This document shows, piece by piece, positions 1-64,000 of a stretch of DNA of 64,000 nt (positions are counted from its first letter, which is position 1; every line of letters starts with the position of its first letter). The translations under genes and the position numbers were made by a program. Origin of the DNA: Rhizomicrobium sp. (GTDB taxonomy: Bacteria > Pseudomonadota > Alphaproteobacteria > Micropepsales > Micropepsaceae); assembly GCA_037200385.1 (NCBI GenBank), contig JBBCGL010000001.1, forward strand, positions 2,619,418-2,683,417, in the 5' to 3' direction. Under the pieces are notes generated by a model. That model was not told where the DNA came from. It saw nothing but the letters and a program-made list of their open reading frames with translations, and searched no databases.

Positions 1-128
1 TATGGGAGCGCGAGGCGCCCAAATTGCTCGCGGCCTATGACTGCCTGCTGCACCCGAAAATCGGATCGCAATCCGCTTCGGCATCCGCCGCGAACTCCGG
101 CATGGCTCCGCCGGCCAATCGCAACTAA
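1..128 (+). CDS. C-terminal end of a probable glycosyltransferase (partial)
   Basis: An open frame entering from the left edge ends at TAA 126-128 and gives 41 residues starting WEREAPKLLAAYDCLL, followed by a Ser/Ala/Asn-rich tail. A terminal helix of the form W-x-x-E-x-x-K-L-L-x-x-Y is common at the end of GT4-type glycosyltransferases, and the following genes belong to an exopolysaccharide locus, so a glycosyltransferase is the best guess. No catalytic part is inside the window, so the identity is inferred from this short tail and from context. Confidence 0.45.
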   Translation, partial: WEREAPKLLAAYDCLLHPKIGSQSASASAANSGMAPPANRN

Positions 129-155
129 GCTGGCCTGCCGCTTCCTGGCGATCTT

Positions 156-956
156 ATGAACGACGTCGCATCTGCATTGGGCCGTGTCGGCCGCTCGCTT
201 CGCGCGGCCTTCACCGGCGGGCGGCGGGACCACGCCAAGCCGTCGCGCGTCCCCGAAGGCGCGCTCGTCTACGCCATCGGCGACATCCATGGCCGCAGCG
301 ATCTGCTGGCGGCGCTGGTCGCGCGGATCGAGGAGGATGTGCAGGCCCGCGCGGCGGCACAGCGCCCCATCGTCGTGTTCGTCGGCGACTATGTCGACCG
401 CGGATCGGATTCGCGCGGCGTGATCGATCTTCTTCTGACCGGACTCCCGCGCGGATGGGACTGCCACTTCCTCAAAGGCAATCACGAGGAGGCTTTGCTC
501 GATTTCCTGGGCGATCCGAAATTCGGCGAGGTCTGGCGCGATTTCGGCGGCTTGCAGACCCTCACCAGCTATGGCGTGGCGATCCTGCGTCAGGGGGCCG
601 AGATCGACTGGCCCGCGACGGCGCGGGCCTTCGCAGCCGCTTTTCCGCGCGAGCATCTCGATTTTCTCAACAACCTGCGCCTGCATGCGGCCATCGGCGA
701 CTATGTCTTCGTCCATGCCGGGGTGCGGCCGCGGATTCCGCTCGAATACCAGTCGGAGCGCGATCTCCTCTGGATCCGCGAAGAGTTCACCGCCGCCGGG
801 CGCGCCCTGCCGCAGACCGTGGTCTATGGGCACACGCCCCATGAAGACGTCGTCGTCGGCCCGGGCCGCATCGGCATCGACACCGGGGCCTATGCGACGG
901 GCAAGCTAACGGCTGCCGGGTTCCATGGCGCCGAGGTCTGGTACCTGTCGACCTGA
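156..956 (+). CDS. PPP-family metallophosphoesterase (serine/threonine phosphatase-like)
   Basis: A 266-residue protein with the full PPP metal-site series: GDIHG (residues 42-46), GDYVDRG (77-83), GNHEE (108-112), then HAGVRP and YGHTPHED in the C-terminal third. These residues bind the two-metal centre of PP1-type and bis(5'-nucleosyl)-tetraphosphatase-like enzymes, so it probably removes phosphate from Ser/Thr or from a small phospho-compound in the cytoplasm. It starts 27 bp after the preceding gene and overlaps the convergent lipoprotein gene by about 50 bp at the 3' end. Its place in the polysaccharide locus suggests a regulatory role there, but the substrate cannot be told from sequence. 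Confidence 0.85.
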   Translation: MNDVASALGRVGRSLRAAFTGGRRDHAKPSRVPEGALVYAIGDIHGRSDLLAALVARIEEDVQARAAAQRPIVVFVGDYVDRGSDSRGVIDLLLTGLPRGWDCHFLKGNHEEALLDFLGDPKFGEVWRDFGGLQTLTSYGVAILRQGAEIDWPATARAFAAAFPREHLDFLNNLRLHAAIGDYVFVHAGVRPRIPLEYQSERDLLWIREEFTAAGRALPQTVVYGHTPHEDVVVGPGRIGIDTGAYATGKLTAAGFHGAEVWYLST

Positions 957-1688
957 AGCATCCGAGCCCGCCGGCTGAGCCGCCTTTGCCGAGAGGTTCG
1001 CGACTTGCTGCCTCGCCAGACCGGCCGGTGCCATTCCGCCGCGCTCGGCTGCGGCCTCTGCGAGAAGCACGGCCTGGGCGTTCGCCCCTGCAACCCGCCA
1101 TTGGCCGTCGGCATCCTGTGCCGTAACCCAGGTGTAGTTCGTCTCGCTCCAGGGCAGCACCCAGTTGTTCGCATTGTCCAGCACATAGGCCCCCTGCGCG
1201 GTATTGGCGATCAGAACGGCATGCGGACCGGTCTGCGGCGACTGCACGAGGGCAAGACTCAGTTCGCTTGGCGACCAGCCTGCCGCCCAGAGCATCTGAC
1301 GCTTTGCCAAGGCATAGTCCTCACAGTCGCCTTCCGTGGTCGCCGGCTCCCAGACATCCGGCTGTCCGAAACGGTCCTGGTCGGTGACGTAGCGCACGCG
1401 GCGGTTGACCTCGCGGTTGACCGAGTCGAGCGCAAGCCAGCGGTCGGGCGTGAGCGGACCATCGGTCCGCGGCACTTCGTAAACGACCGCCGTCGGCCCA
1501 TTGGCCGGCTTGGCCGGGCATTGATCCCGTTCGTGCGCACAAAGCACGACATAGCCAGACGGCGCCGCCGTGGGTAATCCCAGCGGCAACGGTGTACTTA
1601 CGCCCGGAAGAGTTGAACAGGCGGAAACCATAAAAAACAAGGCAAAAGCTACCGCACGCCCACAATAATGGGTTTTGTAATCGCACAT
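906..1688 (-). CDS. LapG-like transglutaminase-like cysteine peptidase lipoprotein (BTLCP family)
   Basis: A 260-residue protein. The N-terminus is a lipoprotein signal ending in the lipobox VSAC, so it should be anchored in the cell envelope. The domain carries the BTLCP/DUF920 catalytic triad: Cys122 in GDCEDYALAK, His156 in PHAVL and Asp171 in LDNANN. The best known member, LapG, cuts large biofilm adhesins in the periplasm. ATG 1688 is chosen because TTGGGG lies five bases before it; a GTG at 1706 is the alternative. The gene runs opposite to the polysaccharide genes and shares their upstream region. No LapD-type partner or adhesin is visible, so the substrate is unknown. Confidence 0.8.
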   Translation of the reverse strand: MCDYKTHYCGRAVAFALFFMVSACSTLPGVSTPLPLGLPTAAPSGYVVLCAHERDQCPAKPANGPTAVVYEVPRTDGPLTPDRWLALDSVNREVNRRVRYVTDQDRFGQPDVWEPATTEGDCEDYALAKRQMLWAAGWSPSELSLALVQSPQTGPHAVLIANTAQGAYVLDNANNWVLPWSETNYTWVTAQDADGQWRVAGANAQAVLLAEAAAERGGMAPAGLARQQVANLSAKAAQPAGSDASGRQVPDLGAMEPGSR

Positions 1689-1767
1689 GAAACGCCCCAA
1701 CAGCACCAGCTAGGGCATCATGACTTCTCGCCTGTTAATCTTCCGGGTTCCGGGAACTTCAAAACCA

Positions 1768-1817
1768 ATTCAAGTTCTATGGGACTTTTTACTTAACTTG
1801 ATTCAAATTTTATGGAT
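1768..1817. promoter_or_regulatory. Pair of imperfect 17-bp direct repeats in the divergent promoter region
   Basis: The 463-bp gap 1689-2151 separates the BTLCP lipoprotein gene from the rightward polysaccharide genes and is much richer in A/T than its surroundings. It contains ATTCAAGTTCTATGGGA (1768-1784) and ATTCAAATTTTATGGAT (1801-1817), 13 of 17 bases identical and exactly 33 bp (three helical turns) apart. The 10-mer ATTCAAGTTC recurs at 9491-9500, upstream of the priming transferase gene. This arrangement suggests a binding site for a shared regulator; the regulator is not identified. Confidence 0.4.
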
Positions 1818-1878
1818 TCTGTACTTGAACAGGTAATGCACGGCTGGGTTGCACAAGAAATTTCCGCCAATACCGCGT

Positions 1879-1923
1879 CGGCGTGGCCGGACCGGTCGAT
1901 CACCGGCCGGTCCGGCCACGCCG
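1879..1923. promoter_or_regulatory. Perfect 17-bp inverted repeat (strong hairpin) upstream of the polysaccharide genes
   Basis: Positions 1879-1895 are exactly complementary to 1907-1923, separated by an 11-base loop; the arms contain GTGGCCGGACCGG. No T-run follows on either strand, so it is not a classical intrinsic terminator. It lies within the divergent intergenic region, about 230 bp before the ATG at 2152. It could be a leader RNA structure, a terminator for leftward readthrough or a protein-binding dyad. Confidence 0.6.
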
Positions 1924-2151
1924 GCTGGCGCGGCCTGAGCCTCACCGCCTCGCCTGCTAGGTTCCAGTACGGAGCGACAAAACGCCCGCCGCAAAATGCT
2001 CAAAATTTAGGCGAAAGCGTTCCCCAAGAGACACGCTGGCGGCCTGTATTCCAATTTATGCTGCATCGCACCGTCTTAGCCCAAGACGCTTCTGGCCAAT
2101 CGTCTTAATTCCCGCGTAGAGTTCATTTTGGGTTACTAGGTGGAGGGGCCA

Positions 2152-2670
2152 ATGCGCTTCTGGTCCGCGCGTATGTTGTTGGTTTCGACGAGCATCGCGA
2201 TAGGTGTCTCGCTGACGACGTTGGCGGCGCCCGCTGCCTTGGCGGCAGCCACCGTCGTGACCGATCCCGTGAGCGGCAACGTCACCGTCACGCTGGCGGA
2301 CAATGCGAGCGTCCAGGTATCGGCGACGCTGGCGGCGCAGATCGTCGCGGCGATGAATGCCGGCGACCCCGCCGCCGTCACAGCGGCGATCAAGGCGCTG
2401 GTGCGGAGCTACGCCGCAAACGATACCGATCTCGCAACGGCGATCTATGTCCTGGCCGCGTCGTCGACCGGCGATCGCGCGCTTCAGGCGGCGGCCTATG
2501 CCGGCGTCGTCGCGGGCAATCCGGCCGCTGCCACGCAAGTTGCCGCAAACGGCACCGCCGGCGGCGGAACCCCGGGCGGCCAAGCCACCGCCGTCACATC
2601 CGGGGACAACAACTTCCCCGGCGGCGGCACCAGCGGTGGGGGCAGCACGCCGAGCCCCAACGGCCCCTGA
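2152..2670 (+). CDS. Small secreted Ala/Gly-rich protein of unknown function
   Basis: A 172-residue protein with a clear Sec signal peptide (MRFWSARMLLVSTSIAIGVS to about AALAA), an Ala-rich helical middle and a low-complexity Gly/Ser/Pro tail. GGAGGGG at 2142-2148 sets the ATG at 2152. It is the first gene of the rightward polysaccharide block and is followed 116 bp later by the outer-membrane barrel gene. No known domain is recognised. The position suggests an envelope accessory of polysaccharide secretion, but that is inference from location only. Confidence 0.6.
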   Translation: MRFWSARMLLVSTSIAIGVSLTTLAAPAALAAATVVTDPVSGNVTVTLADNASVQVSATLAAQIVAAMNAGDPAAVTAAIKALVRSYAANDTDLATAIYVLAASSTGDRALQAAAYAGVVAGNPAAATQVAANGTAGGGTPGGQATAVTSGDNNFPGGGTSGGGSTPSPNGP

Positions 2671-2786
2671 TCGGAAGCCGGCTGTGTTCCAGCCGGTCAA
2701 CGGGCCGATTGATCCGCGCACGGCAGGCGGTTCGTAAGACAAGCGGCAGAGAATATCGGCGATGAGCGTTAGTGGGGGACGGACAC

Positions 2787-4013
2787 GTGATTTCGGGGCG
2801 TAAGGTTACTTTTGCACTGACCTTTGTGTGTGCAGGCCTGTTGTCGGCGCGGACGGCGACCGCCCAGCAGATTGCGCCCACCAATGTCGGCCCGGAATCC
2901 GAACTCGGCATCCATCTGGGCGGCTTCATGCTCTATCCGTCGCTGGATCTGAGCGGGCAGTACAACGACAACGTCTTCGCGGTGGACACCGGCGCAAAGT
3001 CCGATGTCAGCTGGGACGTCCATCCGGCACTCCGCCTCGAATCCACCTGGACCCATTATCTCGTCGTGCTGAAGGCGGAGTACGATCTGCGCCGCTTCGA
3101 TACGCTGACCCAGGAAAATACCGACAATTACCTGTTCGGCGGCGAAACCAAGTTCGATCTGGGATCGGACACGCAGTTCGACGCGACATCCGAATATGCG
3201 CGGCTGTCCGAGCTTCCTGGCAACACGAACGTCACCACGAATGCGGCCAAGCCGACGAACTATTTCCGGTGGAACAACGCCGCCGACATCAAGCACGTCT
3301 TCGACCGGCTGCAGGTCGACATCGGGGGCGCCTATACGACGCTTCGCTTCCAGAACACCCCGGCGGTCGGCGGCGGCACGCTCTTCGAGGTCGACCGCAA
3401 CCGCGACGTCGCGAGCGCCTATCTGGATCTCGGCTACCAGTTCAGCCCCGGCTACCAGGTGTTCGCCCGCGCCAACTGGAATCAGCGCGACTATGAATTG
3501 GCGGTCTTCAAGTTCCGCAATTCGACGGGCTATCAGGCCGATGCCGGCGTCCGGGTGCAGCTGAGCCATCTGGTCGACGGCCAAGCCTATGTCGGCTATC
3601 TCCAGCAGGACTACAAAGCGCCGCTGACGAATATCGGCGGCGTCGATTACGGCGCCCAGCTGCACTGGTCGGCGACGCGGCTCACCGACGTCACGCTCGA
3701 CGTGCACCGCTCGATCGAGGAAACCGATCAGGTCGGAGCGACCGGCTATTTCGCGACCGTCGCGTCGCTCGACGTCTCGCACGCGCTGACCCGCTCGGTG
3801 ACCTTGAATGCGAACGTCGCCTATACGAACAACGACTATCACGGGGTCGTCCGGAACGAGGACATCTACACCGCCGGATTCGGGATCGACTACCATTTCC
3901 GGCCGCAGATCCATCTGGTGGCGGACTACCAGTACAACACACGCGACTCGAACGTTCCCGGCACCAATTACAGCCAGAATATCGTAGAGGCGCATCTGCG
4001 ACTGGCGCTTTAG
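2787..4013 (+). CDS. Outer-membrane beta-barrel protein of the exopolysaccharide locus (BBP2-like)
   Basis: A 408-residue protein starting at GTG 2787, placed 7 bp after a GGGGGA ribosome site. The N-terminus is a signal peptide ending near TATAQQ. The mature part alternates polar and aromatic residues in beta-hairpin pattern (for example LGYQFSPGYQVFARANW and VDYGAQLHWSATRL), typical of the outer-membrane beta-barrel proteins (PF10082 type) found in alphaproteobacterial exopolysaccharide operons. It likely sits in the outer membrane and helps release the polymer. It precedes the tyrosine autokinase gene by 41 bp or more and is probably cotranscribed with it. Confidence 0.75.
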   Translation: MISGRKVTFALTFVCAGLLSARTATAQQIAPTNVGPESELGIHLGGFMLYPSLDLSGQYNDNVFAVDTGAKSDVSWDVHPALRLESTWTHYLVVLKAEYDLRRFDTLTQENTDNYLFGGETKFDLGSDTQFDATSEYARLSELPGNTNVTTNAAKPTNYFRWNNAADIKHVFDRLQVDIGGAYTTLRFQNTPAVGGGTLFEVDRNRDVASAYLDLGYQFSPGYQVFARANWNQRDYELAVFKFRNSTGYQADAGVRVQLSHLVDGQAYVGYLQQDYKAPLTNIGGVDYGAQLHWSATRLTDVTLDVHRSIEETDQVGATGYFATVASLDVSHALTRSVTLNANVAYTNNDYHGVVRNEDIYTAGFGIDYHFRPQIHLVADYQYNTRDSNVPGTNYSQNIVEAHLRLAL

Positions 4014-4054
4014 CCGGCAAGAACCAAGGATGGCCGGGCGCAGCCGGAAATGCG

Positions 4055-6355
4055 ATGCTGGGTCCGCTCGCGCCCGCGCCGTCGGCGCTTCAAAGTATGG
4101 GACCTATGGACACTCAAAACCCAGCGGCTGGGGAAATCTTACCGCCCGAACGCGCTGAAGGCGCGGAGCGCTTCGTCGGCAGCACACCGGAACTTTCGAT
4201 CGCCGCCCTGCTCGCCGTGCTGCGCCGGCGGGCGATTCCGATGCTCGCCGCCTTCGTGGTGGTGACCGCCATCGGCGTCGCCTATACGATGAGCCTGACG
4301 CCGCGCTATACGGCGATCTCGACCGTATTGTTCGATCCCGAGAACCAGAACGCCGTCGACCTTCAGCAGATTCTGGGCGAGCAGTCCGGCCCGCCGATCT
4401 CCATCGCGAACCAGATCCAGATCCTGACATCGTCGTCTTTCGCCGGAAAGATCGTCGACAAGCTCGATCTCGAATCCGACCCGGAGTTCGGCGCGGGCGC
4501 GACGGGCGGCTTCGGCCTCGTCCGGTCCCTCAAAAATCTCGCCGGGCTGGGCGGCGGAGGCACGCCGGACAAGGACGACGTGCGGATCGCCACCATGGGA
4601 CGGTTCGAGGACCGCCTGACGGCCGGCGTCGCGGAAGGCACCTCGGTCATCACCATCCAGTTTTCGTCGCAGGATCCGGCGAAAGCCGCCCGGATCGCCA
4701 ACACCGTCGCCGACGGCTACATCACCGACCAGCTGGAAGCGAAATTCGAAGCCACGCGGATCGCAAACAACTGGCTGAGCCAGCGCCTGGCCGAATTGCG
4801 CAAGCGGGTCGCCGAAGCCGAAGGCGCCGTCGCGAGCTATGCCGCCGCGAACCATCTGCAGACGCTGAACGAGGCCGGCCAGACCCTGCAGGATCAGCGC
4901 GTCGCCAACCTCAATGACGAATTGCTCAAGGCGCGCACGGATTATGCGGAAAAGGCGACGCGCCTGAACGGGGTTCGTGCCGTGCTCGCGCGCGGCGGTT
5001 CGGTCGAGGCGATCCCTGAGCTGATGAATTCCGCGGTGTTCCAGACCCTGCGCACGCAGCGGGCCGCGCTGCTGCAGCAACAGTCGCAGCTCTCCTCGAC
5101 CTTCGGTGCCCGCCATCCGGAGATGATCAAGCTCACCGAGCAGATCAACAGCATCAACCAGCAGATCAACGGTGAAATCCAGCGCATCCTGTCCGCGCTG
5201 CAAAGCGACGTCGCGGTGTCGAGCGCGCAACTTGCCGTCGTCCAGAACGGACTGCGGGACGCGGAAGGACAGAACGCCACGGCGAGCCAGGCCAACGTCC
5301 AGCTGCGCGAGCTGCAACGCAACGCCGACTCCGCCAAGTCGCTCTACGAGGCCTTCCTCAAGCGCTTCAACGAGTTGGGCGAACAGGGCACGCTGCAGAC
5401 CACGCAGGCGCGCGTGATCAGCCGCGCCACGGTGCCGGCGAATGCGTCCTATCCCAAGACCCTGCTCTATCTCGCCGGCAGCGCCGGGGCCGGACTGCTC
5501 GCCGCCGCCATCATGGCGTTCCTGCTCGAACAGCTCGATCGCGGGCTGCGCACGCGTCAGCAGGTCGAGAGCGAGCTCAATTTCCCCATGCTGGCAAGCC
5601 TGCCGCTGGTCGACAGCGCCGAACTTTCCTGGAACGGCACCCCGCACACCCCCTCGGAGATCGTCGTCCACAAACCCCTGTCGGCCTACAATGAGGCGTT
5701 CCGGATGCTGCGGGCGGGGATTCAGCTGTCGAATGTCGATTCGGAGCCGGTGCTGGTGCTGATCACCTCGGCGCTGCCGAACGAGGGCAAATCGACCGGT
5801 GCCCTGTCGCTGGCGCGCTCCTGCGCCCAGGCGGGGGACCGCGTCCTGCTCATAGACGGCGATATCCGGCGGCCCAGCATCGGAGCGATCCTGAAGCGGA
5901 AACAGGACAAGGGCATTGGCCTGGTCCAGTGCATCCGCGGCGAAGCGCAGGTGCATGAGGCGGTGATCAAGGACGAGATCAGCTCGCTGCACATCCTGCT
6001 GCCGGGCGCGACGGTCAACAATCCGCCCGACATCCTGTCGTCGGCGGCGATGCGCAATCTCCTGGAAGCGGCGCGGCAGAGCTACGACCTGGTGCTGATC
6101 GACTCTTCGCCGGTCCTGCCGGTGATCGATGCGCGCCTGCTGGCGCGGCTGTGCGATACGACCGTCTTCTTCATCCGCTGGGAGGAGACGCCGAAGGATG
6201 CCGCCCAGGAGGCGCTCCGGCTGCTGCTGTCCTTCGACGCGCCGATCGCCGGCGTGGCGCTGAGCATGACCGATCGCAAGCGCCAGACGCGCTACGGCTA
6301 TCACGGCGACAGCTACAGCTATTATGGAAAATACAAAGACTACTACGCGTCCTGA
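4055..6355 (+). CDS. Polysaccharide co-polymerase / BY-type tyrosine autokinase (Wzc-like)
   Basis: A 766-residue protein. The N-terminal half is a Wzz chain-length domain with two membrane segments (near residues 60-80 and 465-490) flanking a long coiled-coil periplasmic part. The C-terminal half is a BY-kinase: Walker A SALPNEGKST (near residue 572), Walker A' LIDGDIRRP, Walker B LVLIDSSPV, and a tail with eight tyrosines (RYGYHGDSYSYYGKYKDYY) for autophosphorylation. It should control polymer length and export together with the Wza-like protein at 7178. The start is uncertain: ATG 4055, 4097 and 4106 are in frame and none has a strong ribosome site. The tail overlaps the next start codon. 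Confidence 0.9.
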   Translation: MLGPLAPAPSALQSMGPMDTQNPAAGEILPPERAEGAERFVGSTPELSIAALLAVLRRRAIPMLAAFVVVTAIGVAYTMSLTPRYTAISTVLFDPENQNAVDLQQILGEQSGPPISIANQIQILTSSSFAGKIVDKLDLESDPEFGAGATGGFGLVRSLKNLAGLGGGGTPDKDDVRIATMGRFEDRLTAGVAEGTSVITIQFSSQDPAKAARIANTVADGYITDQLEAKFEATRIANNWLSQRLAELRKRVAEAEGAVASYAAANHLQTLNEAGQTLQDQRVANLNDELLKARTDYAEKATRLNGVRAVLARGGSVEAIPELMNSAVFQTLRTQRAALLQQQSQLSSTFGARHPEMIKLTEQINSINQQINGEIQRILSALQSDVAVSSAQLAVVQNGLRDAEGQNATASQANVQLRELQRNADSAKSLYEAFLKRFNELGEQGTLQTTQARVISRATVPANASYPKTLLYLAGSAGAGLLAAAIMAFLLEQLDRGLRTRQQVESELNFPMLASLPLVDSAELSWNGTPHTPSEIVVHKPLSAYNEAFRMLRAGIQLSNVDSEPVLVLITSALPNEGKSTGALSLARSCAQAGDRVLLIDGDIRRPSIGAILKRKQDKGIGLVQCIRGEAQVHEAVIKDEISSLHILLPGATVNNPPDILSSAAMRNLLEAARQSYDLVLIDSSPVLPVIDARLLARLCDTTVFFIRWEETPKDAAQEALRLLLSFDAPIAGVALSMTDRKRQTRYGYHGDSYSYYGKYKDYYAS

Positions 6356-7040
6356 TGAGCCGCCGGCGTGGCGCGCAAGGCCTGCGGCGTTCGCGCTGCT
6401 GGCGTTTGCGCTGGGGCTGATCGTCCTTTCCGGCGGTCTGCTTCGGCACGATCTGGCGCTCTATCGGCTCCATGCGGTGGCGAAGGCCATCCGGTTCGGC
6501 GAGCCGGTTTCGAATGCCGGGCTGGCGCAGGCGGTGCAGCAGGCGATCGTCGGAGACCAGGACCATGTGCTGAACGCGAGCGATCTCGACGATGCGGCGC
6601 AGGTCGCGTCGCTTTTTGCCGAGCGCAACCGTGCGAGCTTTCTGGCGCCGTCGCTGCAGCTGACGGCCGAAAACCTGCTGCGGGCACGCCTCGCCGAGGC
6701 GCCCGCCGACGGCAATTCCTGGCTGCGACTTGCCTATGTCCGTACCGCGCGGATCGGGCTCGATCCCCTCGCCCATGCCGCGCTGCGGATGTCCTGGCTC
6801 GCGACGCCCCGCGAATTCGCGGTGATGTGGCCCAGCCTGCGGTTTCGCGTCGCCCATTGGGACCGGCTGACGATCGAGGAGCAGTTCGCCGCCGCGGATC
6901 TCGTTGCCGGCCTGTGGCACAAGCCGCCGGAGCGCGATGCCCTCGGGCATTTCCTCGCCAAGCTGCCGCCCCATTTGCGCTCTACGCTGCTGGCGGACAT
7001 GACGGACCCCGAAGCGCGGGCCGCCCTCCGGAAAGCCTGA
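6324..7040 (+). CDS. Single-pass membrane protein of the polysaccharide locus, function unknown
   Basis: A 238-residue protein with one membrane segment near residues 20-42 (FALLAFALGLIVLSGGLL) and a helical soluble remainder rich in Ala/Leu, resembling a TPR-like solenoid without clear repeats. Its ATG lies inside the tyrosine tail of the autokinase gene, 32 bp before that gene's end, so translation is likely coupled. No family is recognised. Position between the Wzc-like and Wza-like genes suggests a structural or assembly role in polymer export. Confidence 0.65.
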   Translation: MENTKTTTRPDEPPAWRARPAAFALLAFALGLIVLSGGLLRHDLALYRLHAVAKAIRFGEPVSNAGLAQAVQQAIVGDQDHVLNASDLDDAAQVASLFAERNRASFLAPSLQLTAENLLRARLAEAPADGNSWLRLAYVRTARIGLDPLAHAALRMSWLATPREFAVMWPSLRFRVAHWDRLTIEEQFAAADLVAGLWHKPPERDALGHFLAKLPPHLRSTLLADMTDPEARAALRKA

Positions 7041-7177
7041 ATCGACCGGCGTGCCGCGCCGACCGGAGCGACGCGCATTTACCGCAGTTCACTATCCAAT
7101 TGTGCCGGCGCCGGCCGGTACGCTATCTGATAAGGATCGGCCATGCTGGCAGCACGAGACGAACGAGAGGGGCACAG

Positions 7178-7759
7178 ATGAGAGCGTTAGCCGTAGCCTG
7201 CCTTTTGGCCTTTGCCGCGCTCGCTGCCTGCCTGACTCCCGGTGCCATCGCGCCAGCCGCCGCACAGACCGTCGCAGCGCCGGACGATTCGATCAACTCG
7301 ACCTATCGCCTGGGCCCGGGCGACAAGGTGCATGTCAGCGTCTACGGCCAGGCCGACCTGAGCGGCGAGTTCGCCATCGACGGGGGCGGCTCGGTCCAGC
7401 TGCCGCTGATCGGCCAGGTGAAGGCCGCCGGCCTGACGGTGCGGCAGTTCGAGGCCGAGATCGCCGACACGCTGCGCAACGGCGAATACCTCAAGGATCC
7501 GCGCGTCAGCGTCGAAGTCGCGAACTATCGTCCGTTCTACATCATCGGCGAGGTGAACAAGCCCGGCGAATATCCGTATGTGAACGACATGACGGTCCTC
7601 AACGCCGTCGCGCTGGCCGGCGGCTTCACGTTCCGGGCGGATGACGGCTCGGTCTACATCCGGCGGCATGGCGGCACGCAAGAGCAGAGGTTTCCGGCCG
7701 ATCAGAGCACGCGGGTCGAGCCCGGCGACATCATTCGCGTCGGCGAACGATTCTTCTGA
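7178..7759 (+). CDS. Polysaccharide export outer-membrane protein (Wza-like, Poly_export + SLBB)
   Basis: A 193-residue secreted protein. A signal peptide (MRALAVACLLAFAALAACL) is followed by the Poly_export domain beginning YRLGPGDKVHVSVYGQ, then an SLBB-type segment (VNKPGEYPYVNDMTVLNAVA). Proteins of this short type form the periplasmic part of the export channel for exopolysaccharide. The ATG at 7178 has GAGAGGGG five bases upstream; earlier in-frame codons have no such site. A Cys lies in the signal region (LAACL), so lipid modification is possible though the lipobox is not ideal. It ends the rightward block, convergent with the priming transferase. Confidence 0.88.
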   Translation: MRALAVACLLAFAALAACLTPGAIAPAAAQTVAAPDDSINSTYRLGPGDKVHVSVYGQADLSGEFAIDGGGSVQLPLIGQVKAAGLTVRQFEAEIADTLRNGEYLKDPRVSVEVANYRPFYIIGEVNKPGEYPYVNDMTVLNAVALAGGFTFRADDGSVYIRRHGGTQEQRFPADQSTRVEPGDIIRVGERFF

Positions 7760-7781
7760 GACCGGGACCGCCTTCTGTGGG

Positions 7782-9248
7782 TCAGAAGGCGTTCTTCTGG
7801 CCCGCGACGGCTCCGACCGTCTTGAAAAGAATCTGGATATCGAGCGGCAGGCTGCAATTGCATGCGTACCAGATGTCCATCTCGATGCGGCGATACATCA
7901 GATCGAGATTCGGCGTCGCGCCGCGCAGGCCATGGACCTGCGCCCAGCCCGTAATGCCCGGCTTCACATGCTGGCGCACTTCGTAATTCTCGATCAGCTT
8001 GGCATAGAGCGCATCATGGGCGGCCGCATGGGGCCGCGGACCCACGATGGACATCTCGCCGCGCAGCACATTCAGCAGTTGCGGCAGTTCGTCGAGACTC
8101 GACCGGCGCAGCCAGCGGCCGACGGACGTCACGCGATGGTCGCTCTGCGAGGCCTGCCGGACTGCGTCGCCGTCCTCGAGCACCGTCATCGTCCGGAACT
8201 TGAATATCCTGAAGGGGCGCCCGCGATAGCCCAGGCGGGACTGCCGGAAGATCAACGGACCGTGCGAATCCACCGCGATCGCGATCGCGATCGCGAGGAG
8301 CAACGGCGAGAGGAAGATCAGCGCCGCGCCGCCGACGGCCAGGTCCAGGCTGCGCTTGAGGACGCGCTCCGTGCTGGTCATGGGCGTTTTTTGCATCTCC
8401 AACGCGACGACCGCGCCGATCCCGCGCACCGAGTGCTGCAGGAGCGTCGAGACGCGCTCGTCGGGTACGAGATAGACGGCGCGCGGCAGGATGCGCAGTC
8501 CCGACATCAGTCCGCCGACCTCATCGAAGGACAGCCGCCCCCCCAGGACGTAGATTTCGCCCGGCGCGGCCGACCGCGCGGCGTCGAACACGCGTTGCAG
8601 GAGCCGCTTGCGCTCGCCGACCCAGTCGACGGCATTGCAACCATCGTCGAATCCGAGAATCCGGATGCTCTCGCAGCCCTGTTGCGCCAACTCCTCGCGC
8701 AAGAGGTCGGCATCGGCGCTCGCATTCGGCGCCACGACGAGGATTTCCAATCCGCGATAGGCGCTGGCCCGCATCCAGCCGGCCAGCAGCCGCGGCGTCA
8801 GCATCCGCGAGGCGAGCGCTCCCGCCATCCCCACGGTGAAGAAGGCGAAGATCGCGCCGCGCGAGAACTGCGCGCTGATCTTCATGCTGAAGGCGAGAAC
8901 GATGAGAAACAGGAAGGTGACGACCCAGGCGATCGCGGCCATGCGCGCCCGTCCCAGGCGCGTCGCGCTCCCGCGCGGTTCGCGCGAAGCCTGCAGGCGC
9001 ACGAGACCGCAGAACAGCACGGAAACGATGACGCCGGTCGCGGCGAATCCCGGAATATTGCCGGTCGTTCCATGGGCCATCGACTGGAAGGCCATTCCGG
9101 ACAGAATGCTGATCGCAACGATGATCGCGGTATCGACAGCCTGCGCGAGGGCCGACACGGCATATTGAATCGGGACATCGGCCCGCCATGTCTGGGCGAT
9201 GCCGACGTGCCTGCTTCCCTGCGGATAGCCTGTCGTTTGAACGTTCAT
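7782..9248 (-). CDS. Exopolysaccharide priming glycosyltransferase (polyprenyl glycosylphosphotransferase)
   Basis: A 488-residue membrane protein with hydrophobic segments in the first 150 residues, a nucleotide-binding-like middle and a C-terminal bacterial sugar transferase domain. The diagnostic motifs are FKFRTM, SLDELPQLLNVL, MSIVGPRP and PGITGWAQV. Enzymes of this WbaP/PssY class move a hexose-1-phosphate from a nucleotide sugar to undecaprenyl phosphate, the first step of polymer assembly at the inner membrane. ATG 9248 follows GTGGGG; a TTG at 9269 is less likely. A GCGATC repeat (3.7 copies, 8275-8296) codes for alternating Ala-Ile in the membrane helix just before the catalytic domain. 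Confidence 0.93.
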   Translation of the reverse strand: MNVQTTGYPQGSRHVGIAQTWRADVPIQYAVSALAQAVDTAIIVAISILSGMAFQSMAHGTTGNIPGFAATGVIVSVLFCGLVRLQASREPRGSATRLGRARMAAIAWVVTFLFLIVLAFSMKISAQFSRGAIFAFFTVGMAGALASRMLTPRLLAGWMRASAYRGLEILVVAPNASADADLLREELAQQGCESIRILGFDDGCNAVDWVGERKRLLQRVFDAARSAAPGEIYVLGGRLSFDEVGGLMSGLRILPRAVYLVPDERVSTLLQHSVRGIGAVVALEMQKTPMTSTERVLKRSLDLAVGGAALIFLSPLLLAIAIAIAVDSHGPLIFRQSRLGYRGRPFRIFKFRTMTVLEDGDAVRQASQSDHRVTSVGRWLRRSSLDELPQLLNVLRGEMSIVGPRPHAAAHDALYAKLIENYEVRQHVKPGITGWAQVHGLRGATPNLDLMYRRIEMDIWYACNCSLPLDIQILFKTVGAVAGQKNAF

Positions 9249-9602
9249 TCGCCCCACGCAACGCCTCAACGCGACAGCCGTCCGGCGGCGCGTTGTTCAT
9301 GGCAAACTCCAGCCGGTGTGCGGCCGGATACGCACCATTCCGCCAAAGACAACCTAGCAGCCCTTCGGCGGTAGCAAAGTTAAACACTTGTCCGGCAACA
9401 AGAAAAAGCAAATTATTCGGTAAAGGTAATGTTTACGACGCGGTTGCGATTTTGCTTGGAGAAACAAGGCCTCTGGATAGCATGACGACTATTCAAGTTC
9501 CCAACTCGGATGCGTCATATACGGGCATAACACGTTCTTGAACATTCGGCCGTCGGCACCCGCAACAGGCCACCCTTGCACAGCGAGGGCCCAAGCGAGA
9601 GT
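9249..9602. promoter_or_regulatory. AT-rich upstream region of the priming transferase gene
   Basis: This 354-bp gap lies between the stop of the Crp/Fnr gene (9603) and the transferase start (9248), both leftward, so it should hold the transferase promoter. Positions 9380-9540 are clearly A/T-rich for this genome. It contains ATTCAAGTTC at 9491-9500, identical to part of the repeat at 1768, and GTTCTTGAAC near 9533. No gene or clear -35/-10 pair was recognised. Confidence 0.35.
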
Positions 9603-10325
9603 TCAGCCCGGATAGACGCCCGGCAACAGCCGCTCGAAATGGCGGCGCAGATAGCCGTAGCATTCGCAGGCCTGCAGTTCGAGCCGGCGCACATCGACGA
9701 CGGTGACGTTGGCGCGGCCGCGGCGGATCGCGCCGGTTCTCTCGAGATCGCCGATGATGCGGGTGGCATAGGGCCGGTGGACGCCGAGCATCTGGGCGAT
9801 GAAATCCTGGGTCACGCCGATCTCGTCGCTCTCCAGGCGGTCGCGCAGCGTGAGCAGCCAGCGCGCCAACCGCGCATCGAGGTCATGCACCGCATTGCAG
9901 GCCGTCGACTGAAGAACCTGGGCGAGCAGGCAGTCGGCATAGCGCGCGAAGTGATCGCGCATGGCGGGCGAGCGGGCTTTGGCGCGGTCGAACAGCTCGA
10001 TGGAGAGGCGCTGGGCACCGCCGCCGATCTGAACGACACCCGTCGCGAAAGCCGGCTTGTCGCCTTCGCTGACGATGCCGCCCAGCGCGCCTTCCTGCCC
10101 GACCATGGCCGCTTCGGAGATCGCACCGTCACGCAGGTCGAGGACGAGCGCGGCGATGGTGCCGGGCTCGGGGAAATGAACGCACTCGACATTTTCGCCG
10201 GGCCGGAAGAGGACGTCGCCGGTCTTCAGCGTCACGGTCTCGAATCCGGCGGACAGAAGCGCGAAGTCGCGCGGCTGCAAAGCGGCCAGCAACCGGTTCT
10301 TCGTGTTTGCCCTTGCCGATACCAC
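9603..10325 (-). CDS. Crp/Fnr family transcriptional regulator (first of a tandem pair)
   Basis: A 240-residue protein with an N-terminal cyclic-nucleotide-binding-type jelly roll (residues ~15-130; FRPGENVECVHFPEPGTIAA) and a C-terminal winged helix with the recognition helix in DFIAQMLGVHRPYATRIIGDL. The Fnr-type iron-sulfur cysteine cluster is absent, and the usual cAMP-contact residues are not obvious, so the ligand is unknown. It starts at GTG 10325 after GAGGAGAGGG. It lies 51 bp downstream of a paralogue sharing the C-terminal pattern CECYG-x(3)-RRHFER-x-LPG. It may control the adjacent polysaccharide genes. Confidence 0.88.
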   Translation of the reverse strand: MVSARANTKNRLLAALQPRDFALLSAGFETVTLKTGDVLFRPGENVECVHFPEPGTIAALVLDLRDGAISEAAMVGQEGALGGIVSEGDKPAFATGVVQIGGGAQRLSIELFDRAKARSPAMRDHFARYADCLLAQVLQSTACNAVHDLDARLARWLLTLRDRLESDEIGVTQDFIAQMLGVHRPYATRIIGDLERTGAIRRGRANVTVVDVRRLELQACECYGYLRRHFERLLPGVYPG

Positions 10326-10376
10326 CGCCCTCTCCTCGCCGCAAATGCCGCGCGAACGAGAAGTGCACCAAAACGC

Positions 10377-11192
10377 TCAAGCCTCCAAGTCCGGATAAAG
10401 CCCGGGCAGGATGCGCTCGAAATGCCGGCGCACCGTGCCGTAGCATTCGCAGGTCGCCTCCTCGAGCAGCGCGCGCTGCTCGATATGGACGATGCCGCGC
10501 CGATGGGAGATCGCGCCGCGGCGCTGGAGGGTGCTGGCGACGCGCGTCAGATAGGTGCGGGCGACGCCGAACATCTCGGCAAGCGCCTCCTGGGTCAGCG
10601 GCAGATCCGGACGCTGCAGCCGGTCGTGCGTGAGCAGCAGCCACCGGGCACAACGCGCCTCGAGTGGATGGACCATCGAGCATCCGACCGATTGAAACAC
10701 CTGGGCGACGAGACAATCGGCATAGCGGGCGAAGATATCATGCAGGCGCGGCGACGACCGCTTGGCCGCTTCGAGCCGCCCGACCGGGATGCGCAGGGCC
10801 TTGCCGGGGATTTGCACCAGACCGCGTGCGAAGGCCGGCTTCATCCCCAGGCTGACCACGCCCCCGACCGCGCCCTCCCGACCGATGGTTGCCGCTTCCA
10901 CGGCGTGCCCGTCTTGCATCGGCAGAACGAGCGCGATGACGGCACCGTCCAGCGGAAAGAAAGCATGGGTTACATCATCGCCGGGCTCGAAAAGCGTCTC
11001 GCCATGGTTCAGGTCGACGTCCCGCAGCCATGGTGAAAGGGTGTCCAGCGCCCCGCGCGGCAGCAGGCGAAGGATTTGGTTACCGGGGCGGGGGGCCGCA
11101 CCGGACGGAAGCGTCGCTCCGCCCGATATTCGTGCCTTTGCTTTGGCCACGCCCGAATCCGCCTCGAACAGTCCCTTGTTCGCGATTAGCAC
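10377..11192 (-). CDS. Crp/Fnr family transcriptional regulator (second of a tandem pair)
   Basis: A 271-residue regulator with the same design as its neighbour: an effector domain (LFEPGDDVTHAFFPLDGAVI) and a C-terminal helix-turn-helix (LTQEALAEMFGVARTYLTRV). It has a 30-residue N-terminal extension if GTG 11192 is the start; a later start is possible. The shared C-terminal signature CECYGTVRRHFERILPG shows that the pair arose by duplication. It precedes the first Crp gene by 51 bp and is probably cotranscribed with it, while the response regulator gene lies divergently upstream. Confidence 0.87.
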   Translation of the reverse strand: MLIANKGLFEADSGVAKAKARISGGATLPSGAAPRPGNQILRLLPRGALDTLSPWLRDVDLNHGETLFEPGDDVTHAFFPLDGAVIALVLPMQDGHAVEAATIGREGAVGGVVSLGMKPAFARGLVQIPGKALRIPVGRLEAAKRSSPRLHDIFARYADCLVAQVFQSVGCSMVHPLEARCARWLLLTHDRLQRPDLPLTQEALAEMFGVARTYLTRVASTLQRRGAISHRRGIVHIEQRALLEEATCECYGTVRRHFERILPGLYPDLEA

Positions 11193-11260
11193 CGAAGCCG
11201 TTCTCGGGTCTGTCTAGTAGTGGACATAAGAGGCGCGAGGCGGCCCGGCGTTAAGCATAA

Positions 11261-11316
11261 GTCCTTAGGACACATGGCTAAGACGCGGGAACTACTGTCA
11301 TGTCCAGTAGTTGACA
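11261..11316. promoter_or_regulatory. Palindrome cluster between the Crp gene and the response regulator gene
   Basis: The divergent gap 11193-11368 contains GTCCT-T-AGGAC (11261-11271), then AACTACT (11290-11296) and AGTAGTT (11306-11312) forming a 7-bp dyad with a 9-base spacer, directly followed by TTGACA (11311-11316), a perfect -35 hexamer for the rightward gene. TGGACAT and ATGTCCA also occur as an inverted pair at 11222-11228 and 11299-11305. No good -10 box follows at 17 bp. The region looks like a regulated divergent promoter, possibly bound by the Crp proteins. Confidence 0.4.
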
Positions 11317-11368
11317 CAGTGCCGGCGGATTGCCGGCCGAAGAAGGGGACAGCGTCGCTGTCGGGCTC

Positions 11369-11737
11369 ATGCGTATTTTGGTCGTCGAAGACGAGTTCCT
11401 GATCGCGATCCACCTCGAGGATATGCTCGGCGAACTGGGTTATACGGACATCCATATCGCCCGCGACCTGGATGAAGGCTGGAGCGTCCTCGAGTCGATC
11501 ACCCCGGATTTCGCTATCCTGGACGTGAATATCGGGGCGGCACTCGTGTTTCCCCTGGCGTCCGAATTGCTGCGGCGCAAAGTTCCTTTTGTCTTCTCGA
11601 CCGGTCGCGGCCTCGGCGCCTTTCCGCCGGAATGGCGCGCGTTCCCGCTCGTACCCAAGCCGCTGGAGACCCGACTGCTGGTCGCGGCCATGCAGGACTG
11701 CGGCCTGCGCCGGCGGCAGACGCCGGAAGGCGACTGA
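11369..11737 (+). CDS. Single-domain response regulator (CheY-like receiver)
   Basis: A 122-residue receiver domain without an output domain. It starts MRILVVEDEF, giving the acidic pocket, has the phospho-acceptor Asp in the strand FAILDVNIG, and ends with the conserved Lys-Pro pair in VPKPLE. ATG 11369 matches the usual receiver N-terminus; a TTG at 11330 would add 13 residues. No histidine kinase is adjacent. It may act as a phosphate shuttle or sink, or bind a protein partner. Confidence 0.85.
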   Translation: MRILVVEDEFLIAIHLEDMLGELGYTDIHIARDLDEGWSVLESITPDFAILDVNIGAALVFPLASELLRRKVPFVFSTGRGLGAFPPEWRAFPLVPKPLETRLLVAAMQDCGLRRRQTPEGD

Positions 11738-11828
11738 AGGCGGCCTTCGATTTCAGATGCGCCATGCGCAACGCGGCATCGAACGGACGCCCGCAATTCG
11801 CTTCCAAAAAGCCTGAGGTTGCCTGGGC

Positions 11829-12548
11829 TCAACCGTCCGTTTTCCCAGCTTGCAATCCTTGCGCGGGCCGCCGGGGACGCAGGCGATCGGCGGCGAACCA
11901 AGGGGCATAGAGGATGAAGATCGCGGCCATGCCGATCAGGAACGTCGCCGGGATGTAGTAAGGCCATGGCGGCAGCAGGTCGTAGAACGTGGCGTGTCCC
12001 GGCTTGGCGCGGAAGAAGCCGTAATTGACGCCGAGCACCCAGTCCGTCAGCGCCGCCATGCCCGCATAGACCAGCGTCCACACCGCCACGCGCGCGATCG
12101 ACGCGGGCACCGGCCGCATCGCGCTTCCGGCCATCAGATAGATCACTGCAGCGATGATCGTACCGTGACCCAGCAGGAAGACGATGAACTGCGCTTCCGG
12201 AAAGGCGTAGGTCACGTCGGGCGTGAAGAGACCCTGGGTGGTGCCCGCCAGCGCCCAGAAATAGGCGAGCTCGAAGGCGCGCTGGGTCGGCCTGAGGAGC
12301 GTGACGAGCAACGCGACGGTCGCCCAGTCGCACAGGTTCATCGGCAGTTCGTTGCCCGCGCCCAGCCAGCCGCGCGCAGCGAAAAGCACATACCACGCGA
12401 TCCACGTGCCGATGAGGAGTGCCGCGAAGCCGCGCCGGATCCACAGGTCGGCGCGCCGCGGGGCGGCGGCGAGCGCCAACGGAATCGCGAAGGTCAGCGC
12501 GATGACGATGAGATGCTGCGTCCCCAACAGGACGAAAGGGGTATGCAT
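11829..12548 (-). CDS. TIGR02206/YwaF family integral membrane protein
   Basis: A 239-residue protein with six to seven membrane segments. The family signatures are NLCDW after the second helix, FLLGHGTIIAAVIYL in the middle, and NYGFFRAKPGHATFYDLLPP followed by WPYYI near the C-terminus. It is an inner-membrane protein whose biochemical function is not established. It is monocistronic and divergent from purA. Confidence 0.82.
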   Translation of the reverse strand: MHTPFVLLGTQHLIVIALTFAIPLALAAAPRRADLWIRRGFAALLIGTWIAWYVLFAARGWLGAGNELPMNLCDWATVALLVTLLRPTQRAFELAYFWALAGTTQGLFTPDVTYAFPEAQFIVFLLGHGTIIAAVIYLMAGSAMRPVPASIARVAVWTLVYAGMAALTDWVLGVNYGFFRAKPGHATFYDLLPPWPYYIPATFLIGMAAIFILYAPWFAADRLRPRRPAQGLQAGKTDG

Positions 12549-12675
12549 GGACGGCCCTCCGACACCGGGGAAGGAACCGCGTCACGGTGGCGGATTGTGG
12601 GCGCCTCGGCGGCCGGCGTGCGGCGGAACGCGCGTTTCACGCGCCCGCCCGGCGGCGCTATAACTGGACACCGTG

Positions 12676-12694
12676 CCCGCGAATCCCTCGCGGG
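12676..12694 (+). promoter_or_regulatory. Leader hairpin upstream of purA
   Basis: CCCGCGA (12676-12682) and TCGCGGG (12688-12694) form a perfect 7-bp stem with loop ATCCC, ending 26 bases before the purA ATG. A TATAAC box at 12659-12664 could be the -10 element, which would place the hairpin near the 5' end of the transcript. Its role is unknown; mRNA stability or translational control are options. Confidence 0.35.
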
Positions 12695-12720
12695 ATAGCC
12701 ATCTTGTCCGGGTACGGAAT

Positions 12721-14010
12721 ATGTCCAACGTCGCCGTGATCGGCGCCCAATGGGGCGACGAGGGTAAAGGCAAGATCATCGACTGGCTGGCCAACCGGGC
12801 CGAGATGGTCGTGCGCTTCCAGGGCGGCAACAATGCCGGGCATACGATCGTCGTCGGCGACAAGACCTACAAGCTGTCGCTGCTCCCCTCCGGCGTGATC
12901 CAGGGCAAGCGTTCGATCATCGGCAACGGCGTGGTGGTCGATCCCTGGTCGCTTCTGGAGGAGATCGGGCGGCTGAACGAAGCAGGCATCGCGGTGACGC
13001 CCGACGTGCTGGTGCTGGCGGAGAACGCCGTGCTGGTGCTGCCGATCCACCGCGAGCTGGATGCGGTACGCGAATCGTCGAACTCGCTGCAGCGGCTGGG
13101 CACCACCAAGCGCGGCATCGGCCCCGCCTATGAGGACAAGGTCGGACGGCGCGCGATCCGCGTGATCGACCTGAAGGACCTCGCATCGCTACCGGCGAAG
13201 ATCGAACGCCTTCTGGCGCATCACAATGCCTTGCGGCGCGGCGCGGGCGCCGAGGAGATCGACGCCGCGGCGCTGCTGGCGGTGCTGACCGAGATCGCGC
13301 CGAAGCTTCTGCCTTATGCGGGATCGAGCTGGCGCGAACTGGACGCGGCACGGCGCGCCGGCAAGCGCGTGCTGTTCGAAGGTGCGCAGGCGGTGCTGCT
13401 CGACATCGATCATGGCACCTATCCCTATGTCACCTCGTCCAACACCGTGGCGGGGCAGGCGGCGGCCGGTGCCGGCGTCGGCCCGCGCCAGATCGGCTAT
13501 GTGCTGGGCATCACCAAGAGCTATACGACGCGCGTCGGCGAAGGCCCCTTCCCCACCGAGCAGCAGAACGCGATCGGCGAGACGCTGGGCGCGCGCGGCA
13601 ACGAATTCGGCACGGTGACGGGACGCAAGCGGCGCTGCGGCTGGTTCGACTCCGTGCTGGTGCGCCAGACCGCGATCACCGGCGGGATCGACGGCATCGC
13701 GCTCACCAAGCTCGATATCCTCGACACCTTCGAGCGGATCGAGGTGTGCGTGGGATACAAGCTGGGCGACGCGCTGCTCGACTACCTGCCGGCGGATGCC
13801 AACGACCAGGCGAAGCTCGTGCCGGTCTATGAGACGCTGGACGGCTGGCAGAGCTCGACGCGCGGCGCGCGCAGCTGGGCCGAGTTGCCGGCCAATGCGA
13901 TCAAATATGTCCGCCGGGTGGAGGAGCTCATCGGCACGCCGGTGGCGCTGCTGTCCACCAGCCCCGATCGCGACGACACCATCATGGTGCGCGACCCCTA
14001 TCTGGGGTGA
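12721..14010 (+). CDS. purA: Adenylosuccinate synthetase
   Basis: A 429-residue enzyme of normal family length that joins IMP and aspartate with GTP in AMP synthesis. The GTP-binding loop [15 protein letters not shown] lies at residues 8-22; [37 protein letters not shown] and GRKRRCGW are the other conserved blocks. ATG 12721 gives the standard N-terminus [12 protein letters not shown]; an in-frame GTG at 12673 would add 16 atypical residues and is rejected. The gene is monocistronic with a small lipoprotein gene downstream. Confidence 0.97.
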
Positions 14011-14076
14011 GTTCCCTGTGGCGGCCCATCAATGCCGCCGCTAGATTCGACACGAATCGATTTGGGGGAATCGCCC

Positions 14077-14424
14077 GTGAAAGCCAAGCTTCTGTTGATT
14101 GCCGCGCTGAGCGCAACGCTCGCATCCTGCAGCGGCGGCGTGTCGACCCCCGAGGCCCTGCGTGGAACGTGGAGCGACGCCTGCCCGAACGGGATGATCC
14201 AGGTCGATGCCGATACGCTGCACATTCTCTATCCCGAGAAGCAGGACTTCGCGCTGACGGCCTCCGCGTTCGACGGCCGGACGTGGAAGGCCAGCTTCGA
14301 GAATGGCGGCAAGAAGATCACGGACGTCTATGTCTTCGAGGACAATACGCTGCGCGCGGAATCGGTCATCGTCGACGGCAGCACGTTCAATTCCAACAAG
14401 CTTCGCCTGACGAAGTGCGGCTGA
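14077..14424 (+). CDS. Small hypothetical lipoprotein
   Basis: A 115-residue protein starting at GTG 14077, six bases after GGGGGAA. The signal peptide VKAKLLLIAALSATLASC ends in the lipobox LASC, so it should be lipid-anchored. The mature part resembles a small lipocalin-like or META-type fold with beta strands (TWSDACPNGMIQVDADTL, KITDVYVFEDNTLRAESV) and a C-terminal Cys that could pair with the one in DACP. No family is recognised. An AGGCC/GGCCT hairpin at 14439-14454 lies just downstream. Confidence 0.65.
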   Translation: MKAKLLLIAALSATLASCSGGVSTPEALRGTWSDACPNGMIQVDADTLHILYPEKQDFALTASAFDGRTWKASFENGGKKITDVYVFEDNTLRAESVIVDGSTFNSNKLRLTKCG

Positions 14425-14432
14425 AGGTCTGA

Positions 14433-15551
<1,119 letters not shown>

Positions 15552-15558
15552 GGCCCGG

Positions 15559-15573
15559 GCGGCTCGCAGCCGC
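15559..15573. terminator. Small GC hairpin between convergent nitronate monooxygenase and rnpB
   Basis: GCGGCT (15559-15564), loop CGC, AGCCGC (15568-15573) lies eight bases after the nitronate monooxygenase stop and about 50 bases beyond the 3' end of rnpB on the other strand. There is no T-run, so termination activity is only suggested by position. Confidence 0.3.
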
Positions 15574-15620
15574 TCATGCTTGGACACGTCCGGCATGAAC
15601 GGCGCGGCCTGGCGCTCGAA

Positions 15621-16001
15621 ACAACGCGTCAGATGGCCTGTAAGCCGGGTTCTGTCCACCGCTTGCGCGGATGGATGGCCATTCCTCTGGGATGTGTGTC
15701 GCCACACACCTCGCGCGACCGACCCGGACGGCTATCCGGAAACGGATTACGTGCCGTCCCTATTTGGTCTTGCTCCCGGTGGGGCTTGCCCTGCCGCTCC
15801 CGTTGCCGGGACCGCGGTGCGCTCTTACCGCACCATTTCAACCTTGCTGCCCGCTCACGCGGGTTAGCGGTATGTTTCTGTGGCGCTATCCCTGGGGTCG
15901 CCCCCGCCGGCCGTTAACCGGCACCGTGTCTCCGTGGAGCCCGGACTTTCCTCTTCCCGCCTTGCGGCGAAAAGCAGCCATCCAGCCATCTGACGCGTTG
16001 T
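15621..16001 (-). ncRNA. rnpB: RNase P RNA (class A)
   Basis: The strand carries the universal RNase P blocks: GAGGAAAGTCCGGGCTCC near the 5' end, the AGGGATAGCGCCACAGAAA region in the middle and AACCCGGCTTACAGGCC near the 3' end. The ends pair perfectly over 16 bp (15621-15636 with 15986-16001, ACAACGCGTCAGATGG), which defines helix P1 and the mature limits to within a few bases. The product is the ribozyme that removes tRNA 5' leaders. TCGACC-N17-TAGGGT just upstream on the minus strand could be its promoter. Confidence 0.97.
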
Positions 16002-16153
16002 GACCCTAGGACATCCCGCCAAGGCGGTCGAGCGCACAGTTTTAACGAATGCCTTTGCAGTCCGTTAAGGCGGTTTGCTGTCCGTCAAGTTCCCTCGGAA
16101 CGCTTTACGCGGTTGCGGACTATTGCCAGTGAGAAACCGCTGGGAGAGACGCG

Positions 16154-16426
16154 ATGGGATTGGCCGAAAAGAACTTTTTCAAAGCAGGCGCGGGCGTTCC
16201 GCCGCCTTTCGAACTGCCGGAACCGCAAACGAAGCGCTGGGTGCCGCGGCGCAAGGCGCAGGTCGTCGCGGCGGTGCGCGGCGGCGTCCTGAGCCTGGAC
16301 GACGCCTGCGCGCGCTATGCCCTGACGGTGGAGGAATTCCTCTCCTGGCAGCGCGCGATCGACAAATACGGTCTGGCCGGCCTGCGCGCGACACATGCGC
16401 AGAATTTCCGCGCCGGTACGCGATAG
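16154..16426 (+). CDS. sciP: SciP-like CtrA inhibitor (DUF1153 protein)
   Basis: A 90-residue protein with the DUF1153 core RWVPRRKAQVVAAVRGGVLS followed by LDDACARYALTVEEFLSWQ, a Trp-repressor-like helix-turn-helix. In Caulobacter the homologue SciP binds the master cell-cycle regulator CtrA and blocks its transcription activity. The gene stands alone, between rnpB and the racemase gene. I looked for the CtrA box TTAA-N7-TTAA in the upstream 150 bp and did not find one; two TTAA occur 19 bp apart near 16043 and 16066. Confidence 0.92.
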   Translation: MGLAEKNFFKAGAGVPPPFELPEPQTKRWVPRRKAQVVAAVRGGVLSLDDACARYALTVEEFLSWQRAIDKYGLAGLRATHAQNFRAGTR

Positions 16427-16433
16427 CCGACAA

Positions 16434-17129
16434 CTACCGGAGGGCGAACTCGACGGCCGCGGCGGCGTGCAATGCGGTGGTGTCGAACAGCAGAACGCTG
16501 GCGTCTTCCGGCCGTACGAGCAGCGGAAGCTCGGTGCAGCCGAGGATCACCGCTTGCGCGCCCCGCGCGACCAACCCGGCAATGACGTCGCGATAGGTCG
16601 CCCGGGACGAGTCGAGGAATTTCCCGCGCACGAGCTCCTCATAGATCACCCGGCTGACCTCTGCCGCCTCGGCGCCCTCCGGCAGCACGACGTCGATTCC
16701 ATAACGCGTCTTGAGCCGGCCGCGAAGAATGCCATCCTGCTCCATCGTATGATTTGACCCCAGCAGGCCCACGCGTGTGAAGCCGGCGTCGCGGATCGCG
16801 GCGCCGAGCGGATCGGCGATGTGGAGGAAGGGGATGGCGGTTGCCGCCTCGATCTGCGGCGTCGCGCAATGCATCGTGTTGCAGCACATGATGAGGAAGT
16901 CCGCGCCGGCCTGGGCGAGATGGCGCGCGGCGTCCGCCATGCGGCGGTTGGCCTCGTCCCATTCGCCGGCCTGCTGCAGAGGCGCAAGCTCGCCGAAATC
17001 GAAAGAGTGCAGCAGCAGGCGCGCCGAATGCACGCCGCCGAGCCGCGCCTGCACCGCGCGATTGATCAGCTGGTAATAGGTGACGGTGGATTCCCAGCTC
17101 ATTCCGCCGAGCAGGCCGATGGTTTTCAT
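16434..17129 (-). CDS. Aspartate/glutamate racemase family protein
   Basis: A 231-residue cofactor-independent racemase. It begins MKTIGLLGGMSWESTVTYY and has the two catalytic cysteines in MCCNTMHCA and in ILGCTELPLL. Family members interconvert L- and D-aspartate, glutamate or related amino acids; the YgeA type prefers homoserine, so the substrate is open. ATG 17129 is chosen by alignment to the family start. It follows the AmpD gene on the same strand (68 bp gap), which fits a link to peptidoglycan amino acids. Confidence 0.88.
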   Translation of the reverse strand: MKTIGLLGGMSWESTVTYYQLINRAVQARLGGVHSARLLLHSFDFGELAPLQQAGEWDEANRRMADAARHLAQAGADFLIMCCNTMHCATPQIEAATAIPFLHIADPLGAAIRDAGFTRVGLLGSNHTMEQDGILRGRLKTRYGIDVVLPEGAEAAEVSRVIYEELVRGKFLDSSRATYRDVIAGLVARGAQAVILGCTELPLLVRPEDASVLLFDTTALHAAAAVEFALR

Positions 17130-17197
17130 GGCGTAAAGGCTAGCAGGCGGCGCCATCGGCGGAAGTCCGCGGGACGCATGGCGGATGTGCGCCCAGG

Positions 17198-17908
17198 CTA
17201 GGCTGCCAGCAAGCCGTCGAGGATGGCGGCGCATTCGCTGTCCCAAGCACCGTTGACGGCGCCGGGCCGGAAGTGGCGCTGGAAGGCGGTGATGACCGCG
17301 TCCAGGGACGCGTCCGTCTGGGGCGGGACGCCGTAGCCGAATTGGGCGAGCGCCGACGCCGGGTTTTCCAAAACCGTCTCATCCTTGCGCGGTGGACGAC
17401 CGATCGGCGCAGTTCGAGGCCAGAGGCCGATGCCGAACTCCGCGAGGTGTTGCCAGGGAAAGAGTTCGCCCGGATCCATCTTGCGCGCCGGCGCGACATC
17501 GGAATGGCCGACGACGCGGCCGGGCGGTATCGGATGGCGCGAGAGGATGCCCTGCGCGAGATCGATCAGCGCCGCGACCTGATCCGGTGCGAAGGGCTCA
17601 TAGCCGAATTCATGGCCCGGATTGACGAGCTCGATCCCGATGGAGCGGCCGTTGACGTTCTTCTCCCCCGCCCACCACGACACGCCGGCATGCCAGGCGC
17701 GACGTTCCTCCGGCACATGCGCGAAGACGCGACCGTCGCGGCCGATCGTATAATGCGCCGAGACCTTCGCCGCCGGATCGCAGAGCCGCGCCAGTGCCTC
17801 GTCCGCGGTCTTCATGCCGGTGTAGTGCAGCACCAGGATGTCGATCGGCGCGCCGTCCGGACGGGCATCGTGGTTGGGCGACGGACAGGAAACGAGCTTC
17901 AGCGTCAT
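17198..17908 (-). CDS. N-acetylmuramoyl-L-alanine amidase (AmpD family) with peptidoglycan-binding tail
   Basis: A 236-residue protein. The amidase_2 domain has the zinc ligands in VLHYTGM and in GHSDVAPARKMDPGELFPW, plus the substrate-pocket sequence RSIGIELVN. The C-terminal 60 residues form a short peptidoglycan-binding domain (LAQFGYGVPPQTDASLDAV). It cuts the amide bond between MurNAc and L-Ala in cell-wall fragments. No signal peptide is visible, so a cytoplasmic recycling role is likely. ATG 17908 follows GAAGGAC and is 7 bp after the upstream stop, so the gene is in an operon with the siderophore-interacting protein. Confidence 0.9.
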   Translation of the reverse strand: MTLKLVSCPSPNHDARPDGAPIDILVLHYTGMKTADEALARLCDPAAKVSAHYTIGRDGRVFAHVPEERRAWHAGVSWWAGEKNVNGRSIGIELVNPGHEFGYEPFAPDQVAALIDLAQGILSRHPIPPGRVVGHSDVAPARKMDPGELFPWQHLAEFGIGLWPRTAPIGRPPRKDETVLENPASALAQFGYGVPPQTDASLDAVITAFQRHFRPGAVNGAWDSECAAILDGLLAA

Positions 17909-17915
17909 GCGTCCT

Positions 17916-18671
17916 TCATGCGTGGTCGTGACCGCCGACGCGGCCGGGGCGCCAATAGCCTTCCGCGCAAGTCTGCTCCTTGCCAAGCCCGCGCGCGATC
18001 AGGCGCTGGCGGATGGCGCGGACGTTCGAGGTTTCCCCGATGACATAGGCGTGGCCACGGCCGGGTGGGAAGGCAAAGGCCTCCACCGCATCGTACAGGA
18101 TCCGGCTGGGACCGGGAGCGGCGCCGCCGCGCGGCAGCCAGACCACGCGCGCCCCGTCGGGTGCCGGCTGGCGCTCGGCATCGTCGGCGATCTCGAGGAA
18201 GGCGGTGGCGCCGGGCGGCTGACCTTCGAGCATCGCGAAGATGCCGGGGATGCAGGTCTCGTCGCCGGCGAAGAGATGCCAATCGGCCTCGTGCAGATAG
18301 GTATGGCCGCGCGGCCCGGCTGCATGGATCTGAGCGCCGGGCTCGGCGGCACGCACCCAGCTGCCGGCGGGGCTATCGCCATGCAGCACGAAGTCGATGG
18401 CGAGCGTGCCCGCCTCCGCGTCCAGCGTGCGGATCGTGTAGTGACGCCGCGCAATGGTGCCGTCCGCTTGCGGCAGTTCGAGCACCAGATCCTGGCCGCG
18501 CTTCCACACGAGTTCGTCGAGCTTGGGCACGGTGAAGATCACCCGCATCATGCGCGGCGTGACGAGCCGCTTGGCCTGGACCGTCAGCGGCCAGACGCGG
18601 CGGCCCTTGCGCTGCAGGAACAGACCGATCTGCGCCAATGCGCCGGGGCTTTGGGGTTCGGCGATGCTCAT
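17916..18671 (-). CDS. Siderophore-interacting FAD-dependent oxidoreductase (SIP family)
   Basis: A 251-residue flavoprotein of the ViuB/YqjH type. The FAD-binding barrel contains RRHYTIRTLD, and the NAD(P)H-binding SIP domain contains HLFAGDETCIPGIFAML and YVIGETSNVRAIRQRL. The C-terminal EGYWRPGRVGG is also typical. These enzymes release iron from ferric siderophores in the cytoplasm. Its ATG shares a base with the stop of the RHH gene (TGATG at 18669-18673), indicating translational coupling. Confidence 0.93.
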   Translation of the reverse strand: MSIAEPQSPGALAQIGLFLQRKGRRVWPLTVQAKRLVTPRMMRVIFTVPKLDELVWKRGQDLVLELPQADGTIARRHYTIRTLDAEAGTLAIDFVLHGDSPAGSWVRAAEPGAQIHAAGPRGHTYLHEADWHLFAGDETCIPGIFAMLEGQPPGATAFLEIADDAERQPAPDGARVVWLPRGGAAPGPSRILYDAVEAFAFPPGRGHAYVIGETSNVRAIRQRLIARGLGKEQTCAEGYWRPGRVGGHDHA

Positions 18672-18967
18672 CAGACGAAGATCTTGTAGGCGACGGTCTC
18701 TCCGTTCGCGCGCTTGAGGGAAAATTCCGCGCCGGCTTCGTGCTCCTGGATCAGAGCCTCGAAGACGCGCAGCGCGTTGCGGATGACTTCGGCATAGGAG
18801 GCGGCCTCGGTCTTCTCCTTCAGGCGTTGCAGGCGCTCCATGGCCTGGGGCGGCATTTCGAGCTGGACGCGGGTGGTGGTGCGCTCGCCGGTCTCCATGG
18901 CCTCGGCGGCGGCGCGCATGGCCTCCGCGGCGGCGCCGTGGAAGCGGCGGTGACGATGTCCGTGCAT
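18671..18967 (-). CDS. Ribbon-helix-helix-like small regulatory protein
   Basis: A 98-residue protein. After a His-rich start (MHGHRHRRFHGAA) there is a strand-helix-helix unit RVQLEMPPQAMERLQRLKEK followed by AASYAEVIRNALRVFEALIQ, which matches the ribbon-helix-helix DNA-binding pattern. RHH repressors bind short direct repeats as dimers of dimers, and four such repeats lie upstream of this operon (19570-19625), so autoregulation is likely. The ATG at 18967 has GAAGGAA upstream. The His-rich start could bind a metal, which would fit the coupled iron-release gene; that is inference. Confidence 0.7.
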   Translation of the reverse strand: MHGHRHRRFHGAAAEAMRAAAEAMETGERTTTRVQLEMPPQAMERLQRLKEKTEAASYAEVIRNALRVFEALIQEHEAGAEFSLKRANGETVAYKIFV

Positions 18968-18978
18968 GGGATGTTCCT

Positions 18979-19527
18979 TCAATTGGGGGTGTCGGTGGGA
19001 GCCGGCGGCGGTGCCGGGCGCTCGGCCGACGGGTTGGGGCGCCGCTCGCGGCGGGCGAAGTCGCGCGGCGGCAGATCGAAAGGATCGAAGCCGTGGCGGA
19101 AGGCGGCGGCGACCAGCACCATCACCACCAGCGCACCGAGGATGAAGTAGATGTGGTTGAAGACGAAGACCACCGCCGCGATGACCGCGACCGCGGCGAG
19201 GATGCGCCACAGCAGACCCGTGCTCCAGATGCCCGGATGGCCCCAAGCCATATAGGCGCGGCCGCCATTGTCGCGGCCATAACCGTCGTAATAACTGCCG
19301 CGGAACTGATCGCGGAATTCGCGGCGGCGGGCATGCCATTCGTCGCGCCATTGGCGCTTCCATTCGCGGCGCTGCTCGTGCCAGCGGCGATAGGCTTCGC
19401 GGCGGGCGGCGTATTCGGCATAGCCGTCATCGCCGGGGCCGCGCTGGGGCTCCGGCCCAGCGGCGGCAGCGGATTTGCCGTCGTCGACCGGGAAATCCTC
19501 GCCGACGCCCACTCCGATCTTGCTCAT
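18979..19527 (-). CDS. Membrane protein with Arg/Trp-rich cytoplasmic region, function unknown
   Basis: A 182-residue protein. Residues 40-90 are a charged Arg/Glu/Trp/Tyr helix (EQRREWKRQWRDEWHARRRE), then a Gly/Tyr stretch, a double hydrophobic segment near residues 105-145 (LLWRILAAVAVIAAVVFVF and YFILGALVVMVLVAAA) and a Pro-rich tail. AAGGAG six bases before ATG 19527 is an excellent ribosome site. It is the first gene of an operon continuing with the RHH protein (11 bp gap), SIP and AmpD. No family is recognised with confidence. Confidence 0.7.
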   Translation of the reverse strand: MSKIGVGVGEDFPVDDGKSAAAAGPEPQRGPGDDGYAEYAARREAYRRWHEQRREWKRQWRDEWHARRREFRDQFRGSYYDGYGRDNGGRAYMAWGHPGIWSTGLLWRILAAVAVIAAVVFVFNHIYFILGALVVMVLVAAAFRHGFDPFDLPPRDFARRERRPNPSAERPAPPPAPTDTPN

Positions 19528-19569
19528 GTGTGACTCCTTGATGTGCGGGCCCGTAACCGGCCCTTGTGA

Positions 19570-19625
19570 TCATCATAAAGTCATCAAGGAGCCATCCGTC
19601 AAGGGGAGTCATCAAATAATCATCA
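19570..19625 (-). promoter_or_regulatory. Operator with four TCATCA repeats and overlapping promoter of the RHH operon
   Basis: TCATCA occurs at 19570, 19581, 19609 and 19620: two pairs, each with 11-bp spacing (one helical turn), the pairs 39 bp apart. On the minus strand the region also holds TTGACG, 17 bases, TTTATG (or 19 bases to TATGAT), a plausible promoter for the gene starting at 19527. Direct repeats spaced one turn apart overlapping a promoter are the usual binding pattern of ribbon-helix-helix repressors, and such a protein is encoded by the second gene of the operon. Confidence 0.6.
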
Positions 19626-19644
19626 CAAAGGCCGTCCCGGATCG

Positions 19645-21171
19645 CTAGCCGCCGATGCGCCAGCTTGTCCCGTCGCAGCCCACCGCCACGGTGTTGGGGC
19701 CGCCGCCGGCCACGACGGAACCGATGCCCACGGCCGGTGTCCGCGTCGCATCGGTCACGATGCGGCGCACGCCCAAGTAGCTCGTATTGCAGACATGCAG
19801 CTTCGCCACTGGAGCCGGCATCGCGGCCATGTACCAGGGCGTATCCGCATTGGCGCCCGGCACGAGCGCGCCGGCGACCCGGACCAGATGGCTGGTCTGC
19901 CCCGGAGGGCCGGTGTTGCCGTCGATGACGGCCCCTTCGTTGGCGCCCTCGAAAGCGAAGATCGTGCCGCCGTTGACGGGAAACTGCGTGTAGCCGTTGG
20001 TCGCGCGGAAATTGCGGGTGTTCCGAATCAAGAAGGCGGAGGTGATCGGTGTCCGGACCGCCTGGCAGATGAAGTTGCTGAAGGCGATGTTCGTGCCGAC
20101 GACACCGCCGCCCGCATCGGGCCCGATCATCACGCAATGCGACGCGCCGTTGCTCGGCCCCTCCATGTCGAAATTGCTGACCGTCACGCCGAGGACGCCG
20201 CCGCCGCGCCTGTTGATGCAGAGCGGCGTGCCGGACCATTCGGCATCGCCGCTGAGCAGGGCGAAATCGAGATTGTGGTCGATCATCACGCCGCAGAGCG
20301 CCCGGTTGCCGGCATCCGATTCCGCGAAGATGTTGCTGGCCGTCGTGGTCGTGCTTTCGGTCTCGCCGTCGAACACGATCTCGCCGCTGGTCGGGCTGCC
20401 GCAGCCATAGGCGTAGAGGAAATCGAACGCGCTCTGCTGCACCTGGCCGATGTGGAAACAGGGGCCGCCGCCGGGGATGTAGGTCACGCTGACGTCATGG
20501 ATCTGCAGGCCCAGAAGACGGCTTACATAGAGACCGCGCTTGAGCGAAGAGCCGTGCCCCATGATCGCGAAGTGGCCGAAGGGAAGCGCCGGCTTGTAGT
20601 CGCCCGCGCCGCCTGGGCCCGTGACGTTGACGGCCTCGGTGACGGCCGGGCCGGCGCGCGAGAAATCCAGCACGGTCGGCAAGGTGCCGGAGCCGTAACC
20701 CATGCTGCCCATCCCGTCCCACGCGCAGTGCGGCGGCGGATTGAGCGTCGCGCGCAGATAATAGTGCCTGGCCGACAGGCTCAGATGCACGCCTTGGCCC
20801 GCGCAAACGGAAAATGCCGCCCTGAACGCGACGCTGTCGTCCGCCGTGCCGGTGCCGCACATGTCGACGCTGAACGGCACGCCCTGAAGTTGGCGCACCC
20901 AGCGGCCCGGCCCGCCGCCGGGCGCGCCGAACACGAGACAGCGATCGGGCGCGGCGGTGCTCGCCTTCTGCCAGACGAAGATGCCGCCGCCGCCGTCTCC
21001 CGGCGTCGCATAATAGGGCACGGACATGACCCGGACTTCTGTGTCGTCCGGCTGCAACGCCGCGAGCGCGGCAATATCGGGGGCGCCGGGAGACGCCGCG
21101 GGGACGGCACGCGCATCCGCGCCGGCGATGGCAACAGCGGCGACCAGGCACAAAAGGCCACGAAGAGCCAT
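19645..21171 (-). CDS. Secreted right-handed beta-helix-like protein
   Basis: A 508-residue protein. A signal peptide (MALRGLLCLVAAVAIAGADA) is set by ATG 21171 after AGGAAG. The next region (DGGGGIFVWQKASTAAPDRC) resembles the N-terminus of pectate-lyase superfamily and phage tailspike proteins, followed by a long Gly/Asn/Val-rich stretch with beta-helix turns (LQIHDVSVTYIPGGG, GVTVSNFDMEGPSN). Several cysteines suggest disulfides, consistent with export. A polysaccharide-binding or -cleaving role is possible, but no catalytic residues could be assigned. It is a single gene, convergent with nothing and divergent from the DUF6894 gene. Confidence 0.65.
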   Translation of the reverse strand: MALRGLLCLVAAVAIAGADARAVPAASPGAPDIAALAALQPDDTEVRVMSVPYYATPGDGGGGIFVWQKASTAAPDRCLVFGAPGGGPGRWVRQLQGVPFSVDMCGTGTADDSVAFRAAFSVCAGQGVHLSLSARHYYLRATLNPPPHCAWDGMGSMGYGSGTLPTVLDFSRAGPAVTEAVNVTGPGGAGDYKPALPFGHFAIMGHGSSLKRGLYVSRLLGLQIHDVSVTYIPGGGPCFHIGQVQQSAFDFLYAYGCGSPTSGEIVFDGETESTTTTASNIFAESDAGNRALCGVMIDHNLDFALLSGDAEWSGTPLCINRRGGGVLGVTVSNFDMEGPSNGASHCVMIGPDAGGGVVGTNIAFSNFICQAVRTPITSAFLIRNTRNFRATNGYTQFPVNGGTIFAFEGANEGAVIDGNTGPPGQTSHLVRVAGALVPGANADTPWYMAAMPAPVAKLHVCNTSYLGVRRIVTDATRTPAVGIGSVVAGGGPNTVAVGCDGTSWRIGG

Positions 21172-21360
21172 AATCGCTTCCTGTTCTGCTGGGCGGGAGG
21201 TTGGACGGACTTGGGCAGCGTTCTGCGGCAGCCCGCCGCTGTCAAGCAAAGGCGTAAAAACCCTTTCCCGCGAAAGGGTTGCGAGATACGAGCGAAATTC
21301 AGCAGGGCCGCCGGGCGGAACTTGTGGGATGCCGCACCGTTCTCATGTCAGGAGATCGCA

Positions 21361-21594
21361 ATGGCGCAGTTCTATCTCAATGTCCGCGACGGCGAGGATC
21401 TGATCCGCGACCCCGTCGCATATCATTTCTCTACCGCACAAGCGGCGCGCGATGCAGCGGTCAAGATCGTGCGCGAGCTGATCGCGGACAATCCCGACGA
21501 ATTCGACCGCAAGCAGATCGAGATCGCCGACGCCACGGGCCACGCGGTGTCGGTGGTCAGCATCCATGACGTGATGCCGGTGCGCTATCACTAA
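21361..21594 (+). CDS. DUF6894-type small protein
   Basis: A 77-residue protein starting MAQFYLNVRDGEDLIRDPVA, with an Ala/Arg-rich helix (AQAARDAAVKIVRELIADN) and a final strand (VSVVSIHDVMPVRYH). This matches the small DUF6894 family, common in multiple copies in alphaproteobacteria and of unknown function. AGGAG six bases before the ATG supports the start. It is convergent with the DjlA-like gene, 9 bp apart. Confidence 0.75.
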   Translation: MAQFYLNVRDGEDLIRDPVAYHFSTAQAARDAAVKIVRELIADNPDEFDRKQIEIADATGHAVSVVSIHDVMPVRYH

Positions 21595-21603
21595 GCGCAC
21601 CGC

Positions 21604-22335
21604 TTATTTTATCCAGTGCCGTTCTTTTTCGATCCTGTCATAGGCCGCGTTGATCACCGCCAGCTTGTCGGTCGCGAGCCGGATGAATTCTTCCGGCACG
21701 CCGCGGGCGATGAGCTTGTCGGGATGGTTCTCCCGCACCAGCATGCGATAGGTCGCCTTGACCTCGTCATCGCTCGCGTCGAATGCGACGCCGAGGATCA
21801 CATAAGGATCGCCCTTGTCGGGACCGATATGGGCAGCGCGGATGCGGCGGTACTCGCCCTGGGTGAAGCCGAAAATCTCCGCAACCCGCTCGAGGAAGGC
21901 CGATTCGCCGGGATGGAAGACGCCATCCGCCTTGGCGATCTCGAACAGGCCGTCGAGGATGTCTTCGAGAAGCGCCGGATTTCCCACGAGCATCTTGGCG
22001 ACCTGTCCGGCATAGGCCTCATAACCGGCGGTGTCCTGTTGCGCGAGGCGGAAGATCCGGTTGACGGCACCGAGTTCGTGCGGCGGGACGCGGAACAAAC
22101 GATGGAAGGTCTGGACCTCGTCGTCGGTCACCGCGCCGTCGGCCTTGGCCATCTTTGCGGCCAGCGCGATCATGGCGATGGTGAAGACCACGCCCGGCGC
22201 CTCGCCCGGCTCGAGCTGCGGCATTTCGCGGTCGATCAGGAAGTGGCCCGCCAACGCCCCGATCAGCGCGCCGACCGGCCCGCCGCCCAGCATGAAACCG
22301 GCCGCGGCGCCCCCTAGCTTTCCCAACATGGACAT
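21604..22335 (-). CDS. DjlA-like co-chaperone with TerB and J domains
   Basis: A 243-residue protein. A glycine-rich N-terminal membrane-associated segment (AAAGFMLGGGPVGALIGALA) is followed by a TerB-like helical domain (AAKMAKADGAVTDDEVQ; AKADGVFHPGESAF) and a C-terminal J domain with the diagnostic HPD tripeptide in RENHPDKLIA. This is the DjlA architecture; such proteins stimulate DnaK at the inner membrane. ATG 22335 and 22329 are both possible; neither has a strong ribosome site. It is divergent from the oxoprolinase gene with only 30 bp between the starts. Confidence 0.88.
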   Translation of the reverse strand: MSMLGKLGGAAAGFMLGGGPVGALIGALAGHFLIDREMPQLEPGEAPGVVFTIAMIALAAKMAKADGAVTDDEVQTFHRLFRVPPHELGAVNRIFRLAQQDTAGYEAYAGQVAKMLVGNPALLEDILDGLFEIAKADGVFHPGESAFLERVAEIFGFTQGEYRRIRAAHIGPDKGDPYVILGVAFDASDDEVKATYRMLVRENHPDKLIARGVPEEFIRLATDKLAVINAAYDRIEKERHWIK

Positions 22336-22365
22336 GGGGCGAAGCAATAGGACAATCTCGGCGCC

Positions 22366-25300
22366 ATGTCAGCACAACCCGGCCATGCATCCGCTGCGCG
22401 GTGGAATTTCTACATCGACCGCGGCGGCACGTTCACCGACATCGTCGCGGAGGCGCCGGACGGAACCTTGTCGACCCTGAAATTGCTGTCACAAAGCGCG
22501 CGCTATGACGACGCGGCGCTGGAGGGAATCCGTCGCACATTGGGTCTCGAAAGCGGAGCCGCGATTCCGGCCGGATTCGTGGGCGAGGTTCGCATGGGCA
22601 CCACGGTAGCCACCAATGCCCTGCTGACGCGCGGCGGCGAGCCGACCGTGCTGGTCACCACGCGCGGTTTCCGCGACCAGCTGCGCATCGGGTACCAGAA
22701 CCGGCCCAAGCTGTTCGCGCTGAAGATCGAATTGCCGGACATGCTCTATGAGAGCGTGATCGAAGCCGACGAGCGCGTGACGGCGGAAGGCACGGTGTTG
22801 CGGGCGCTCGACGAAACAGCGCTGATGCGCGACCTGACGGCGGCGCGGGCGCGCGGGATCGCGTCCTGTGCCATCGTGTTCCTGCACGGCTATCGCTTTC
22901 CCGCCCACGAGACGCGGGCGGCGCAGATCGCGCGGGCCTGCGGTTTCTCGCAGATCTCGACGAGCCACGAGGCGGTGCCACTGATGAAATTCGTGTCGCG
23001 CGGCGACACCACGGTGGCGGATGCCTATCTCTCGCCGGTGCTGGCGCGCTACACGCAGAAGATCGCCGCGGCCTTGCAGGACGCAAGGCTGTCCTTCATG
23101 ACGTCGAATGGCGGACTGGCGGCGCCGGACTTCTTCCGCGGCAAGGATGCGATCGTGTCCGGACCGGCCGGCGGCGTGGTGGGGATGGCGGAGACCGCAC
23201 GCGAAGCGGGGTTCGAACGCGTCATCGGCTTCGACATGGGCGGCACCTCCACGGATGTGGCGCGGTGGAGCGGCGAATTCGAGCGCGTCTATGAAGCCGA
23301 GATCGCGGGCGTGAGGCTGCGCACGCCGATGCTCGCGATCCACACGGTCGCGGCGGGCGGCGGCTCGATCCTCAGCTACGACGGAGCCCGGTTCCGCGTG
23401 GGACCGGACTCGGCGGGCGCCGATCCGGGTCCCAAATCCTATCGCCGCGGCGGACCGCTGACGGTGACCGACGCCAATGTGATGGTGGGCAAGCTGCGGG
23501 GCGATCTGTTCCCCCGGATCTTCGGGCCGGGCGGCGACCAGCCGCTCGACGAAGATGCGGTGCGCAACGCGTTCGGCGAACTTGCGGCGCGGATCGGACG
23601 GCCGGCGGCGGAGATCGCCGATGGGTTCATCCGCATCGCGGTGGAGAACATGGCGAACGCGATCAAGCGCATCTCCGTCGCCAAGGGAATCGACGTGCGC
23701 GACTACGCGCTCAACTGCTTCGGCGGCGCGGGCGGGCAGCATGCCTGCCTGGTGGCCGACGCGCTGGGCATGACGACGGTGTTCCTGCATCCGCTGTCCG
23801 GCGTGCTGTCCGCCTATGGCATGAAGCGTGCGGCCCTGCGCAGCATGCGCCAGCGGGCGATCGGACGGCCGCTCGCGCAAGCCGGCAAGACGCTGGCGCG
23901 GGCGGAAGGCGAGTTGCGGCGTGCGGCGGAAGACGAGCTGATCGCGCAAGGCGCCCGCCTGATCGCGAGCACCGTCCGGGTGCATCTCCGCTATGAGGGC
24001 AGCGACACCACGCTGCCGGTGCGGTTCGGCCCCGTCGAAGAGATGACGGAGACGTTCGCCGCGGATCATGCGCGGCAATTCGGCTTCGGCTTCGAAGGTC
24101 GCGGACTGGTCGCCGAGTCGATGGAGGTCGAGGCGCGCGGCGAGACGGGCGGGGACGGATTCTCCGGCGCCGCTGGTGACTCTTCGCCTTCCGTCCCGCG
24201 TCGCTCGGCGATGCGATCCGCCTCCTCCATGAACGCGGAAGGAAGGGAGATTGTGCGCCTCTTCAGCCAAGGCGCATGGCATGACGCGGCCGTCCTGCGC
24301 GGGTCGGCCGATGTCGACGGCCCTGCCCTCATCGTCGAGCCGCATCAGACCGTCGTCGTCGAACCCGGCTGGCGCGCCGCGTGCACGGAACATGGCATCG
24401 TCCTGCGGCGCGTCGCGGAGCGCGCCCGCGTCGCGCCGCGCGCCGAGATCGCCGATCCGGTGTCGCTCGAAGTCTTCGCCAACCTGTTCATGGCCATCGC
24501 GGAGGAGATGGGCGTGGTGCTGCAGAACACTGCCACCTCCGTGAACATCAAGGAGCGGTTGGATTTCTCCTGCGCCGCGTTCGATGCGGAGGGCGGGCTG
24601 GTGGCCAATGCGCCGCATATGCCGGTGCATCTGGGCTCGATGGGCGATTGCGTCACCGCCGTCCTCGCCAAGCATCCCGACATGCGCGAGGGCGACGTGT
24701 TCGTCACCAACGCGCCCTATGACGGCGGCACCCATCTGCCCGACGTGACGGTCGTCATGCCGGTGTTCGTCGACGGAAAACGCGCCTTCTTCACCGCGGC
24801 CCGCGGCCATCACGCCGATATCGGCGGCATCACGCCGGGCTCGATGCCGCCCTTCTCGACCGACATCGCGCAGGAGGGCGCACTGTTCGACGGCATCCGC
24901 ATGATTCACGCGGGCGTGTTCGACGAAGCGGCGGTGCGCGGCGTGCTGGACGCAGGGCCGTGGCCGGCGCGCAATCCGGAGCAGAACCTCGCCGACCTGC
25001 GCGCCCAGGCGGCCGCCTGCCGAAAGGGCGCCGACGGACTGCGCCACGCCTGCGCGGCGCGTGGCCTGGGCGTCGTGACCGCCTATATGCGGCACGTCCA
25101 GGACAATGCCGAGGAGTCGGTGCGACAGGCGATCGGCCGGCTGTCCGACGGCGCCTTCGAGATGCCGATGGACGGCGGCGCGGTCATCCGCGTCGCGGTG
25201 ACGGTGGACCGCGCCAGCCGGTCCGCGCGGATCGACTTCACGGGCACCAGCGCGCAGGCGGCGAACAATTTCAATGCGCCGGGATCGGTGACCAAGGCGG

Positions 25301-25971
25301 CGGTACTCTATGTCTTCCGCTGCCTGGTCGACAGCGATATTCCGATGAATGCGGGATGCCTGAAGCCGCTCGAGATCGTGGTGCCGGAGGGCTCGCTGCT
25401 GAAGCCGCGCCCGCCCGGCGCCGTGGCGGCCGGCAATGTCGAGACCAGCCAGGCGGTGGTCGATGCCTTGTTCGGCGCGCTGGGCATGCTTGCGGCGAGC
25501 CAGGGCACGATGAACAATCTCACCTTCGGCAATGAGCGCCATCAATATTATGAGACGATCTGCGGCGGTGCCGGCGCCGGCGCGGGCTTCGAAGGGCAAT
25601 CCGCCGTGCACACCCATATGACGAATTCGCGGCTGACCGATCCCGAAGTGCTCGAAACGCGCTATCCGGTGCTGGTGGAGGAGTTCTTCATCCGCCAAGG
25701 CTCGGGCGGCGCGGGCGCGCAGCGGGGCGGCGATGGCGTCGTGCGGCGCATCCGCTTCCGGGAGGCCATGACGGCGGCGATCCTCTCGACGCGGCGCGAG
25801 ACCGCGCCGTTCGGCTTGGCGGGCGGCGGGGCGGGCGAAAAAGGCCGCAACGGCATCGTCCGCCGGGACGGCACGCGCGTTATGCTCAAGGGCTGCGACG
25901 CGATCGATGTCGCGGCCGGAGACGTCATCGAAATCGAAACGCCGGGCGGCGGAGGGTATGGGACAGCATGA
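22366..25971 (+). CDS. Fused 5-oxoprolinase (HyuA-HyuB, hydantoinase/oxoprolinase family)
   Basis: A 1201-residue cytoplasmic enzyme. Residues 1 to ~690 are the HyuA-like ATPase half, with [21 protein letters not shown] and [14 protein letters not shown]. Residues ~700-1201 are the HyuB-like half, starting near [20 protein letters not shown] and ending in ETPGGGGYG. The full-length fusion is the eukaryote-like 5-oxoprolinase that opens pyroglutamate to glutamate with ATP in the glutathione cycle; other members open hydantoins. The stop overlaps the start of the downstream SDR by four bases, so the two form an operon. Confidence 0.93.
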
Positions 25972-26657
25972 CGACGATTCTCGTGACAGGCGCCAATCGC
26001 GGCATCGGCCTGGAATTCGCGACGCAATATGCCGCCGACGGCGCCGACGTTATCGCCTGTTGCCGCGAGCCGGACGCCGCCGAGGCGCTGAACGCGCTGG
26101 TGAAGCGCGCGCGCAATGTACGGACCGCGGCGCTGGACGTCGCCGATCCGGCCTCGGTCGCGGCGCTCAAGGCGGAGCTGGGGGCGGCTCCCATCGACAT
26201 CCTGATCAACAATGCCGGCGTGGGCGGGCCGCGGGAGCGGGCAAAGGGGATCATCGACGCCGCAGCCTGGCTGCGGATCTTCGCGGTAAACAGCGTCGCG
26301 CCCGTGACGGTGGCGGCCGCGTTCCACGAGAACCTGAAGGCGGGCAACGACAAGAAGCTGGTGACGATCACCAGCCAGCTCGGCTCCATCGCCAATCATA
26401 GCGGCGGCGCCTACCCCTATCATGCGTCGAAAGCGGCGGTGAATTCGTTCATGCGCGGGCTGGCGAAGGAATGGGCCTCCGACGGGATCGCCGTCGGCAT
26501 CTTCCATCCCGGCTGGGTACAGACCGACATGGGCGGCAGCGGCGCGCCGGTCACGCCGCCGCAAAGCGTGCACGGCTTGCGGGCGCGGATCGCGGAACTC
26601 AATGCGGAAAACAGCGGCAGCTTCCGCGATTATACCGGCAGGGAAATCGCGTGGTGA
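25968..26657 (+). CDS. Short-chain dehydrogenase/reductase (C-factor-like SDR)
   Basis: A 229-residue Rossmann enzyme. The NAD(P)-binding [12 protein letters not shown] is at residues 7-18, NNAG at about 81-84, and the catalytic pair in YHASK near residue 147 with the Ser in ITSQLGSI. The sequence is closest in style to C-factor/carbonyl-reductase-type SDRs. The ATGA overlap with the oxoprolinase gene predicts coupled translation. The substrate is unknown. Confidence 0.88.
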
Positions 26658-26804
26658 TGCGTCCGCCGCCGGGACGATGAGCGATTGTCAGAAATAATTT
26701 GTGCCGAATCCATGAGGCGATTCAACGAGTCCCGATTCGGATGTGTTGACGGATGCCCGAAGGACGCCGGACGCTGGGAACGTCTCCAGGACTGGAGGGC
26801 TCCC

Positions 26805-26882
26805 ATGGTCCGCGAGTTGCACATCTTGACGGTCGGATTGGTGTTTTTGTTTCTGGGGGCCATCGTCGTCGGGCTCTTCTAG
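26805..26882 (+). CDS. 25-residue single-span membrane peptide
   Basis: An open frame MVRELHILTVGLVFLFLGAI plus VVGLF, almost entirely one membrane helix. GGAGGG at 26794-26799, five bases before the ATG, is a near-perfect ribosome site, and the composition (hydrophobic, beginning with one Arg-Glu pair) looks selected. The frame stays open upstream to 26685, but that part is non-hydrophobic with no ribosome site. It lies alone between the SDR gene and the methionine operon. Without comparative data it remains a candidate. Confidence 0.5.
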   Translation: MVRELHILTVGLVFLFLGAIVVGLF

Positions 26883-26918
26883 AGCCAACGGACGCTTGCT
26901 TCGGCGCGTCCCGGCAGA

Positions 26919-27374
26919 TCATTCCGGCGTGGACGCGGAAGGCGGTTCGGACAGGGTCACAAGGACCTCTGCCGCGGCACGGTCTTCGAGCACACGCACG
27001 ACCTGTGTCGCCTGCGGATATTGCGCCGCGAGCGCGTTCTGCCACGACCAGCGCAGGACCTGTGCAAGCTTGTGTGCCTGAGGCACGTCCAGATCGCCCA
27101 GCAGGTCGCTGACCACGGTGAGGTTCGCCCAGTATTCGGCCTCCTGAGGCGCCTGTCCTTGGGCGCGAAAGGCCGCGTAACGGGCTGGAGCACCGACCGC
27201 TTCGACCAGCATGCGGCCTTCCCGCTCGACGATGCGCGGATTCAGCAGCGCGATCAGCGCCGCCGCGAAATCGGCGCCCAGCTCCGCTGCGCGCAGAGCG
27301 TGGTGGACGTAGTCGGCCGGCGAGACGTCGGAGCCGTTCGTGGCTCGCATCTCCGCGAGGGATGGAACGGACAT
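26919..27374 (-). CDS. Hypothetical protein at the end of the methionine-cycle operon
   Basis: A 151-residue acidic, mainly helical protein (MSVPSLAEMRATNGSDVSPA start; ALRAAELGADFAAALIALLN in the middle). No signal peptide, membrane segment or known motif is seen. It starts 7 bp after the metH stop on the same strand, so it is probably cotranscribed with arsR-MT, metF and metH. Function unknown; the position suggests a link to methionine or cobalamin metabolism. Confidence 0.6.
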   Translation of the reverse strand: MSVPSLAEMRATNGSDVSPADYVHHALRAAELGADFAAALIALLNPRIVEREGRMLVEAVGAPARYAAFRAQGQAPQEAEYWANLTVVSDLLGDLDVPQAHKLAQVLRWSWQNALAAQYPQATQVVRVLEDRAAAEVLVTLSEPPSASTPE

Positions 27375-27381
27375 GGCGGCG

Positions 27382-31091
<3,710 letters not shown>

Positions 31092-31095
<4 letters not shown>

Positions 31096-31976
31096 GACAG
31101 GTCCTTCGGCTGCAAGCCCATGATGCGGCAGGCTGCATAGGTCAGGTTCGCCTGGTTCAGCGTATAGAAGTGGAAGTCGTGGAAGCCGCGGGCGCGCAGC
31201 TCCTGCACCTGTTCGGCCAGGACGGCGGCGGCGACGATGCGGCGGGTTTCGACGTCGTCGTCGAGCCCGGCATAGGCGCGGTTGAGCCAGGCGGGGATCG
31301 AGGCGCCGGCGCGCCCGGCCATCCGCTCCACGCCGCGGAAGGCGGTGGTCGGCATCACGCCGGGAACGATCGGCACGGCAATGCCGGCGGCGGCCGCCTT
31401 GTCGCGGAAGCGCGCGATGGAGTCGTTGTAGAAGCAGAACTGGCCCAGCGCCCGGGTGGCGCCGGCATCGACCTTGCGCTTCAGCAGGTCGATGTCGTGG
31501 TCGAGCGACGGCGAATCGGGATGGCTCTCCGGATAGAAGGAGACGCTCACCTCGAAGGGCGCGACCTTGCGGATGCCCGCGATCAGCTCGGGCGTGGAGG
31601 CGAAGCCTTCCGTGTGGGCGCGGTATGGTCCGCTCATGTCGGGCATGTCGCCGCGCAGCGCCACGATGTGCCGGATGCCGTTGTCCCAGTAGCCCTGCAG
31701 GATCTCCTCGATCTCGCCGCGCGGATGGCCGACGCAGGTGAGATGCGCGGCCGGCTTCAGCGAGGTCTCGTCGACGATCCGCTTGACCGTGGCATGGGTG
31801 CGCTCGCGCGTGCCGCCGCCCGCGCCATAGGTGACCGAAACGAAGGACGGGCAGAGCGGTTCGAGGCGGCGGATCGCCTTCCACAGCGTCTCTTCCGCCT
31901 CCGGCGTGCGCGGCGGGGAGAATTCAAAGCTCACGCCGATGGGACGCGTATCGGAGACCAGTTCCTGCAGGGTCAT
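31092..31976 (-). CDS. metF: Methylenetetrahydrofolate reductase
   Basis: A 294-residue FAD enzyme of normal length that makes methyl-tetrahydrofolate for MetH. Family blocks are SFEFSPPRT at the N-terminus (catalytic Glu), [32 protein letters not shown] and the C-terminal [12 protein letters not shown]. The gene overlaps the upstream arsR-MT gene and the downstream metH gene by ATGA junctions, so the three are translated as a coupled unit. Confidence 0.97.
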
Positions 31977-32953
31977 GCCGCGGCAGCCTTCTCTCCGGCA
32001 TGCGCCGCTTTCTGCGCCAGCCAGAGCTTGACGATGAGCTTGTCGCTGCCCGCGGCGCGCGGAACGATGGTCTCGCCGGTGAGCGAGTCGAGGCCGGCGG
32101 CGTCAAGCCAGCCATGGATCTCGCGGTCGGAGAAACCGAGGCGCCGATGGGCGAAATCCTCGCGCAGGAATTCGAGCGTATGCGGCGCGAAGTCGGCGAT
32201 CAGCAGCCGTCCGCCGTCGCGCATCACGCGTGCCGCTTCGACCACCGCGGCCTGCGGATCGTCGAGGAAGTGCAGCACCTGATGGAACAACACGGCGTCG
32301 AAGCCGCCGAGCGCGTTGCCGGAGGCGAAGGGAAGTCGATAGGTGTCGCCGAGACGCACCTGCGCATGGCCGACATGGGCGCGCGCAAGCCGGTCACGGG
32401 CGATGGCGAGCATCTCCGGCGAGACGTCGATGCCGACGGCGCGCTTCACATGCGGGCTGAGCAGTTCGAGCATGCTGCCCGTGCCGGTCCCGGCATCGAG
32501 CAGCATGTCCATCGGCCGTTCGGCGATGTGGCGGACAATGGCGGCTTCGACGTCCTTCTCCGGCGCGTGCAAGGCGCGGATGCGCTCCCACTCGGCGGCA
32601 TTGGCCTTGAAGAAGGCGGCGGCCTCGGCAGCGCGGGTCTCGCGCACCTGCGCGAGGCGCTTGAGGTCGGATTCGTGCGGCGCCGCGAGCGCGGCGACAG
32701 CGGCGGTGAGATCGGCGCCCTCCCCACGGTCGGCGGCGCGATAGAACACCCAGCTGCCTTCCTTGAAGCGTTCGATCAGGCGCGCCTCGGTCAGGAGCTT
32801 GAGGTGGCGGGAAACCCGGGGCTGGGACTGGCCCACGATCTCGACCAATTCGCTCACCGTCAGCTCTGCCTGACGCAGGAGCAATAAGAGACGCAGCCGG
32901 GTCGGGTCGCCCGCGGCACGCAGCATAGCCACCAGAGTATCCATGGACGACAT
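31973..32953 (-). CDS. ArsR-family regulator fused to a SAM-dependent methyltransferase domain
   Basis: A 326-residue two-domain protein. Residues ~1-95 are an ArsR/SmtB winged helix (DPTRLRLLLLLRQAELTVSE; SQPRVSRHLKLLTEARLI) without the usual metal-binding cysteines. Residues ~130-310 are a Rossmann methyltransferase with the SAM loop LDAGTGTGSMLELL and GIDVSPEMLAIA. The same fusion often leads methionine-cycle operons in alphaproteobacteria, where it probably senses SAM or S-adenosylhomocysteine. The start codon lies inside an AT-rich dyad (32951-32972), suggesting autoregulation. ATG 32944 is an alternative start. Confidence 0.88.
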   Translation of the reverse strand: MSSMDTLVAMLRAAGDPTRLRLLLLLRQAELTVSELVEIVGQSQPRVSRHLKLLTEARLIERFKEGSWVFYRAADRGEGADLTAAVAALAAPHESDLKRLAQVRETRAAEAAAFFKANAAEWERIRALHAPEKDVEAAIVRHIAERPMDMLLDAGTGTGSMLELLSPHVKRAVGIDVSPEMLAIARDRLARAHVGHAQVRLGDTYRLPFASGNALGGFDAVLFHQVLHFLDDPQAAVVEAARVMRDGGRLLIADFAPHTLEFLREDFAHRRLGFSDREIHGWLDAAGLDSLTGETIVPRAAGSDKLIVKLWLAQKAAHAGEKAAAA

Positions 32954-32972
32954 ATAAACATATCTTTATATG
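32951..32972 (-). promoter_or_regulatory. AT-rich dyad operator overlapping the arsR-MT start codon
   Basis: CATATAAA (32951-32958) and TTTATATG (32965-32972) are perfect 8-bp inverted arms with a 6-base spacer. The first CAT is the complement of the ATG at 32953. AT-rich dyads of this size are typical ArsR-family operators. No ribosome site precedes the start, so the mRNA may be leaderless or start at ATG 32944. The dyad could also influence the divergent mlaA gene. Confidence 0.6.
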
Positions 32973-33062
32973 GGAATGCAATAGACTTAGCCTCGGGATG
33001 CCCCGGATTTCGGCGTGCGATTCGAACCCTGCTATAAGCAGCCCAAAATCGGGGCGGTCGGG

Positions 33063-33791
33063 ATGGTCGGGGTTCGCGGATTGCTGCTGGGACTCGCGGC
33101 ATTGTGGCTGGCGGGATGCGCAGCGCCCACGCCGGAAATGCTGGCCAACAACGACCCCTGGGAGCCGATGAACCGCGACACGCTGCGGCTCAACGGCAAG
33201 ATCGACCATTATTTCGTCATCCCGACGGTCGGGATCTACTTCTACCTTGTGCCGGACGGCGGACGGCGCTCGGTCCACAACTTCCTGCAAAACATCGCCG
33301 CACCCACGGTGTTCGTGAACGACGTGCTGCAGGGCGAGACCAGACGCGCCGGCCAGACCTTCGCGCGCTTCATGATCAACAGCACCATCGGGGCGGGCGG
33401 CTTGTTCGATCCGGCGACGCGGCACTTCCATATCCCCGGCCATGGCGAGGATTTCGGCCAGACGCTGGCGGTCTGGGGGGTGGGCGAAGGGCCTTACCTG
33501 ATCGCCCCCTTCTTCGGGCCCCAGCCGCCGCGCGATGCGGTCGGCTTGGTGGTCGACGCCGCGATCGTCGATCCGTGGAATTACGTGCCTTTCAAGCAGC
33601 ACATCTGGTGGGACGCCGGCCGATATTACTTTACGTTGCTGGACCTGCGTGGCCAGACTTACGAGACGGTCCAGGGCGTGCAGCGCAGCTCCGTGGACTA
33701 TTATGCGTCGCTGCGCAGTCTTTACAGACAGCTGCGCAACAACGAAATTCGCAATGGCCGCCCCGATGCCAAGGACCTGCCGGAGTTCTGA
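33063..33791 (+). CDS. mlaA: MlaA (VacJ) phospholipid-transport lipoprotein, copy 1
   Basis: A 242-residue outer-membrane lipoprotein. The signal peptide MVGVRGLLLGLAALWLAGC ends in lipobox LAGC. The MlaA domain has DPWEPMNRDTLRLN, FARFMINSTIGAGGLFDPA, EDFGQTLAVWGVGEGPYLI and the C-terminal SLYRQLRNNEIRNGRPD. MlaA removes misplaced phospholipids from the outer leaflet and hands them to MlaC, whose gene follows 79 bp downstream. ATG 33063 is preferred over GTG 33015 because it starts the signal peptide properly. A paralogue is at 63211. Confidence 0.93.
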   Translation: MVGVRGLLLGLAALWLAGCAAPTPEMLANNDPWEPMNRDTLRLNGKIDHYFVIPTVGIYFYLVPDGGRRSVHNFLQNIAAPTVFVNDVLQGETRRAGQTFARFMINSTIGAGGLFDPATRHFHIPGHGEDFGQTLAVWGVGEGPYLIAPFFGPQPPRDAVGLVVDAAIVDPWNYVPFKQHIWWDAGRYYFTLLDLRGQTYETVQGVQRSSVDYYASLRSLYRQLRNNEIRNGRPDAKDLPEF

Positions 33792-33870
33792 CGCGACAAA
33801 CCGCCACGAACTTGCCACAAGCAGGCCCGAGCATGCGTTTACCGTTTTCTGCCTTGAGGAAAGAGATTCG

Positions 33871-34515
33871 ATGTCTGAGACCACGACCGGGATAACGGGC
33901 ATTGCCCGACGCACGGTGCTGGCGCTTTTCGTCGCCGCGGCCGCCGTGTTTGCGGCGGCGCCGGCGGCTGCCGCCTCTCCTGCCGAGGCGTTCGTGCAGG
34001 CGAACGTCCAAAGGGGCCTGGGCATCCTCAACAACAAGGGGTTGTCGACCGAGCAAAGACGGGCGCAATTCCAGGGCTTCATCCTCGGCCTGACCGACAT
34101 GCGGCGCATCGCCAATTTCACCCTGGGGCAATACAGGCGCACCGCGAGCCCTGCCGAGCAGGACCAGTTCGCCGCCGCCTTCCAGAATTACGCGACCGCG
34201 GTGTACCAGTCCTATTTCGCGAAATATTCCGGCCAGACCTTGCGGGTGACGGGTTCGCAGGAGCATGCCCCCGGCGACACGATCGTGACGACGCAGATGA
34301 TCGATCCCAACGACCATAGCGGCCAGCAGCCGCTCGAGGTCGATTTCCGCGTGCTGGGCACGGACGGCAAGTTCGTCGTGATCGACTTCAGCGTCGCCGG
34401 CATCTGGCTGGCCCTCGAGGAGCGCGATCAGTTCAGCTCCTTCCTGGGCCAGAACGGCGGCAGCATCCCGACGCTGATCAGCCATCTGCATGAACTGGCA
34501 CGGTCGTACCACTGA
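33871..34515 (+). CDS. mlaC: MlaC-like periplasmic phospholipid-binding protein
   Basis: A 214-residue protein. A signal peptide (RRTVLALFVAAAAVFAAAPA) is followed by the MlaC/Ttg2D domain, with FILGLTDMRRIANFTLGQY and QDQFAAAFQNYATAVYQSYF, ending in QNGGSIPTLISHLHELA. It carries phospholipids through the periplasm from MlaA to the inner-membrane Mla complex, which is not encoded nearby. ATG 33871 has GAGGAAAGAG upstream. Confidence 0.9.
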   Translation: MSETTTGITGIARRTVLALFVAAAAVFAAAPAAAASPAEAFVQANVQRGLGILNNKGLSTEQRRAQFQGFILGLTDMRRIANFTLGQYRRTASPAEQDQFAAAFQNYATAVYQSYFAKYSGQTLRVTGSQEHAPGDTIVTTQMIDPNDHSGQQPLEVDFRVLGTDGKFVVIDFSVAGIWLALEERDQFSSFLGQNGGSIPTLISHLHELARSYH

Positions 34516-34536
34516 CGCGGCCACCGTCCGGCCGTC

Positions 34537-35781
34537 CTAACGCGCCCTGCGCTGCAGGAAGAGCGTGAGCGGCGGGAAGGTCAGGCCCTGCACCGTGATC
34601 GAAAACGCGACCACGGCATAGGTCATCGCCAGTATGAGGGACCGCTCCGGGCCCGCGCTCAACGTCAGCGCAAGCGCGAGCGACAGGGCGCCGTGCAATC
34701 CACCCCAGCCCAGGATTGCGGTCGCGCCCTGCTCGGCATGCCGCAGGCGGAAATAAGCGCCCCAGGGCAGGACGACGGCGAAGCGGGCGGCGACGACGAG
34801 GACGATGACCGCGACGATCAAGCCGATCTGGCCCGGATAGAACGGCACGATCAGCATCTCCACGCCCAGCAGCAGGAAGAGCAGCGCGTTGAGGATCTCG
34901 TCGACCAGGGTCCAGAAGCTTTTGACGTAGACTTCCGTCTCGCCATGCATCGCCCTCTTGGCACGCTCGCTGCCGAACATCACGCCGGCCCCGACGACGG
35001 CGATCGCGCCGCTGAGATGCAGCCATTGCGCGACGGCGTAGACCGCCATGGCGAGCGCGATCGTCAGGCTGACCTCCACCGCGAAGTCGGCGATCGACTC
35101 CATGGCCCGGATGGCGACCGCCGCCGCCGCGACGCCGAACAGCAGTCCGCCCAGCGCCTCGACCACGACGGCGCCGATCGCGCGCAACGGATCGGCATCG
35201 CCCACGCCGCTCGCAAAGGCGAGCAAGGCGGTGAAAGCGACGATGCCGACGCCGTCGTTGAACAGCGCCTCGCCCTGGAGGACGACCTGCAGCGTCTTCG
35301 ACAGCTTGCCGTGCTTGACCGTGGCAAGCACCGCCACGGGATCGGTCGGGCTGATCAGCGCTCCGAACACCAGCGCCCAGGGCAGCGGCAGCGCGATGTG
35401 GAGGGCCGCGGCGATCGCCCAGGTGCCGACGCCGACGATCGCGACCGAGCCCGCGACCCCCAGCGTGGCCAGCGCCCCGATCGACGCCCAGCGCCGCCGC
35501 ATCTCGCCCAGATCGATCTGCATCGCGCCGGCGAACAGCAGGAAGGGCAGCATGATGCCGACGACCGTGGTGACGAAATCGATCCGTGCGACGGTGCCGA
35601 TGACGCCGTCGGCGAAGGGGCCGCCGTCCGGCGTCGCGCGCAGGGCGAAAAGGCCAAGCGCGACGACGATCCCCAGCAGCAGCATCGCGACGCCATGCGG
35701 CATGCGCAGCGTCCTGGCGTTGAGCCAACCCACTGCGGCCACCAGGGTCATCAGCACGGCGGTGAGCTCGAACGGCGTCAT
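34537..35781 (-). CDS. Na+/H+ antiporter of the CPA1 family
   Basis: A 414-residue membrane protein with about 12 helices. It carries the CPA1 signatures LISPTDPVAVLATVKHG and LQGEALFNDGVGIVAF, whose acidic residues bind the exchanged cation, and a late helix GWGGLHGALSLALAL typical of NhaP-type exchangers. It exports Na+ (or K+) in exchange for protons at the inner membrane. It is a single gene, convergent with mlaC. Confidence 0.93.
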   Translation of the reverse strand: MTPFELTAVLMTLVAAVGWLNARTLRMPHGVAMLLLGIVVALGLFALRATPDGGPFADGVIGTVARIDFVTTVVGIMLPFLLFAGAMQIDLGEMRRRWASIGALATLGVAGSVAIVGVGTWAIAAALHIALPLPWALVFGALISPTDPVAVLATVKHGKLSKTLQVVLQGEALFNDGVGIVAFTALLAFASGVGDADPLRAIGAVVVEALGGLLFGVAAAAVAIRAMESIADFAVEVSLTIALAMAVYAVAQWLHLSGAIAVVGAGVMFGSERAKRAMHGETEVYVKSFWTLVDEILNALLFLLLGVEMLIVPFYPGQIGLIVAVIVLVVAARFAVVLPWGAYFRLRHAEQGATAILGWGGLHGALSLALALTLSAGPERSLILAMTYAVVAFSITVQGLTFPPLTLFLQRRAR

Positions 35782-36248
35782 GCGGCCGAACCTACTTCAA
35801 TCCTTCCGTCGCGCAACCGCGCGGCAGATCGGCAAGGCGCCGGCGATCCGCCTTCGCAATCGTCGGAGGCGGCGGATGACATGCGCGGCCGGCGAAAGAT
35901 GTTTCAACTTCGATGTATCGCGGGGCCGCGGGCTTTTTTCCATCGCGCGGCATCCGAAACTCTTCGCTTCGTACGGTTTCGGACGGTGTTTGCGGATTTC
36001 CGTCCATCGCGTGCTGCTACCCTTGTGCAGATGTCGACGGGGCCAGTGTGATCAGCTCAGATAGAGAGAGGCACGTCCGACCCGGTTTCGCCTGGATCGC
36101 CTGGATCGCGGCGGTCAGCTGGCTGGTGGTGGCAGCCTATGCGGGAGCGAGCTGCCTCTGGGGATCGCTTTGCTGAAGCTTCGCAGCCGGACGGCGACCG
36201 CGTTGCGTGACTCGCTTCGCCGGTGCGCGGGCGGACGTGCAAGCCGAT
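35782..36248. other. 467-bp intergenic region between the antiporter and the third Crp gene
   Basis: It contains the antiporter promoter region at its left end and one weak candidate small gene (36048-36176). No repeat, RNA gene or clear terminator was recognised. Confidence 0.3.
36048..36176 (+). CDS. Possible 42-residue membrane peptide
   Basis: From GTG 36048 the frame reads a charged start (SSDRERHVRPG) and one membrane segment (FAWIAWIAAVSWLVVAAYAG), ending in CLWGSLC. GGGG lies a few bases upstream of the GTG. The hydrophobic segment is suggestive, but length, start and family are unsupported, so it may be chance. Confidence 0.25.
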   Translation: MISSDRERHVRPGFAWIAWIAAVSWLVVAAYAGASCLWGSLC

Positions 36249-36965
36249 CTAGCTGTGATGGGGCGGCTTCCATCCCGTGAGGCGCAGCTGCTCGGTTTCC
36301 GGCACGCCATAGACACCGTCGGCCAGCATCTCCAGACCCTTGCGGTTCCGGATCGTGATCGCGTTGCGCTGCGCCTCGAGCATGCCGGCGGCCTCGAGCT
36401 TGCGCACGGCGACCGTGACGCCGGGACGCCGGACGCCGAGCATGATCGCGAGAAATTCGTGGGTGAGCGAAAGCCGGTCCGAATCCTGGCGGTCATGCGC
36501 CATCAGCAACCAGCGCGCGAGACGCGTTTCGAGCTTGGCGCGGCCGTTCGCCAGCGCCGTGTGCGACGTCTGCACGTGAAAGGATTCGAGGAAGGCGAGA
36601 AGCGGCGCCCGCAGAGTCTCGCTCTGGCGCAGCGCGGCGCGCAGATGATCGGCCGTGATACGCGTGCCGTGACCGCCAAGCTGCATGTACATGACGTTCG
36701 GCGAGCGGTCTGTTCCGAGCAACACGGCATGTCCGCTCATCCCGTCGCGCCCGATGATGCCGACGTCGATCTGCTCGCGAGAACCGAGGGCGACAACCGA
36801 CACCAGGCCTTCTTCCGGAAAGTAGACATGCGAGATCGGCCGATGCGCCGCTTCCAACGGGAAGCGGGCCGGCAGATCGACAGTTTCCAGATACGGCGCC
36901 ACCCGCGCCGCGTCCGCAGCCGCCAGCCGGCTCAGGAGATGATTGCGCTTGTAACGAAGGACCAC
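36249..36965 (-). CDS. Crp/Fnr family transcriptional regulator (third copy)
   Basis: A 238-residue regulator with an effector domain (HRPISHVYFPEEGLVSVVALG; EQIDVGIIGRDGMSGHAVLLG) and a C-terminal winged helix (LTHEFLAIMLGVRRPGVTVAV). No iron-sulfur cysteine set is present. GTG 36965, preceded by GGGAAGAG, is chosen; the frame stays open to 37076. It is only distantly similar to the tandem pair at 9.6-11.2 kb. It lies downstream of EttA, transcribed the same way, so it is not itself placed beside an obvious target. Confidence 0.85.
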   Translation of the reverse strand: MVLRYKRNHLLSRLAAADAARVAPYLETVDLPARFPLEAAHRPISHVYFPEEGLVSVVALGSREQIDVGIIGRDGMSGHAVLLGTDRSPNVMYMQLGGHGTRITADHLRAALRQSETLRAPLLAFLESFHVQTSHTALANGRAKLETRLARWLLMAHDRQDSDRLSLTHEFLAIMLGVRRPGVTVAVRKLEAAGMLEAQRNAITIRNRKGLEMLADGVYGVPETEQLRLTGWKPPHHS

Positions 36966-37124
36966 GAGCTCTTCCCGATTGGGCAAGAGCGATACGCTCA
37001 AGACGCGCCAGTAGCGAATGTTAGTTGGATTTGGAATTGTACGTCGCGGCGGAACTTTCGTAGGATTTCGAACCAAACCCGCCTTATGCGCGCCTTCGCG
37101 CGTCTCGGAACGGGAAATCCAGCG

Positions 37125-38783
<1,659 letters not shown>

Positions 38784-38930
38784 CGGCGTTCCTTCGGGAA
38801 AAGCGGTGTTGAGATGGGCGCTTTTAGCGAAGCGATGCGGTGGCGGCAACCGGCATAGAGATCAGCCGACAAGCATGCCGCCTGACGGAACCACGTCCCC
38901 GAATACAGTGGCCGTCGGCCGGCCGGCGCG

Positions 38931-39314
38931 TCAGACGGACTTGTCGTCCGAATCCGAGAGGCTGCTCGCCGCCGTCGCCCCCAGCGCGGCACCCACTGCC
39001 GTGCCGATCGGGCCGGCGATCGAGCCGATCACCGCACCTACGGCCGCGCCGGCAGCCGGCGTCTTGAGCGCCTTGGGTACGGTTATCGTGCCGCGCTTTG
39101 CGGTCTTCTTCCGGGCTTTCTTCGCCACAGGTGCCTTGGCGGCAACCTTCCCGACGACCTTCTTGGCGGTCTTTTTCGCCGCCTTGCGCGCGACCTTCGC
39201 CTTGGCGACGGTCTTCTTGGCGGCGGACTTCACCGCTTTCTTGATGCGCTTGACGACGCGCTTGGCACTTTTCTTTGCTGGTTTCGCCTTCTTGGCTTTC
39301 TTGCGGACGGCCAT
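38931..39314 (-). CDS. Histone-H1-like Lys/Ala-rich protein with a C-terminal glycine zipper
   Basis: A 127-residue protein in two parts. Residues 1-85 are built of Ala-Lys repeats (AKKAKPAKKSAKRVVKRIKK; ARKKTAKRG) like the DNA-binding tails of histone H1 and of HctA/AlgP-type bacterial proteins. Residues 90-118 are a glycine-zipper hydrophobic stretch (AAGAAVGAVIGSIAGPIGT) that could insert in membranes. GGAG seven bases before ATG 39314 supports the start. The combination suggests a protein tethering nucleic acid to a membrane, or a glycine-zipper protein with a cationic tail; neither is shown. Confidence 0.7.
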   Translation of the reverse strand: MAVRKKAKKAKPAKKSAKRVVKRIKKAVKSAAKKTVAKAKVARKAAKKTAKKVVGKVAAKAPVAKKARKKTAKRGTITVPKALKTPAAGAAVGAVIGSIAGPIGTAVGAALGATAASSLSDSDDKSV

Positions 39315-39472
39315 GGCTTTGCTCCGAATGCGCCTCGGCCACCATCAGTGCGTGATTCTTCGCGATTCGCCAAGCATTGCGCGAGCGGCGCCCTGCACCG
39401 CAAGGTCTGAAAATCGACAATCCGGCGCGGCGGGCCGCACAGATCGCGGCCCGCCACCGACCCGAACGCGGC

Positions 39473-41911
39473 CTAGAAATCCGTGCCGACCGTGATGAAG
39501 CCCATGCGCGGCGCGATCGGGTAAGCCTGATAGCCGCCCGAGGCACCCGTCACCACCGCGGTGGAGACGCCGGTCGTATCGGTGAGGTTGGTCGCGTTCA
39601 CGCTGATCTTCAGGCGGTGCAGATAGTCGTTGTTCTCCAGATCGACCACATAGCTCGCCTCGAAACCGAGCAGGAAAGTGCTCGGCACCGACATGTCGTT
39701 GAGATAGGTGACGTAGCGCTTGCCGACGAGATCGCCGCTCACCTGCGCCTCGAATGCGTCCCAATTGGCCGCGAGCACGAACTTGTTGAGCCAGCGCGGC
39801 TGCAGCGGCACCGACTTGCCGGAGATCGCCACCGGGGTCAGCACGCCACCGACCACGGTGTTGAAGTCCGAGTCATAGGTCGACTGGTTGTAGGAGATCG
39901 CGTCATAGGCGCGGAAATGCTCGCCGAAATGCAGCGTCCCTTCGAGGTCGGCGCCGTCCATCGTCACGCCGCCCACATTCACCAGGATCGCGGGATTGGG
40001 GTTGATGAAGTTGTAGGTCGCAACGTTGAACAGCCGGTTCGAGAAATTCACGTGGTAGTAGTTGAGCTGGCCCTCGATACCGGTGATCGGTCCGAAATCC
40101 ACATCGCGATGCGAGCGCACGCCGATTTCGTAAGTCCAAGACGTTTCGGGATGGGCCGTCGCCTTGAAATCGTCGAAGGCCTGCTGGCTGCCCAGGCTCC
40201 ACGGCGACGCGCCGTAGAAATTGCTGCCTGCGGCATAGGGCACGAACTGCCGCATGTTCTTCTGGACGTTGACGAAGACCTGCTCGTTCTCGGTCGCATC
40301 CCACGTCGCGCCGACCTGCGGCAGGAACCAGTTGTCGGAAGTGATCGAGCCGGTCGGGAAATTGACCTGCGGGCTGGTGGCGGGGAGGCCGGCGGGATTG
40401 CCCGCCTGCAGGTTCTGCTGCTGGGTCACGACGCGGTTGCTGGCCGTCTGCAGGCTCGCCTTGACGCCGGCCTGGAGCAGCAGGCTCGGAAGGATCTGCC
40501 ACTGGTCCTGGAGGTGGAGCTGCAGGTCGTCGGTCTTCAGCGTCACGTAGTACTGCGTGAAGTTCGGATCGCGCGGCACGTCATAGGGCGTCAGGTCGTT
40601 GTTGTCGGCCGTGAAGGCGTACCAGCGGCGCGCGGTCGACGAGGCGTTGCGCTCGTACCAGACGCCGGCCTCGATCTGGTGATCGCCGAGCTGCCAGTTG
40701 AAGGTCGAACGCTCGCCGGCGCGGTTGATGCGGTATTCGGTGGTGCGCACCTCATAGCCGGTGCCGCCGAACACGGCGGCGATATTGTCCAGCGTTCCGG
40801 TGCTGGAGGTCGAGCCGCCCACGACGAGGCCCGGATAGTAGATGCCGAACAGGCCCGGCAGGCCCGCCTGGTTGATCGGGCCGGCGACGATGCCGCGGCC
40901 GGTGTCATGGTGGTAATAGGCCTGGTTGGACCACGTCATGTCGCTGTCGAGGGTCCAGTCGTATTGCAGATAGGCCAGCGCGTCCTCGCGCTGGGCGGCG
41001 CTGTCGTAGTTCGAGAAGTTGTTGCCCTGGGCGGCCGGCGGCGTACCGTGGGTGAGCGAGGCGACGGCAGCGGCATAGTCCGGGAACAGGAAGGGGCGGG
41101 TGTAGGGCGTGAAGGCGCCCGTGCCGCCGGCCTGGTTGCCATAGCCGGTGGCGTCTTCATTGGGCTCAACCTTGTACTGCCAGTCGGCGTAGAAGGTCAG
41201 CTTGCCGTTGCCGTCGGTGTGGACGAATTTCAAGTTCGCCTGGTCGGCCATCTGGTGGCCGTCGAAGTCCCAGGCCCGCGCGTCGTGGTGCAGATAGCTG
41301 ACATAGGCGGAATTGCCGTCGCCCATGTCGCCCGTGTCGAAGCGCGCGAAGGTGCGGCTGGTATAGAAGCTGCCCAGCGTCTCGCGCAGGTTGAAGTTGC
41401 GATAGTCGAGTGGATCGGAGGAGAAGGTCTCGATCGCGCCGCCGAGATTGCTGGTCGAAGCGACGCCGAGCGAGCCGGCACCCGACGACAGCGTCACATG
41501 GTCGACGTTCTCGCTGGCCAGCGCGCGGCTCGGCGAGAGGCCGTTGTAGTTGCCGTATTGCTGGTCGCCGAGGGGCACGCCGTCCATCGTGTAGCCGAGC
41601 TGCTGGGTCGTGAAGCCGTGGACGATGAGGGATTCGTTCTGCTCGTTGTTGCCCCAGGGATCGGACGTCTCGTAGACGACGCCGGGCAGGGTCTCGATCG
41701 CCTTGAGCGGGCTGAGGCCGGGCAGGACGCGCTGCGCCTGGGCACCGCTGATCTGGACGGCGGAGTGGGTCGTCTGCTCCGCGGTCACAATGACGGTTTC
41801 CACCGTCGTCGCATCGTCGGCCAGCGCCTGCGGCGCGGCTAGGACGGCGACGGACAGCGAGGTGCCGATATAGAGCGCGCGTTTCAGCGCGCCGCGCTTC
41901 GAGAGATTCAT
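39473..41911 (-). CDS. TonB-dependent outer-membrane receptor
   Basis: An 812-residue protein. The signal peptide (KRALYIGTSLSVAVLAAPQA) is followed by a TonB box-like region (ETVIVTAE), a plug domain (GVVYETSDPWGNNEQNESLI; GVPLGDQQYGNYNG) and a 22-strand barrel ending in GFITVGTDF. It imports an unknown ligand (iron complex, vitamin or oligosaccharide) through the outer membrane with TonB energy. ATG 41911 follows GTGGGGCAC. No periplasmic or permease genes are adjacent, and the substrate cannot be predicted. Confidence 0.93.
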   Translation of the reverse strand: MNLSKRGALKRALYIGTSLSVAVLAAPQALADDATTVETVIVTAEQTTHSAVQISGAQAQRVLPGLSPLKAIETLPGVVYETSDPWGNNEQNESLIVHGFTTQQLGYTMDGVPLGDQQYGNYNGLSPSRALASENVDHVTLSSGAGSLGVASTSNLGGAIETFSSDPLDYRNFNLRETLGSFYTSRTFARFDTGDMGDGNSAYVSYLHHDARAWDFDGHQMADQANLKFVHTDGNGKLTFYADWQYKVEPNEDATGYGNQAGGTGAFTPYTRPFLFPDYAAAVASLTHGTPPAAQGNNFSNYDSAAQREDALAYLQYDWTLDSDMTWSNQAYYHHDTGRGIVAGPINQAGLPGLFGIYYPGLVVGGSTSSTGTLDNIAAVFGGTGYEVRTTEYRINRAGERSTFNWQLGDHQIEAGVWYERNASSTARRWYAFTADNNDLTPYDVPRDPNFTQYYVTLKTDDLQLHLQDQWQILPSLLLQAGVKASLQTASNRVVTQQQNLQAGNPAGLPATSPQVNFPTGSITSDNWFLPQVGATWDATENEQVFVNVQKNMRQFVPYAAGSNFYGASPWSLGSQQAFDDFKATAHPETSWTYEIGVRSHRDVDFGPITGIEGQLNYYHVNFSNRLFNVATYNFINPNPAILVNVGGVTMDGADLEGTLHFGEHFRAYDAISYNQSTYDSDFNTVVGGVLTPVAISGKSVPLQPRWLNKFVLAANWDAFEAQVSGDLVGKRYVTYLNDMSVPSTFLLGFEASYVVDLENNDYLHRLKISVNATNLTDTTGVSTAVVTGASGGYQAYPIAPRMGFITVGTDF

Positions 41912-42095
41912 TGTGCCCCACTCATGTACAAAGCGGCGCACGGCGCGCCGGATCGGGGCGCTGGTAAGCGGCGCAAACTACGGATGGGCTACGGTTCGAT
42001 CAAGCTTTTGCAAATCGCGGCATCTCGTCTCGCGGCACTGCGAGCGCGGGGTCGCACATGCTCAAGACTTGGGCAGGAGCCGTCGAGGATGAAAA

Positions 42096-43208
42096 TCAGA
42101 ACTTGATTCTGGCGCGGCTCAGCAGCGATACGGCGTTGGCGCCGTTCTGGCCGGCATAGTTCATCTGGAACGACGCGTTGGTCTGCAGGGCCAGCGAACC
42201 ATCGAGGAAAGTCGTGATGTAGCCGATCTCGACATCGGTTTCGGACGATGCGCTGGCGCCTTCGAGCATGTGGTTGCGCGCGAAGAAGGACGCGCCGGTC
42301 ATGCCGGGCATGCTGACGAACTCGCTGTCGGAGCCGATTGCCGGGCGCGATACCGCGAAGCCGAGCGCGTCATTGCCGAACAGCCCGTTCTTGGCGATCG
42401 CGATGCCGTAGGAGCGGGTGCGCAGCGCATCGCCCGTCAATGCCGGCGCGACACCGGCCTTGAGGTCGAGCTGCGTGATGCCCTCGCTATAGGACGCCGT
42501 GGTCACCCAGCCATTGCCGAAGCGCAGGCGCGCCGACAGGCCCAGCGCCGTCGTGTCGGCCGCGGCGCCGGGCACCGGGACGTTGAGAATGCCGTCGCGC
42601 TCGGCCGTGCGCGACGCGGTGACGCCGAAGCTCGCCCAATTGGTGGCGTCCCAGGACAGTCCGGCGAGCGCCGAATCGGCGCTGCGCGCGGCATAGGGCA
42701 TCGGCGTGCCGGCAAGACGGGCGAGCGCACCCATCGCGTCGGGCGTGTAGGCCGGCTGGCCCGGCGAGAGACTGGCGAAGCCGGCGCTGACATGCAGGTC
42801 GCGGGTCAGCGAAGCCGTGATACCGGCGAATTCGCCGCCGGCGGCCAGCGAACTGTACGGCGCGCCGACAGCCGCGGAGGACAGGAAGAGTCCGTCGAGG
42901 CCATGCGTGGCCGTGGCGCCGGCAGGCGGGACACCTGCGCTGAGGTCCACCTTGTAGCCGACCTGAAGATCGACTCCGTCGAGCAATGCCACGCTTGTCG
43001 AAGCACTCTCGAACGCGGCAGCGCCAGGCGGCCCATAGGACACGGCGGAAGGGTTCAAGGGCTGGGCGAAGTCCAATGCCACGACGGTCGGGCTGTCGGC
43101 GGCAAGCGGCACAAAGGGCTGGGCAACGGGCACGGCGCCGCATGCGGCGCCCGCGAACACGAGCGATCCCGCGACAGCGCAGATCGCGCGGCGGACCGTA
43201 ACCTTCAT
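42096..43208 (-). CDS. Secreted beta-barrel-like protein of unknown function
   Basis: A 370-residue protein with a signal peptide (MKVTVRRAICAVAGSLVFAG) and a C-terminal half of alternating strands (RLRFGNGWVTTASYSEGITQ; SLALQTNASFQMNYAG) that ends in RARIKF, with the terminal Phe preferred by the outer-membrane assembly machinery. It resembles an outer-membrane porin- or autotransporter-type barrel, but no passenger domain is identified. It lies upstream of the TonB receptor gene on the same strand with a 184-bp gap. The 270 bp before its start is A/T-rich and likely holds its promoter. Confidence 0.6.
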   Translation of the reverse strand: MKVTVRRAICAVAGSLVFAGAACGAVPVAQPFVPLAADSPTVVALDFAQPLNPSAVSYGPPGAAAFESASTSVALLDGVDLQVGYKVDLSAGVPPAGATATHGLDGLFLSSAAVGAPYSSLAAGGEFAGITASLTRDLHVSAGFASLSPGQPAYTPDAMGALARLAGTPMPYAARSADSALAGLSWDATNWASFGVTASRTAERDGILNVPVPGAAADTTALGLSARLRFGNGWVTTASYSEGITQLDLKAGVAPALTGDALRTRSYGIAIAKNGLFGNDALGFAVSRPAIGSDSEFVSMPGMTGASFFARNHMLEGASASSETDVEIGYITTFLDGSLALQTNASFQMNYAGQNGANAVSLLSRARIKF

Positions 43209-43477
43209 GACACCTTCAATCCCACTCTGACCTTTCGGCCGTTGACCAACGTAACAGTGCTAACGCGCTTACTCCAGCAATCGCTGGGATTCAGCCGGCA
43301 TTTCCGCCCTTTTGCGCCGGATTTGTTGCACCTTGGTTACGCTGACGCTACTTATAACAGCGCAACAAAATTGCAAAAATTAGGTACATCCGGACTGGTA
43401 ATTGTTCCTCCAAAATCTCGGGATACCACTTTCGGTTCCGGTGGACCTCCCGGCCAGCACCCTCTATCTCAAATGGC

Positions 43478-44179
43478 ATGGACGAGACACCGATCAAGGC
43501 TGCAATCCTGCCCGTCACCCCTTACCAGCAGAATTGTTCCCTGGTGTGGTGTACGCGCACCAGGCGGGCCGCGGTCATCGACCCCGGCGGTGACCTGGAC
43601 CGGCTCAGGGACGCGCTCCGGGTCGAGCGGGTGACCTTGGACAAGATCCTGTTGACCCATGGGCACCTGGATCATGCGAGCGGCGCGGCCAAGCTGGCCC
43701 GAGAGTTCGGCGTACCGATCGAAGGGCCGCACCGCGACGACCAGTTCCTGCTCGACGAGCTGGGGCGCAACGCCAAGCGGCCGGGCTTCGCCGACGCCGA
43801 GAACTGCACTCCGACGCGCTGGCTAGAGGATGGCGATACGGTGACGGTTGGCGAGGCCGAGCTGGGCGTGCGGCACTGCCCCGGGCATACACCGGGGCAC
43901 GTCGTGTTCTTCCATGCGGGCGCCAAGGTGGCGTTCGTCGGCGATGTGCTGTTCGCCGGGTCGGTCGGGCGGACGGATTTCCCGCGCGGCAATCACCAGC
44001 AGCTCGTCGAATCGATCACCGGGCGGCTATGGCCCCTGGGCGACGACATGCAGTTCGTGCCGGGGCACGGCCAGATGTCGACCTTCGGCTGGGAGCGGAA
44101 GACCAATCCTTATGTCTGCGACCTGGCGCTGGGGATCACGCGCGAACTGGAAGCGAACGCGCCGAGAAGGCCTTATTAG
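43478..44179 (+). CDS. MBL-fold hydrolase, glyoxalase-II-like (YcbL type)
   Basis: A 233-residue metallo-beta-lactamase fold protein. The metal-site motif THGHLDHASG is followed by CPGHTPGHV, VGDVLFAGSVGRTDFP and a final PGHG. The overall length and GSVGRTD motif match the YcbL/type I glyoxalase-II-like group, thought to hydrolyse S-lactoylglutathione or a related thioester. The ATG at 43478 lacks a strong ribosome site. The gene is convergent with the enoyl-CoA hydratase gene (45 bp apart). Confidence 0.92.
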   Translation: MDETPIKAAILPVTPYQQNCSLVWCTRTRRAAVIDPGGDLDRLRDALRVERVTLDKILLTHGHLDHASGAAKLAREFGVPIEGPHRDDQFLLDELGRNAKRPGFADAENCTPTRWLEDGDTVTVGEAELGVRHCPGHTPGHVVFFHAGAKVAFVGDVLFAGSVGRTDFPRGNHQQLVESITGRLWPLGDDMQFVPGHGQMSTFGWERKTNPYVCDLALGITRELEANAPRRPY

Positions 44180-44224
44180 ACGAATTGGCACGCGGAGGCG
44201 GCTTCGCACATGCGCGTGAACCTT

Positions 44225-45091
44225 TCACCGTGGCGCAGGCTTGTAGCTTTTGGGCCAACCGGCGCTGACCTTGCCGGGGAAGTTCGGCCGGCGTTTTTCG
44301 AGAAAGGCCGCGACGCCTTCCTTCACGTCGCCGCCGCCGCCGAGCTCGACGCTGAGCGGACCATCCATCGCGATCGCCCCGAAGGGCGTGGGCTGCGCCG
44401 AATACTGCCAGAGCATATGGCGCGTCAGCGCGACGGAAACCGGCGCGGTGTTTTCGACGATCTCGGCGGCGATGACGCGGGCGCGCGGCAGGAGCTGGTC
44501 CGGCGCGAGGACTTCGCTGACGAGGCCGCCCTGCTTCGCCTCGTCGGCGCCGAAGACGCGGCCCGAGAGGCACCAGCGCAAAGCCTGATCGAGGCCCACC
44601 AGACGCGGCAGGAACCAGGCGCTGCCCGCTTCGGGCACCAGGCCGCGGCGCGCGAAGACGAAGCCGAACTTCGCTTCGCTCGACGCGATGCGGACGTCCA
44701 TCGGCAGCGCCAGCGTGATGCCGACGCCAACCGCCGGGCCGTTGATCGCCGCGATGGAGGGTTTGCGGCAATTGTAGATGGCTTCGATGAAGCCGACTCT
44801 CTTCCTTTGGCCCACCGCTTCGCTGCTTGAGGCCTGGTTGAACATCGCGGCGTTGCCGCTCTTTGTGTCGAAGGCGTTGGCGCCGCCCGAGATGTCGGCG
44901 CCGGCGCAGAAGCCGCGGCCCGCGCCGGTGACGATGATCACGCGCACGGCGTCGTCCGCGTCGGCGGCGCGGAACGCCTCTTCAAGCTCGATGCCCATGG
45001 TCGCGGTGTAGGCGTTGAGCTTGTCGGGACGGTTCAGCGTGATGGTCGCGATGCTGTCCGCGACGGCGTAGGTGATGTGCTCGTAGGTCAT
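44225..45091 (-). CDS. Enoyl-CoA hydratase/isomerase (crotonase family)
   Basis: A 288-residue enzyme. The oxyanion-hole motifs are GRGFCAGADISGG near residue 60 and NGPAVGVGITLAL near 118, with the acidic position in RRGLVPEAGSAW. Such enzymes add water to or isomerise enoyl-CoA in beta-oxidation or related pathways. A 30-residue C-terminal tail follows the fold. It is read in the same direction as the SDR gene at 45200, which lies upstream, separated by a palindromic terminator. Confidence 0.92.
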   Translation of the reverse strand: MTYEHITYAVADSIATITLNRPDKLNAYTATMGIELEEAFRAADADDAVRVIIVTGAGRGFCAGADISGGANAFDTKSGNAAMFNQASSSEAVGQRKRVGFIEAIYNCRKPSIAAINGPAVGVGITLALPMDVRIASSEAKFGFVFARRGLVPEAGSAWFLPRLVGLDQALRWCLSGRVFGADEAKQGGLVSEVLAPDQLLPRARVIAAEIVENTAPVSVALTRHMLWQYSAQPTPFGAIAMDGPLSVELGGGGDVKEGVAAFLEKRRPNFPGKVSAGWPKSYKPAPR

Positions 45092-45170
45092 CGAAGGCCT
45101 CCCGTTTTGCCGGCAAGGTTAGACCTGTGAGCACGGGAGGGAAGCGTGACGTGGCGGCAGCAAGCGACGT

Positions 45171-45198
45171 TTCACCTCCCCGAATTCGGGGAGGTGAA
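45171..45198. terminator. Perfect 28-bp palindrome after the SDR gene
   Basis: TTCACCTCCCCGAA (45171-45184) is followed directly by its reverse complement (45185-45198). It begins two bases after the SDR stop on the minus strand and would fold to a very strong RNA hairpin. There is no T-run. It belongs with the other CTCCCC hairpins in this window. Confidence 0.6.
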
Positions 45199-45199
45199 T

Positions 45200-46114
45200 C
45201 TAAGCGAACGCCGTACCGGTCAGCTTCTCCGACATCGCCCAGAGGCGCGCGGCGTCGGCGAGGTTCTTGGCGCGCGGCGGGACGCGGGCCTCGGCGGGGG
45301 CGCCGATGAGCTCGAACAGGCCGTCGGGGCCGTAATAACCGGCAGGCTTGGCGCGCGGCGACGTCGCGCCGAACAGCTGCGGCAGAGCGCCGGCGGCCGG
45401 CGAATGCGCCAGCACCTTGCCGAGAACGGTGCTGAGCCCGCCCATGAATCCGACGCGGCCGGGGCCGTTGGGGATGAGCTCGGTCAGCGCGTAGCCGGGG
45501 TGGGCGCCGTTGACCATCAGTTTCCAGCCCTGCGCGCCGCTGCGGCGCTGCAGCTCGAACAGGAAGAGGAGATTGGCGAGTTTGGATTGGCAATAGGCGG
45601 CCCAGGGGCTGTAGCCCTTGGCAAATTGCAGGTCGTCGAAGCGCATCTTGCCGTTGCGCGCGGCGGAGCTGCTGACGATGGTGACGCGCGGGGCGGGCGC
45701 GGCGCGCAGCAGCGGCAGAAGCTGCGCCGTCAGCGCAAAATGGCCCAGATGATTGGTGCCGAACTGCAGCTCGAAGCCGTCGGCGGTGGTCCGCCGCGCG
45801 GGCAGCGCCATGACGCCGGCATTGTTGACCAAAAGATCGAGCGGCGTGGCGCGGGCGCGCATGCGCTGCGCGAAGGCGGCGATGGATGCGAGGCTGGCGA
45901 GGTCGAGATCCTCGAAGACGATCTTCGCCGCCGGGACCTGGCCGCGGATCCTGGCGACGGATTCATCGCCCTTGGCCTGGCTGCGGCCGGCGAGCACAAC
46001 ATCCGCGCCGCGACGGGCCAGCTCCAGCGCGGTTTCATAGCCGAGGCCGCCCGTACCGGTGACGATAGCGGCTTTGCCGGTCTGGTCGGGGATGTCGGCG
46101 GCGGTCCAGGGCAT
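45200..46114 (-). CDS. Short-chain dehydrogenase/reductase
   Basis: A 304-residue Rossmann enzyme with [18 protein letters not shown] near residue 18 (the usual second glycine position reads Gly-Thr-Gly), NNAGVMALP, the Ser in VSSSAARN and the active-site YCQSKLAN. The layout resembles retinol-dehydrogenase-like and light-dependent-protochlorophyllide-reductase-like SDRs. ATG 46114 follows GAGGACG. The divergent TetR gene and the palindromes in its promoter suggest repression by that TetR and induction by its substrate. Confidence 0.9.
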
Positions 46115-46146
46115 GGGGGCGTCCTCTTCGGTGCGAGGATGATATG

Positions 46147-46167
46147 TGCACTGAGTGCAATATTGCA
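46147..46167 (-). promoter_or_regulatory. Overlapping palindromic operators in the SDR promoter
   Basis: TGCACT-G-AGTGCA (46147-46159) and TGCAATATTGCA (46156-46167) are two perfect palindromes sharing four bases. On the minus strand they sit in the spacer of a likely promoter, TTGCAA-18-TATCAT, 30-45 bases before the SDR start. The divergent TetR gene (46355) is the obvious candidate ligand-responsive repressor. Confidence 0.6.
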
Positions 46168-46187
46168 AGGGGTGCAACATCCACGGC

Positions 46188-46343
46188 GTCATGGCCCGCG
46201 CCCTTCGACGCCGCCTGCGGCGTCGCTCAGGATGACGTGCGGCCACCCGGTCGATACCTCTCCGCCGTCGAAACTCGCTCGCCGTTCCTCTTGCGGCATC
46301 GTAGGCGCGTCACCTGGGTGGCCCGCAGTCGCGGGCCATGACA
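46188..46343. repeat. Palindromic intergenic repeat with a TGTCAT half-element
   Basis: GTCATGGCCCGCG (46188-46200) is the exact reverse complement of 46330-46342. Inside, CGACGCCG-CCTG-CGGCGTCG (46206-46225) is a perfect hairpin. The right end read on the minus strand (46343 to 46311) is TGTCAT, a GGCCCGC-GACT-GCGGGCC hairpin, then ACCCAGGTG, the same layout as the elements at 51.1 and 53.5 kb. No gene is contained. Confidence 0.6.
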
Positions 46344-46354
46344 TGCTGTGTGTG

Positions 46355-46945
46355 ATGGCGAAGAGCGACGCAAAATCGTCCGGCCTGCGGGCACGCAAGC
46401 AGGCTGAAACCCGTGCCCGGCTCACCGAAATGGCGCTGCGTCTGTTCGTGGCCAAGGGGTTCGATGCGGTCACGCTGGACGAGATCGCCGAAGCGGCGGG
46501 GATTTCGCGGCGGACGTTCTTTCACTATTTCGAATCCAAGGAGGACCTGGCCTTCGCCTGGCTCGACGCCTCGACCGACGCGATGGTGGCGGCAGTGGCG
46601 ATGCAGCCGAAGGGGCTGTCGCTGCTCGACATGGCGACGAACGCCATCCTCTCCTGCCTCGGCACGCCGCTGCCGCGCGCCGAAGCTTTCGCGCTGGCGC
46701 GGCTGGTGAACGAGACGCCGGCGCTGCGGGGCCGCAGCCAGATGAAATACGAGCGGCTGGAGCGGGCGCTGGCCGACGCGTTGACGGAGCGGAAGGGGCT
46801 GCGACAAGGCGACCTCAAGGCGCGGCTGGCGGCGATGACCGCGGCGGGCACGCTGCGCGTCGCGTCGCAGCGCTGGTACGAGAGCGGCGGCAAGGAAGAG
46901 ATGGCGGGATTTGCCCGGCGGGTGGTGAAAGCGCTGGGGGGATAG
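46355..46945 (+). CDS. TetR family transcriptional regulator
   Basis: A 196-residue regulator. The N-terminal helix-turn-helix (ALRLFVAKGFDAVTLDEIAE, AAGISRRTFFHYFESKEDL) is canonical TetR, followed by a helical ligand-binding domain. ATG 46355 is used; ATG 46343 is in frame and adds four residues. It is divergent from the SDR gene at 45200-46114, and palindromes in between are likely operators. A CTCCCC hairpin follows the stop. Confidence 0.92.
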   Translation: MAKSDAKSSGLRARKQAETRARLTEMALRLFVAKGFDAVTLDEIAEAAGISRRTFFHYFESKEDLAFAWLDASTDAMVAAVAMQPKGLSLLDMATNAILSCLGTPLPRAEAFALARLVNETPALRGRSQMKYERLERALADALTERKGLRQGDLKARLAAMTAAGTLRVASQRWYESGGKEEMAGFARRVVKALGG

Positions 46946-46946
46946 C

Positions 46947-46977
46947 TTTCCTCCCCCGTTGTTACGGGGGGAGGAAA
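46947..46977. terminator. CTCCCCC/GGGGGAG hairpin after the TetR gene
   Basis: TTTCCTCCCCC (46947-46957) pairs perfectly with GGGGGAGGAAA (46967-46977) across a 9-base loop. It begins right after the TetR stop. No T-run follows, but position and stability suggest a transcription stop. Confidence 0.5.
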
Positions 46978-47056
46978 AGATGCGACTCGACTTCGTTCTG
47001 CTCACCTGATTTTTTGTCGGCCGCATCGCCAATCAAGAAACCACCGGGAGCCCGCC

Positions 47057-49141
47057 ATGACCGCCATCAACCCCGTCACCGATTTTTCCAAGGAAGGCGA
47101 GATCGGCGTCATCACGCTCAACTCGCCGCCGGTCAATGCGCTGTCGGCCGGGGTGCGCGACGGGCTTCATGAAGGGTTCAAGGCGGCGATCGCCGACCCG
47201 GACGTGAAAGCCATCGTGCTGATCTGCGAGGGGCGCACCTTCATCGCGGGCGCCGACATCTCCGAATTCGCGGGCGGCATGAAGGGCGCGTCGCTGTTCG
47301 ACGTGCAGACCATGATGGAAGACAGCCCCAAGCCGGTGATCGCGGCGATCCACGGCACGGCGCTGGGCGGCGGACTCGAGGTCGCGCTGTGCGCGCATTA
47401 CCGCGTCGCGGTGCCGAGCGCGAAGTGCGGCTTGCCGGAGGTGAATCTGGGCCTGCTGCCCGGCGCCGGCGGGACGCAGCGCCTGCCGCGCATCACCGGC
47501 GCCGAGAAGGCGCTCGAGATGGTGACCAGCGGGCAGCACGTTCCCGCCAAGGAATGCCTCGCCATGGGGCTGGTCGATGAGATCGTGCCAGAAGGCGAAC
47601 TGAAGGCCGGCGCCATCGCCTTCGCGAAGAAGGTCGTGGCGGAGAAGAAGCCGCTGGTGAAGGTACGCGACAACGACGCCAAGCTGGCGGCGGCCAAGGG
47701 CCATCCCGAGATCTTCGCGAATTTCCGCAAGGCCAATGCGCGCAAATTCCGCGGCTTCAAGGCGCCCGAGGCCAACATCCAGTGCATCGAGGCCGCGGTG
47801 AACCTGCCCTTCGAGGAGGGCATGAAGGTCGAGCGCAAGCTGTTCGGCGAGGTGATGATGAGCTCGCAATCGGCGGCCCAGCGCTATTACTTCTTCGCCG
47901 AACGCCTCGCCAACAAGATCCCGGACGTGCCGGACGACACCAAGCTGATCCCGATCAAGAAGGTCGGCATCATCGGCGCGGGCACGATGGGCGGCGGCAT
48001 CGCAATGAACTTCGTCAATGCCGGCATCCCGGTCACCATCGTCGAGGTCAAGCAGGACGCGCTGGACCGCGGCCTGAAGGTCGTGCGCGGCAATTACGAG
48101 CGCAGCGCCAAGAACGGCCGCTTCCCGATGGAGGAGGTCGACAAGCGCATGGCGATGTTCGGCAGCTCACTCGACATGGCGGCGCTGGCGGATTGCGACC
48201 TCGTGATCGAGGCGGTGTTCGAGCGGATGGACATCAAGAAGGACATCTTCACCAAGCTCGATGCCATCGTGAAACAGGGTGCGATCCTGGCGACCAACAC
48301 GTCGGGCCTCAACATCGACGAGATCGCGTCGGTCACAAAACGCCCGGAATTCGTCATCGGCCTGCACTTCTTCTCGCCGGCCAATGTGATGAAGCTGCTC
48401 GAGATCGTGCGCGCGGATCATACGTCGAAGGAGGTCATCGCGACCTCGATGAAGCTCGCCAAGACCATCGGCAAGATCGCGGTGCTGGTGGGCGTGTGCC
48501 CGGGCTTCGTGGGCAACCGCATCCTGGGGGCGCGCGGGCGCGAGGCGCAGAAGATGGTGCTGGAAGGCGCGATGCCGTGGGACGTCGACCGCGTGCTCTA
48601 CGATTTCGGCTTCCCGATGGGGCCCTTTGCCATGTCGGACCTTGCCGGCCTCGACATCGGCTGGGTGAAGGAGAAAAGCCACGGCGAGACGATCCGCGAC
48701 GTGCTGTGCGAGGCGGACCGCCGCGGCCAGAAGACCGGCGCGGGCTATTACGACTACGACCCCGAGACGCGCGCCGCCAAGCCGAGCGCGGTGACCGAGA
48801 AGATCATCCACGACTTCGTGGCGAAGAGCGGCAAGAACCCGCGCAACATCCCGGACGACGAGATCCTGGAGCGCTGCATCTACCCGATGATCAACGAAGG
48901 CGCGAAGATCCTCGAGGAGAAGAAGGCGATCCGGCCGAGCGACATCGACGTCGTGTGGGTCAACGGTTACGGCTGGCCGGTCTATCGCGGCGGCCCGATG
49001 CACTACGCGGACTCGATCGGTCTCGACAAGGTGCTGGCGAAGCTGAAGGAGTTCCAGGCGACGATGGGCGACACGTTCAAGCCCGCCGCGCTGCTGGAGA
49101 CGTTGGCCGCCGAGGGTAAGAAGTTTGCGGACCTGCGGTAA
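47057..49141 (+). CDS. Multifunctional beta-oxidation enzyme: enoyl-CoA hydratase / 3-hydroxyacyl-CoA dehydrogenase (FadJ/FadB type)
   Basis: A 694-residue two-part enzyme. Residues 1 to ~190 are a crotonase domain ([35 protein letters not shown]). From about residue 300 comes the NAD-binding 3-hydroxyacyl-CoA dehydrogenase ([36 protein letters not shown] with the catalytic His) and two C-terminal helical domains ([15 protein letters not shown]). It performs two successive beta-oxidation steps. At 694 residues it is slightly shorter than E. coli FadB/FadJ. No thiolase gene is adjacent. Confidence 0.94.
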
Positions 49142-49150
49142 CCGAACGGC

Positions 49151-49173
49151 GCCCTCCCCCCGCCGGGAAGGGC
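49151..49173. terminator. Weak GC hairpin after the beta-oxidation gene
   Basis: GCCCT (49151-49155) pairs with AGGGC (49169-49173) and CCC with GGG inside. It lies 10 bases after the stop at 49141 and just before the convergent ExbD stop at 49181. It resembles the other CCTCCCC-type hairpins, more degenerate. Confidence 0.35.
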
Positions 49174-49180
49174 TCCTCGT

Positions 49181-49585
49181 TCAATATTTCTGCGTGTCGA
49201 TGATGCCCACCGCGTGCAGGCCATGGCGCTGGGTTGCCGTCAGCACGGCAGCCACCGCGTCGTAGCGCGCCAGCCGGCTCGCGCTCAGATGGATCTCGGG
49301 CTGCGGATCCTGTTGCGCGGCGGCGGCGAGACGGGCATCGAGCGAGGCGTTGGTGATGCGCCAGCCGTTCCACATCGCGGCGCCGTCGATATCGACGCCG
49401 AGCAGCACCACCGCGCGCGGCGGCACGGCGCCGCCCGCGGCCGGCATGTCGATACGCAGCGCATTGGTCTGCAGCGGCAGCGTGATGATCAGCAGCACCA
49501 GCAGGACCAGCATGACGTCGATCAGCGGCGTGGTGTTCATCTCCGACATGAGATCGCCGGTGGATGCTTGGGTGCTCATGGCCAT
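49181..49585 (-). CDS. ExbD/TolR family biopolymer transport protein (stand-alone)
   Basis: A 134-residue protein with the ExbD pattern: a short cytoplasmic start with MSEMNTTPLIDVMLVLLVLL, where the Asp in the membrane helix is the proton-path residue, and a periplasmic domain (ALRIDMPAAGGAVPPRAVVL; LDARLAAAAQQDPQPEIHL). ExbD normally works with ExbB and TonB to energise outer-membrane receptors; neither gene is adjacent. ATG 49585 follows GGGGAG; ATG 49579 is the alternative. Confidence 0.87.
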   Translation of the reverse strand: MAMSTQASTGDLMSEMNTTPLIDVMLVLLVLLIITLPLQTNALRIDMPAAGGAVPPRAVVLLGVDIDGAAMWNGWRITNASLDARLAAAAQQDPQPEIHLSASRLARYDAVAAVLTATQRHGLHAVGIIDTQKY

Positions 49586-49690
49586 GACCTGTCTCCCCGC
49601 GACGTGGCCTTCGACGAAACGAGGCTGCGCGGCGATTGTGGCGAAATCGCGCAATTCGCGCGCATGACGATGAAAATGAATGACTGGCTG

Positions 49691-50143
49691 TCAGGGGCGA
49701 TAGGCGGCGATGCGCGCGGGACGCTCCGGCGCTGGCAGCGGCACGGCCGACGTATCGATGGGCGGCGAGAGCCACACTTCGTGCTCGCGCTTGCGGATGA
49801 CGAGGACGCGGTCGCCCAGGCAATCCTCGCCCAGCCTTCCGGCGAGCGGCGTGCCGTCGGGTGCGAGGCCGCCGGGCACGGCCGACGGACGGAAACGGAC
49901 ACGTTCGAGCGCCGCCGGCCCGGCCGCGACGCTTAGCTGCGCCGGGCGCGTCGCGCCGGCGAGCACGGAGGTCGCAGCGCCGACGTCGAATTTCATCCAG
50001 ACTGGAGCGCCGCCGTTCAGACTTACCTGCAGATAGACATCGTCGCCACGGAAACTCGCGGGAATCCGTGCCATCTGCGCCGCGGCTGCGGTGCCGCCGA
50101 GCGCGACGAGCGCGGCGGCGGCGAGGGCGAGACGGCGGATCAT
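49691..50143 (-). CDS. Secreted retropepsin-like protein, probably degenerate
   Basis: A 150-residue protein with a signal peptide (MIRRLALAAAALVALGGTAA). The strand-loop KFDVGAATSVLAG resembles the active site of retropepsin-like aspartic proteases (Asp-Thr-Gly-Ala), here Asp-Val-Gly-Ala, and GRLGEDCLGDRVLVI resembles the later hydrophobic-glycine motif. It may be a periplasmic protease-fold protein, catalytic activity uncertain. It is transcribed toward the ExbD gene, 105 bp apart. Confidence 0.6.
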   Translation of the reverse strand: MIRRLALAAAALVALGGTAAAAQMARIPASFRGDDVYLQVSLNGGAPVWMKFDVGAATSVLAGATRPAQLSVAAGPAALERVRFRPSAVPGGLAPDGTPLAGRLGEDCLGDRVLVIRKREHEVWLSPPIDTSAVPLPAPERPARIAAYRP

Positions 50144-50243
50144 GCGGTGTGAACGGACGGCAAGGCCGGCGGTTGCGCGGGCCACATGTCGCGCCCCGAT
50201 ATTTTGCCGGTGTAGGCTAAGGCGACGGAACCGGGGGACGGAC

Positions 50244-51041
50244 ATGGCTTTTGCGAAGATCGGCGATCTGGACGTCTATTACGAACGCGCGGGCGCGGGG
50301 ACGCCGCTGCTGTTCATTTCGGGCTCGGGCGGCGACCTGCGCAGCAAGCCGAACCAAATGGACGGGCCGTTCCCGCGCGCCTTCGACCTGCTCTCCTACG
50401 ACCAGCGCGGACTGGGACAGACCTCCAAGCCGGACATGCCCTACACCATGGCGGATTATGCCGACGACGCGGCGCGGCTGATGGACTTCATCGGCTGGCG
50501 CGGTGCCCGGGTGATCGGCGTGTCCTTCGGCGGGATGGTGGCGCAGGAATTCGTGCTGCGGCATCCCGGCAAGGTCGAGCGGCTGGTGCTGGCCTGCACC
50601 TCACCGGGCGGGGCGGGCGGCGCGTCATTTCCATTCCACGAGATCGAGCACATGACGCCGCTGGAGCGCGCCCGGCACATGATCCCGATCAATGATACGC
50701 GGCGCGACGCGGCCTGGGCGGCGGCCAATCCCGAGAAATACGAGCAGTTCGTCGCCTTCGCCGCCAACGATCCCTATGCCGCCGAGCCGAGCCGCGCCAT
50801 GGGCTATCACCGTCAGCTCGAAGCCCGGTCGCATCACGACACGTACGACCGGCTGGGCGAGATCTCCTGCCCGGTATTGATCGCCGCCGGCCGGTATGAC
50901 GGCATCGCCCTGCCAGCGACGCAGGAAAAGATGGCGGCGCGGATCAGGGGCGCCGAGCTGCGGTTTTTCGAGGGCGGTCACCTCTTCATGCTCCAGGACC
51001 GCAGCGCGATCCCGGCGATGGTGGGGTTCTTGAAGGGGTAG
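50244..51041 (+). CDS. Alpha/beta hydrolase
   Basis: A 265-residue hydrolase with the oxyanion region FISGSGGDLRS, the nucleophile elbow GVSFGGMVAQE (Ser), a late acid in AAGRYDGIALP and the His in FEGGHLFML. The family includes haloperoxidase-like esterases, 3-oxoadipate enol-lactonase and related enzymes; the exact substrate is unknown. ATG 50244 has GGGGGACG upstream. It is divergent from the retropepsin-like gene with 100 bp between them. Confidence 0.9.
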   Translation: MAFAKIGDLDVYYERAGAGTPLLFISGSGGDLRSKPNQMDGPFPRAFDLLSYDQRGLGQTSKPDMPYTMADYADDAARLMDFIGWRGARVIGVSFGGMVAQEFVLRHPGKVERLVLACTSPGGAGGASFPFHEIEHMTPLERARHMIPINDTRRDAAWAAANPEKYEQFVAFAANDPYAAEPSRAMGYHRQLEARSHHDTYDRLGEISCPVLIAAGRYDGIALPATQEKMAARIRGAELRFFEGGHLFMLQDRSAIPAMVGFLKG

Positions 51042-51055
51042 GCTTGCACCAAAGT

Positions 51056-51239
51056 TGTCATTCCCGGCTGAGCAATGCGCAGCATCGCGAAGGGAAGGGG
51101 ACCCAGGTGGTGACAACAGGACGGTCTTGCAGGTAAGAACACCCATCTCGCGAGATCGTCGCGACCGGCCGATTTTCATCACCTGGGTCCCCTTCCCTCG
51201 CGCCGCGCGCAAGGCGCGCCGCGCTCGCCGGGGATGACA
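51056..51239. repeat. Paired inverted palindromic elements without a gene
   Basis: A left half (51056-51109, starting TGTCATTCCCGGC and ending AGGGGACCCAGGTG) and a right half (51180-51239, the reverse complement layout, ending GCCGGGGATGACA) flank a 70-base spacer. The inner 19-bp arms (51091-51109 and 51180-51198) are perfectly complementary. The outer ends match with one difference, while the middle of each half differs. This is the same layout as the elements around the GIY-YIG gene at 53.5 kb, but with no reading frame between. Confidence 0.75.
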
Positions 51240-51250
51240 GCGGAGTTTGC

Positions 51251-51880
51251 ATGTTCCACCTCTTTCCCACCGCGCTTGCGACCCTGTTCGTCGCCATCGG
51301 ACCCGTCGAGGTCGGGTCGATGTTCCTGGCGCTGACCGCCGGGATGTCGAAGGCTGAACGCCGCAACACCGCCATCGTCTCGGCGGCAGTGGCGACCGGT
51401 GTCCTGGTCGCCTTCGCGCTGGGCGGCATCCAGCTGCTCGGCCTGATCGGCGTCGGGCTGCCGGCGTTCCGCACCGCGGGCGGCGTGCTGCTGCTCATGG
51501 TGGCGGCGGACCTCCTGCTGGCCCAGCATTCGGCGATCTCCTCCATCACTCCGACCGAGGAGGGCGAAGCGCGCAGCCACGAGACCGACGTCGCGGTGTT
51601 TCCGCTCGCCATCCCGCTGACCGCCGGGCCCGGCAGCATGACGGCGATCGTGCTGCTGATAGGCAAGACGCACGGGCCGTTGGACATGGCGGCGGTGCTG
51701 GCGGCGCTGGGCGTGATGATGCTGGCGACCCTGGTCGCGATGCTGGCCTCGGACCGGCTGATGCGCGTCTTGCGCAAGACGGGCGCGAACGTCATCGCGC
51801 GCGTCTCGGGCGTGCTGCTGGCGGCGCTGGCGATGCAGTTCATCTTCGACGGGCTGAGCGATAGCGGGCTGTTTCATTAG
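51251..51880 (+). CDS. MarC family membrane protein
   Basis: A 209-residue protein with six membrane helices. The N-terminal FHLFPTALATLFVAIGPVEV and the repeat-related FPLAIPLTAGPGSMTAIVLL carry the MarC family signatures. Function is not established; early links to multiple antibiotic resistance were not confirmed in E. coli. The ATG lies 11 bp after the inverted-repeat unit. Confidence 0.92.
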   Translation: MFHLFPTALATLFVAIGPVEVGSMFLALTAGMSKAERRNTAIVSAAVATGVLVAFALGGIQLLGLIGVGLPAFRTAGGVLLLMVAADLLLAQHSAISSITPTEEGEARSHETDVAVFPLAIPLTAGPGSMTAIVLLIGKTHGPLDMAAVLAALGVMMLATLVAMLASDRLMRVLRKTGANVIARVSGVLLAALAMQFIFDGLSDSGLFH

Positions 51881-51885
51881 GCGCC

Positions 51886-51913
51886 CCTCCCCCCGCGCTT
51901 CGCGCAGGGGAGG
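51886..51913. terminator. GC hairpin after marC
   Basis: CCTCCCC (51886-51892) pairs with GGGGAGG (51907-51913), and GCGC (51895-51898) with GCGC (51902-51905) around loop TTC. It lies five bases after the stop at 51880. No T-run. It belongs to the CTCCCC hairpin class. Confidence 0.5.
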
Positions 51914-52004
51914 AGCCATTTGCCCGCATTGCCGCAGCCGGTTTGACTCTGCCGCGCGCGGGGCAGTTTGATGCGGTCAACAAGCTATCATCAGGGTCGA
52001 AATC

Positions 52005-53492
52005 ATGTCTCAGCAGGGCGTATTGGCGGCGATGGCGACCGCCGAGTTCATCTCCATCGGCGCGCGCATGCAGGAGGTCGTGGCGGAAAAACCGGACGCG
52101 CCCGCGATCACCAGCCAGGGCATCACGCGCACCTGGAGGGAGCTGCACAAGCGCACCAACCGCATGGCGCGCGGCTTGTCGGCCAAGGGCGCCAAATTCG
52201 GCGATTTCGTCACCATCGCGCTGCCCAACGGCAATGCCTTCATCGAAGCCTGCTACGCCTGCTGGAAGATCGGCGCCACGCCGCAGCCTGTGTCGTCGCG
52301 CCTGCCGCCGGGCGAGCTGGCGGCGATCATCGAGTTGGCGAATTCGCCCATCGTGATCGCGGACCAGCCGATGCAATCGCCGCGGCCCGTGGTGTCGAGC
52401 GCCGAGCTGCTCGCCGCGTCGAGCGACGACAGCGACCTGCCCGACGCCATCGCGCCCTCGTGGAAGGCACCGACCTCGGGCGGCTCCACCGGGCGGCCCA
52501 AGCTGATCGTCTCGGGCCAGCCCGGCGTCGCGGTGAAGGGCGGCGTCGAAGGCTCGTTCTGGCGCTATGACGGCGGCTCGACCGTGCTGATGCCGGGTCC
52601 GCTCTACCACAATGGGCCGTTCGGCTGCGTCTTCGGGGCGCTGAACGCGGGCGCGCATGTCGTGGTGATGCCGAAATTCGACGCCGAAGCGACGCTGCGC
52701 GACATCCAGACCTACAAGGCGGACTGGATCTATCTCGTGCCGACGATGATGAGCCGCATCTGGCGGCTGCCGAATCGCGAGCGCTACGACGTCTCATCGC
52801 TCAAGACGCTGTGGCACCTCGCGGCGCCCTGCCCGCCCCACCTGAAGGAAGCGTTCATCCACTGGCTGGGGCCGGACGTCATCATGGAGCTCTATGCGGG
52901 CACCGAGGCGCAGGCGATCACCGTGATCACGGGGGGCGAATGGCTGACCCATCGCGGCTCGGTCGGGCGCGTGCTGGGCGGCGGGACGATGGCGGCGTTC
53001 GATGCCGGCGGCAACCAACTCCCCACCGGCGAGATCGGCGAGGTCTATATGAAGCGCGATCCGTCGCTGCCGCCCTCCTATCGCTATGTCGGCGCCGAGG
53101 CGCGCACCCTGCCGGGCGGCTGGGAGAGCCTGGGCGACATCGGCTATTTCGATCACGACGGCTATCTCTATCTCGCCGACCGGCGCACCGACATGATCCT
53201 GGTGGGCGGCGCGAACGTCTATCCGGCGGAGATCGAAGCGGCGCTGGACGAGCATCCGCTGGTGGCGTCGAGCGCGGTGATCGGCCTGCCGCATGACGAG
53301 CTGGGCAACCAGGTGCATGCGATCGTGCAGCCGCGGCCGGGCCTCGATCTCGAGGACCTCAAGCGGCATCTCGCCGAACGGCTGGTGCTCTACAAGCAGC
53401 CGCGCTCGTTCGAGCTGGTCGAGGAGAATGTCCGCGACGACGCGGGGAAGGTGCGGCGCACGGCGCTCCGCGATGCGCGGGTGAAGACGTAG
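52005..53492 (+). CDS. AMP-binding acyl-CoA ligase/synthetase
   Basis: A 495-residue adenylate-forming enzyme. The ATP loop is TSGGSTGRPK near residue 163, the A5-type motif ELYAGTEAQA near 300, then DIGYFDHDGYLYLADRRTDM and the hinge, and the late catalytic Lys in DDAGKVRR. It activates a carboxylic acid to the acyl-AMP and then acyl-CoA. The sequence is in the style of the BaiB/long-chain ligase group, but the substrate is not predictable. A GIY-YIG unit begins six bases after its stop. Confidence 0.9.
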   Translation: MSQQGVLAAMATAEFISIGARMQEVVAEKPDAPAITSQGITRTWRELHKRTNRMARGLSAKGAKFGDFVTIALPNGNAFIEACYACWKIGATPQPVSSRLPPGELAAIIELANSPIVIADQPMQSPRPVVSSAELLAASSDDSDLPDAIAPSWKAPTSGGSTGRPKLIVSGQPGVAVKGGVEGSFWRYDGGSTVLMPGPLYHNGPFGCVFGALNAGAHVVVMPKFDAEATLRDIQTYKADWIYLVPTMMSRIWRLPNRERYDVSSLKTLWHLAAPCPPHLKEAFIHWLGPDVIMELYAGTEAQAITVITGGEWLTHRGSVGRVLGGGTMAAFDAGGNQLPTGEIGEVYMKRDPSLPPSYRYVGAEARTLPGGWESLGDIGYFDHDGYLYLADRRTDMILVGGANVYPAEIEAALDEHPLVASSAVIGLPHDELGNQVHAIVQPRPGLDLEDLKRHLAERLVLYKQPRSFELVEENVRDDAGKVRRTALRDARVKT

Positions 53493-53498
53493 CCAGAC

Positions 53499-53541
53499 CT
53501 GTCATCCCGGACGGGCCGCAGGCCCGATCCGGGACCCATGG
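53499..53541. repeat. Left palindromic element of the GIY-YIG unit
   Basis: CTGTCATCCCGGA, then CGGGCC-GCA-GGCCCG, then ATCCGGGACCCATGG. TCCCGGA and TCCGGGA form the outer stem around the inner 6-bp stem, leaving a single unpaired A (53527). It overlaps the 3' end of the GIY-YIG gene, providing its last 12-13 codons and its stop codon (53502-53504). The outer parts are identical to the right element read in reverse. Confidence 0.85.
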
Positions 53542-53834
53542 TCCAACAAGCCGGGATAGAGATCGATCCAGAGCGGATTGTCCGCCTCGATCAAAGCGAT
53601 CTTCCAATCGCGGCGCCAGCGTTTCAGCGATTTTTCGCGCGCAATGGCCGCTTCGACATTCTCGTGCCATTCGTGCCAGACAAGCGTCTTCACGTCGTAC
53701 CTTCTGGTGAAGCCGGCAACGACACCTTCCTTATGCTCCCAGACTCGTCTGATGAGATTGTTGGCGACGCCGGTATAGAGCGTTCCGTATGGAGCGCTCG
53801 CAAGCAGGTACACCCAATAGGAATGTTCGCGCAT
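53502..53834 (-). CDS. Stand-alone GIY-YIG nuclease domain protein
   Basis: A 110-residue single-domain protein of the UPF0213/YhbQ-like group. The catalytic strand pair is WVYLLASAPYGTLYTGVANN (GTLYTGV in place of GIY-YIG), followed by LIRRVWEHK (Arg) and AIAREKSLKRWRRDWKIALI (Glu/Lys helix). The C-terminus HGSRIGPAARPG is encoded by the palindromic element 53499-53541, and the start lies 6 bp from the opposite element 53841-53883, so the gene is bracketed exactly. The biological role of this family is not established; here it looks like part of a small mobile-type unit. Confidence 0.9.
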   Translation of the reverse strand: MREHSYWVYLLASAPYGTLYTGVANNLIRRVWEHKEGVVAGFTRRYDVKTLVWHEWHENVEAAIAREKSLKRWRRDWKIALIEADNPLWIDLYPGLLDHGSRIGPAARPG

Positions 53835-53840
53835 GCCGCA

Positions 53841-53883
53841 CCATGGGTCCCGGATCGCCGCTTCGCGGCGTCCGGGATGACAG
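53841..53883. repeat. Right palindromic element of the GIY-YIG unit
   Basis: Read on the minus strand it is CTGTCATCCCGGA, CGCCGC-GAA-GCGGCG, ATCCGGGACCCATGG. The 13 bases before and 15 after the inner stem are identical to the left element; the inner stem differs at three positions on each side, with pairing kept (three compensatory pair changes). It ends 6 bp upstream of the GIY-YIG start codon. Confidence 0.85.
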
Positions 53884-53907
53884 CATGGGGTACGTGTAAA
53901 GCGGAGT

Positions 53908-54669
53908 CTACTCCGCCGCCACCATCTGCGCGGCGCCTTGTGTCGCCGCGATCGCCTCGTGCGCGGCGCGGTAGGCGTCGGGCTTGCCGATGTTCAGGCG
54001 CGTCCGCGCCGCTTCGAGCGGTTCGGCGAACAGCGTGTCGATCTCTTCGTTGTGCAGCCATGTCGTCGCCTTGCCGCGGCGATAGCCTTCCCAGATCGCG
54101 CGGCGCACGGCGCGGCTGTTCGGCTCGCGCAGGCTCTTGAGGCCGCCCATGAAGGCGATGAAGCCCCAGCCGAGGCCTCTGGTCTGGGCGTAGGAGAAGG
54201 CGACGAGGCACAGCTCGCCCAGCGGATCGTCGGCCTGGTAGCCGGTCAGCACATGCCAGATGTCGTGCACGTCGCGCTCACGGCGGCCGAACCAGGCATA
54301 GGGATGCTGCATGTCGCCGGTGACGCCGTGCGTCTCGTTGCCGATCTGCGCCAGACCGGCAGCGGAGTAGCCGGTTTTCTCCAGGAAGGCGCGATAGGCG
54401 GCACCGACCGTGCCGGGCGCGAACTGCGCCATGAATTCGGGATTGGTGAGCTTGCCCACCAGCTCTTCGCGCCGATAGGCGATACGGCCGCCCTGCTCGG
54501 TCTGCAGCAGGCGGCTGTAGTTCTTCTCGGTGATGCCGGCGTTCAGCGCATGCATGATGCGGAAGACCTGCGGCGTGTCGTTGGGATCGGCCAGCAGGAG
54601 GCGCATGGCGCGGAAGGCGGCTTTCCAGTCGCGGCGGCGGTTCATGTCCAGCTTGGGCGTGGCAGCCAT
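53908..54669 (-). CDS. Coq4 family protein (ubiquinone biosynthesis-associated)
   Basis: A 253-residue protein of the Coq4 family. The conserved metal motif HDIWHVLTGY lies near residue 133, with the family's FMAQFAPGTVGAAYRAFL before it and WGFIAFMGGLKSLREPNSR after it. Coq4 is thought to scaffold or catalyse the C1 decarboxylation/hydroxylation stage of ubiquinone synthesis. ATG 54669 follows GGAGG. It is divergent from a TetR gene, with an inverted repeat between, so it is probably repressed by that TetR. Confidence 0.85.
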   Translation of the reverse strand: MAATPKLDMNRRRDWKAAFRAMRLLLADPNDTPQVFRIMHALNAGITEKNYSRLLQTEQGGRIAYRREELVGKLTNPEFMAQFAPGTVGAAYRAFLEKTGYSAAGLAQIGNETHGVTGDMQHPYAWFGRRERDVHDIWHVLTGYQADDPLGELCLVAFSYAQTRGLGWGFIAFMGGLKSLREPNSRAVRRAIWEGYRRGKATTWLHNEEIDTLFAEPLEAARTRLNIGKPDAYRAAHEAIAATQGAAQMVAAE

Positions 54670-54681
54670 GGGCAGGCCTCC

Positions 54682-54713
54682 ATCTGATAATCTGACAATC
54701 TTGATTATCAGAT
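54682..54713. promoter_or_regulatory. TetR-type operator between coq4-like and tetR genes
   Basis: ATCTGATAATC (54682-54692) and GATTATCAGAT (54703-54713) are perfect 11-bp inverted arms with a 10-base spacer. A further TCTGAC/GTCAGA pair (54691-54696, 54715-54720) overlaps it. It sits between the two divergent starts (54669 and 54739), so one bound regulator could control both genes. Confidence 0.65.
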
Positions 54714-54738
54714 AGTCAGATGGCACGCCGGAGTCAAG

Positions 54739-55329
54739 ATGGTCGTATTGGAAAAAGAAAAGCGCCGCTATGGCGGGGCGAGCTTCGTGGACCGGCAGGC
54801 GGACCGCCGCGAGCGGCTGGTTCGGGCCGCGGTCGACGTGTTCGGCCGGGTGGGCCGCGAAGGCGCCACGGTCGCGGCGATCTGCGCCGAGGCCGGGCTG
54901 ACGGCGCGCTATTTCTACGAGTCGTTTCCCAATCGCGAGGCCGTGTTCCTTGAGGCGTACCGAACCGCGCAGCGCGAACTTCTGGCCCAGATCGAACAGG
55001 CCCGGGCGGCGGCGTCCGATCCGGTGCGTGGCGCGCTGACCGGATTCTATGAAGGGCTCGCGGCGCATCCGGGACCGGCCCGGGTGTTCCTCAACGACCC
55101 GCATGGCCGCGAGCCCGAGATGCAGGCGGCGGGTGTGGAAGCCGCGAAGGCGCTGGTCCAGATGTTCGCGCCGGGCACGCGCGACGTGCTGATGGCGGCC
55201 GGCGTGCTGGGCGCGGTGATCGACATCGCGCGCCGTTGGATCGATGACGGCTTCGCCGAGCCGGTCGAGCGGGTGGTGGAGGTGGCGCTGCCGTTCGTGC
55301 GGGCGTGCTTCGAGGCGCCCCCGGCCTAA
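54739..55329 (+). CDS. TetR family transcriptional regulator with repeat-derived C-terminus
   Basis: A 196-residue regulator. The N-terminal domain (AVDVFGRVGREGATVAAICA, EAGLTARYFYESFPNREAV) is a TetR helix-turn-helix; the rest is helical. The last eight codons (ACFEAPPA) and the TAA stop are encoded by the palindromic element 55303-55357, whose hairpin loop is the stop codon itself. It is divergent from the coq4-like gene and probably regulates it through the dyad at 54682-54713. Confidence 0.9.
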   Translation: MVVLEKEKRRYGGASFVDRQADRRERLVRAAVDVFGRVGREGATVAAICAEAGLTARYFYESFPNREAVFLEAYRTAQRELLAQIEQARAAASDPVRGALTGFYEGLAAHPGPARVFLNDPHGREPEMQAAGVEAAKALVQMFAPGTRDVLMAAGVLGAVIDIARRWIDDGFAEPVERVVEVALPFVRACFEAPPA

Positions 55330-55357
55330 GGCCAGGGGCGCACCTCAGCATGACGAG
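55303..55357. repeat. Left half of a paired palindromic element, inside the tetR 3' end
   Basis: Outer arms GCGTGCTTCGAGGC and GCACCTCAGCATGACGAG flank an inner hairpin (GCGCCCC-C-GGCC, loop TAA, GGCC-A-GGGGCGC). The right half at 55375-55423 has the same outer arms in reverse orientation and a different inner stem. The loop TAA is the tetR stop codon. Confidence 0.75.
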
Positions 55358-55374
55358 ATTTGTGGTTCTCCACC

Positions 55375-55423
55375 CTCGTCATGCTGAGGTGCTCGCCGCG
55401 CAGCGGCGAGCCTCGAAGCACGC
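55375..55423. repeat. Right half of a paired palindromic element
   Basis: Starts CTCGTCATGCTGAGGTGC (reverse complement of 55340-55357, 18 of 18 bases), then a perfect GCTCGCCGC-GCA-GCGGCGAGC hairpin (55391-55411), ending GCCTCGAAGCACGC (reverse complement of 55303-55316, 14 of 14). A 17-base spacer separates the halves. Confidence 0.75.
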
Positions 55424-55465
55424 ACGCTCTGGGAACCTTCCGCGCGCCGTGGCAGTTTTCGCTGC

Positions 55466-56188
55466 ATGGCAGGTCTTCAGACATATTATTCCAAACGCGA
55501 TTTCGGGATCACGGCGGAGCCGCGCGGCAAGGTCGCGAAGGGCAAGGGCAAGTACCGTTTCGTCATCCAGCGCCATGCGGCGACACGGCTGCATTACGAC
55601 CTGCGGCTTGAACTGGGTGGGGTCTACAAATCATGGGCGGTGACCAAGACGCCGTCGCTCGATCCGGCGGTCAAGCGGCTGGCGGTCGAGGTCGAAGACC
55701 ACCCGATCGAATACGGCACCTTCGAAGGCACCATCCCCGAGGGCCAGTATGGCGGCGGCACGGTGCAGCTGTGGGATCGCGGGACCTGGACGCCGCAAGG
55801 CGAAGACCCGGCGAAGGAATTGCGCGGCGGACACCTGAAGATCGTGATGGACGGCGAACGGATGCAGGGCAAATGGGCCCTGATCCGGCTGCGCGACGAC
55901 GAGGCGAAGGCCGGCCGCAAGGTCCGGCACAACTGGCTGCTGATCAAGGAGGTCGACGACAAGGCCAAGCGCGGCAAGGCGGGCGAGGCGCTGGCGAAGG
56001 AAGTGACCTCGGTGAAGACCGGCCGCACCTTGGACGAGATCGCGGCAAAATCGACCAAGGTGTGGAATTCGAACCGCTCGACCGACGAGAACGTGAAGGC
56101 GCTGAAAATCAAAGCGCCCGCCAAGGCGAAGAAACCCGCCGCTAAAAAAAAGACTCGCGCGAAGACGCGCCTGACGCACCGCGGATAG
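55466..56188 (+). CDS. ligD: LigD 3'-phosphoesterase domain (5' part of a frame-split ligD)
   Basis: A 240-residue frame carrying the LigD phosphoesterase domain: DFGITAEPRG at the start, FVIQRHAATRLHYDLRLELG, WAVTKTPSLDP, VEDHPIEYGTFEGTIPEGQY and QLWDRGTW. This domain trims 3' ends before joining in bacterial NHEJ. The frame ends in a Lys/Ala linker, and the ligase domain continues in the -1 frame without a stop between. The switch point coincides with an A8 run holding A-AAA-AAG (56146-56152), so -1 frameshifting would make one protein; without it a short phosphoesterase is made. Confidence 0.9.
   Translation: MAGLQTYYSKRDFGITAEPRGKVAKGKGKYRFVIQRHAATRLHYDLRLELGGVYKSWAVTKTPSLDPAVKRLAVEVEDHPIEYGTFEGTIPEGQYGGGTVQLWDRGTWTPQGEDPAKELRGGHLKIVMDGERMQGKWALIRLRDDEAKAGRKVRHNWLLIKEVDDKAKRGKAGEALAKEVTSVKTGRTLDEIAAKSTKVWNSNRSTDENVKALKIKAPAKAKKPAAKKKTRAKTRLTHRG
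56144..56170 (+). other. Candidate -1 frameshift site: slippery A-AAA-AAG plus hairpin in ligD
   Basis: Eight A's (56144-56151) then G. In the phosphoesterase frame the codons are GCT AAA AAA AAG, so A-AAA-AAG (56146-56152) is in the exact phase used by E. coli dnaX. Four bases later GCGCG-AAGA-CGCGC (56157-56170) forms a 5-bp GC hairpin. A -1 shift enters the ligase frame with no stop before 56206. One extra A from transcriptional slippage, or a missed A in sequencing, would give the same join. Confidence 0.6.
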
Positions 56189-56205
56189 CCCGCCTGCCGG
56201 ACTTC

Positions 56206-58056
56206 GTGGCGCCGCAGCTCGCGCGCCTGATGGAGACGCCGCCGAGCGGTGCCAATTGGGTGCACGAGGTCAAGTTCGACGGCTATCGTGTCCAGATGCG
56301 GGTCGAGAAGGACCGTGCCCGGCTGCGCACCCGCAAGGGGCTCGACTGGACCGACCGCTTCCCGGAGATCGCGGCCGATGGCGGCGCCCTGCCCGATTGT
56401 ATCATCGACGGCGAGATCTGCGCCCTGAATGCGCAAGGCGCCGCGAGCTTCGGCGGATTGCAGCTCGCGCTATCGGAAGGCAAGACGGCCAAGCTGGTGT
56501 TCTTCGTGTTCGATTGTCTGTTCGCGCAAGGCCACGACCTGCGCAAGCTGGCGCTCTCGGCGCGCAAGGCGATCCTGGAGGAGATCCTCAAAGGCTCACA
56601 CGCCGGCAACCGCCTGCGCTTCGTGCCGCATTTCGCGAGCCACGGCGACGCGATGCTGGAAGCGGCGTGCAAGATGGACATGGAAGGCATCATCTCCAAG
56701 CGGCTCGATGCGCCCTATGTCTCGGGCCGCGCCGATTATTGGACCAAAAGCAAATGCCGCGGCGGGCAGGAAGTGGTGATCGGCGGCTGGCGCGGCGACG
56801 CGAGCAAGATGCGCTCGCTGCTGGTCGGCACGCACCAAGACGGCAAGCTGGTCTATATGGGCCGCGTCGGCACGGGCTACACCGCGGCTGTGGCGGCCGA
56901 CCTCCTGAAGAAACTCAAGCCGCTCAAGCGCGACAAGTCCGCCTTCGCCAATCCGCCGCGCGCACCGGACCTCAACTGGGTCGAACCGAACCTCGTCGCC
57001 GAGATCGCATACGAGAACGTCACGTCGGACGGGCTCTTCCGCCAGGCGGCGTTCAAGGGCTTGCGCGCCGACAAGCCGGCGGACAGCGTGGTACCCGAAG
57101 TGCCCGCGGACGCGCCCGCAAAGGAGAAGACAGCCATGGCCAAGAAGGTCGCGCGTGCCGCGAAGGGCGGCGACAATGTCGTGCTCGGCATCACCATCAG
57201 CCATCCGGAAAAGGAGCTGTGGCCGAAGTCCAAGCTCGGCCCGGCGGTGACCAAGCTCGACCTCGCGCGCTACATGGAAGCCGCCGCACCGCGCATGCTG
57301 CCCCATATCGCGAACCGGCCGGTCTCCATCGTGCGCACGCCGGACGGCATCACCGGCGAGACCTTCTTCCAGCGCCATGCCCTGAAGGGCACGCAGGCGG
57401 CGATGCTGGCGATCAAGGTGAGCGGCGAGCCCAATCCCTATCTCGGCGTCGACAGTCCCGAGGCGCTGGTGGCGCTGGCGCAGCAGGCGGTGACGGAGCT
57501 GCATCCCTGGGGCAGCAAGCCCGGCGATCCCGACGTGCCCGAGCGCATCATCCTCGATCTCGATCCGGCGCCGGATGTGCCGTTCGAGCGCGTCATCGAA
57601 GGGGCGCAGGAATTGCGCAGGCGGCTCGCCAGGCTCGGCTTCACGCCCTTCGTGAAGACGACGGGCGGCAAGGGGCTGCATGTGGTGATCGCGATCAAGG
57701 GCGCCGACTGGCCGCAGACCAAGGCCTTCGCCAAGGCGGTGGCGGTGCAGCTCGAGACCGACATGCCCGACCGCTACACCACGACGATGGCCAAGAACGC
57801 GCGCACGGGGAAGATTTTCATCGACTATTTGCGCAACGACCGCACCTCGACCGGCGTCGCGCCGTGGAGCACGCGGGCGCGCGAGGGTGCGCCGGTGGCG
57901 GTGCCGGTGGCGTGGAGCCAGGTGAAGAAGGGGCTCGATCCGCAGAGATTCACCATCCGCACGGTGGGGCCGCTGCTCAAGAAGGCGGATCCGTGGGCGG
58001 ACCTGGCGAAGAGCGCCAAGGCGCTGGGACCGGCGATGAAGAAGATGGGGATGTGA
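56206..58056 (+). CDS. ligD: LigD ATP-dependent ligase and polymerase domains (3' part of a frame-split ligD)
   Basis: A 616-residue frame. The ligase domain has the adenylated Lys in HEVKFDGYRVQ, then DGEICALNAQG, MEGIISKRLDAPY and the OB-fold EVVIGGWRG. The primase-polymerase domain follows (HPEKELWPKSKLGP, IILDLDPAPDVPFERVIE, VKTTGGKGLHVVIAI, RTGKIFIDYLRNDR). Together these join and fill broken DNA ends with Ku. The family sequence LPDFVAPQLA starts before GTG 56206, and no ribosome site precedes it, so independent initiation looks poor and fusion by frameshift with the upstream frame is more plausible (863 residues in total). Confidence 0.92.
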   Translation: MAPQLARLMETPPSGANWVHEVKFDGYRVQMRVEKDRARLRTRKGLDWTDRFPEIAADGGALPDCIIDGEICALNAQGAASFGGLQLALSEGKTAKLVFFVFDCLFAQGHDLRKLALSARKAILEEILKGSHAGNRLRFVPHFASHGDAMLEAACKMDMEGIISKRLDAPYVSGRADYWTKSKCRGGQEVVIGGWRGDASKMRSLLVGTHQDGKLVYMGRVGTGYTAAVAADLLKKLKPLKRDKSAFANPPRAPDLNWVEPNLVAEIAYENVTSDGLFRQAAFKGLRADKPADSVVPEVPADAPAKEKTAMAKKVARAAKGGDNVVLGITISHPEKELWPKSKLGPAVTKLDLARYMEAAAPRMLPHIANRPVSIVRTPDGITGETFFQRHALKGTQAAMLAIKVSGEPNPYLGVDSPEALVALAQQAVTELHPWGSKPGDPDVPERIILDLDPAPDVPFERVIEGAQELRRRLARLGFTPFVKTTGGKGLHVVIAIKGADWPQTKAFAKAVAVQLETDMPDRYTTTMAKNARTGKIFIDYLRNDRTSTGVAPWSTRAREGAPVAVPVAWSQVKKGLDPQRFTIRTVGPLLKKADPWADLAKSAKALGPAMKKMGM

Positions 58057-58065
58057 TCGCTCCAC

Positions 58066-58096
58066 GTATCCTCCCCCGCGCCGCGGGGGAGGATAC
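58066..58096. terminator. Near-perfect palindrome between convergent ligD and ku
   Basis: GTATCCTCCCCCGCG (58066-58080), one base, then its reverse complement (58082-58096). It begins 10 bases after the ligD stop. A very stable RNA hairpin on either strand, placed for bidirectional termination, without a T-run. Confidence 0.65.
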
Positions 58097-58110
58097 GGCA
58101 GCGCGGACGT

Positions 58111-58133
58111 CCTCTCCCGCTTCGCGGGCGAGG
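58111..58133 (-). terminator. GC hairpin directly after the ku stop
   Basis: CCTC-T-CCCGC (58111-58120), loop TTC, GCGGG-C-GAGG (58124-58133), with one opposed T/C mismatch. The adjacent base is the ku stop codon on the minus strand, so it is a likely ku terminator. Confidence 0.5.
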
Positions 58134-59039
58134 TTATCGGTGCGCGCGCTTCTTGGCGTTGCTGTTGGCCGGGGTCTTGGCGGGGGCCGCGCCGCTTTTG
58201 CCTTTCAGGCTCTTCTTCAAGGCTTCCATCAGGTCGATCACGTTGGTGTCCTCCACCGGTTCGGCCTTGACGGGCTTCTCGCCCTTTTCCTTGCGCTTGA
58301 TCAGCTCTTTGAGCGCCTTCTCGTAGCGGTCCTCGAACATGCTGGGATCAAAGTCGCCTTCCTGCTGCTCGATGATCTTTTGCGCGATCTCCACCATCTT
58401 CTTGTCGGAGCGGCTGGCCGGGATATCCTCGAAGGCCTTCTTCGGATCGAGCACCTCCTCGGCGCTGCGCAGCGTGTAGGCGACGATGCCCTTGTCGCGC
58501 GGCTCCAGCGCCACCATGCGCTCGCGGGTGTGCATCACGACGCGGCCGATGGCGATGCGGCCCGCCTGCTCGAGCGCGTCGCGGATCACCACGAAGGCTT
58601 CGGTGCCGCTCTTGCCGTCGGGCACCAGGAAATACGGGTCGTTCCAGTAGAGCCGGTCGATCTCGTTCGCATCCACGAAGCGCTCGATATCGATGGTGCG
58701 CGTGGTCTCCAGCCGCACCTCCTGCAGCTCTTCGTTGGTCACGATGATGTATTTGTTCTTCTCGACCTCGTAGCCCTTCACGAGGTCCTTGCGCTCGACC
58801 GGGCCGGTGTCGGGATCGGTCGGGATCATGCGGATGCGGTTGTTGGTCTCGGGATTGAGCATATGGAACGAGATGTCGGAGGCGCGCGTCGTGGCGCCGT
58901 AGAGCGCGACCGGGCAGCTCACCAGCGACAGCCGCAGATGGCCTTGCCAGGCGGGACGGCCGCCGCGCCGGGCGCCGGTGGCATGGGCGGGCGCCTCGTG
59001 CCTCTTGGCGGGAGAACGGGCTTTTTTGCGCGCGGCCAT
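58134..59039 (-). CDS. ku: NHEJ DNA-end-binding protein Ku
   Basis: A 302-residue Ku homologue. Blocks WQGHLRLSLVSCPVALYGAT at the start, VVMHTRERMVALEPRDKGIV in the middle and the C-terminal Lys-rich tail (KGKSGAAPAKTPANSNAKKR) are typical. It forms a ring on broken DNA ends and recruits LigD, whose gene is convergent next door. ATG 59039 is the family-like start; a 10-residue extension to 59069 is possible. Confidence 0.96.
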   Translation of the reverse strand: MAARKKARSPAKRHEAPAHATGARRGGRPAWQGHLRLSLVSCPVALYGATTRASDISFHMLNPETNNRIRMIPTDPDTGPVERKDLVKGYEVEKNKYIIVTNEELQEVRLETTRTIDIERFVDANEIDRLYWNDPYFLVPDGKSGTEAFVVIRDALEQAGRIAIGRVVMHTRERMVALEPRDKGIVAYTLRSAEEVLDPKKAFEDIPASRSDKKMVEIAQKIIEQQEGDFDPSMFEDRYEKALKELIKRKEKGEKPVKAEPVEDTNVIDLMEALKKSLKGKSGAAPAKTPANSNAKKRAHR

Positions 59040-59133
59040 GGGGATTTTTCCAGCGGATCCGGGACTCAACGCCCCGGAACCCGATTGTATCCGAAAGCCG
59101 TTCGACCCTCACGCGCCGCGAGGGCCGAGATGT

Positions 59134-60075
59134 TCATGCATACTGCTTCGCTCTCTGCGCAATCACATCGTGGAATTCCGCCATCGTCTCGTCGATCACC
59201 TGCTTGACCGGCTTGATCGAGTCGATGCGGCCGGCGACCTGGCCGCTCAGCGCGATGCTCGCCTCCATGTCGCCGCCGAAATAAAGGTCGGTGGCCTTGC
59301 CGAACTCCGCCATGACGTTGGGCGGCGGTTCCTTTTCGATCCGCGTGGTCTTCTCGGTGCGCAGGGCGCGCAGGGCGGGACCGGGACCCATGCGGTTGAG
59401 GAAGACCGTGTCGGTCTCCTGCGCATTGAGGATCGCGGTCTTCCAGTTCATGTGCACCGGACTTTCGGCGGCGCTCACCATGCGGGTGCCCATCTGGATG
59501 CCCTCGGCGCCCAGCATGAAGGCCGCGGCCATGGTGCGGCCGTCGACCATGCCGCCCGCGGCGATCACCGGCACCCCCACCTTCTCGCAGACCAGCGGCA
59601 GCAGGACCATGGTGGCGACGTCGCGCGGGTTCTTGAAGCCGCCGCCTTCGCCGCCCTCCACGACGAGGCCGTCGACGCCGCAATCGACGGCGCGCAGCGC
59701 GGCCTTGAGCGACGGGACGACGTGGAAGACGGTGAGGCCGGCGTCCTTCAAGGGCCCCACGATCTTCTGCGGATCGCCCGCGGAGGTGGTGACGAACTTC
59801 ACGCCCTGGTCGATGATGAAATTGACGATGCCCGGATCGCGCACGAAGGCGAGCGCGACGTTCACGCCGAAGGGCTTGTCGGTCAGGGTGCGCATCTTCT
59901 GGATCTCGCCCTTGACGGCGTCGAGCTCGCCCGACGAGGTCTCGATGATGCCCATGCCGCCGGCGTTGCACACCGCGCTGGCGAGCTGGGCGCGTGCGAT
60001 CCAGCCCATCGGCGCCTGCACGATGGGATATTCGACGCCGAGCATGGTGGTGATGCGATTCTTGATGGCGGTCAT
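59134..60075 (-). CDS. Nitronate monooxygenase family flavoprotein (second copy)
   Basis: A 313-residue FMN barrel enzyme with PIVQAPMGWIARAQLASAVC, VDGLVVEGGEGGGF (variant of the GxEAGGH loop), PVIAAGGMVDGRTMAAAFML and GIQMGTRMV. It is only moderately similar to the copy at 14577. ATG 60075 overlaps the stop of the MFS gene (ATGA), so it is translated with it. Its role beside a sugar symporter is unclear. Confidence 0.9.
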   Translation of the reverse strand: MTAIKNRITTMLGVEYPIVQAPMGWIARAQLASAVCNAGGMGIIETSSGELDAVKGEIQKMRTLTDKPFGVNVALAFVRDPGIVNFIIDQGVKFVTTSAGDPQKIVGPLKDAGLTVFHVVPSLKAALRAVDCGVDGLVVEGGEGGGFKNPRDVATMVLLPLVCEKVGVPVIAAGGMVDGRTMAAAFMLGAEGIQMGTRMVSAAESPVHMNWKTAILNAQETDTVFLNRMGPGPALRALRTEKTTRIEKEPPPNVMAEFGKATDLYFGGDMEASIALSGQVAGRIDSIKPVKQVIDETMAEFHDVIAQRAKQYA

Positions 60076-61526
60076 ACGACGATCTCCGGGGATTGCGAGT
60101 TGGCGGCGGCGCGGCGCTCGGTGAGCGTGCGCTGGATGCTGGCATGCGCCTTGCGATCGATGCGGTAGCGCGTATTGATGAGGATGCAGAGCAGCGTCAT
60201 CGCCGCGGGCGCCACGCCATAGACCAGGCCCAGATTGCGCGCGATGTCGGGCGCCAGGTGCAGGTTCTCGCCGCCCTTGTCGGCGATGGCGTAGGGAAAG
60301 TGGATCAGGTCCATCGCGAAGCCCGCGATCAGGCTGCCCAGCCCCGTCGCGGCCTTGGCGGAGAAGGTGGTGCCGGCGAAATACAGGCCCTCGCGGCGGG
60401 CGCCGAACAGCAGCTCGTGCTCGTCGGCGGCATCTGCCATCATCGACTGGAAGCTGATCGCCAGCACCGTCACCGCGCCATAGACGATCACGGCGTTGAT
60501 CGCGAGCGCGAGGAAGAGCAGCGGGCCGTGGTCCGGCAGGATGCCGGCGATGCGCAGCAGGGGCATGCCGGACTGGGCGACGCAGATATAGCCGAGCGCC
60601 CACAGCGTCATGGTCTTCTTCTCGACATGCGGCCCCAGCAGCGCGACCACCGGGATGCCGGTCAGCAGACCGAGCGCGCCGACGATGCCGAGCTGCTGGA
60701 TCGCATCGGTGGAAAGCTTCCAGAAATACTTGCCGCCATGCTGGGCGAGCACCGCGGCGGTGCCCTGCGCGACGAAGAAGATCAGCACGGTCGAGAACAG
60801 GATGAGGAAGGAACGGTTGCGGAAGACCTCGGGCAGCTCGCGCATGAGGCGACCCAGCGGGTGGCCGGCGGCGGGCGCGGCGCGGTGCAGCCGGTTCAGC
60901 GAGCCCAGCGTGCCGAAGGCCGCGAGCGCCCCCAAGAGGCAGAGGATCGCCGCGCAGGTCCAGCCCAGCGGGACATAGGCCATACGGGTCAGCATCTTGC
61001 CGTGGAAGAAGACGATGGCCAGCACGAAGGGCAGGATGGTGGCGGGCACGCTGAAGGCCGAGCGCCAGGCGATGACGTGGCTGCGCACCAGGTAGTCGTC
61101 GGTCAACTCGGCGCCGAGCGCGAAATAGGGCACGACATAGGCCGACATGCCCAGGCGCAGGATCAGCGCCATGCCGGTGACGTAGAAGAACAGCGGCCAG
61201 CCCGCGAGGCTCGGCGGCACGCTGAACAGCATGCCCAGGCCGACCAGCATCAACGGGAAGCTCGCGAACATATAGAGATGGCGGCGGCCGAAGCGCGAGG
61301 TCGTGTTGTCGGACAGCGAGCCGACCAAGGGATCGGCTATCGCGTCGATCGCCAGCGCGACGAACAGCGACAGCCCGGTGAGCGAGCCCGAAAGGCCGCA
61401 CACCGCCGTCAGGTAGAAGAACAGGAACTGCCCCGTCACCGTGCTGGCGACACTGTCGACGAACTGGCCGGTGCCGTAGACCGCCTGGGTGACGACGGGA
61501 AGCTTCGAGGAATCGCGCTCGGACAT
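60072..61526 (-). CDS. Glycoside-pentoside-hexuronide:cation symporter-type MFS transporter
   Basis: A 484-residue membrane protein with 12 predicted helices. The N-terminal QFLFFYLTAVCGLSGSLTGL and the loop DAIADPLVGSLSDNTTSRFGRRH match the GPH/MelB family signature (D-P-x-x-G-x(2)-S-D-x-T-x-S-R-x-G-R-R). It imports a sugar or glycoside with Na+ or H+. The fucose-type genes just upstream (61738-62996) suggest a deoxyhexose or its derivative as substrate. ATG 61526 follows GGAAG. Confidence 0.9.
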   Translation of the reverse strand: MSERDSSKLPVVTQAVYGTGQFVDSVASTVTGQFLFFYLTAVCGLSGSLTGLSLFVALAIDAIADPLVGSLSDNTTSRFGRRHLYMFASFPLMLVGLGMLFSVPPSLAGWPLFFYVTGMALILRLGMSAYVVPYFALGAELTDDYLVRSHVIAWRSAFSVPATILPFVLAIVFFHGKMLTRMAYVPLGWTCAAILCLLGALAAFGTLGSLNRLHRAAPAAGHPLGRLMRELPEVFRNRSFLILFSTVLIFFVAQGTAAVLAQHGGKYFWKLSTDAIQQLGIVGALGLLTGIPVVALLGPHVEKKTMTLWALGYICVAQSGMPLLRIAGILPDHGPLLFLALAINAVIVYGAVTVLAISFQSMMADAADEHELLFGARREGLYFAGTTFSAKAATGLGSLIAGFAMDLIHFPYAIADKGGENLHLAPDIARNLGLVYGVAPAAMTLLCILINTRYRIDRKAHASIQRTLTERRAAANSQSPEIVV

Positions 61527-61644
61527 CAGATCACTTCCAGATAGTCGCGCCGCGGCGGCGCGGAGGACGGACGCACCGCTCCGCCACTCCGCGGCTCCGC
61601 GTGGATCATGTTCGGCGCGCAAGCGCGCCGGACGGCGCCGTTTT

Positions 61645-61718
61645 CACCTCTCCCTTGCGGGAAGGGCGACGCGCTGACCCCGGACAGGGTCCGGGGGAGC
61701 ACGTCGGGTGGGGGAGGC
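61645..61718. repeat. Long hairpin repeat with CCTCTCCC/GGGGAGG ends
   Basis: The core CGACG-GCT-CCCCGGAC, loop AGG, GTCCGGGG-AGC-CGTCG (61667-61706) forms a long interrupted hairpin; the outer CCTC and GAGG also pair. It lies in the 211-bp gap between the lactonase stop and the MFS start, all leftward. The layout is that of a common alphaproteobacterial intergenic repeat. The rest of the gap (61548-61640) is also hairpin-rich (GGCGCGC-AA-GCGCGCC). Confidence 0.55.
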
Positions 61719-61737
61719 TCAATCGCGAAAACCAACC

Positions 61738-62571
61738 TCATGCCACCCCGTAGAACGCCGCCGCCGTGCCGCCGAAGATGGCTTCGCGGTCGGGGGCCGA
61801 GAGATGTTCGGTGAGCGTCACGCTGGCGCCCAACCAGGTGGCGTAGTCGCCGGCTTCATTCAGCACCGGCCAGTCGCTGCCCCACATCAGGCGCTGCGGC
61901 CCGAAGCAGTCCAGCAGCACGTCGACATAGCGGCGCAGCGTATCGGCCGACCAGCCGGGGCCGGCTTCGCCTGCAAGACCCGAGAGCTTGCAATAGCTGT
62001 TCGAGGTCGTCGCGATGTGGCGCAGATAAGGCTCCCACAGGCTCAGGCCGTCGCGTGCGATGTCGGGCTTGGCGCCGTGATCGATCACCAGCGGCAGGTC
62101 GGGATAGCGGTCGACGAATTCGTCGAGCATCGGCAGATGGCGCGGCTTGACCAGGGCATCGAAGCGCAGCTTGCCCCGCTGCATGGCGTCGAACACCGGA
62201 GCGTGGGCGGGACGCAGCAGCCATTCGTCCTCCGCGATGTCCTGCAGCATCGGGCGCAGGCCGACAAATTTGGGATTGGCGCAGAGCCGCGCGATGCGGG
62301 ACGGCGCATCGGAGGCCTCGAAATCGATCCAACCGACCACGCCGGCGACGATGTCATGCGCATTCGCCAGCGCGAGCAGGAAATGCGTCTCCGCTTCGCT
62401 GGGCGCGGCCTGGACCAGGATGGTCCTGTCGATGCGCGCGGCGTTGAGGATCGGCTCCAGGTCGGCCGGCAGGAAATCGTGCGCGATCCTGGGATGCGCC
62501 TCCGGCCTGAGCCAGCCGTAGTCGCCGCGGTCCATCCGCCAGAAATGCTGGTGGGCATCGATCCGGATCAT
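61738..62571 (-). CDS. Amidohydrolase-2 family lactonase (L-fuconolactonase-like)
   Basis: A 277-residue TIM-barrel hydrolase. The metal motif MIRIDAHQHFW opens the protein, followed by VGLRPMLQ, DLPLVIDHGAKPD and MWGSDWPVLN. This pattern fits L-fucono-1,5-lactonase and related sugar lactonases. Its ATG overlaps the stop of the FucU-like gene by ATGA, which supports a shared role in L-fucose (or L-rhamnose-type) breakdown. Confidence 0.88.
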   Translation of the reverse strand: MIRIDAHQHFWRMDRGDYGWLRPEAHPRIAHDFLPADLEPILNAARIDRTILVQAAPSEAETHFLLALANAHDIVAGVVGWIDFEASDAPSRIARLCANPKFVGLRPMLQDIAEDEWLLRPAHAPVFDAMQRGKLRFDALVKPRHLPMLDEFVDRYPDLPLVIDHGAKPDIARDGLSLWEPYLRHIATTSNSYCKLSGLAGEAGPGWSADTLRRYVDVLLDCFGPQRLMWGSDWPVLNEAGDYATWLGASVTLTEHLSAPDREAIFGGTAAAFYGVA

Positions 62572-62996
62572 GGCCGGATCACGCCCTTCTTCAGGATCAG
62601 GTTGCCGTAGAGGCGTGTTTCGCCGGTGGCGATCACCGCGACGGCGGCGCGGGCCCGTTCGTAGAACGCGAAGCGCTCGACCGCTTCGATCGCGCCCGCA
62701 TAGCCGCCGCCCGCCAGCGCCTGCGCGAAGGCCGCGGTCACCGGCGGCACGTCGTCCGGCTTGTCCACCACCGCCATGCGGAAGGCCGCGGCCGGGACGA
62801 AATCATCGAGCGGCAGGACCGAGACGATCGCCGCGACCATGCGCGGCGCGTCCGTTCCTTCGGCACGGATGACACATTTGTTGGTGCTCGAGGCGGGAAA
62901 ATTCGCATCGGCGACAACGATCTCGTCGCCATGCCCCATGCCACGCAGGACCGCCAGCAATGCCGGACCCAGAAGGGGATCGAGACCCTTCAACAT
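62568..62996 (-). CDS. L-fucose mutarotase (RbsD/FucU family)
   Basis: A 142-residue protein with MLKGLDPLLGPALLAVLRGM followed by GHGDEIVVADANFPA at the N-terminus (the catalytic His is in GHGDE) and the C-terminal FYERARAAVAVIATGE then RLYGNLILKKGV. FucU interconverts the anomers of L-fucose. It is translationally coupled with the lactonase gene. No fucose dehydrogenase or dehydratase gene is in the window. Confidence 0.92.
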   Translation of the reverse strand: MLKGLDPLLGPALLAVLRGMGHGDEIVVADANFPASSTNKCVIRAEGTDAPRMVAAIVSVLPLDDFVPAAAFRMAVVDKPDDVPPVTAAFAQALAGGGYAGAIEAVERFAFYERARAAVAVIATGETRLYGNLILKKGVIRP

Positions 62997-63210
62997 CTTT
63001 CGGTTCCGTGCCGCCGCAAATCCCGTTCCTGCCCGTGGCTTGCCGTCTTCACGACGGTCTCAAAGCCCAACTGTACGGAGGTTGCAATGCGGGCCGCAAG
63101 CGCGCCGAAGATTTTGCAATCCGTCGCGATACCCACCATGGACGGCCCGCCGATTGTGACGCTAAGCTATCGGCTGTTTTCGAGCGTGCCGGGATTCGTA
63201 AGGGGGGCAT

Positions 63211-63933
63211 TTGCGGTATCTGGGTTTAGCGGCAATCCTGGCGCTGTGCGCCGGATTGGGGGCCTGTTCGACGACGCCCGAGGAGCAGGAGCAGAACGAT
63301 CCGTTCGAGTCGCTCAACCGGCACGTCTTCGCGTTCAATCGTGGCCTGGACAACCGGGTCGCGCTGCCGGCGGCGACGTTCTACAAAAGCGTCACCCCGA
63401 CGACCCTGCGTGTGCACCTGCACGACTTCCTGACCAACCTGCACCTGCCGGTGACCTTCGCCAATGACGTGCTGCAGGGCCATCTGGAGCGCAGCGGCGA
63501 GGCATTGGGGCGTTTCGCGGTGAATTCGACGCTGGGCGCCGCGGGCGTCTTCGACGTCGCGACCGATTGGGACATGCCCTATCACGAGGAGGATTTCGGC
63601 CAGACGCTCGGCTATTACGGCGTCGGCGAGGGGCCTTATCTCATGGTGCCCCTGGGCGGCCCGGCCACGCCGCGCGATATCGCGGGCGGCGTCGCCGACG
63701 GCTACATCAATCCGCTCGGCTATTTGCGCTGGCGGCACAAGAATTATTACTGGTCCTGGCCGCTTCGGGTGCTTTCCCTCGTCGACTCCCGTTCTCTGAG
63801 CATCGATGCGCTTCGCGAGATCCAGCGGTCCTCCATCGATCTCTATGCCACGACCCGCAGCCTCTACCGCCAGTCGCGCAATGCCGAGATCCGCAATGGC
63901 GAGCCCGACGTGACGGGTTTGCCGGACTTCTAA
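63211..63933 (+). CDS. mlaA: MlaA (VacJ) phospholipid-transport lipoprotein, copy 2
   Basis: A 240-residue lipoprotein starting at TTG 63211, three bases after AGGGGGG. The signal peptide ends in lipobox LGAC. MlaA blocks are DPFESLNRHVFAFNRGLD, GRFAVNSTLGAAGVFDVA, EEDFGQTLGYYGVGEGPY and the C-terminal SLYRQSRNAEIRNGEPDV. It has the same layout as the copy at 33063; such duplication suggests two Mla-type outer-membrane units. Confidence 0.93.
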   Translation: MRYLGLAAILALCAGLGACSTTPEEQEQNDPFESLNRHVFAFNRGLDNRVALPAATFYKSVTPTTLRVHLHDFLTNLHLPVTFANDVLQGHLERSGEALGRFAVNSTLGAAGVFDVATDWDMPYHEEDFGQTLGYYGVGEGPYLMVPLGGPATPRDIAGGVADGYINPLGYLRWRHKNYYWSWPLRVLSLVDSRSLSIDALREIQRSSIDLYATTRSLYRQSRNAEIRNGEPDVTGLPDF

Positions 63934-63953
63934 CCGTCCGCTAAAAGCCCTTG

Positions 63954-64000
63954 ATGTCCTTGATCGAACGCATCGTTGCGGCGTGCTGCCGTGTGCCTGC
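63954..64000 (+). CDS. Possible start of a second mlaC-like gene (truncated by window end)
   Basis: ATG 63954, 21 bp after the mlaA stop, opens a frame MSLIERIVAACCRVPA to the window edge. This could be the start of a signal peptide. In the first mla locus mlaC follows mlaA, so an mlaC is expected here, but 15 residues cannot prove it and no ribosome site is clear. Confidence 0.3.
   Translation, partial: MSLIERIVAACCRVP

What the first reader, a model, noticed from the sequence alone, without database searches (positions are those of the whole stretch)
55466..58056. ligD split at a dnaX-type slippery site: probable programmed -1 frameshift
Seen: the phosphoesterase frame and the ligase-polymerase frame are in -1 relation. 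The switch lies at A8-G (56144-56152), with A-AAA-AAG in the correct phase. A 5-bp GC hairpin follows four bases downstream. The -1 frame is open from 56152, before the ligase domain's conserved start LPDFVAPQLA, and no ribosome site serves that domain. Known: A-AAA-AAG with a downstream hairpin drives about half of the frameshifting in E. coli dnaX. Inferred: two products, a short phosphoesterase (240 residues) and a full LigD (863 residues), may be made in a set ratio. I do not know of a described case in ligD.
Basis: partly seen in the sequence, partly recalled or inferred. Interest (0 to 1): 0.88.

Follow-up and report, generated by a model that had tools for sequence, protein, structure and literature searches.

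The report
Split LigD gene bridged by slippage
In one group of alphaproteobacteria the gene for a DNA-break repair enzyme is cut in two by a reading-frame break, usually at a run of eight or nine A's, and the break has been kept over long evolution, so the cell probably slips there on purpose to make both a short and a full-length enzyme.

Summary
In detail: A8-G at 56144-56152, in phase, links a 240-codon LigD phosphoesterase (PE) frame to a ligase-polymerase frame in the -1 relation. It is very unlikely to be a sequencing error or a lone mutation. In a well-supported LigD clade of 18 genes, 16 have the same -1 break at the PE/ligase junction. Thirteen of those 16 carry a run of 8 or 9 A's there, against 3 of 93 uninterrupted ligD genes. 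Exact A9 runs are rare: in two relatives the ligD run is the only one in the held assembly. The clade's three split members without a run all have an ATGA or GTGA stop/start overlap; a fourth runless member is back in one frame. I conclude that slippage is programmed and yields PE alone plus full LigD. The 'dnaX-type ribosomal' label is weaker: the hairpin is no better than chance, the heptamer varies, every run exceeds six A's, and a tRNA-Lys(CUU) gene is present. RNA-polymerase slippage (as in Thermus dnaX) fits somewhat better, although the constant -1 direction favours the ribosome. I had no expression data. I found no ligD case in the papers searched.

The parts
55466..56188 (+). LigD 3'-phosphoesterase (PE) reading frame, 240 aa, zero frame, ends TAG after a Lys/Arg-rich tail
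   Evidence: TIGR02777 211 bits and PF13298 147.9 bits
56144..56152 (+). slippage site A8-G, read AAA AAA AAG in the PE frame
   Evidence: A8 in G028 and G029, A9 in ten further split relatives
56143..56145 (+). TAA that closes the ligase frame at the start of the A run; the two frames overlap only from 56146 to 56185
   Evidence: overlap 40 nt, closing stop TAA, run starts 2 nt before the opening
56146..58056 (+). ligase-polymerase frame, -1 relative to PE; no ATG/GTG/TTG before the GTG at 56206
   Evidence: TIGR02776 661.5 bits, TIGR02779, TIGR02778
56157..56170 (+).
   Evidence: predicted, z 0.13; no like hairpin at that place in G028, G029, G011, G023
56186..56188 (+). TAG stop of the PE-only product; overlaps an ATA of the ligase frame (GTGA in G028, G029, G068; ATGA in G080, G072, G034; TTGA in G074, G454)
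58134..59069 (-). Ku gene, convergent neighbour, partner of LigD in end joining
   Evidence: TIGR02772 291.9 bits, PF02735

Best explanation
ligD here is one gene in two overlapping frames. Without a frame change it gives the 240-aa PE protein. A fraction of mRNA or ribosomes changes frame at the A8 run and gives the 863-aa PE-ligase-polymerase enzyme (LigD). The frame change is programmed, that is, maintained by selection. The step is most probably RNA-polymerase slippage that adds one A to the mRNA, with -1 ribosomal slippage at the same run as a close alternative or an addition. Shown: the break, its conservation across a deep clade, that run-less members have another route to the ligase, and purifying selection on both halves. 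Inferred: that the fusion protein is made, the ratio of products, and which machine slips (I put about 55:45 on RNA polymerase over ribosome).
For: Same -1 break with A8 in G028 and G029 (82 and 81% identical) and with A9 in G080, G011, G023, G457, G454, G455, G074, G075, G082 and Umea3_bin-2224. Of 110 distinct PE-ligase junctions, 13 of 16 split genes and 3 of 93 uninterrupted genes have A8 or longer; Fisher p 1.2e-11, not corrected for kinship. In all 13 the ligase frame is open across the run and one extra A would join the frames. Tree: one clade at SH-aLRT 100 holds the 16 split genes plus G010 and G002; the label 'split' (there also on G033, outside this clade) needs 3 changes against 14.7 in shuffles. 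Inside the clade the run is missing only where another route exists: in-frame GTGA/ATGA at the PE stop in 3 of 3 runless split genes (G068, G072, G034), or one uninterrupted frame (G010). Exact A9 is rare: the held assemblies of G023 and G080 have one each, G011 three and G074 four; in all four one of them is the ligD run. No ATG/GTG/TTG lies between run and ligase motif in 5 of 13 (G000, G011, G023, G075, Umea3). The frames overlap by 16-19 nt in G075, G074, G082, where the run fills much of it. dN well below dS in both halves (G000/G028: PE 0.086/0.471, ligase-polymerase 0.133/0.449). For RNA polymerase: all 13 runs are 8-9 long although a ribosomal heptamer needs six A's; the in-phase heptamer ends AAG in 7, AAC in 3, AAA in 3; tRNA-Lys(CUU) was found in G000, G028, G029, G068, G080, G023, G457 and G074, as two lysine tRNAs exist in Thermus, which uses RNA-polymerase slippage at nine A's in dnaX (passages of PMC5009743).
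Against: No RNA or protein data. Eight of 13 run-bearing genes also have a standard start codon between run and motif, so re-initiation could make a separate ligase-polymerase there; rare starts (ATA, CTG) were not weighed. Every run-bearing split gene is in the -1 direction, which the GeneTack authors take as a sign of ribosomal rather than RNA-polymerase slippage (PMC3711429 section 10). Lys-rich linkers make A runs fairly likely: P(run as long as observed, given amino acids) ranges 0.003 to 0.41 per gene. Basicness of the PE tail gives no independent support (P 0.15). G000, G028 and G029 have 1-3 contigs, so possibly long-read assemblies, where one A can be dropped from A9; G028 does show seven exact A9 runs elsewhere. 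The independent-pairs test had too few pairs. G010 has no break, and G033 (outside the clade) is broken without a run.
Confidence: 0.8

Rival explanations
1. Same two products, but the step is -1 ribosomal slippage on A_AAA_AAG as in E. coli dnaX (the first reader's mechanism; it shares the 'programmed' part of the best explanation).
For: A_AAA_AAN is in phase in all 13 and A_AAA_AAG in 7 of 13; direction is always -1, which PMC3711429 section 10 reads as ribosomal.
Against: Hairpin not better than shuffles in the window and not at that place in the four relatives folded; tRNA-Lys(CUU) present in 8 of 13 genomes looked at, the other five undecided; six of 13 have AAC or AAA, which are much less shifty than AAG in E. 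coli (PMC5009743 passage); every run is 8-9 long where six would do.
Confidence: 0.38
2. No frame change: PE and ligase-polymerase are separate proteins, the second started by coupled re-initiation near the PE stop.
For: ATGA or GTGA overlaps in G068, G072, G034, G080, G028, G029; domains in separate proteins are known in other bacteria (PMC7719229 passages); G355, far away, is split with an ATG of the ligase frame 5 nt before the PE stop.
Against: G000, G011, G023, G075 and Umea3 have no ATG/GTG/TTG between run and ligase motif. It leaves the A8/A9 unexplained in 13 of 16. The three runless split genes of the clade all have the overlap, so it looks like an alternative to the run.
Confidence: 0.1
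3. Sequencing or assembly error: the true run is A9 here and the gene is uninterrupted.
For: G000, G028 and G029 are 1-3 contig assemblies and might be long-read; homopolymers are their usual fault (recalled).
Against: The break is shared by 16 genes with different run lengths, including G068, G072 and G034, which have no run to miscall. G028 contains seven exact A9 runs and G000 one.
Confidence: 0.04
4. Phase-variable tract: the DNA run changes length and switches full LigD on and off.
For: Homopolymer in a coding region at a domain border.
Against: All 13 run-bearing split genes are in the same out-of-frame state; a random switch would show in-frame copies. Within the clade G002, in frame with A8, is the only possible one.
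Confidence: 0.04
5. A decaying gene broken by a chance frameshift.
For: One indel at a homopolymer would look like this in a single genome.
Against: dN well below dS on both sides of the break in the seven pairs tested; break shared across a clade; PE DHP and ligase KFDG found in 15 of 15 genes checked, FDLDP in 13 and the PE pattern HYD[LF]R[LI]E in 11.
Confidence: 0.02

Closest known systems
Two-ORF dnaX genes of Chlorobium and others (GeneTack; PMC3711429, passages seen)
   Same: A gene in two ORFs with a -1 relation at a poly-A tract (10, 8 or 7 A's), frame change needed for the longer product.
   Different: DNA polymerase III subunit, not an NHEJ ligase; ligD has 0 occurrences in the main text of that paper; its supplementary cluster tables were not seen.
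Thermus thermophilus dnaX (RNA-polymerase slippage at nine A's; PMC5009743 passages)
   Same: Run of nine, two lysine tRNAs in the host, two products from one gene.
   Different: There the long product is the unshifted one; here the short PE is.
E. coli dnaX (-1 ribosomal shift at A_AAA_AAG; PMC3711429 and PMC5009743 passages)
   Same: Same heptamer in the window gene.
   Different: Opposite topology, no significant hairpin here, tRNA-Lys(CUU) present here, runs of 8-9.
Ordinary alphaproteobacterial LigD (PE-ligase-polymerase in one frame)
   Same: Same domains in the same order; Ku lies beside it in the window.
   Different: 93 of 110 junctions examined are uninterrupted; 16 of the 18 genes of this clade are split.

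Membership tests
LigD of bacterial NHEJ | PE, ATP ligase and primase-polymerase domains, with Ku in the genome | tested here: met
   TIGR02777, TIGR02776, TIGR02778, TIGR02779, TIGR02772 over cut-off
LigD of bacterial NHEJ | one uninterrupted reading frame | tested here: not met
   frames in -1 relation; 16 of 18 genes of the clade are split
Programmed frame change (any mechanism) | shift site and frame break conserved among diverged orthologs | tested here: met
   13 of 16 split genes with A8/A9 at the junction, all -1
Programmed frame change (any mechanism) | trans-frame product detected | not testable with these tools
   no expression data
dnaX-type -1 ribosomal frameshift | A_AAA_AAG in phase | tested here: met
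   for the window; 7 of 13 run-bearing genes incl. the window
dnaX-type -1 ribosomal frameshift | conserved downstream stem-loop | tested here: not met
   z 0.13 in the window; structures differ in the four relatives folded
dnaX-type -1 ribosomal frameshift | upstream Shine-Dalgarno-like stimulator | not tested
   only start-codon SD scores were computed
dnaX-type -1 ribosomal frameshift | sole tRNA-Lys (UUU) in the host | tested here: not met
   tRNA-Lys ctt and ttt both in G000
Programmed transcriptional realignment | run of about 8 or more A or T, kept in length | tested here: met
   A8 in 3 and A9 in 10 of the 13
Programmed transcriptional realignment | both shift directions among orthologs | tested here: not met
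   all 13 are -1; criterion from PMC3711429 section 10
Programmed transcriptional realignment | mRNA heterogeneous in run length | not testable with these tools
   no RNA data
Translationally coupled gene pair | standard start codon at or just after the upstream stop | tested here: not met
   window: ATA at the stop, first standard start is GTG 56206 inside the motif; met in G068, G072, G034

The most novel reading that the evidence does not exclude
A clade of Alphaproteobacteria sets the ratio of free PE end-processing protein to complete LigD by slippage at an A8/A9 run that selection keeps out of frame. Some members have replaced slippage by coupled re-initiation and one by a single frame. 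Because slippage by RNA polymerase on A runs could depend on ATP supply, and LigD ligates with ATP and fills with NTPs (recalled), the switch might tie NHEJ capacity to the energy state of the cell.
Probability: 0.15. Interest if true: 0.88.

Novelty: new member of a known kind. Interest (0 to 1): 0.72.

Why it matters
If the fusion is made, this is a new gene family for programmed frame change in bacteria, in a DNA double-strand-break repair enzyme. It would mean that end processing (PE) and ligation are made in a set ratio. The clade also shows, in one gene, slippage, probable coupled re-initiation and a single frame as interchangeable solutions, which makes it a natural experiment on how programmed frame changes arise and vanish. 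Automatic annotation is likely to call such genes broken or to call two genes (inference), so cases like this are easily missed.

Tried and rejected
Hairpin as stimulator: rejected (window and four relatives folded). PE-tail basicness as evidence for selection on the short product: the 0-frame tails have no acidic residue in all 13, but recoding the -1 peptide synonymously gives nearly the same (62 K/R against 57.8 expected, P 0.146); rejected. Openness of the ligase frame given the PE tail: P 0.53-0.97 per gene, weak. SD strength as a test of internal initiation: not decisive. GC3 frame call at all A8 sites of the genome: noisy, not used. The tool's open_frame_aa as a measure of intactness: misleading; G080 shows 853, yet its PE frame stops at the junction and is open far upstream. 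The first orientation-blind pass was wrong for minus-strand loci and was redone. In one search the list 'to motif+12aa' was in the wrong frame; replace it. In one search the label 'fused' counted G033 as intact; one search corrects it. The tRNA-Lys(CUU) search by DNA likeness gave a match in G074 that was not among the loci scanned; a tRNA family search then showed the gene, so the lack of a scanned CUU gene in G011, G075, G082, G454 and G455 says nothing; the last 13 of G074's 43 tRNA matches were fetched but not scanned.

Rows dropped before the count of 110: loci without both PE and ligase matches starting within the first 12 query residues on one strand 300-1100 nt apart, and duplicates by the first 300 nt of PE. 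So G022 and G035 (PE beside polymerase, ligase elsewhere) and G083 (truncated PE) are not in it. Fifteen more PE regions with open frames of 175-586 residues (14, one) were fetched and examined with four earlier loci: none showed an A8+ split.

Literature: searches (ligD + 'programmed ribosomal frameshifting': 0; 17 listed; ligD + frameshift: 30 listed; listing and abstract starts only, of these none opened; 29 held, 20 listed; 5 held, 4 listed, unrelated by title). Passages read: PMC3711429 (and section 10), PMC5009743 (first 300,000 of 475,107 characters held; 0 for ligD and ligase), PMC1088944, PMC7719229; PMC8656161 was searched for split/separate/frameshift and the like, 0 found. Supplementary files were not open to me. 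The library lacks most subscription papers.
Full report
What is there. The window gene is ligD of a bacterium with a 5.0-Mb single-contig genome whose LigD relatives are mostly Alphaproteobacteria. PE is read from 55466 to a TAG at 56186-56188. The ligase-polymerase frame is -1 to it, opens at 56146 after a TAA that overlaps the start of the A run, and ends at 58056. Eight A's and a G (56144-56152) are read AAA AAA AAG in the PE frame. The LigD domains and the neighbouring Ku gene score above curated cut-offs. The overlap of the two frames is only 40 nt, and the run lies at its start, so a change of frame must happen at or just after the run.

Relatives. Sixteen are split, all with the ligase in the -1 frame; 93 are in one frame; one (G033) is broken without a run and lies outside the clade. 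The split genes are G000 (window), G028, G029, G068, G080, G072, G034, G011, G023, G457, G454, G455, G074, G075, G082 and the MAG Umea3_bin-2224 (CAIKMD010000007.1). Named matches, by equal contig length: G068 is JADHVO010000002.1, G072 JAFECP010000008.1, G034 JAFECN010000058.1, G075 JAFAVP010000076.1, G074 JAFAWQ010000048.1, G455 JAGWSK010000411.1 (for G455 the contig length is that and of the region held). A8 is in G000, G028, G029; A9 in the other ten run-bearing genes. G068, G072, G034 have no run. Uninterrupted genes with A8 or longer are 3 of 93 (G002, Bradyrhizobium diazoefficiens SZCCT0138, G084). Fisher p is 1.2e-11 but kin are counted separately.

Tree. On PE plus ligase domains, linker left out, the 16 split genes form with G010 and G002 a clade of 18 with SH-aLRT 100 (quick method; 56 of the 110 rows, chosen by PE identity 58.5% or more plus the named ones). 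Ligase identity to the window gene falls to about 56% in the clade, so the break is probably old. The run was probably lost in G068, in the pair G072/G034 (their sister G080 has A9) and in G010. The first three genes have an in-frame GTGA or ATGA at the PE stop, and G010 is in one frame. The tree needs three changes of 'split' (G033 included). An independent-pairs test has too few pairs to decide.

Is the run selected? Given amino acids and own codon use, a run as long as observed has probability 0.033-0.059 in G000, G028, G029; 0.18 G080; 0.003 G011; 0.043 Umea3; 0.41 G457; 0.029 G023; 0.033-0.28 in G075, G074, G082; 0.016 and 0.004 in G454, G455. Taking the largest value of each of seven subclades, the product is about 2e-8 (my arithmetic). 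It treats subclades as independent, which they are not. Exact A9 runs number 1, 7, 2, 3, 4, 1, 1, 3, 0 in the held assemblies of G000, G028, G029, G068, G074, G023, G080, G011, G002 (G080 and G011 are 81 and 75% complete), against 16-29 exact A8 runs each. In the four of these nine that have a ligD A9, it is 4 of 9 A9 runs, and the only one in G023 and G080. One more A would put any of the 13 genes in one frame; none has it.

Function of both halves. dN is well below dS on both sides of the break in the seven pairs tested. By pattern, PE 'DHP' and ligase 'KFDG' were found in 15 of 15 genes checked (14 of the 16 split ones plus G033), FDLDP in 13 and HYD[LF]R[LI]E in 11. In the window the Pol motif reads LDLDP; the other misses were not looked into.

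Which machine? For RNA polymerase: length always 8-9; the in-phase heptamer varies (AAG 7, AAC 3, AAA 3); tRNA-Lys(CUU) in G000, G028, G029, G068, G457, G080, G023 and G074, undecided in G011, G075, G082, G454, G455 and not looked for in Umea3. PMC5009743 (passages) links two lysine tRNAs in Thermus to its use of RNA-polymerase slippage at a run of nine, and says A_AAA_AAG is much shiftier than AAC or AAA in E. coli. For the ribosome: constant -1 direction, which PMC3711429 takes as its mark. An insertion bias of RNA polymerase plus shared ancestry could also give it. PMC1088944 (passages) suggests that slippage on eight A's is productive in IS elements of Deinococcus and Nostoc.

Separate proteins? 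In G000, G011, G023, G075 and Umea3 no ATG, GTG or TTG lies between run and ligase motif. In the other eight run-bearing genes there is one, so re-initiation may contribute there. SD strength does not separate the cases.

G002 is a mirror: one frame, A8 in phase. A -1 slip there would add about 70 residues and stop, which would also give PE alone beside full LigD, in the topology of E. coli dnaX. Its run has probability 0.20 by chance, so I do not lean on it.

Novelty. In the papers searched I found no ligD case (supplements and most subscription papers not seen). The kind of thing (a gene in two ORFs joined by slippage at a poly-A run) is known; the gene family and the clade-wide swap between slippage, re-initiation and a single frame appear new.

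Noticed in passing
L075 (G002), run 1506-1513: A8-G in phase inside an uninterrupted ligD; -1 slip would give a PE with about 70 further residues (dnaX-like topology).
   Followed up: partly
L071 (G022) and L076 (G035): PE lies beside the polymerase domain, with the ligase found elsewhere in the genome; in G022 the PE stop overlaps an ATG (ATGA).
   Followed up: partly
L077 (G033), 1654-1718 on the reversed locus: PE and ligase in different frames without any A6+ run, outside the clade; a possible plain frameshift or assembly error.
   Followed up: no
L276 (G355): Distant alphaproteobacterium with PE and ligase split and an ATG of the ligase frame 5 nt before the PE stop, after AGGAAAAAA: an independent, probably coupled split.
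   Followed up: partly
L281 (G270) and L282 (G209): PE frames with a single in-frame stop (TAA, TAG) in the conserved stretch that reads EGQYGGGTVQLWDRG in the window; decay or sequence error.
   Followed up: no
G000:C1:4311426-4311434 (L105): The only A9 run of the window's genome, context CGC A9 GGC; gene not identified.
   Followed up: no
window 56143, and G028, G029, G074, G075, G082: In all six genes with the run in codon phase 0 a T precedes it, so a TAA in the ligase frame closes that frame at the run.
   Followed up: partly
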